Shown here one piece after another: positions 1 through 25,371 of a DNA stretch of 25,371 nucleotides. The stretch is from a virus. A program made the translations under genes and the position numbers. The stretch spans positions 1-25,371 of IMG/VR virus record IMGVR_UViG_3300030329_000742. One strand, written 5' to 3'. Each line of letters begins with the position of its first letter. Position 1 is the stretch's first letter. Under the pieces are notes generated by a model. It ran no database searches. It was not told the DNA's origin and saw only the letters and a list, made by a program, of their open reading frames with translations.

Positions 1-617
1 GCGCCGGTCGGTATGCCAAGTGCAAAAGCAAGAGCGCCACTGCTTGCTGTGAAGGAAACAGACGCCGTTGCACTTGACCCGACGCTTAATGTGCTTACTG
101 AAATGCTGGTGCTTACGACCCTTCCATCTGTATTTTCAAGTGCGTCGGCATCGCTGTTCCAGCTTAACAATTTAGACGCCGCTGGTTCTGGCATCGTGAC
201 TGATGCACCACCTGTATAGGTATCTGGAAACCTAAACGCCTGACTGATGTCGCCATCGCGCTCCTGGCCGGACATAGCTAAACGGTCAATGTCGCCTTCC
301 AGTGTGTCGGCAGGGAAGGGGTCATTGGTCACATAGTTGGACGTTTGTGTCGTCGTTGTCTTGCGTCTTATATGCCACTGCACTGTGTCTGCCGGTGCGG
401 AGCCAGCAACAACGGCGCCTGTTGATCCATCGCCACCCGTCACCGTGTAATGCGTACTGTAAGACTTAGTAACTTCCGCGCCTGTCGCAATCGTCCGCTC
501 AACGACCTCAAGTTCTGCTGTTGATCCTGTCCCAAAAAATGGAAAAGTAACTGCAAAGCTTGTTGTCGATCCGTTGCCCGTATAACTAACGGATGTTGTT
601 GTTGTTGATACCGTCAC
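1..617 (-). CDS. Tail fibre / receptor-binding protein, N-terminal part (cut by left edge)
   Basis: A minus-strand open frame with no stop before the window edge gives about 205 residues. It starts at a GTG whose last two bases lie in the TGA stop of the upstream ejection protein (GTGA overlap), and GGAGG sits 7 bases before it, which decides the start. The N-terminus reads TSVSYTGNGSTTSFAVTFPF, then a HYTVTGGDGSTG strand, a WHIRRKTTTTQTSNYVTNDP segment and PADTLEGDIDRLAM. This is the typical virion-attachment domain at the N-terminus of T7-like tail fibres and tailspikes. From about residue 125 the sequence becomes Ser/Thr/Ala rich and less recognisable, as expected where a variable shaft begins. 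The domain attaches the fibre to the tail, and the missing C-terminus would bind the host receptor. Position after the ejection proteins matches T7 gp17. Confidence 0.85.
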   Translation of the reverse strand, partial: MTVSTTTTSVSYTGNGSTTSFAVTFPFFGTGSTAELEVVERTIATGAEVTKSYSTHYTVTGGDGSTGAVVAGSAPADTVQWHIRRKTTTTQTSNYVTNDPFPADTLEGDIDRLAMSGQERDGDISQAFRFPDTYTGGASVTMPEPAASKLLSWNSDADALENTDGRVVSTSISVSTLSVGSSATASVSFTASSGALAFALGIPTG

Positions 618-3600
618 TGTACTGCCTCCATTTCCTCACGTTTTTCATCCGCTTCCAAATTCCTGATCTGTTCTATGCGCTTGAGAAATGCCGGGCCTAA
701 TGTCTTATGCTGCATTAGCTGTGCCAGACCGAACGCACGGGCTTTGTTGTAAATTCCCCGGATGTTGTTGGACAGGCGCTGTGTGACAAGTGAATTGCCT
801 TTCTCTGATTCCTCCTTGAGGGATTTGTATTCTTTCCTTTTCATAAAGGTTTCCAGTCTTTTAAAGGCTTCCTGCCCTACAGTCTTCTGATAGAAATACC
901 TTTCTTCATCCGTTAGGCGTAATGGCTTCTTTAACTGTGATCCCGGGTTAAGCCATTCCTCCTGCCTGGGAATGCGAACACCCATTCGCTTGATCTCAAG
1001 GTCAACAATATTCGGCTTGTATTCTGACTTGTAGATTGGAGACAGCCAGTCTGGCCCGACAGCCCCGTCAACCTCGCCATGTTCATCAGGTATTCCGTAA
1101 AACCTGTCACGGCCCCAAAGATCAACAACCGGCTTGAGAGACTTGGACAGGCCCGGGATCTGCGCCTTGATCTCATCAATATAGTCCCGTGCCTCACGGA
1201 GAACCGGGTCATCAATTCTTTCCATCTGTGCCACGAACCGGGGAACAATAGAGCGGACGAAGTTTTCCGTCAGGCCCTTCGCATAACGGTCAGGGTCACT
1301 TGTTGCCTCAATAAGCGTTGCGAATCCCTGCATGAAAGATTTATTGGTCATGTTGTAGGCAGTGCCTGCCAAAGCCGCAGCCCAAAGGTCTTTCTTCTTT
1401 GTTTCGTCAAGTTGGCCGCTGGCGTAAATTTCAGCGACATCGGCCCATATTCCTATGACGGAGGAAAGAGGTTCCGTGCCGGCATAGCTATAATATTTAT
1501 CCCCGATCTTCACACTATAGGGCTGGATGTTCATGCGGCGCCAGGTTGCTCTCCCTTCAGGCGTTGAAGGACCGCCACCGGTTATGGTATTCCCTGCAAG
1601 ACCAAAGCCGATCATAGCACCGACACTCGTTCCAATAGTGATTCTTGCCAGAGCCTCATCCCTGGCCTTGCCGCCTTTTTTCATCTTCATGGCAGTGTCA
1701 CCCCAGAACAGGCCCAAAGGCGTCCTGTCCACGAATGCCCACTTGAATGAATTATAAGGTGTCTTGAAGAACGGCGTTACCCATCGCAAGAAAGGAACAT
1801 CATTCCTGAATGCCTGTAATCCCGCACCCGCTGAATCCAGATCCTGCTGTAGGGTAAGATACTTTGCCTCGGCTTCCGCACGGTCCATGGCATACGCAGG
1901 GGGATCATTAATGAAGTCGGCCATCCAGTCAGAAAGTTCTTCCCCCTTTAATCCACGCGCACGGCCTGTGGAAAGCGCATCTTCCCACATGGACCCCTGC
2001 ATCGCGAGAACCTTGTAAAATGTATCTCCTGCCTCAAGAAATCGGAAAGCTACCCGGCCACCCGTTGCAAGCTCTCCCATTAAGTCAATAAAGGTGGAGA
2101 ACGTGCTTGCCCCAAATGCCTCACCGGAAAAAGCCGGTGAAAATTTAGACCCGGGACGTGAATGCGCGGTGTCAATCTTTGACCCAGGCAATACCGACTG
2201 ACCCCTGGCAAAGGACCGGGACGCATATTTCATGGCCGTCCACATTGCCATTGTCTGTCCGAACACCTTTGCATTCAGATCACCGAATGTCGCTCCGCCT
2301 TCACCCCCGAAGGCGCGTCTGGCAGTTCCTATGGACGCAGCACCCAACAACTCCACATTACTTGTGAACATGGTGGCAAAGCCGCCGATAAGGTTCTTAA
2401 TCTGTGACACGGGATTTGTCAGGAGAGCATGTTGCCAAACTTCAAACACGGCATCCCCTGTAGCCCTTGCCTTGGCAACACCCCGCAGGAATGCGCTTTT
2501 CTTATGCGGATCTCCCGTCTGTCCGTAGAGAGCCGCAAGCTTGCGAATATCCTCGGCCCCTCCGTAGTCAGAAAGCATTGCCGTCAAATCACGCTTTCGC
2601 CGTGCGGCAAACTCAGCAGCCATACCGGGATCACCGGGAGTGCCTGTCGCCTCTATACGCATGGATGACAGCGTTCGTGCAATCTCCGTCTGCGCTCCTT
2701 TATAATTGCGCTGGAGATTTGCGACCAACTCAAACTGGTAACGAAACTGTGCAAGATCCTCGAGACTCCCGGTCTCGGCCCTTAAAGCTATTTCATCCAG
2801 CTTTTTCATTTCCGAAATAAGAAGATTCTTGGCCGCCAGCATGGTCTCAGCCATGCCTGCACCTTCAACCTCAATACCCTGGCCTTTCTTCCTGGCAAGC
2901 ATGGCACGGGTTAGCTTTGCGGGAGACATGCCAAGGACATCCGCAAGCTGCTGCGTTGCCTGATGCGTTATGACATCTCTTTTATCCTCTGAAATCTTTC
3001 CCGCGAATTGCTGGCTTGTAGCCTCTATGCGCTCCTGAATACCGGCTTCATCAATAATCTTTTCACTGTTAAAGTCTGAAAGGCCGCCCTGCAGCAATTC
3101 CTCACGGTTTTTAGGAGCGCCCAGAACCGCGTCAACAGCCTCATCTCCCACATAAATATACCGCTCATAATAGTCAGGAGTTTCAAACCGTGATGGAATA
3201 TTGCCGGGCAGGTCTGCAGGAGGTTGCCCCATGGTAGCAAGATCAGACAATTCCGGCATGATAGGCTCCGGCTTTGGAGCTTCTATGCGGGGATCGCTCC
3301 TGTCTATCCGGCTTTTCGTTCTTTCAGGATCAAGGATTTTCCTCCGTGCATCGCGCATGGCGGCACCGCTTTCCCCGAGAAACAGTTTGCTTCCCAGGTC
3401 ACCTATTCCTTCAGCAATAGGATCACCGACCTTTTCTATAAACTCGCCAACAGGTTTTGCAATCTTGCTAACGGCAGCACCGATAGGCCCGGCGACTTCA
3501 ATGTTTTCATCCATGGGATCTGGAGAAACGTCTTCTGCAGGAATTTGCCCATCAAAAAACCCCGGCTCCGGGAGCAGGGGTTTGTCCGGCTGTAGCATTG

Positions 3601-3640
3601 CGAGTGGATCAGTTGCCATTGGGTCTAGCCTCTCGATCAT
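614..3640 (-). CDS. Large internal virion / DNA-ejection protein (gp16-like position)
   Basis: The predicted protein has 1008 residues. The N-terminus is Pro/Asp rich and likely disordered. Residues about 180-350 are helical and charged. From about 390 there is a hydrophobic, Gly/Ala-rich region (LLTNPVSQIKNLIGG, then FLRWVTPFFKTPYNSFKWAF, SVGAMIGFGLAG and QPYSVKIGDKYYSYAG). This C-terminal type recurs in large phage internal and polyvalent proteins and suits a protein that inserts in the host envelope during DNA ejection. It lies between the other internal proteins and the tail fibre, the place of T7 gp16. I see no lytic transglycosylase motif, so peptidoglycan cleavage is not supported. The start could be ATG 3640 or ATG 3619; the latter has GAGAGG at good spacing and a shorter overlap with the upstream gene. 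The exact family is uncertain. Confidence 0.75.
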   Translation of the reverse strand: MIERLDPMATDPLAMLQPDKPLLPEPGFFDGQIPAEDVSPDPMDENIEVAGPIGAAVSKIAKPVGEFIEKVGDPIAEGIGDLGSKLFLGESGAAMRDARRKILDPERTKSRIDRSDPRIEAPKPEPIMPELSDLATMGQPPADLPGNIPSRFETPDYYERYIYVGDEAVDAVLGAPKNREELLQGGLSDFNSEKIIDEAGIQERIEATSQQFAGKISEDKRDVITHQATQQLADVLGMSPAKLTRAMLARKKGQGIEVEGAGMAETMLAAKNLLISEMKKLDEIALRAETGSLEDLAQFRYQFELVANLQRNYKGAQTEIARTLSSMRIEATGTPGDPGMAAEFAARRKRDLTAMLSDYGGAEDIRKLAALYGQTGDPHKKSAFLRGVAKARATGDAVFEVWQHALLTNPVSQIKNLIGGFATMFTSNVELLGAASIGTARRAFGGEGGATFGDLNAKVFGQTMAMWTAMKYASRSFARGQSVLPGSKIDTAHSRPGSKFSPAFSGEAFGASTFSTFIDLMGELATGGRVAFRFLEAGDTFYKVLAMQGSMWEDALSTGRARGLKGEELSDWMADFINDPPAYAMDRAEAEAKYLTLQQDLDSAGAGLQAFRNDVPFLRWVTPFFKTPYNSFKWAFVDRTPLGLFWGDTAMKMKKGGKARDEALARITIGTSVGAMIGFGLAGNTITGGGPSTPEGRATWRRMNIQPYSVKIGDKYYSYAGTEPLSSVIGIWADVAEIYASGQLDETKKKDLWAAALAGTAYNMTNKSFMQGFATLIEATSDPDRYAKGLTENFVRSIVPRFVAQMERIDDPVLREARDYIDEIKAQIPGLSKSLKPVVDLWGRDRFYGIPDEHGEVDGAVGPDWLSPIYKSEYKPNIVDLEIKRMGVRIPRQEEWLNPGSQLKKPLRLTDEERYFYQKTVGQEAFKRLETFMKRKEYKSLKEESEKGNSLVTQRLSNNIRGIYNKARAFGLAQLMQHKTLGPAFLKRIEQIRNLEADEKREEMEAVQ

Positions 3641-6527
3641 TTAATCCAGCCGCAACGCCAGCCGCGCCGAATGTTGCAACGCCTTTTCCTAGCACACTGC
3701 CGCGCATCTTTTTGGTGACAGGGAGGGACCAGACTTCACTTCCACCACCTCCTGATATAGCTGAAGGAATATACTTTTTAATTTCATCACTCGTTAAACC
3801 ACTAAACACATTTCTTGGCCTTTGCCCCTTTTCGTATTTTTGAAGTGCTTCCAATAATTTTTGGTGGGCACTTTCATCTTTTGCAGAAGCTGCCTTTTGC
3901 ATTGCGTTTTCAAAATCGTCTGCACCTGGATTTGTTAAAGTTAATTTGCCACCACCACCTATTTCAGTCACCCCAACCTTTGCCCCGAACTTCTTGCCCC
4001 ACTTTGCGGCATAGCCCTTCAGCATCTTGTCATAAAAACCTTTCATGCCTTCGCCGCCGATTTGGAGGTCAAGACCTGACAACGTAAGGCTATTCGGTGA
4101 TTTAGACCCAATTAACATATTCAAATCCATAAACTCTTTTATCTGCTCAACATTTCCACGGCCTGTTATATCACCGCTAGTCTGCGCTTTTAATTCAGCA
4201 ATACGTTTTTCGGCTCTTGCAACATCTTCGTTTGGTGGATTGTCATTAACGTGTTTACGGATTTTGTCAGCAATATCTTTTCCAACAACTTCATCGAGTT
4301 TTGAAAGCTCCACTGCTGTATTTCGCAACACACCTTTTCCATCTTTTGTGCCGCTAACATTCACGGTTCCTGGTTCGCCGTAAGCGACAAACAATTCATC
4401 GATCTGCTCACTCAAATCATACCGCTCCGCTTGCAACTTGCCCGGCGTCCACGCAACAGCATCATAACCTTCTTCAGCCGCCATCCGCGCTATGCGGCGA
4501 AACGACATTTCATGCCATGTTTTCTTGAGGGGTGCGTCTGGAACTTCTTTGCCAGAATCTAATGTAACAAATGGTATGTCATTCGGAACGGGCCGGTCAG
4601 ATTTCGTGTAGTAATCACGCACCGCGTCAACACGCGTTTCTCCATAGGCCACACTATCGGTTCTGGTATCTACAATGACGTACCCATCAGGCGAGATTTT
4701 TTCTAAAATATCTTCAGGTATATTTCCTGTGCCATCGTCAAATTGCCGGGCTGGCACTATTTCCCACGAAGAAGGCAATACAGGGCTGGTGACAACATCA
4801 TCTGGGCCAAATTCATAGTTCTTATACCCATGCTTCCGACCTTTCTGATGCCAATCGCTCTGTATCTCCTCAACGAACAATATCTTCTCGCCGTTGGGTC
4901 CAGTGCGGTCGTTGAGGCGCATATGGGCAAGGACGTTGGGTTCGTCATAGTGGCCGCCGGTAAACTCACCATGCCGTGATTCTCTTGGTGAATTTGCATT
5001 AACATCGCGTATTAGTCTCTCTGCGTCTTCCCTCGTATTGAACCCGAATGCACTTGATGATCCATCTGCATTGTTGATCCAATACTTACCATCATCCCGT
5101 AATTCGACGCTTGTTTTAGATGGCAACCGCAACAGAACTTCACGGTAGTTCTCGCCGCCGGGGAGAGTGTAGTCAGAGAACTTCGTTTCTGTTCCTTCTT
5201 CAATACCTCTTGCTATATTAACAGCTTCTAGTGGAACACCCTCATCTAAAAGATCATCTGCGGATAGAAAGTCAGCCCAGTGGTCTCCTATAGAAAACGC
5301 AACCATACCGCCATCCGGGGCTTGGTGAACTTCCACATCGTATCCTCTAAGAATTTCTTGTTCTCTTGCAGAACCTAAACTTCCACTCTTAGTAACTTCT
5401 TCAATCCGCACCTGATTGGCATCAACAAAATCTTTGATCTCTTGCTTGGTCACAGACTTCTTGCCCTTCAAGAAATCATCAAGGCCGATCCACGCCATTT
5501 CCTCTGCTTTAACTTCCGGTGACTTCGCAATCATGGCCCGCATCTGTGCAGCGTTGCCCTTCTCCATTGGCAAAGCATCGACAGCGTTGGCGACAGCGGA
5601 ATAGAAAACTGGGGCTGGTTCTGTTGGCACAGCAGAAGCCGGCGCGTCAGGCCGCGTCGGTATGCCGCTGAACATTGTGCCTTGTTGAGCATCACGGGCT
5701 ATGTTGCTGATAGCCTGACCTCCCTGCCGTATAACTTCCGGGGCTACACCTGCACCTGCGCCAAGACCCCCACCGAGAACGGTTCCAATGCCTGCTGCCT
5801 GAACATTACGCCCGACATCAAATTCCTTCTGCGCTCCGGCTTCCATGGCAACTTCCTGGCGGAGGGCATCGTCAAGGGAAGAGTATGCACCCCCCTCGAT
5901 ACCGGCCACCACGGTTGCCGGAAGTGAAGCGCGCAGTGCCTGCCTGAACCCGGACTTGGTTGCCTGCTTTGCGCCGGCCCCCAGAAGTGCGCCCACCCCC
6001 AAGGTCGTTAGCCCAAAATAAGTAGATGGATCCCACACAAGACCCCAGAAAAGCCTTTTGGCGCCGTTCCAGCTTATTTCCTTTTCATCGTAAAGCTGCA
6101 TCATGTAATACAGTGCGAGCTTCTGGTCGTTCGGTGCGCTCTGGAGTTTGGCCGTCATATACCCCATTGATGGAATATTGTAATTAAACCACCCCATAGC
6201 CTCGAGACCCCACTGTGCAGCGGCCTCATCCGTCAGGTTTCCTTCCGCATCAAAATCACCGGCATTGTCTTCCGTCCTTTCAACGGCAGAAAACAAAGGC
6301 ATCAGCCGTCTTGCGCTTTCAACCCATAACCTGTCAGACATAAGGCTGGTTTCAGTTACCTGCCGCGGCGCTCCCTTTTCAAGATTAACGGGCTTATCAT
6401 TTTCCAGAACATAATCGGCATCGTAACCGGCTGCGGAAATATCCTCATGTACCTCTTTGGGAACGCCGGAACTCCGCACCCCCATGGAAACAGCGAGATC
6501 GTCTTTTGGGAGAATTGCACCAATCAT
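3609..6527 (-). CDS. Large virion-associated protein with polyvalent-type central domain
   Basis: A protein of 972 residues. Its ATG overlaps the upstream TAA by one base (TAATG) and follows a GGGGGAGAT ribosome site. The N-terminal 150 residues resemble no family I can name. Residues about 170-260 are Gly/Ala rich with hydrophobic stretches (LTTLGVGALLGAGAK, GIGTVLGGGLGAGAGVA). From about 320 comes a block I recognise from large phage and mobile-element proteins: ALPMEKGNAAQ, EEMAWIGLDDFLKGKKSVTK, YTLPGGENYREVLLRLP, LFVEEIQSDWHQKGRKHGY, RRIARMAAEEGYDAVAWTPG and EGMKGFYDKMLKGYAAKWGK. Such domains belong to the polyvalent-protein class and are thought to be delivered with phage DNA. The enzymatic role is unknown. 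Position between gp15- and gp16-like genes indicates a packaged ejection protein. Confidence 0.75.
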   Translation of the reverse strand: MIGAILPKDDLAVSMGVRSSGVPKEVHEDISAAGYDADYVLENDKPVNLEKGAPRQVTETSLMSDRLWVESARRLMPLFSAVERTEDNAGDFDAEGNLTDEAAAQWGLEAMGWFNYNIPSMGYMTAKLQSAPNDQKLALYYMMQLYDEKEISWNGAKRLFWGLVWDPSTYFGLTTLGVGALLGAGAKQATKSGFRQALRASLPATVVAGIEGGAYSSLDDALRQEVAMEAGAQKEFDVGRNVQAAGIGTVLGGGLGAGAGVAPEVIRQGGQAISNIARDAQQGTMFSGIPTRPDAPASAVPTEPAPVFYSAVANAVDALPMEKGNAAQMRAMIAKSPEVKAEEMAWIGLDDFLKGKKSVTKQEIKDFVDANQVRIEEVTKSGSLGSAREQEILRGYDVEVHQAPDGGMVAFSIGDHWADFLSADDLLDEGVPLEAVNIARGIEEGTETKFSDYTLPGGENYREVLLRLPSKTSVELRDDGKYWINNADGSSSAFGFNTREDAERLIRDVNANSPRESRHGEFTGGHYDEPNVLAHMRLNDRTGPNGEKILFVEEIQSDWHQKGRKHGYKNYEFGPDDVVTSPVLPSSWEIVPARQFDDGTGNIPEDILEKISPDGYVIVDTRTDSVAYGETRVDAVRDYYTKSDRPVPNDIPFVTLDSGKEVPDAPLKKTWHEMSFRRIARMAAEEGYDAVAWTPGKLQAERYDLSEQIDELFVAYGEPGTVNVSGTKDGKGVLRNTAVELSKLDEVVGKDIADKIRKHVNDNPPNEDVARAEKRIAELKAQTSGDITGRGNVEQIKEFMDLNMLIGSKSPNSLTLSGLDLQIGGEGMKGFYDKMLKGYAAKWGKKFGAKVGVTEIGGGGKLTLTNPGADDFENAMQKAASAKDESAHQKLLEALQKYEKGQRPRNVFSGLTSDEIKKYIPSAISGGGGSEVWSLPVTKKMRGSVLGKGVATFGAAGVAAGLNDREARPNGN

Positions 6528-8218
6528 TAATCTCCCCCCCGTAAATCTTTTAATTGGCCCTTACGATTAGGATCAGGTTTTTTACCTCCAGATGGGTCGT
6601 TAGCATCCCTCTGGGAAATATACTGCTCCAGCGCATTCAGCATAATCATCTGGGTTGCGAGAACAGAAGGCTTTCCTTTGAATTGATTTCTGGTTGCGAG
6701 CTTTGCATCTGAAACATCCTCAAGCGTCCATTCACCCAACTTCTTTGAGACAGGTCCGAACTGCGGCCTCGGTATGGCGTTAAGCTCAACCTTGCCCCGG
6801 GTTCTAAAAGCTTCAAGGGCATTTGCAAAAGCCGTGGCGGGGGGTTCTGGATCTTCACCGCTAATCCGCGCCTCAAAATCAAGAATGATTAATGCCGCAC
6901 GGTCCTTGGCCCCGGGCAGAATCTTATCAAGCCAGTCAGCTGAAGAGACTATTTTTTCAAGGGCTGCGGAATACCTCTTCTTTTCCCTTTCTGCCTGAGT
7001 GTTACCTTTGGCTGCAAGCGCCCTTCTTTCAACAATTTGAAATGCTTCAAAAGTTAATTCTCCATTTACTCCAAGCTTTCCTTCCGCATCCTTAATGATT
7101 TCATCAAGATCCTTATTACTTGTTGCATTCCTGATTCTGGAAAACAGATCTTTTATTGCATCTGAATCGCTTTCAACGGGATCTTTATTGACAACATCAG
7201 CACTCAGATCAAGATACTGTTCATAGTTGATTAGGCCGTCTTCCAGCTTATCAAGAAGAACCGTTTCCGTAACCTCATCATCTGATGTATCATCTGTTCT
7301 CTTCTGTTGGATAATTGACTTTTTAAGCGTTGCAGTCTCTTTGGCCTGATCCGTTTTCTTGTTAAAGATTTCCCGCTTTTTGCTTTTATCAAGAATATTA
7401 AGCCGGTTTTCATGCATTGTCCCGACTTCCTTCTGGAGCTTGAGCTTTTCAGTGTCATCAAGCTGGTTCCAGAAAGACCGAAAGGCTTCATTCTCGTCAT
7501 AGGTTGGATAACCAGATTGAACCACATGAACTTTGGGAAAGTTATCATTAGCCATCCATTTAGCCAGATCGTCCAGATCTTCTGTTGGAGTTTCCCTGAT
7601 TAGCTGGTCAATCGCCGTTTTTACAAAGTTTTTCTTAAACTTTAAAGCGTCCTTGGTTCCTTCCTCAATACTTATATGGCCGTTTTTAACAAGGGTATTA
7701 ATGTCCCTCATGGCGCTTTTAAAGGCAATCTGTTTTTCAAGCCTGCCTTCTCTGGGATTAAACATTTTTGAATAGGAGTTAAGGCTAATGAGCAGATTGC
7801 CTTTTGCCTTGTCGGCAATGTTCGCTACATAATCTTTCTGGATGTTAATGGACGTTTCAGCCCGTAACATTCCAAATGATTTGTTGAACTCATCAAGGGA
7901 AACCCTGGATAACCCCGCAGATGACTCATCGAAAATAGTTTGTATCCGACCCTCGGCAACCCCCAAAGCCTGACTTGGGTCCATCTTGGACAGTTCCGTC
8001 CTGAGACGACTTAGCTTAATCTTTGCATTAATATTTGCGTGTGAAAGGGCCTGTTGATTTTCTACCAGAAAAATATTTTCAGCAATCTTCTTACCAATAC
8101 CTCCAAGCTGCTGAAGCTGTTTGCCCATGGGATCTTCTGCCGGAACATAATCAAGCGACCCCACTCCCGTGGTTGAAGGTGCCTGTGCGGTGGAAATGAA
8201 TGTCGGAAGTTCAGACAT
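6527..8218 (-). CDS. Internal virion protein (gp15-like position)
   Basis: A 563-residue, mostly charged and alpha-helical protein rich in Lys, Glu, Asp and Leu, without signal peptide or membrane segment. The short N-terminal stretch QAPSTTGVGSLDYVPAED is low in helix; the rest alternates long amphipathic helices (for example DKSKKREIFNKKTDQAKETA), as in T7 gp15-type core proteins that line the ejection channel. The C-terminus is hydrophilic (PSGGKKPDPNRKGQLKDLRG). Its ATG overlaps the upstream TAA by one base, with GAGGAA upstream, so translation is probably coupled to the gp14-like gene. No catalytic motif is visible. The assignment rests mainly on position, length and helical composition. 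Confidence 0.7.
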   Translation of the reverse strand: MSELPTFISTAQAPSTTGVGSLDYVPAEDPMGKQLQQLGGIGKKIAENIFLVENQQALSHANINAKIKLSRLRTELSKMDPSQALGVAEGRIQTIFDESSAGLSRVSLDEFNKSFGMLRAETSINIQKDYVANIADKAKGNLLISLNSYSKMFNPREGRLEKQIAFKSAMRDINTLVKNGHISIEEGTKDALKFKKNFVKTAIDQLIRETPTEDLDDLAKWMANDNFPKVHVVQSGYPTYDENEAFRSFWNQLDDTEKLKLQKEVGTMHENRLNILDKSKKREIFNKKTDQAKETATLKKSIIQQKRTDDTSDDEVTETVLLDKLEDGLINYEQYLDLSADVVNKDPVESDSDAIKDLFSRIRNATSNKDLDEIIKDAEGKLGVNGELTFEAFQIVERRALAAKGNTQAEREKKRYSAALEKIVSSADWLDKILPGAKDRAALIILDFEARISGEDPEPPATAFANALEAFRTRGKVELNAIPRPQFGPVSKKLGEWTLEDVSDAKLATRNQFKGKPSVLATQMIMLNALEQYISQRDANDPSGGKKPDPNRKGQLKDLRGGD

Positions 8219-8838
8219 TAGGCGTTCCTCAAGAGACTGTAACCTGTTCCTAGCACCTCACCGGCCATGGCAACATTTGTCGCAGGCTGAACCAGTGAAG
8301 CATTAATGCGGGACTGTTCTGCCGCGCTACGTTTTCCTGCCGCACCGGCTCTCTCGGCTGCAGCAAGAACCGTACCCTGATTTATAATATTAAGATATTC
8401 AAGCTGGCCCTCTGCTGCCGTATCAGTGGCAACCAGCAAAGGACTATCCTGGTTAATGACTACACCGCTTTTCGCTGTTTTTGGAGACTGCTTTCCTTTC
8501 AAAACAGCCAGCCGACGCTGAAAAGTATCAGCTTTGGCCTGTGAAGACCATTCAGCCATTAAAGCATTATTTTCTCTAACCTTGGCATCGTATTCACGAA
8601 TTTCAGCCTGACGCATCAGGTTGGCCTGCATTAGATTGGACTGCTGCTGCATTCCATAAAGATTCGTTGCAGCCCCCCCTAACTGCATTACAGTGCCTAA
8701 ACCTGAACCCATTCCTAGCAAAGCGCCACTTGCAAACGGCACACCACCATACCCAATAAGGCCAGCAGTGGCACCAGCCCCAACACCACCAAAAGCACCA
8801 GCAACTTGAGCCGTACCAAACAGAAGAGGAGGACACAT
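8218..8838 (-). CDS. Internal virion protein (gp14-like)
   Basis: A 206-residue protein beginning MCPPLLFG, followed by a Gly/Ala-rich hydrophobic N-terminal third (residues about 10-62) that could span or insert in a membrane. A helical section with MQQQSNLMQANLMRQAEIRE follows, then SGVVINQDSPLLVATDTAAEGQ, a segment typical of the T7 gp14 / internal virion protein B group, and a C-terminal helix. In T7 this protein forms the outer part of the ejection conduit in the host outer membrane. The gene follows tail tubular protein B with only five bases between, and precedes the gp15-like gene with a one-base overlap. The ribosome site is weak (GATGGATAAATA before ATG), which suggests coupling to the upstream gene. 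Confidence 0.75.
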   Translation of the reverse strand: MCPPLLFGTAQVAGAFGGVGAGATAGLIGYGGVPFASGALLGMGSGLGTVMQLGGAATNLYGMQQQSNLMQANLMRQAEIREYDAKVRENNALMAEWSSQAKADTFQRRLAVLKGKQSPKTAKSGVVINQDSPLLVATDTAAEGQLEYLNIINQGTVLAAAERAGAAGKRSAAEQSRINASLVQPATNVAMAGEVLGTGYSLLRNA

Positions 8839-8843
8839 ATTAT

Positions 8844-11594
8844 TTATCCATCGTGAGTTATAATGCGCGTAATAAGTGCGGTGATGTGGGCAGGCAATGG
8901 CTCATCATTAATATACATTAATTGACCATCTGTATCCCATCCCCCGCGGATGTTTACTTTCTTATCACCGGTAAACAACGGTGGCGAACTGTCCATGGGG
9001 TCAGATCCAGTTCGGAATATAATCTCATCTAAATTGGATGTGTCCGGCCCGACTTTTCCGCCTAGCGTATCAATTAAGCGAAGAGTAACTTCAAAGTCTC
9101 GTTTGGTCTTGCTCTGCGCTGTGCCGTCATCGCCGCCAGCCTCTGGCCGCAATGTCTTCATGGTGCATTGCTGGGTGAGTCCAATCTGTGCCTTGACCAC
9201 CGTCGGATCAATGGAAGTGACAGCACCCGAAGATACATTGCGCTTGGTATAGACCGAACCGTCGCCCAGGATGCTGACAGCTTCACCTTCCAGGTGATCC
9301 AGGCCACTGATGCTCGCAGTCGCCGTGCTTGAATATGTAAGACCGCTGTCGACAAAGAATGCGTCAGCTTTTTCTTCATCTTCTTCAGTGTCAAATTGAT
9401 TAGATAAATATTCAACATATCGCCTTGTCACTCCGTTGATGGTTCTCTGGACAATCATCCAGACCTCTTCCTCGCCTGTGGTAGACGAAGGAATGACCGC
9501 TAAACTCTCAACAATAGGAATAGCCTGATCGGTTGTCGTCAGCCGTGTCGTATCAGAAGACACAACAGTAAGCGGCCCAGCACCGGCTCTCGTTGTTTCT
9601 TCAATAGTGACAACCGCCGCCGCCGGGTTGGCTACCGTAAAATCTGCATGGGCGTTGATGGCCGTATAAATATTATCTGCCGTTGTGTTATTATTAGTCT
9701 GCGTTCTAAATTCATCCGTTCCGGCAGTTCCTGTCGTAGAAGTGAATGTAACTTTTTCACCATTTGATTTTGTAAATATCAGCGTGGTTCCTGCGGTGAT
9801 GTTTGCATAATCCGATACCGTGACAGTACATGAACCTGACACGCCACCCAGCTTATGACGGTGCCATGCGACAACCTGCTGATCACGCAAATAAGTCATG
9901 CCAATCAACTGCCCGTCAGCCTTCACTCCCCAGATAACCGTTGAAGGTTCCTGCTGATATGCAATCTCCGTAACTCCGCCTTTTGTCACTTGGTTGGACA
10001 GGATCGTTAGGTCAGGTGATTGGTAACTATCAGAGTCGAACAGGTAGGCAAACTCACGAATCTTGCGCTTTTGCCTCTGTATAAAGATAACAACATTATC
10101 TATTCGGATGGGCGTATGGCTTGCCGATCCCCGGGTTCCTTCCCTGACCACCCTGACATTTGTCGGGGTCAGCGCGTCTGCCGTGGTTGATCCTGAGATA
10201 ATAAACTCGCCACCTACCGTGCCAATCGCCATAACTTTTCCAGGTGAAAGCCATTTTATAACATTAACCTGGTCTGTCGCGAGCGTGTAAATCGTCGGGT
10301 CATCATCCAGAGTTCCTGGGGTATGGTTCTCATAATCGCCAGACTTTGATCCCCATAGTGTTTGGGGTTGCTCCGTTGACCCTGCCCAGAATAATCTCTG
10401 CTCATAAAATGCCACTGCCGCCGGGAAGCCTGTCGTGTCACACCATGCACCCAGACGCCACTTGGTTTCCCCGCTTGTTCCTCCAAAAGTTTCATTGACC
10501 GTAACCGTAACAACCGTTGTGTTTGTTCTGGCCGTGACTGTAGCGTAACCCCACTGGATGCCACCATCTCTAAGGAACTTCCAGGTGCAGCTATTGTCGA
10601 CGATTTCATCGCCTTCGCCGCTTGGCCCGCCCGACCCATCAGACGTTCCAGCCTTAATGCATTCGTAGACGTTTCCACTATTTCGCTTAACGTCACCAAC
10701 GGAGTAGCTAGTGCTTGCTGCCCATTCTGCGGCCTGATGACCGATCGATATAATCCGACCCACATCCGTCGTCTGGAAACCATCGCCACCATTAATCCCG
10801 TCAACCGCACTGGCAGTGATCGTTCTTGAAGATCCTGACGCATGGCTTGGCGTCAGGGTTGTGGTTGTTATGTTTTCGTCCTGATACGGCCCGTCGGTAA
10901 ACGTGATATCAGAGATCGTCCACGACGTATGACCGGTGCGTGTTAACTTTCTTGGCGTGTAACTAGGGTGCGCGATATAGAGAACGTCAGCCGACTGAGC
11001 AAACTGCAAATCAAAGAGATCTGCCGTGGCATAAGTCGTCGTTACCGTATAGACCCGTGCCGCCGTACCCGCAGAGCCATAAGCCGTAAAGGCACTGGAA
11101 TTTATGTTTGTGTCATCAATGTCTGTAAGCTCAAACGTATTCGTTGTTTTGTTTTTTATCTTGTAATACTTGCCGTTCAATTCAGTCATGCCGACGATAG
11201 AGGAAATATAGATTTCATCGCCGTTGGAGTAGCCATGTGAGGTTGCCGTCACAACGCACGGGTTGGCTTGAGTTGCCCCGCTTATAGTTTTATTCGCTTC
11301 AAGGATAGATCCATTATCCTTATAAAAACGAACGTATAAATTTCCAAATTCTATGCAGTAAGCCTGGGTGGTTGAAAACTCAAAAGGGATCAGGCGCGTC
11401 TTTGCGCTTGATGTCTTGACCTCTTTAACGAAACGGGTTCCCGGTCTGCGTGTAATTCCACCGTGAGGCTGTACGATAAAATTTTCTAATGTCTCTGCAC
11501 CATTTTGATACTTCGTAATATCAACACGGCCAAAGAGATCCTTTGACAGCTCTCCAGCCGTCCAGTTGGTCTTGATCTGCGAAACGCGGGACAT
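8844..11594 (-). CDS. Tail tubular protein B / tail nozzle protein with inserted beta domains
   Basis: A 916-residue protein. Residues 1-60 carry the family signature WTAGELSKDLFGRVDITKY, TLENFIVQPHGGITRRPGTR; residues 380-590 continue it (FPAAVAFYEQRLFWAGS, QRQKRKIREFAY, VVAWHRHKLGG), as does EEVWMIVQRTINGVTRRYVE near 710. These mark the T7 gp12-like nozzle of short-tailed phages. Three insertions stand out: an FCCH-like beta domain at about 103-175, a CBM5/12-like stretch at about 289-342 (YSVGDVKRNSGNVYECIKAG), and a Thr-rich beta domain at about 586-685. In relatives HKLGG normally runs nearly straight into VESLAVIPS. The gene starts two bases after the stop of tail tubular protein A. The insertions could bind surface glycans; that is inference. 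Confidence 0.88.
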   Translation of the reverse strand: MSRVSQIKTNWTAGELSKDLFGRVDITKYQNGAETLENFIVQPHGGITRRPGTRFVKEVKTSSAKTRLIPFEFSTTQAYCIEFGNLYVRFYKDNGSILEANKTISGATQANPCVVTATSHGYSNGDEIYISSIVGMTELNGKYYKIKNKTTNTFELTDIDDTNINSSAFTAYGSAGTAARVYTVTTTYATADLFDLQFAQSADVLYIAHPSYTPRKLTRTGHTSWTISDITFTDGPYQDENITTTTLTPSHASGSSRTITASAVDGINGGDGFQTTDVGRIISIGHQAAEWAASTSYSVGDVKRNSGNVYECIKAGTSDGSGGPSGEGDEIVDNSCTWKFLRDGGIQWGYATVTARTNTTVVTVTVNETFGGTSGETKWRLGAWCDTTGFPAAVAFYEQRLFWAGSTEQPQTLWGSKSGDYENHTPGTLDDDPTIYTLATDQVNVIKWLSPGKVMAIGTVGGEFIISGSTTADALTPTNVRVVREGTRGSASHTPIRIDNVVIFIQRQKRKIREFAYLFDSDSYQSPDLTILSNQVTKGGVTEIAYQQEPSTVIWGVKADGQLIGMTYLRDQQVVAWHRHKLGGVSGSCTVTVSDYANITAGTTLIFTKSNGEKVTFTSTTGTAGTDEFRTQTNNNTTADNIYTAINAHADFTVANPAAAVVTIEETTRAGAGPLTVVSSDTTRLTTTDQAIPIVESLAVIPSSTTGEEEVWMIVQRTINGVTRRYVEYLSNQFDTEEDEEKADAFFVDSGLTYSSTATASISGLDHLEGEAVSILGDGSVYTKRNVSSGAVTSIDPTVVKAQIGLTQQCTMKTLRPEAGGDDGTAQSKTKRDFEVTLRLIDTLGGKVGPDTSNLDEIIFRTGSDPMDSSPPLFTGDKKVNIRGGWDTDGQLMYINDEPLPAHITALITRIITHDG

Positions 11595-12149
11595 CTATGA
11601 TCTCGCTTCAAGCCATGTGTTTTCACTGGCCGATAATGTCTCCTGTGCGTCAACAAGACGCGCTTCCTGAATTAAAAGCCTGTATGCGGATGATGCCCCC
11701 GTGACAACCGTTTGATTGGCCGTAATTTCATACGCCACATCCGATGCCAGACGCATGGCATAGGCTTCGGTGAACTTGGCATCGTAAATCGATGTATCCG
11801 TGATGTCGGCAATATACAGAATGTTTAAAGGAGCCGCGGCATCACTGACGATGTTGCGGCCTTCAACGGCCCATTCCTCTGTCGTGTCCACTTCAATGAT
11901 GCGGAGACAGTCTGAAGGCCATGGGAATGAATTCGTGTATTCCCAAACAGGTGCGGTTGTGTCGGCGGCAAGCGCGACACGGGTCATGGCAAAATTCCAG
12001 GGATGGTCGCGAAGACAATATTGCCGTGACTGTTCATGGATGCGATTAATTGCGCGGCCCTCAACCGTATCATCTGTTAACGCCGTGATGGGGTTGGCGC
12101 CCAGATAGGTCAGACCTTTGTTGGCAATGTCTACGATTGATCCGGCCAT
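11595..12149 (-). CDS. Tail tubular protein A (gp11-like adaptor)
   Basis: A 184-residue protein starting MAGSIVDIANKGLTYLGANP, with RQYCLRDHPWNFAMTRVALA and YTNSFPWPSDCLRIIEV. These are hallmarks of the T7 gp11 / tail tube A family, which forms the dodecameric ring between portal and nozzle. The length is close to that of T7 gp11. ATG 12149 is preceded by GGAG at seven bases. That ribosome site starts right after the T-tract of the terminator upstream, so mRNA for this gene depends on read-through or on an unrecognised start. The stop is separated from the ATG of tail tubular protein B by no bases. Confidence 0.88.
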   Translation of the reverse strand: MAGSIVDIANKGLTYLGANPITALTDDTVEGRAINRIHEQSRQYCLRDHPWNFAMTRVALAADTTAPVWEYTNSFPWPSDCLRIIEVDTTEEWAVEGRNIVSDAAAPLNILYIADITDTSIYDAKFTEAYAMRLASDVAYEITANQTVVTGASSAYRLLIQEARLVDAQETLSASENTWLEARS

Positions 12150-12160
12150 GTAAAATCTCC

Positions 12161-12190
12161 AAAAGAAAAGGGGAGGGACAAGCCCTCCCC
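12161..12190 (-). terminator. Intrinsic terminator after the capsid/decoration genes
   Basis: On the minus strand an eight-base GC-rich stem GGGGAGGG/CCCTCCCC (arms 12183-12190 and 12170-12177) with a five-base loop is followed at once by TTTTCTTTT (12169-12161). It lies 14 bases after the decoration gene and just before the ribosome site of tail tubular protein A. The position matches T7 T-phi, which follows the capsid gene and lowers expression of tail genes. Confidence 0.85.
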
Positions 12191-12203
12191 CATTCCGTTT
12201 TCG

Positions 12204-12683
12204 TCAATCGACGATGTAATGGATGATGAAGCTCATGTCACCACCGGTTCCACCAGCCGCAGACATAGTAGCTGCGATGTAGTAGAAGCCGCCCGGATCA
12301 GTTGAATCACCAGCCAGTTCGTACATCTTCTGACCGCAAGTGTTGATGTCAGCCGCTTCGTGGCGAACATCCGCAAGCGCAGCAGCATCAGCGACTGCCG
12401 TGGCAAAGACATCTTCGTCTTTAACCACACCAGCCGTGGTGTAGATGCCGACATTGAACGTGCAGCTTCCACCAAACGTATCAGACCCGATGTAAAGATG
12501 CGGGACTGTCGCGTTGGACGGAATCGGAGCCAGCATAACGACATCATCGTCATCGCTGTCCCCTGCCGCAAGAGCCACAGTGCCTTGTGCAATTCGCACA
12601 CGGCCATGCAGTTCAGCAACATCGTTCAACGTCGGAGGAGTGGCCTCAAAATTTGTGACCAGATCGGTGTTTTTAGTACCCAT
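12204..12683 (-). CDS. Probable capsid decoration / accessory head protein
   Basis: A 159-residue acidic protein, Ala/Gly/Thr rich with predicted beta character (VRIAQGTVALAAGDSDDDD, VPHLYIGSDTFGGSCTFNVG, MSFIIHYIVD). It has no signal peptide or membrane segment. The gene lies 12 bases after the capsid gene, has a good ribosome site (GGAGGGATGATCA before ATG 12683), and is the last gene before a strong terminator, so it is likely made at capsid level. Many phages carry a small decoration or head-fibre-base protein at this spot. I recognise the type as a conserved phage hypothetical protein, but the function is inferred from context only. Confidence 0.6.
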   Translation of the reverse strand: MGTKNTDLVTNFEATPPTLNDVAELHGRVRIAQGTVALAAGDSDDDDVVMLAPIPSNATVPHLYIGSDTFGGSCTFNVGIYTTAGVVKDEDVFATAVADAAALADVRHEAADINTCGQKMYELAGDSTDPGGFYYIAATMSAAGGTGGDMSFIIHYIVD

Positions 12684-12695
12684 TGATCATCCCTC

Positions 12696-13577
12696 CTATG
12701 TTGGATCGCATTCGATGTAGCCCACCAACTTTTCCTGCATACGGGTTGCACCGATAGCCATCGATGCGAAGACTTGCGTCGCATGATTCTTGTCGGCCCG
12801 CTCAGAAATCTTGATGGACGGTTCAGCGCCTATGGCCAGCTTCATTCCGGCTTTTTGCCAGAACAAGACTTTGTGGTCAGAGTTGCTATCTGTGCCAATA
12901 AGCTCAGTACGGATGAAGGTGAACCCGAGAAATGAGTCGACGTCCCCGCTAACGAGCGCTTTCACGCTGGCATAGTCTGAACTTGTGACTTCGGTTTGAC
13001 CTAGAAGGTTCTGAAGCTGTTTGGCATTAATGATCATAAAACGATCACCATCCTCGGCCTCATTCGCATCTAGAATCTGCTTGGCAGCCCGGAGCTTTCC
13101 AACATTTAAGCCGGTGTCGGCAGCAGGTGAAATACCTACCTGAACATCAACTGTATTGGAGGAATCATAGGACGTTGAAGTGCCACCAGCTACGCCTGTG
13201 TAGGCGGTGCCGTCAGCAGCAGAAACGATCTCCGAGTCCATGGCACGGCCCATAGCCCAGGCGGCTGCGGACGCATATGGGCTTTGAGGGTCGACAAGCA
13301 TTCTGACAGAATCCTCGTTGTCAATGAGGTCGGCCCAATCAAAATCGACTAGGGAAACCCGACGCCTGGCATGGGGTGTGTCCATCCTGGGCGTGTCTGA
13401 ATGCCGGCTGGTGCGCTGTTGAGCGGCTGTGCTTCCTATCTGCTCAAAGAACGCGTTCTTGCCCACTACTGTCTCAACTGAGACGGCTTCACGAAGGCGA
13501 GAACCCTTCTGTTGAACGAGATGTTCGACATTGCCTCGATATTGCTCAACAAACGCCGTAGTGATTTGAACTGACAT
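12696..13577 (-). CDS. Major capsid protein
   Basis: A 293-residue protein of the family used by many short-tailed phages. It has an N-terminal helix (TTAFVEQYRGNVEHLVQQKG), the segment RHSDTPRMDTPHARRRVSLV, a spine-helix-like stretch (VGKLRAAKQILDANEAEDGD) with FMIINAKQLQNLL, and the C-terminal domain ending KLVGYIECDPT. The protein self-assembles on the scaffold into the icosahedral shell. ATG 13577 is preceded by AAGGAG at eight bases, one of the strongest ribosome sites here. The 100 bases upstream, after the scaffold stop, hold a weak hairpin (near 13618-13640) but no clear promoter. Order portal-scaffold-capsid supports the call. Confidence 0.88.
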   Translation of the reverse strand: MSVQITTAFVEQYRGNVEHLVQQKGSRLREAVSVETVVGKNAFFEQIGSTAAQQRTSRHSDTPRMDTPHARRRVSLVDFDWADLIDNEDSVRMLVDPQSPYASAAAWAMGRAMDSEIVSAADGTAYTGVAGGTSTSYDSSNTVDVQVGISPAADTGLNVGKLRAAKQILDANEAEDGDRFMIINAKQLQNLLGQTEVTSSDYASVKALVSGDVDSFLGFTFIRTELIGTDSNSDHKVLFWQKAGMKLAIGAEPSIKISERADKNHATQVFASMAIGATRMQEKLVGYIECDPT

Positions 13578-13677
13578 TTGTCAATTCTCCTTTTTCACTG
13601 GTTGCGTTTATGGTGAAGTGGTTGTCCCTACGGGGCCACGCGCCGTCTTTCCGGCCGTCAAATGTTGGGCCTAATGG

Positions 13678-14505
13678 TTATCCAACGGATACGTTTTGCG
13701 CTACGGCTTCAGTGCCATGCGCTAATTCTGCCAATCTCTGCATCTTCTGCTTTAACGGCTTGTTCTCTGGATGGGCTTCATCCCAGAATGCCGGGTTTGC
13801 CCGGATTGCCGCCATTTGCTCCGCAGCCATTTCAGGAGTTGTCCCAAATGCACCAGAACTTTCGCCTTCCTTGAACTGAGGCCCCGATCCCAGCGTCATG
13901 CCCATTTTCACAAAAGCACGGACAACATGGGGGTTGGACCCAAGACCGCTGCTGGAAAGCAGTTCTTCAAGCTCCGGGGAACCGTATTCCCTCAAGGCCC
14001 TTTTAGCCGCTTCCACACGCTGTGGGAAAGCATTTCCATATTCCTTCTGCAATTCACCTTCCCACTGTGACTGCTGGTCTGCGGCCTGATTCTGTGCCGT
14101 TTCGGCTTGCGCCATCATGTTCTCAACAAAACGATCATGCAGACCTTGCGCCATTGATGCCGGTAATTTCATTTCATGGGCAGCAGTGCGGAACCAGTCC
14201 GATAAATCCTGACTATAGGCTTCAAACCCCTCCGGTGCGGCCAGTTGATAATCTTCCGCCTTTTCCGGCGTTCCCAGCTTCTGCCAGCCTTCCCATTCAG
14301 TTAGGTTGCTGCCTTCAGCCGGAAGCACCACTTTGTCTGCGCCGACCTGTTTTTCCAGATTGACATAGGACTTAAGAACATCATCAGCCCCTTTCCATCC
14401 TTTAGCTTCAATAACTTCGTGATAATCGTCCAGACCCTGCGTCCAATCTGTTGCGCCGTCTGGGTTGCCCGTCGCGAGGATGGACCCTTCTGCGTCATTC
14501 GGCAT
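13678..14505 (-). CDS. Capsid scaffold / assembly protein
   Basis: A 275-residue acidic, Gln/Ala/Glu-rich helical protein between portal-side genes and the capsid gene, the standard place of the T7 gp9-type scaffold. The N-terminus contains GWKGADDVLKSYVNLEKQVG, a segment common in phage scaffold proteins, then WQKLGTPEKAEDYQLAAPEG. A long coiled region (residues about 120-170, AQAETAQNQAADQQSQWEGE) follows, and the C-terminus is charged with Lys (NKPLKQKMQRLAELAHG), fitting a capsid-binding helix. ATG 14505 overlaps the preceding gene by 11 bases and has AGGAG nine bases upstream. There is no protease motif. Confidence 0.82.
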   Translation of the reverse strand: MPNDAEGSILATGNPDGATDWTQGLDDYHEVIEAKGWKGADDVLKSYVNLEKQVGADKVVLPAEGSNLTEWEGWQKLGTPEKAEDYQLAAPEGFEAYSQDLSDWFRTAAHEMKLPASMAQGLHDRFVENMMAQAETAQNQAADQQSQWEGELQKEYGNAFPQRVEAAKRALREYGSPELEELLSSSGLGSNPHVVRAFVKMGMTLGSGPQFKEGESSGAFGTTPEMAAEQMAAIRANPAFWDEAHPENKPLKQKMQRLAELAHGTEAVAQNVSVG

Positions 14506-14755
14506 CTAATTCATCTCCTATTGCTAATGATAAAAGTTTCTCTTCATCAATGCAGAGGATCGACAAAATCCTCCGCACCATATCCTGGGAACCATGTGTG
14601 TGCTGTAATTCAGCACTGTCCCTCTGTCCGCTAATCGTCAGGATGCCACTAGCCTTAATAAGATCCAGCAAGATGGCCTTACCCTGTGGGGTATACAGAA
14701 ATATTTCCTTATATGCCTGGGCTAGTTCAGCCTGGGCTTTATGTTGTTCTGGCAA
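14495..14755 (-). CDS. Bbp19-like small phage protein
   Basis: An 86-residue protein with the pattern YKEIFLYTPQGKAILLDLIK followed by a Gly/Asp segment and GSQDMVRRILSILCID. This matches what I recall of the Bbp19-like domain, found in small proteins next to portal and scaffold genes of short-tailed phages. Its function is not established. The only plausible start is TTG 14755, directly after the portal TAA; no in-frame ATG occurs before most of the domain, so translation probably depends on ribosomes finishing the portal gene. It overlaps the scaffold gene by 11 bases. Confidence 0.7.
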   Translation of the reverse strand: MPEQHKAQAELAQAYKEIFLYTPQGKAILLDLIKASGILTISGQRDSAELQHTHGSQDMVRRILSILCIDEEKLLSLAIGDELDAE

Positions 14756-16375
14756 TTACTGTTGCCCCATTTCCGCGATTTGAGCGACCTTCAATCCAGC
14801 GTCAGCCAACTGCGGTGCAGCCGCCGCTCCGGCCTGCAGCATTTCTGCCTGTTGCCTCTGTCCACGCATCTCAGCCACTTCATTCTCATCACGCATGATT
14901 CTCTGTGGTGCGCCGTTAATCTCGGCCAAAGACCGCGTAATTTCGTCAGTGTTGAAATTATCCATGACGGAAGGATCAACGACAGCAATGGCTTGAACGC
15001 TTTCCAGAGTTCTTAAAATTCCAACTCCTTCCGGCGCCCTCATGGCCTGTGTTAGTGGTGAAACATATTCAATTTCGTATTCACCCCCGGCCTCATCAAG
15101 AATAGGCGGCTTCGGAGGAATTAATCCCTGCTCGGAAAGAACGGAAAGTTCACGTTCTATAAGTGGTCCCAGCGTCTCAGACTGCTGCCTTCCTACCGTA
15201 GGCGCGAGCAAGGCCCCCTTCTCCTGGGCGCGCTGCAGAACTTCCGTTGCAGTCATAGAAGGGCTGTCAACAAGGATCTGAAATAAAGTCACAAGGAAGG
15301 AATCATTTATTTGCTTCCTTCTCTGCTCCATCATTTCAAGGCCAATATCCACACGCGCTCCTGTAAAGAGAGGCTGGATAGGAGCCTGCGACCGGCCATC
15401 CATTCTTGCAAAGGTTGCGGCCCCGGGCTTGGAATTGACGGGGAGAATCACGCCATCGTCTGCAATAATCAAAGGTGGGTCCACAGCCTTTTGACCAGCG
15501 CGGATAACCGTCTTTGACATTTCATTTATCATTTTGATGTCAGGCAACACTGTCATACTTGGGCTGCGGCCATAAATTTCCCGGGGACCGGTGTTATACC
15601 TCGAGAGGATATAACCCATGTCGTCCATGCCGCCTTCCTCAATTAACTGCTGCTCCTTAACCTCATAATAGCCTGAGAAGAAACGGCGGTTCTTACGGTC
15701 CCGTGCATTTATATCACGATCCGTCCGTGGGCAGCAGACATGCAGCAGCTCAACCTTGTCATCAGGCTTTTCAGCCGCCAGCTTACGGAGGTTGGAGGAT
15801 AGATCACCATCCTCAAACATGCGTAGTGCCTGCCGTGCCGTTACCTTGAAAGTGCGGAATACCGTATCAATACGGCCCATTTCGTTCTCGGCAAGGTACA
15901 GGTCCGATAGATGAACATGCCGGTACATCAACCCGCCTTCAGGATGTTCATCAACGAACATGCCGGCAGTGCCGAACGCACCGATCGACATATAGCCTTC
16001 ATGCATCTGGGAAGAAAAAAAGGATTTCGGAGAATACCGATAGGCAAACATAATGCTTGTCACCTGGTCAAACCAGAGACGGACCTGATGATCCTTGTTA
16101 AGCATGGGGTTGGTGGAACGTAACTGGTGCCACCTCGCGCCTCTTGGTGTCAGAAGACTCTCGACGGCAGACGCAAAGCGTTCACAGGCGAGGGCAGCGG
16201 TGGCGTCATATAATTTAGATGTACGTTTATCGCCTGCTGTCAGCTCACCCGTGAAGATACGCGAGCGCGGTAAAACACGCTCGGCTATTTCTTCCCAATG
16301 ACTTTCCCAGACGGCCCTGTCATTCTTGAGACGGGCAAACCTGGAAAAGATTTCCCCGGTATTCGGAGCAGCCAT
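14756..16375 (-). CDS. Portal protein (head-tail connector)
   Basis: A 539-residue protein of the T7 gp8-type connector family. Recognisable segments are RAVWESHWEEIAERVLPRSR near the N-terminus, DATAALACERFASAVESLLTP, MSIGAFGTAGMFVDEHPEGG, PSMTVLPDIKMINEMSKTVI and SPSMTATEVLQRAQEKGALL. The C-terminus is a long Ala/Gln-rich helix (QAEMLQAGAAAAPQ), the barrel helix. Twelve copies form the channel through which DNA is packaged and ejected; it binds the large terminase and tail tubular protein A. The length agrees with the family. ATG 16375 is preceded by TTAGGGGTT, which are the last codons of the small gene upstream. Confidence 0.92.
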   Translation of the reverse strand: MAAPNTGEIFSRFARLKNDRAVWESHWEEIAERVLPRSRIFTGELTAGDKRTSKLYDATAALACERFASAVESLLTPRGARWHQLRSTNPMLNKDHQVRLWFDQVTSIMFAYRYSPKSFFSSQMHEGYMSIGAFGTAGMFVDEHPEGGLMYRHVHLSDLYLAENEMGRIDTVFRTFKVTARQALRMFEDGDLSSNLRKLAAEKPDDKVELLHVCCPRTDRDINARDRKNRRFFSGYYEVKEQQLIEEGGMDDMGYILSRYNTGPREIYGRSPSMTVLPDIKMINEMSKTVIRAGQKAVDPPLIIADDGVILPVNSKPGAATFARMDGRSQAPIQPLFTGARVDIGLEMMEQRRKQINDSFLVTLFQILVDSPSMTATEVLQRAQEKGALLAPTVGRQQSETLGPLIERELSVLSEQGLIPPKPPILDEAGGEYEIEYVSPLTQAMRAPEGVGILRTLESVQAIAVVDPSVMDNFNTDEITRSLAEINGAPQRIMRDENEVAEMRGQRQQAEMLQAGAAAAPQLADAGLKVAQIAEMGQQ

Positions 16376-16585
16376 TTAAACCCCTAACAACGTATTTTTC
16401 TGAACTGCTGCAACATCAGTGTTGCGTGGAGTTCCCATTAACGTGCTTTGCATTCCGTTGCGCGGTGCGGAACCACCACCGTAATTCGCCGCAGCATCCC
16501 TCTGAGCCTTATCCAGACGCGCACCCATCGAGGATGCGGGCAGCTTCTTACCACCTGATTGCCGGTACATACCAGGCACACACAT
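16376..16585 (-). CDS. Small MCV...TLLG family protein, third copy
   Basis: A 69-residue protein, MCVPGMYRQSGGKKLPASSM at the start, QSTLMGTPRN in the middle and KNTLLGV at the end. It shares the MCV start, the STLM-G motif and the TLLG tail with two genes 80-530 bases upstream, but has a Gly/Ala-rich linker instead of a Pro-rich one. Small proteins with a STxLTG...TLLG C-terminus are common next to portal or tail genes of short-tailed phages; their role is not known to me. The start at 16585 lies one base after the stop of the 24-residue gene, with AAAGGTAAATAGG in front. Its final codons serve as the portal ribosome site. Confidence 0.72.
   Translation of the reverse strand: MCVPGMYRQSGGKKLPASSMGARLDKAQRDAAANYGGGSAPRNGMQSTLMGTPRNTDVAAVQKNTLLGV
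16379..16387 (-). promoter_or_regulatory. Ribosome binding site for portal, embedded in TLLGV codons
   Basis: TTAGGGGTT codes for Leu-Gly-Val at the end of the third small paralog and lies three bases (the TAA stop) before the portal ATG. Confidence 0.6.
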
Positions 16586-16586
16586 C

Positions 16587-16661
16587 CTATTTACCTTTAG
16601 GCTTCGGCTTTTTTGGCGGTCTACCGCGTTTAGACCCATACGTTCCCTTACCTTTCGGCAT
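16587..16661 (-). CDS. 24-residue basic miniprotein (MPKGKGTYGSKRGRPPKK type)
   Basis: A short minus-strand gene, ATG 16661 to TAG 16587, encoding MPKGKGTYGSKRGRPPKKPK plus four residues (PKGK). Ten of 24 residues are Lys or Arg; the GRPPKK core resembles an AT-hook. Very similar miniproteins starting MPKGKGTYGSK occur, as I remember, in many tailed phages beside head genes, which is the main reason to trust it. The start is four bases after GGGGGG of the upstream tail codons (stop TGA, then T, then ATG), the same TGATATG junction as between the first two paralogs. It could bind DNA or neutralise charge inside the head; this is inference. Confidence 0.7.
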   Translation of the reverse strand: MPKGKGTYGSKRGRPPKKPKPKGK

Positions 16662-16662
16662 A

Positions 16663-16884
16663 TCACCCCCCTAACAATGTCGGACGCCCGACATTCGGTT
16701 CACCCAGAACGCCACCGGCGCCCGTCATTAATGTGGATCTACGGCCCCCGGCCTGAACCCGCGCACGGCGCCTTGCCCTTGAACCGCTACCATCATCAGG
16801 CACGGAAGCAGGTTCAATGGGAGCAACAGGAGGAGGGGCAGGTGGGGGTTGAGGTTTTGGTGGACTAGGTGGGCCTACACACAT
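16663..16884 (-). CDS. Small MCVG...TLLGG family protein, second copy
   Basis: A 73-residue protein: MCVGPPSPPKPQPPPAPPPV (Pro-rich N-terminal third), an Arg-rich centre (GSGSRARRRARVQAGG), then RRSTLMTGAGGVLGEPNVGR and PTLLGG. It is clearly paralogous to the genes on either side (same first four residues as the first copy, same ST-x-(L/M)-TG motif, same tail). There is no signal peptide, so Cys2 is not a lipoprotein site; Cys2 would be exposed if Met1 is removed. The ribosome site TTAGGAGGT is perfect and lies in the end of the upstream copy. Confidence 0.75.
   Translation of the reverse strand: MCVGPPSPPKPQPPPAPPPVAPIEPASVPDDGSGSRARRRARVQAGGRRSTLMTGAGGVLGEPNVGRPTLLGG
16666..16674 (-). promoter_or_regulatory. 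Ribosome binding site for the miniprotein, embedded in TLLGG codons
   Basis: TTAGGGGGG codes Leu-Gly-Gly and ends four bases before ATG 16661. It repeats the arrangement seen after the first paralog, with the same TGATATG stop/start junction. Confidence 0.6.
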
Positions 16885-16885
16885 A

Positions 16886-17113
16886 TCAACCTCCTAACAA
16901 GGTTTTGCCAATGTTGGCTTCAGTTTCATCCCCCATTGATCCCGTCAGGATCGTGGATGAACGGCCTTTCATGGACAGTCTACGCCTGCGCTCCGCAGCC
17001 GCTGCCGCATTAACGGCAGGATCATCCCTCGTCGGAGGGGGTTCAGGCGGCTCTGGGGGTGGAGGTAGCGGCGCCATCTTCGGCATTTTTGGCGCAAATG
17101 GTCCAACACACAT
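16886..17113 (-). CDS. Small MCVG...TLLGG family protein, first copy
   Basis: A 75-residue protein: MCVGPFAPKMPKMAPLPPPP, a Pro/Glu stretch, AVNAAAAAERRRRLSMKGRS, then STILTGSMGDETEANIGK and TLLGG. The start at 17113 is chosen because MCVG matches the second copy and GGAG precedes it; the in-frame ATG at 17119 is possible but unsupported. Its first 71 bases overlap the end of the GNAT-like gene in another frame. The Pro-rich arm followed by a basic helix and conserved tail suggests a structural adaptor at the portal or in the head, but no function is shown. Confidence 0.72.
   Translation of the reverse strand: MCVGPFAPKMPKMAPLPPPPEPPEPPPTRDDPAVNAAAAAERRRRLSMKGRSSTILTGSMGDETEANIGKTLLGG
16889..16897 (-). 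promoter_or_regulatory. Perfect Shine-Dalgarno embedded in TLLGG codons of first copy
   Basis: TTA GGA GGT encodes Leu-Gly-Gly and differs in one base from the consensus TAAGGAGGT. It ends four bases before ATG 16884 (stop TGA plus T), fixing that start. Confidence 0.8.
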
Positions 17114-17597
17114 CTTCATTCTCCAGTCGGGTTTTTGTCCACGAATAGCAGTGATAAGGCACTCTGTTCTGCCCATAATCCTCAAGAGTGGCTTCACGCC
17201 TGGCACCCAGCAATTCCAGCCAGCGATGGGCCACATGGTGATTGTCATGCGTCCAGCATTCCGCACGGACGCATCCCGCATCAATCAGGTCCGGCATCAT
17301 CTCCCGGTTGATGTGACGCGTCACCGACAACGCCACTTTCGGCCAGAGATCCGTCGCATACATCCACACGCTGACCACCAGGGGCCTCATTTCCGTGGCT
17401 CCCCAGGTAGCTACAGGCGTCTCCCCATAGCGCGCAGTATACTTCAAACCGCTTCCAGCAACAGTTCCGACTGCCAGCATCTCCGGCGTCCGGGCAGTCG
17501 TTACCGGCCATATTTCTTCCGCATCGAGTTCACGCATATTCCGCGCGATTTCCACCACATCCGGGTACCGGGCATGGCGAATCTCAACCAAACTCAT
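17043..17597 (-). CDS. GNAT-like virion protein (T7 gp13-type)
   Basis: A 184-residue protein from ATG 17597. It has an N-terminal VEIRHARYPDVVEIARNMRE, then ATDLWPKVALSVTRHINREM and a C-terminal AECWTHDNHHVAHRWLELLG. This is the fold pattern of the acetyltransferase-like proteins that many short-tailed phages encode next to terminase or portal genes, related to T7 gp13. The pyrophosphate-binding Q/RxxGxG/A loop of active GNATs is not evident, so an enzymatic role is doubtful. The gene overlaps the large terminase by 14 bases. A GTG nine bases upstream (17606) is an alternative start. The last 23 residues are read from DNA shared with the first MCVG gene. Confidence 0.75.
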   Translation of the reverse strand: MSLVEIRHARYPDVVEIARNMRELDAEEIWPVTTARTPEMLAVGTVAGSGLKYTARYGETPVATWGATEMRPLVVSVWMYATDLWPKVALSVTRHINREMMPDLIDAGCVRAECWTHDNHHVAHRWLELLGARREATLEDYGQNRVPYHCYSWTKTRLENEDVCWTICAKNAEDGAATSTPRAA

Positions 17598-18912
17598 TGT
17601 AATCACTTATCACGACAGGACGGCCCCCCGGACCCCTGCCAGTCTGTGCCATCATGGCATAATCACTCTGATCCCCATCCCTGAGACCAATCGCAGCATA
17701 ACGCATTGAATCCGCACAATGCGAAGAAGCATCATGGTTGGGCCGCTCCCGCCAGGTGTTCTGGCGGTCATTCCACTGCCGATGATAATGACGGAGCCAC
17801 TTCAGCCCCTGTGAACAATTATGCCGGTCAAAATGAAGAGTCGGAATCAAAGCCCGTACCGCCTCGATGCCGTCCTGAAGCCCCAGCTTCGCGACAATCG
17901 TCGGGCGTACCCCCAGCGACTGCAGCATCTCATAACGTGATGAACCGCTACCAAGCTCACGAACAAGAACATCATGGGGAAAATAATGACGACCATAAAC
18001 ATAAGGTTGAGCGCGTAAGTGAGCGATGTAATGATGCAACCCCTCCCCGGAACTTTCATAGTAATCAATAATCCTGTGACCGGATTCTCCGCGTATCGAC
18101 TGGCCGAACCAGATCGCGGTCGAATCCCGCATCCCGAGATCCCAGCTCGTCCAGACCTCCGCGTTAGGTTCCCACTTCACGGAACCGACCTGGCCCTGCA
18201 ATTCTATACGGTCCAGAGCCTTGGCGTAATAGGCCCCAATTAAAGCCGCACTCCAACTGCACTCGAATTCCTGCTCATACTGCGATTCATCCATCGTGTC
18301 CCGCGCAGCCTGCAGTTCCCTCTCGGGAATAATGTTCGTCTCCGAGGCAGGGAACCGCATGGCGAACCACTCGTCATCACCCTTCTCCATGTTGGCAAGC
18401 GCAGTGTCATAAATCGTTTTAAACTGGTTTGTCCCGCGTGGCGTCCCGATCCAGAGAGCCTTCCCCGTACCGAAATCCGAAAGAGCGGGACGGACAATCT
18501 CAGGGAAAAGCCTTGCATTCATATCCGCATATTCATCAAGAACTGCCGCATCCAGCCTCAAGCCCCGGAGGGCATCGACGTTCTCACCTCCCAAAAGCCA
18601 TATCCGCTTCCCGTCAGGCAAGTCACATCTTAATTCAGCCTCATTAAACTTAACCATGGGAATGACCCCGGCATATTCACGGAGCATAACCCAGGCAATT
18701 CTCTTGGCGGCAGCATATGTCGGCGCAATATAGGCCCCCTGCGCACTCCTCCTCTCACACTCCAGAATTTCCCGTAAAAGCCAGTTAATCGCCATGACGG
18801 TTTTACCGAAACGTCTATGACAGACAGCAACATTAAAACGCCGGGCATTGTCGTGAAACTTCTCCTGCAGAGGACGTGGCGTATACGGAATCGTAATTCT
18901 AGGATGTGCCAT
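17584..18912 (-). CDS. terL: Terminase large subunit
   Basis: A 442-residue packaging motor. Walker A is CHRRFGKT at residues 31-38, a typical terminase variant; Walker B is LDEYAD at 125-130, with the catalytic Glu at 127; the coupling motif is ALWIGTPRG. The C-terminal RNase-H-like nuclease starts with VWTSWDLGMRDSTAIWF (first catalytic Asp) and ends with HDASSHCADSMRYA (last Asp). The ATPase pumps DNA through the portal and the nuclease cuts concatemers. The length fits a compact terminase. ATG 18912 overlaps the oxygenase-like gene by 14 bases. Confidence 0.95.
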   Translation of the reverse strand: MAHPRITIPYTPRPLQEKFHDNARRFNVAVCHRRFGKTVMAINWLLREILECERRSAQGAYIAPTYAAAKRIAWVMLREYAGVIPMVKFNEAELRCDLPDGKRIWLLGGENVDALRGLRLDAAVLDEYADMNARLFPEIVRPALSDFGTGKALWIGTPRGTNQFKTIYDTALANMEKGDDEWFAMRFPASETNIIPERELQAARDTMDESQYEQEFECSWSAALIGAYYAKALDRIELQGQVGSVKWEPNAEVWTSWDLGMRDSTAIWFGQSIRGESGHRIIDYYESSGEGLHHYIAHLRAQPYVYGRHYFPHDVLVRELGSGSSRYEMLQSLGVRPTIVAKLGLQDGIEAVRALIPTLHFDRHNCSQGLKWLRHYHRQWNDRQNTWRERPNHDASSHCADSMRYAAIGLRDGDQSDYAMMAQTGRGPGGRPVVISDYNEFG

Positions 18913-19330
18913 GCCCTGCCTGTAAAAACATCAATAAACAAACTCTCCAGCCATCATGGCTGGAAACCCTGTGCCGGTTTTCTGCCTGTGTGTCCCAGGC
19001 CCATAACTCCCCGGGCTTCTGGTCTGGAATAATATCGTGAAACTGTAAAATCCCCCCCACCGCGTCTTCAGGCTTCTCCGTCAGCAAAACCGACGCGGAA
19101 ACCTCAACCCATGGCATATGCGGCCCGTTATCCAGATGCCAGTCGTGGCCTTCTTTTCGACACTCAACCCTGACATACGATGGGTCTTCAGGGCTAATAT
19201 CGAATTTTTCCCGTATAACCTCAACAACAGGGGCAATAATGGGGTCGTTAAAATCCCTGTATCCAACCTCCGAGGCCAGCAATTTGCGCTGTGTGGCGTC
19301 CAGAACGTCAGAGATAACAAATCTAGCCAA
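18899..19330 (-). CDS. 2OG-Fe(II) oxygenase-like protein
   Basis: A 143-residue protein whose only start before the core is TTG 19330, overlapping the previous stop by eight bases. Residues 62-136 read as a compact double-stranded beta helix: DWHLDNG gives HxD (His65, Asp67), VGGILQF is the typical GGxLxF strand, KPGELWAW matches the G-x-L-x-x-F/W turn, NRHRV gives the distal His120, and GWRVCLLMFL supplies Arg129 for 2-oxoglutarate, nine residues later as usual. The family hydroxylates protein or nucleic-acid substrates using Fe(II) and 2-oxoglutarate. The substrate is unknown. It is shorter than most, with only about 55 residues before the core. Its position between the terminases is notable. 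Confidence 0.75.
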   Translation of the reverse strand: MARFVISDVLDATQRKLLASEVGYRDFNDPIIAPVVEVIREKFDISPEDPSYVRVECRKEGHDWHLDNGPHMPWVEVSASVLLTEKPEDAVGGILQFHDIIPDQKPGELWAWDTQAENRHRVSSHDGWRVCLLMFLQAGHGTS

Positions 19331-19550
19331 TCAGTTTGCCGCCAAGATACCTTCCGCCTACGGCCCTCTGGGCCTCTCTCTGGACTTCCGGGGCAGGAGG
19401 GGCAGGGGGATCGTCCTGAATAAATGCTTCATTCACATCAGGGGTCGATGGATCGTCTGCCATAAACGTGCCGTCGGCCTTTTTGGCCCTGGTCCTGCGT
19501 CTTGCAGGCTCCTTCTTGGTAGATGCCTTTTTAGCTGGTGCTTTAGCCAT
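19323..19550 (-). CDS. Small protein with basic N-terminus and acidic Pro-rich C-terminus
   Basis: A 75-residue protein: MAKAPAKKASTKKEPARRRT begins a histone-H1-like basic arm, then KADGTFMADDPSTPDVNEAF and an acidic Pro-rich segment, ending GGRYLGGKLIG. ATG 19550 is favoured by GGAG eight bases upstream; the frame stays open further upstream without another good start. The charge split suggests binding to DNA or to an acidic partner through the N-terminus. Small proteins of this kind are often found beside phage terminase genes. No family name or function is known to me. Confidence 0.65.
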   Translation of the reverse strand: MAKAPAKKASTKKEPARRRTRAKKADGTFMADDPSTPDVNEAFIQDDPPAPPAPEVQREAQRAVGGRYLGGKLIG

Positions 19551-19858
19551 TTTAACTTCTCCAAAATTATCGTCGTATTCGTGTTGTGGTCCCCTATCAA
19601 TACAGACAAAACCGCGACGGCAGGGGTACCCCCGCCTCAACACCCCCACCCCTTCAGGAAATGCGTGTCAAATTCCAAGACGTTCCTGTTAGAGCGCAAA
19701 AAACCATGCGAACCCTAGCGTTGTAGGGCCTGCATGGCTCCACAACAGGGAGAGAAGTGATGCCAATGCAGGCCCTGATGCCACAGGATAGCAGCCTCAA
19801 GGCGCTCAAGCGGCGATCTCACGCGCGACAGTGTTAAGCCACATGCCTTCCAACACAC
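19551..19858. other. Non-coding gap between small terminase and the basic small protein
   Basis: About 308 bases without a convincing gene in an otherwise gapless stretch. It holds a long inverted repeat (19725-19776), a second short dyad CCCTA/TAGGG close by, and an 18-base GC-rich dyad at 19619-19636. A TTGACA hexamer on the minus strand (19671-19666) has no matching -10 box. No tRNA fold was found by eye. The gap could hold a late promoter, an RNA element, or a packaging (pac/cos-like) site beside the terminase genes; none is proven. Confidence 0.5.
19725..19776. repeat. Inverted repeat, 14-base arms, near terminase genes
   Basis: Arms AGGGCCTGCATGGC (19725-19738) and GCCAATGCAGGCCCT (19762-19776) pair perfectly except for one bulged A, around a 23-base loop. 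The 11-base outer part is exact. No T-tract follows on either strand, so it is not an ordinary terminator. Confidence 0.75.
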
Positions 19859-20332
19859 TTAGTTTGCAATGTCCTCACTAACCATTTCATCAAGATCCGC
19901 ATTAGGAAGAACCTTCATTGGATCATTCTTTGGCGTATCCCAACCAATAACGAATGGACCGTTATGAGTTATCTCCTGTTTGTCCTTATAACGACTATCA
20001 AGCTTTGACAGTTGGGCTAGAGCCTGATGACCAAGATTATTAGCCGCAGTCACCTTTGCCTGAAGAGTCTTCGGATCAGCATCATGTTCGCCAGCCATGA
20101 TCTTCATCTGAGCATTCGCAGCTATATCGGCATGAACAAGCTTTCCGCGTCGAATAGCCCGAAACACCAGATCATCAAGTTCCTTGTCTTCATTACACCA
20201 ATGCCAGAATGCAATCCTCGAGGGTAAATGATCATCCTCGAAGATCGAAACCAGCGTTTCACCGTTTCCGATACGCTCGAGAACTTCCTCGATGACTTCC
20301 GGCGTTTTCTTGGTTGGTCGAGGTTTGCCCAT
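19859..20332 (-). CDS. terS: Terminase small subunit
   Basis: A 157-residue protein: MGKPRPTKKTPEVIEEVLER, then ETLVSIFEDDHLPSRIAFWH, a helix-turn-helix like that of the Sf6-type small terminase family, WCNEDKELDDLVFRAIRRGK, and a long helix (KTLQAKVTAANNLGHQALAQ) for ring formation. The protein recognises the packaging site and activates the large subunit. ATG 20332 is chosen because the family alignment begins at RPTKKTPE. No good ribosome site is visible: an intrinsic terminator ends 11 bases before the start codon. The C-terminus (ITHNGPFVIGWDT onward) is variable. Confidence 0.85.
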   Translation of the reverse strand: MGKPRPTKKTPEVIEEVLERIGNGETLVSIFEDDHLPSRIAFWHWCNEDKELDDLVFRAIRRGKLVHADIAANAQMKIMAGEHDADPKTLQAKVTAANNLGHQALAQLSKLDSRYKDKQEITHNGPFVIGWDTPKNDPMKVLPNADLDEMVSEDIAN

Positions 20333-20342
20333 AACAATCACC

Positions 20343-20372
20343 AAAAAAAAACCGGCGCTGTTAAACGCCGGG
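20343..20372 (-). terminator. Intrinsic terminator directly in front of the small terminase
   Basis: Minus-strand stem CCGGCG/CGCCGG (20371-20366 and 20357-20352), loop of eight bases, then nine consecutive T (20351-20343). It marks the end of the replication-gene transcript. The T-tract ends only 10 bases before the terS ATG. Confidence 0.85.
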
Positions 20373-20381
20373 AGTTTCAAC

Positions 20382-20429
20382 TTAATCACCTGGGAGAGAA
20401 AAGGTCTTATCCATGGACAATTCATCCAT
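20382..20429 (-). CDS. Possible 15-residue leader peptide before the terminator
   Basis: A tiny frame MDELSMDKTFSLPGD starts at ATG 20429 and ends with TAA 20382, ten bases before the terminator stem. Its ribosome site is weak. The arrangement of short frame plus terminator plus gene recalls attenuation, but no run of regulatory codons is present. It may be chance. Confidence 0.2.
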   Translation of the reverse strand: MDELSMDKTFSLPGD

Positions 20430-20431
20430 GG
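20411..20431. repeat. Dyad CCATGGA-7-TCCATGG
   Basis: Perfect seven-base arms separated by seven bases, in the intergenic stretch upstream of the terminator. The size and spacing suit an operator bound by a dimeric regulator, though it also coincides with two ATG codons. Confidence 0.45.
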
Positions 20432-20496
20432 TGACACAAACCTAAACGATAATGCCCCCTCAACACAATATGAACGAACATAGTCATCTTCACCTA

Positions 20497-21000
20497 CTAA
20501 ATACGGTAATACTGTACCAATCCATCAAGCCCGAGCCGCAGTGCCACCATTCCATCCCTGTCTGGCCGTGAAGACCCGGCAACAAGCTTCCAGGTTCCGG
20601 CAGTATTCCCGTCACCACAGACATGCTCGATCACACCACTAAGCGGTTTTCCCACAAACCCGAGTGCGCTTTTAATCCTTTTCTTTGCATCCCTGATAGC
20701 CTCGGCGGCTTCAACAGGCACATCACCACCGCCAATCCTGTTCCATCTTGACTGGGCATAATGAGCTACAAGGGCAGCTTTTCTGTAATCCTGTGCAAAC
20801 AATTCAGCAGCCTGGTACTGGCTTCCATCAATAAAACTCTTACGAAAATAATACGCTATAGGATCATGCGTGGCATTCCTTATGGCCTTAACACCGGCAA
20901 CAGCGGTTTCAATCTCTACAAACTCCCCATGCTGTAGCTTCTCGACGGGACCATAATCGCTGTTTACAGATTTCTTATGTGATTTCTTTTTTTTAACCAT
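20497..21000 (-). CDS. DUF6456-like protein
   Basis: A 167-residue protein from ATG 21000 (a GTG 30 bases upstream lies in the repeat array and is less likely). The N-terminus is very basic (MVKKKKSHKK). Residues about 60-167 contain YQAAELFAQDYRKAALVAHY, AIRDAKKRIKSALGFVGKPL, SGVIEHVCGDGN and VALRLGLDGLVQYY. This resembles the DUF6456 C-terminal domain seen in alphaproteobacterial regulators and phage proteins. The helix-turn-helix that precedes it in bacterial forms is missing; the Lys-rich start may bind nucleic acid instead. It is the last gene before the terminator, and the repeat array in front could control it. The role in replication or regulation is unknown. Confidence 0.65.
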   Translation of the reverse strand: MVKKKKSHKKSVNSDYGPVEKLQHGEFVEIETAVAGVKAIRNATHDPIAYYFRKSFIDGSQYQAAELFAQDYRKAALVAHYAQSRWNRIGGGDVPVEAAEAIRDAKKRIKSALGFVGKPLSGVIEHVCGDGNTAGTWKLVAGSSRPDRDGMVALRLGLDGLVQYYRI

Positions 21001-21027
21001 TATCCCTACTTTCCGGTCAATCGGTTG

Positions 21028-21124
21028 CACCGAACACCGAATCCCTAAAGGGAATTCGGTGTTTTCGGTGCTAAATCACCGAATTTGCGGTAGCACCGAA
21101 TCGGTGTTTTCGGTGTTTTCGGTG
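21028..21124. repeat. CACCGAA/TTCGGTG repeat array, candidate origin or operator
   Basis: Eight exact copies of CACCGAA or its complement and one with a mismatch fill 97 bases: 21028, 21035, 21055, 21064, 21077, 21094, 21100 (degenerate), 21109 and 21118. The last three have a nine-base period. Two large foldable palindromes result; one is centred near 21048 with a GGGATTCGGTGT-type stem. The array begins right after the primase-helicase stop. Iterons of this density next to a RepA-type helicase gene suggest an origin; an RNA or protein-binding control site is the alternative. Confidence 0.8.
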
Positions 21125-23002
21125 CTATTCGATAAGCCATATCATTTCCCCTTTACGCATGATGAATTCATTTCCCATTAGCCCGTTCATGGCTTCATTG
21201 AACCTTGATGCCTTGTGCTTAACATCACCTGTCAGCAGATCACCGGCGGCATTTCTGGCCTGTTCTTCGGTGATAGTCCTGAGTGTCGGGTATCCCGTTC
21301 CCGGAATGCGGTCCTGTCCGTGGATGTCAACGGCCTGCTTAATGGCCTTGAATACGGCTTTCTGGTTGGCACCTGTCGGGCCTTTGGATTTTCTCTTTGT
21401 AACCGGCATATCGCTATGGCTTACATGCTCAACCACGCATGTGGTGAGTTGTTCTCCGTCTGTATCGACGCCTATGGTATGGGTGTTTAGCTTGAACCCG
21501 AACTCCAGGTTGTCTTCACCATCTCTCTGTTTAAGGGTTTTAAATGCCTTGTAAGCCCCTTCGGTGCCATCAAGGGAGGTAACTTCAATTTCCGTATCCA
21601 CGGCACCCAGAAGGCTTGAATGGCCTCTCAGGCCCTGTGCTGCGTCTTTCCCTACATGATGGATAATGAGGACAAAGCACTCGAGTTGCTTCCAGATCCT
21701 GTCACATGAGGCGACGAACGCCGTCATATCTTCGGGACTGTTCTCGTTGCCTCCTGCCATGGCGCGGGACAGCGTGTCTATGACCACTAGCTTGAACGGC
21801 TCACCGAACCGTCTCTGTTGCCTTCTAAGGCCCTTGATAATGCGTTCCGCATCCTTGTCGGGGTCCAGGAGATTGATCTGGTCTGGCGTAATAATGAACG
21901 GAACATTGTTCATATTGGTGTCGTTTTCTTCAGCCCACTTCATTACTCTGTTCTGGAATCGCCGTCCTGACTCCAGTGCGATGTATGCCGCGGGGCCGTG
22001 CTTGGTCAGCTTATTGGCGTATCCTTTGCCTGATGCGACGTGCATGGCTAAGTCTAAAGCCCAGAACGTCTTCCCTGATCCCGGCTTTCCGTAGGCGGCG
22101 CCTAGTCCTGTGGCCGGAATGAGGTCTTTGACTGTCCAGTTTGCGTCCATAACGTAATGCATTTGGTGGGGTAGTATCCACTGGATAGCGTTGTCATCAT
22201 CTATTTCCTCGATTTCCGCACCGGGTTCCCATGGTGTAATAGTGTTGACGATGTTGTGAACATCCTTGATCTTCCTGGGGTTGGACTGAAACCAGTCCAC
22301 CATGTCGGCTTTTTCCTTTAGATCCCCGCAGATGTTGGCAATGATGATGGTGTTGGCTGTTCCATGGAGATGTTCCGCCACCTGAAGGGCATGTTTGTGT
22401 CCCGGGGCATCATTGTCGGGGATGATAATGATGCTTTTATCCTTGAAATAGGGGTTGAGGTTGCTGTCCCAGTTGTTGGCACCGCCGCTATTGCATGTTG
22501 CGGGGTATCCGTAGAGCCACATGGCATCAGCCGCCTGTTCGCCTTCAACGATGTATATGACGCTGTGATTGATGATCTCTGGCAGTCTGTAGGGCAGGCG
22601 TGGGATGCCCTTGATGCCCGGTGTAAGGCTTTCATCCTTTATGGCATACTGTTTGAAGGTTTTTCCCGTTCCATTGAAGGTTCTTTCCACCATGTATTGC
22701 GGTTGACCCTCTTCGTTCCTGTATATGTACCGTCTTGGGTTGATGTATTCGGGCCCGAATGCCTTGATATGCTCATATGTCTCTGTCTGTTCACTTTCCG
22801 GCCATTGGGGGATGTTTCTGATTATTTCAGTAAAGTCACATCCTGCATGGCAATGGAGGAGGGGTGTGTCGCGTCCTTCTGCGTCTGTAATGGACAGGGA
22901 GGGGTTCTTGTCGTTATGTGCGGGACAACACGCCATCCATGATCCATCACTAACCCTCTTGGCTTTCTTTAAGTGTTTGGCGATTTCAGTGGCAGTAGTC
23001 AT
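21125..23002 (-). CDS. Bifunctional primase-helicase (zinc finger, TOPRIM, RepA-type ATPase)
   Basis: A 625-residue protein from ATG 23002. Residues 26-55 form a zinc-binding motif (CPAH, then HCHAGC) as in DnaG/T7 gp4-type primases. TOPRIM follows, with VEGE at 152-155 and PDND at 195-198. A RecA-fold ATPase has Walker A GKPGSGKT at 305-312 and Walker B LVVIDT ending near Asp409, with IIHHVGKD behind it; it looks like the RepA/AAA_25 helicases rather than the DnaB/T7 gp4 type. A C-terminal charged region (residues about 540-625) may be a winged helix. It would prime and unwind at the fork. It starts four bases after the PAPS-reductase-like gene. Confidence 0.9.
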   Translation of the reverse strand: MTTATEIAKHLKKAKRVSDGSWMACCPAHNDKNPSLSITDAEGRDTPLLHCHAGCDFTEIIRNIPQWPESEQTETYEHIKAFGPEYINPRRYIYRNEEGQPQYMVERTFNGTGKTFKQYAIKDESLTPGIKGIPRLPYRLPEIINHSVIYIVEGEQAADAMWLYGYPATCNSGGANNWDSNLNPYFKDKSIIIIPDNDAPGHKHALQVAEHLHGTANTIIIANICGDLKEKADMVDWFQSNPRKIKDVHNIVNTITPWEPGAEIEEIDDDNAIQWILPHQMHYVMDANWTVKDLIPATGLGAAYGKPGSGKTFWALDLAMHVASGKGYANKLTKHGPAAYIALESGRRFQNRVMKWAEENDTNMNNVPFIITPDQINLLDPDKDAERIIKGLRRQQRRFGEPFKLVVIDTLSRAMAGGNENSPEDMTAFVASCDRIWKQLECFVLIIHHVGKDAAQGLRGHSSLLGAVDTEIEVTSLDGTEGAYKAFKTLKQRDGEDNLEFGFKLNTHTIGVDTDGEQLTTCVVEHVSHSDMPVTKRKSKGPTGANQKAVFKAIKQAVDIHGQDRIPGTGYPTLRTITEEQARNAAGDLLTGDVKHKASRFNEAMNGLMGNEFIMRKGEMIWLIE

Positions 23003-23006
23003 CTGT

Positions 23007-23873
23007 CTAATCCGTACACATGCAATCAATAGACCCGACGCCATCGTCGAAAAGATCACCCTGGCGCTCAACAATACTCAGCAGTTGGATGTACGGTGGA
23101 CGTGTTCCTGGGTCATGGAAGTAATTGTTTTCAGCCTTGATCGGCTTACCTGTTTTTGTGGTGGCATACTTCTTCTGTTCCTGTGCTATCCACCATGCAG
23201 CTTTTGAGGGATCTTTTCGCATAATCCCTTGCAGTAACTTGGCACCCTTCAGAAAACACAGATCACAGTTCCCTTCAGGCGTAGCGCCATTGACGCTTTC
23301 AAGTTTTAAATCGAAAGGTTGTTTTTTCCAGAATCCAACCACATCACGGCTTGTCACATCTGCGTAAACCAGTGGCGCAACGCTAGTCCAGGGGTACTCT
23401 TTTGGATTTTCTTTGCCTAGAAAACGTCGGCTTTCATCAGCCCTGATGCCAATGACATTTTTCCAATGCTTCCATTGCAGTTCATGCCTTCCATGCCGTG
23501 CAAAGCGTTTTGTCTTTAAATGTGCAGTGCAAATCCTATGGTGTAAATTTGGTAACTGACCGTAACGATCAATCATGCGCTCAAACGGCTCACCGTTTCT
23601 TGAAGCTGAATTGTGGTTTACAGTTTTGGTCTGGTATTCCGCATTAGGATCGTATTCAAGCCAGGTGACTTTTACGTTCCACCTTTCGCTGCACTCTTGG
23701 ATAAAGTCTAGTGTCTCTGGCATTTCCTTGCCTGTGTTGGCAAAGATCACATGCACATCTTCAGGCAGTTTGCCGTCATAACGGTCAAGGATATGCCAAA
23801 GCATATATCCACTGGTGCGACCACCTGAGAATGCAATAATAGCAGGACCGTTGATGTGATAGGGGTTAGTCAT
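23007..23873 (-). CDS. PP-loop PAPS-reductase-like protein
   Basis: A 288-residue protein with an N-terminal ATP-pyrophosphatase loop SGGRTS at 16-21, HVIFANTGKEMPETLDFIQE, RICTAHLKTKRF (Cys115), VIGIRADESRR and GNCDLCFLKG (Cys203, Cys206), and a C-terminal SIDCMCTD. This is the phage branch of the adenosine-phosphosulfate reductase superfamily. Members activate a substrate by adenylation, and some work in thiolation of nucleic acids. The conserved Cys could bind a metal cluster. No dnd- or ssp-type partner is seen in the window, so phosphorothioation is not supported. ATG 23873 overlaps the upstream TGA by one base. Confidence 0.85.
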   Translation of the reverse strand: MTNPYHINGPAIIAFSGGRTSGYMLWHILDRYDGKLPEDVHVIFANTGKEMPETLDFIQECSERWNVKVTWLEYDPNAEYQTKTVNHNSASRNGEPFERMIDRYGQLPNLHHRICTAHLKTKRFARHGRHELQWKHWKNVIGIRADESRRFLGKENPKEYPWTSVAPLVYADVTSRDVVGFWKKQPFDLKLESVNGATPEGNCDLCFLKGAKLLQGIMRKDPSKAAWWIAQEQKKYATTKTGKPIKAENNYFHDPGTRPPYIQLLSIVERQGDLFDDGVGSIDCMCTD

Positions 23874-24247
23874 CAAAACGGTATCTCGTCATCAAGGTCT
23901 GCCGCTTCCGCTGCCTTCCTTCGGTTATTGGTGAAGAACTCCGCATTCACTTCGGCATATTTGCTGATCACGATGGACGTGAACATCAGGAGTTGTTCTT
24001 TGGTCAGGTAGCGCATGTCATGCAAGTTAAGGTGATCAAGGTACTTACATGCGGCAGTGGTTGCTTCCCAAAGCATTCCGTCTTCTTCTGGTTCCAGGTG
24101 ATGGTTGGACATTTCTTTTACATGCTCCATTGAACAGAAAAACGTCAGCCTGCCCCGTCTGCCTTTGAGAGAGGGATCAAACCCGAACCCTCTCGTCTTT
24201 TGAAAACAGACGGGACAGAGCCTGTTATGCTTTATTGCTGACCCCAT
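23873..24247 (-). CDS. DUF6511-like zinc protein with SSB-type C-terminal tip
   Basis: A 124-residue protein from ATG 24247, overlapping the upstream gene by 16 bases. Residues 11-42 form CPVC...FFCSMEH (Cys11, Cys14, Cys38, His42), probably a zinc site, with RGFGF between, as in DUF6511. The middle (60-105) is helical (LTKEQLLMFTSIVISKYAEV). The last residues are DLDDEIPF, nearly the DDDIPF tip by which bacterial SSB recruits its partners. No OB fold is visible. Neighbours are recombination and replication genes. It could compete for, or recruit, host SSB-interacting proteins; that is inference. Confidence 0.7.
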   Translation of the reverse strand: MGSAIKHNRLCPVCFQKTRGFGFDPSLKGRRGRLTFFCSMEHVKEMSNHHLEPEEDGMLWEATTAACKYLDHLNLHDMRYLTKEQLLMFTSIVISKYAEVNAEFFTNNRRKAAEAADLDDEIPF

Positions 24248-24984
24248 GCTCCAACAGGTGCCGCAGGTGCCATGGGCTGTTGAGGCTGTGGCTGTGGCGC
24301 CGGTTGAGGCTGTGGCTGTTGCCCGAAAGGTGCCGCACCTGCACCAAAGCCTGCCTGTGGAGTAGCCTGGGGGGCTGACACAGGAGGTTGAGGCACAGGT
24401 GCGACGGGTGCCTGTGGCATCTGGGGTGCCGCAGGCGGTTGTTCCATCAGGCATGGGGGCCGTGGAACCCACTGCACGATCTCAAAGTTAGGAACCTGTG
24501 TGGAGTTCTTGCCTGTCGATGTCAGCGTTGCACCAATGAACCTGATGACGGGCAACATGCCGGGATTCTGTGGAGCCTGCATGGCAATGACTGCTGCAAT
24601 CTGACAGAAACCCTTCCAAGATCCCGTTGATGCCTGATTCCATAACACAGCCGTGTTCTGGTCCTGTGCCATGGGGATTTTCACATATTCGGAATAGCCC
24701 TGACCGGGATGGGGCAGGGGCTGGTGAATGGCTGGATTTGGAATCTGTTCCTTTAATCCTCCGTCAGGCCAGATCTGCCATCCTGTCTCTATGTTCTCGA
24801 TGTCCCACACAATGCCTGTCGCCATGGCAGGATAGGGGCCTATTCCACCCTCGTTCCTCATCATCCACGATGCCGGGGGAATGTTGTGTTGTGCGGAGCC
24901 TTGTGCCTTCCAGTCTAAATAACCTGAAAAGGCCGTATCTCCATTGCTTCTGGGAGCTTCGGGTGGTGGTGCTTGAAACGTCAT
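24232..24984 (-). CDS. Protein with Pro/Gln-rich tail, possible single-strand DNA-associated protein
   Basis: A 250-residue protein from ATG 24984, which overlaps the nuclease TGA (ATGA) and has AAGGAGAG upstream. Residues 1-30 are Pro-rich. The core (35-170) has a beta-like pattern: GIVWDIENIETGWQIWPDG, YVKIPMAQDQNTAVLWNQAS, FCQIAAVIAMQAPQ, VIRFIGATLTSTGKNSTQVP and NFEIVQWVPRPPC. The tail (175-250) is Pro, Gln, Ala and Gly only, ending APVGAWGQQ. A folded core with a disordered tail next to a RecE-like nuclease would suit a single-strand DNA-binding or annealing partner, but I recognise no family and no acidic tail. Confidence 0.5.
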   Translation of the reverse strand: MTFQAPPPEAPRSNGDTAFSGYLDWKAQGSAQHNIPPASWMMRNEGGIGPYPAMATGIVWDIENIETGWQIWPDGGLKEQIPNPAIHQPLPHPGQGYSEYVKIPMAQDQNTAVLWNQASTGSWKGFCQIAAVIAMQAPQNPGMLPVIRFIGATLTSTGKNSTQVPNFEIVQWVPRPPCLMEQPPAAPQMPQAPVAPVPQPPVSAPQATPQAGFGAGAAPFGQQPQPQPAPQPQPQQPMAPAAPVGAWGQQ

Positions 24985-25371
24985 GTATTCTCTCCTTGGT
25001 TTACGAGTTGAATTGAACGGGGGTTGGTATGGGTGAAAGCCCATGCGGGTAACTGAAGCATGACTTTCTCATCCGCATAGGCGTGAAAATGTTTCTCTTC
25101 CGCACAATGCTGATGGAGTTCTATGGCGGCATTCGCGCTTGCCCATCCTTCACGCTTGGACATGGTGTCCAGTTCATAGATCGCACATGCAAAGGGGGGA
25201 TGCTTTTCAACGACAAGGAACAGGAACGTGTCAACGGGCGTACCTGCCGCCTGTCCCCATCCATAGGAATAGAAGGCATCCTGCTGGTGATAACCATACT
25301 TGGCTACGCTTTGTGCGAAGCCTCTGGGGCTGGCATCCTGTGACGTTTTGAGATCAATGATAGTGTTGCCT
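24981..25371 (-). CDS. RecE/Cas4-like PD-(D/E)XK nuclease, C-terminal part (cut by right edge)
   Basis: An open frame enters from the right edge and ends at TGA 24981, giving the last 129 residues. It begins with NTIIDLKTSQDASPRGFAQS, whose D-L-K is the DxK half of the PD-(D/E)XK active site (motif III, with the Lys as catalytic residue), then YGYHQQDAFYSYGW, the QxxxY motif that marks RecB/RecE/AddB and Cas4 nucleases, and FLFLVVEKHPPFACAIYELD. It resembles the exonuclease VIII family used for phage recombination by end resection. The earlier catalytic Glu/Asp lies outside the window. The following gene starts in its stop codon. Confidence 0.85.
   Translation of the reverse strand, partial: GNTIIDLKTSQDASPRGFAQSVAKYGYHQQDAFYSYGWGQAAGTPVDTFLFLVVEKHPPFACAIYELDTMSKREGWASANAAIELHQHCAEEKHFHAYADEKVMLQLPAWAFTHTNPRSIQLVNQGENT

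Follow-up and report, generated by a model that had tools for sequence, protein, structure and literature searches.

Terminal Leu-Leu-Gly codons of small genes upstream of a T7-type phage portal gene carry both a conserved protein end and a Shine-Dalgarno-like codon bias

According to PMC2784483 and Eyre-Walker (1996) as cited there, a synonymous codon bias toward Shine-Dalgarno (SD) sequences at gene ends is general in E. coli and other prokaryotes. As in the genes presented here, the site in that system is formed by the final codons of the upstream gene, 4–11 nt before the next start, and biases the choice of synonymous codons; unlike there, a conserved C-terminal protein motif is encoded here by the same codons, so that the two constraints can be separated with the help of homologs. 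For the proteins, one of the closest described systems is gp6.7 of phage T7, of which residues 2–15 surround the portal barrel and bridge the portal to the internal core (PMC11784390). T7 gp6.7 starts with MCFSPKIKTPK and ends with KSAFGGKK, and its gene is located 5′ of the portal gene, as is gene A in the present locus. T7 gp6.7 corresponds to DUF5476 and PHROG 1391, with the PDB entries 9jyy, 9jyz, and 9jz0.

The window, i.e., the whole stretch of 25,371 bases that was analysed (an IMG/VR virus record), carries a T7-type structural module on its minus strand. There, the terminase gene (17584–18912, −) is followed by a GNAT-like gene (phrog_308; 17043–17606, −), the small genes A, B, D, and C, and the gene for the portal (14756–16375, −), a T7 gp8-type head-tail connector (PF12236; Pfam 1.7e-124). 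Beyond the portal gene, the module comprises a protease/scaffold-like gene and genes for the major capsid protein, adaptor and nozzle-type tail proteins, and internal virion proteins. The GNAT-like gene overlaps gene A by 71 nt in another frame, which is long for this operon. Translation yields 75 aa for gene A (16886–17113, −; MCVGPFAPKMPK...GRSSTILTG...KTLLGG), 73 aa for gene B (16663–16884, −; MCVGPPSPPKP...GRRSTLMTG...RPTLLGG), and 69 aa for gene C (16376–16585, −; MCVPGMYRQSGGKK...STLMGTPRNTDVAAVQKNTLLGV). As the initial annotation had described, these three start with MCV, carry STILTG, STLMTG, and STLMG, and end with TLLGG, TLLGG, and TLLGV, respectively. Gene D (16587–16661, −; 24 aa, MPKGKGTYGSKRGRPPKKPKPKGK) had been overlooked there; it starts 1 nt 3′ of the stop codon of B and was recognized by its ORF, its translation, and its conservation in related loci (33 distinct copies). 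D is basic, and longer forms of it (MPMGKGTYGS..., up to 49 aa) occur in many marine podovirus loci.

Both A and B match phrog_831 (E 4.7e-18 and 1.7e-11, respectively). PHROG 831 is a phage protein family annotated as of unknown function that includes epsilon15 p03, phiV10p06, and HTVC010P gp03 and gp04. The family is widespread upstream of T7-type portals, and orthologs of A are present in most related loci. Between terminase and portal, relatives were found in one copy each in phiV10 (where the relative is annotated as similar to epsilon15 p03), BPP-1 (bbp22), BcepC6B, and a Vibrio phage, and in two copies each in HTVC010P, Lederberg, Baldr, and ct8d5349. The family members elsewhere share with A and B the match to the whole family profile and the position between terminase and portal, whereas the clade of the window has more tandem copies, MC starts, and inserted proteins with different middles between the same ends. 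In this clade, the region consists of A, a variable set of genes, and C, with the variable genes encoding unrelated middles and again an MC start and an [ST]LLGx end. The slot after A holds in some relatives of the window (L003:2553, L007:1405, L010:1422, L011:2626) a 102–108-aa protein that starts with MC, contains GLLG internally, and ends with KSLLGG or TILGG, for which the one member tested matched no PHROG family.

Gene C matched neither phrog_831 nor any other PHROG or Pfam family, and a Pfam search with A, B, and D gave no match either. C constitutes a separate family, and in almost every related locus it immediately precedes the gene for the portal. In an hhalign comparison, the alignment of C with A was confined to the C-terminal motif (STILTG..KTLLG on TILxG..KTTxLG), with a score reached by none of 100–150 column shuffles and none of 150 block shuffles; C and A thus appear to share this motif, a similarity that is weak yet above chance. 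Judged by these profiles, A and B are one family and C is another with a common C-terminal motif, and the term tandem paralogs, which had been applied to all three genes, fits A and B but extends to C only loosely. A profile search of solved structures with A and C found no relative. AlphaFold returned for A a single helix (residues 32–51) with the remainder as coil (mean pLDDT 67, pTM 0.28), and a protein predicted to be mostly coil offers no fold to search structures with.

SD sequences could be placed before each of the small genes and the portal gene (energies are anti-SD duplex energies, with the host anti-SD assumed to be CCUCC). The SD of A, GGAG (17121–17124, −; −6.4 kcal/mol), lies within the 3′ end of the GNAT-like gene. 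Those of B (AGGAGG, 16890–16895, −; −10.9 kcal/mol) and D (AGGGGGG, 16666–16672, −; −11.5 kcal/mol) lie in the last codons of A (TTA GGA GGT) and B (TTA GGG GGG), C is preceded by a weak AAAGG within D (16594–16598, −; −3.9 kcal/mol), and the SD of the portal gene, AGGGG (16381–16385, −; −5.9 kcal/mol), lies in the last codons of C (TTA GGG GTT). Up to the next start, the tails read TTG TTA GGA GGT TGA T-ATG in A, TTG TTA GGG GGG TGA T-ATG in B, and TTG TTA GGG GTT TAA-ATG in C; a complement of the anti-SD inside the upstream coding sequence, 4–11 nt before the next start, was found at B, D, and the portal gene. TTA makes up 14% of the Leu codons in the window, and GGA plus GGG 42% of the Gly codons, so that the probability of TTA-GGR occurring in each of the three tails is about (0.14 × 0.42)^3 = 2e-4. 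From these sequences, ribosome binding and coupling are predicted at the tail sites of A, B, and C. The initial annotation had regarded each tail as the ribosome site of the next gene, with selection possibly acting through translation of the portal and its neighbours as well as through the protein. SD-like codons are indeed present in all three tails, but since D sits between B and C, the tail of B would serve D and not C, and since the ribosome site of C is the AAAGG in D, only the tail of C bears on the portal. Elsewhere in the window, GGGGGGGAG upstream of the start of a 972-aa gene (6527, −) represents a ribosome site embedded in a 563-aa gene, encoding Leu-Arg-Gly-Gly-Asp, i.e., residues other than LLG.

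Because alignment A1 was too divergent for a scan of the collection, tails were collected by degenerate DNA patterns. All patterns require YTNGG; hence, only loci anchored by the portal or by C were used to test which residue occupies the Gly position. The matches listed comprise 299 tails (271 distinct), which group into 159 clusters at 80% identity. A mechanical procedure assigned the next starts; the automatic gene chains built for all loci proved noisy and provided examples only. Tails were split by the distance of the Gly codon to the next start (near, with the start 4–13 nt downstream, or far), and expected values were derived from the codon usage of the own locus. In the 134 near-start clusters among the matches listed, the second Leu codon (Leu2) ended with A in 75 of 129 cases (58% vs 33%; expected 42.7; z 7.2) and the tail Gly was encoded by GGA or GGG in 77 of 132 (58% vs 34%; expected 44.7; z 6.1). 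The controls from the same matches gave 51 of 123 A-ending codons for Leu1 (41 vs 34%; expected 41.8; z 2.1) and 38 of 100 GGA or GGG codons for the conserved internal Gly of the same proteins (expected 34.4; z 0.8). In the 23 clusters without a near start among the matches listed, Leu2 ended with A in 5 of 23 (22 vs 21%; expected 4.8) and the tail Gly was GGA or GGG in 9 of 23 (39 vs 36%; expected 8.4); many of these far tails are epsilon15-like and hence not fully independent. Clustering lessens shared ancestry without removing it. The contrast between near and far tails persisted at 60% and 50% clustering. Duplex energies of the matches listed followed the same pattern, with −5.53 observed near a start vs −4.60 after synonymous resampling (p 3e-7) and no shift in the far tails (p 0.8). 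Among 54 orthologs of A, GGR was used for the tail Gly in 28 of 54 vs 38 of 206 for other conserved Gly residues (p 2e-6), and TTA or CTA in 31 of 54 for Leu2 vs 5 of 52 for Leu1 (p 1e-7). The synonymous codon bias varies with how far away the next start lies, and these tests support the earlier proposal that a protein motif and an RNA signal share the same bases and are both selected.

Could the TLLG tail be a protein motif only, with its SD look a matter of codon usage or chance? Any TTR-GGN yields a partial SD, and GGT or GGC was found at the tail Gly in 55 of the 134 near-start clusters (41%, among the matches listed), whose tails are weaker than the synonymous null. However, the codon usage of the own genome was exceeded solely where a start is near, at Leu2 and the tail Gly but not at Leu1 or the internal Gly, by which this reading is refuted as a full account, and we consider it extremely unlikely. 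Non-SD codons directly before a gene had been named as evidence against a shared use of the bases, and in part this objection applies; the 55 clusters of this kind, with TTG TTG GGC GCT TAA T-ATG in L022 as an example, limit the RNA signal to a preference or strong bias rather than a fixed code. The synonymous conservation anticipated for the last codons likewise takes the form of a Leu2 and Gly bias near a start, but not that of a conserved synonymous site in the strict sense, as the third-base entropy of the tail Gly is 1.91 bits, which is not low and indicates a shifted preference.

A second alternative is that the TLLG tail is a mere by-product, with Leu-Gly-Gly imposed by selection for a suitably spaced AGGAGG and without any role in the protein. 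The far tails argue otherwise: they retain LLG with ordinary codons, e.g., CTG CTG GGC or CTG CTC GGT, a codon choice of the kind that had been requested as a counter-example, though here ahead of distant starts. Among 77 A/B proteins, for which the tail was not used for selection, 74 end with LG plus 0–2 residues, and in two more LG stands just ahead of 3–4 extra residues. Only one (L085) has lost the LLG end, reading SLRGY, with AGAGGG still present before the next start, and Glu was found at the Gly position in none of the 77. LLG is also kept ahead of extra residues, as in a Baldr protein (SSLLGGKKV) and in L106 (TLLGIRSS), where Gly is encoded by GGT and the SD has moved to the added Arg-Ser codons AGG AGT. 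What speaks for a by-product is the C family, in which the Gly position is occupied by Gly (36), Glu (8), or Arg (3), with GGG (23), GAG (7), and AGG (3) among the codons, a drift that mostly keeps the GG or GAG core; in addition, other genes followed by a close start show a roughly twofold enrichment of Gly near their ends. For A and B, the by-product reading is largely refuted, and as a whole we consider it very unlikely. Judged by the homologs, the tail Gly in A and B is a protein constraint, and in C this position seems to be governed more by the RNA than by the residue. In the C genes of L067, L068, and L070, Gly is replaced by Arg (AGG), and AGGG is retained before the portal start.

The double use of the tail codons is real, but it is an ordinary rule in tightly packed phage operons. 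Other close junctions from these loci (163 clusters) had a duplex energy of −5.08, compared with −3.55 when synonymous codons were resampled (p 5e-14), and the shift exceeds that of the TLLG tails. In T7, gene 7 ends with AAG GAG GTA TAA GTT ATG before gene 7.3, where Lys-Glu-Val codons do the same. As other junctions are at least equally biased and the effect has already been published, the RNA part is ordinary. The strong sites in the tails of A and B, together with the overlap of the stop codon with the next start in many relatives, might still suggest a dedicated and unusual coupling device that evolved here and by which the portal and its neighbours would be made in a fixed ratio. Such a device is quite improbable in view of the bias at the other junctions, the different residues used by T7 gene 7, and the weaker site of the portal gene. 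Moreover, the upstream neighbour of D varies, so that D would be served, depending on the locus, by a TLLGG tail or by the end of a different small gene with its site in TAGGAGTGCGCT. Among the papers listed by a literature search on the motif strings, only Japanese stiltgrass came up.

With T7 gp6.7, the window proteins appear to have in common the small size, an MC..P...PK start, a GR(K/S)S motif, a Gly-rich end (KSAFGG in gp6.7), and the position upstream of the portal; they differ in that the similarity is weak and in that the window contains at least three such genes and T7 one. Of 155 clusters among the matches listed, 127 (82%) have Cys (72) or Gly (55) as the second residue, compared with a background of 3.3% among the long ORFs of these loci. 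The profile of A aligned with the gp6.7 family end to end in hhalign, with a probability of only 19–20% and the best segment placing residues 1–16 on 1–16, where the contact of T7 gp6.7 with the portal barrel is located; this score was reached by none of 100 column shuffles and 0–2 of 100 block shuffles. The gp6.7 family model phrog_1391 gained no match from A or from elsewhere in the window, and none of the records tested had both PHROG 1391 and PHROG 831 at the gp6.7 position. With a weak similarity and the gp6.7 model missed, A may be said to work like gp6.7, not to be gp6.7. From these resemblances we infer that the A/B family may represent minor virion adapter proteins resembling T7 gp6.7; a literature search found no virion, proteomic, or structural report on PHROG 831 proteins. 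A gp6.7 relative with a solved structure, Gp17 (PDB 9vvp chain S; 74 aa, 16 chains), is useful for modelling.

The proteins could instead be counterparts of T7 gp7.3, the nozzle-assembly scaffold with a C-terminal loop at the adaptor-nozzle junction. They share with it the small size, a gene position upstream of the portal, and a conserved C-terminus, and PHROG 831 weakly matches the gp7.3 proteins from three phages (E 7e-4 to 8e-3). T7 gp7.3 ends with GGGINI, not with LLG, and homology was rejected, as the profile similarity was no better than that of composition-matched controls (69 of 150 block shuffles reached the score) and the C-terminal 40 columns alone were not significant. We regard a gp7.3-like identity as possible but doubtful.

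Based on the genes, their families, the codon biases, and the N-terminal profile similarity, we consider it likely that the LLG-tail codons are under independent protein and RNA constraints and that the proteins are gp6.7-like minor virion parts. The A/B proteins (PHROG 831) are small and largely unstructured, and they conserve MC or MG followed by Pro/Lys at the start, a GRxSTILTG motif, and a KTLLGx end. The portal barrel may be the docking site of the MC..P..PK start, and a different core or tail protein that of the C-terminal motif. The protein constraint would retain the Leu-Leu-Gly end with or without a following gene; the RNA constraint would come into play where the next start follows within about 4–13 nt, favouring synonymous tail codons that pair with the 16S anti-SD, as at any close junction here. 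LLG plus one residue, a stop codon, and 0–1 nt would place the Gly codon at the right spacing by happenstance. In the C family, the RNA constraint would dominate at the Gly position and allow drift among Gly, Glu, and Arg. The different middles seen between the same ends further raise the idea, in our view rather unlikely, that TLLG, stop codon, ribosome site, and MC start form a compact junction serving both neighbours, which would make small genes with unrelated middles swappable before the portal and the array a modular set of gp6.7-like virion proteins.

The RNA effect as such is ordinary for compact operons. The natural homologs studied here offer a clean case for separating the protein constraint from the RNA constraint on the same codons, and for PHROG 831, a common phage family, a testable role is proposed, in which its members would act as gp6.7-like adapters between portal and core.
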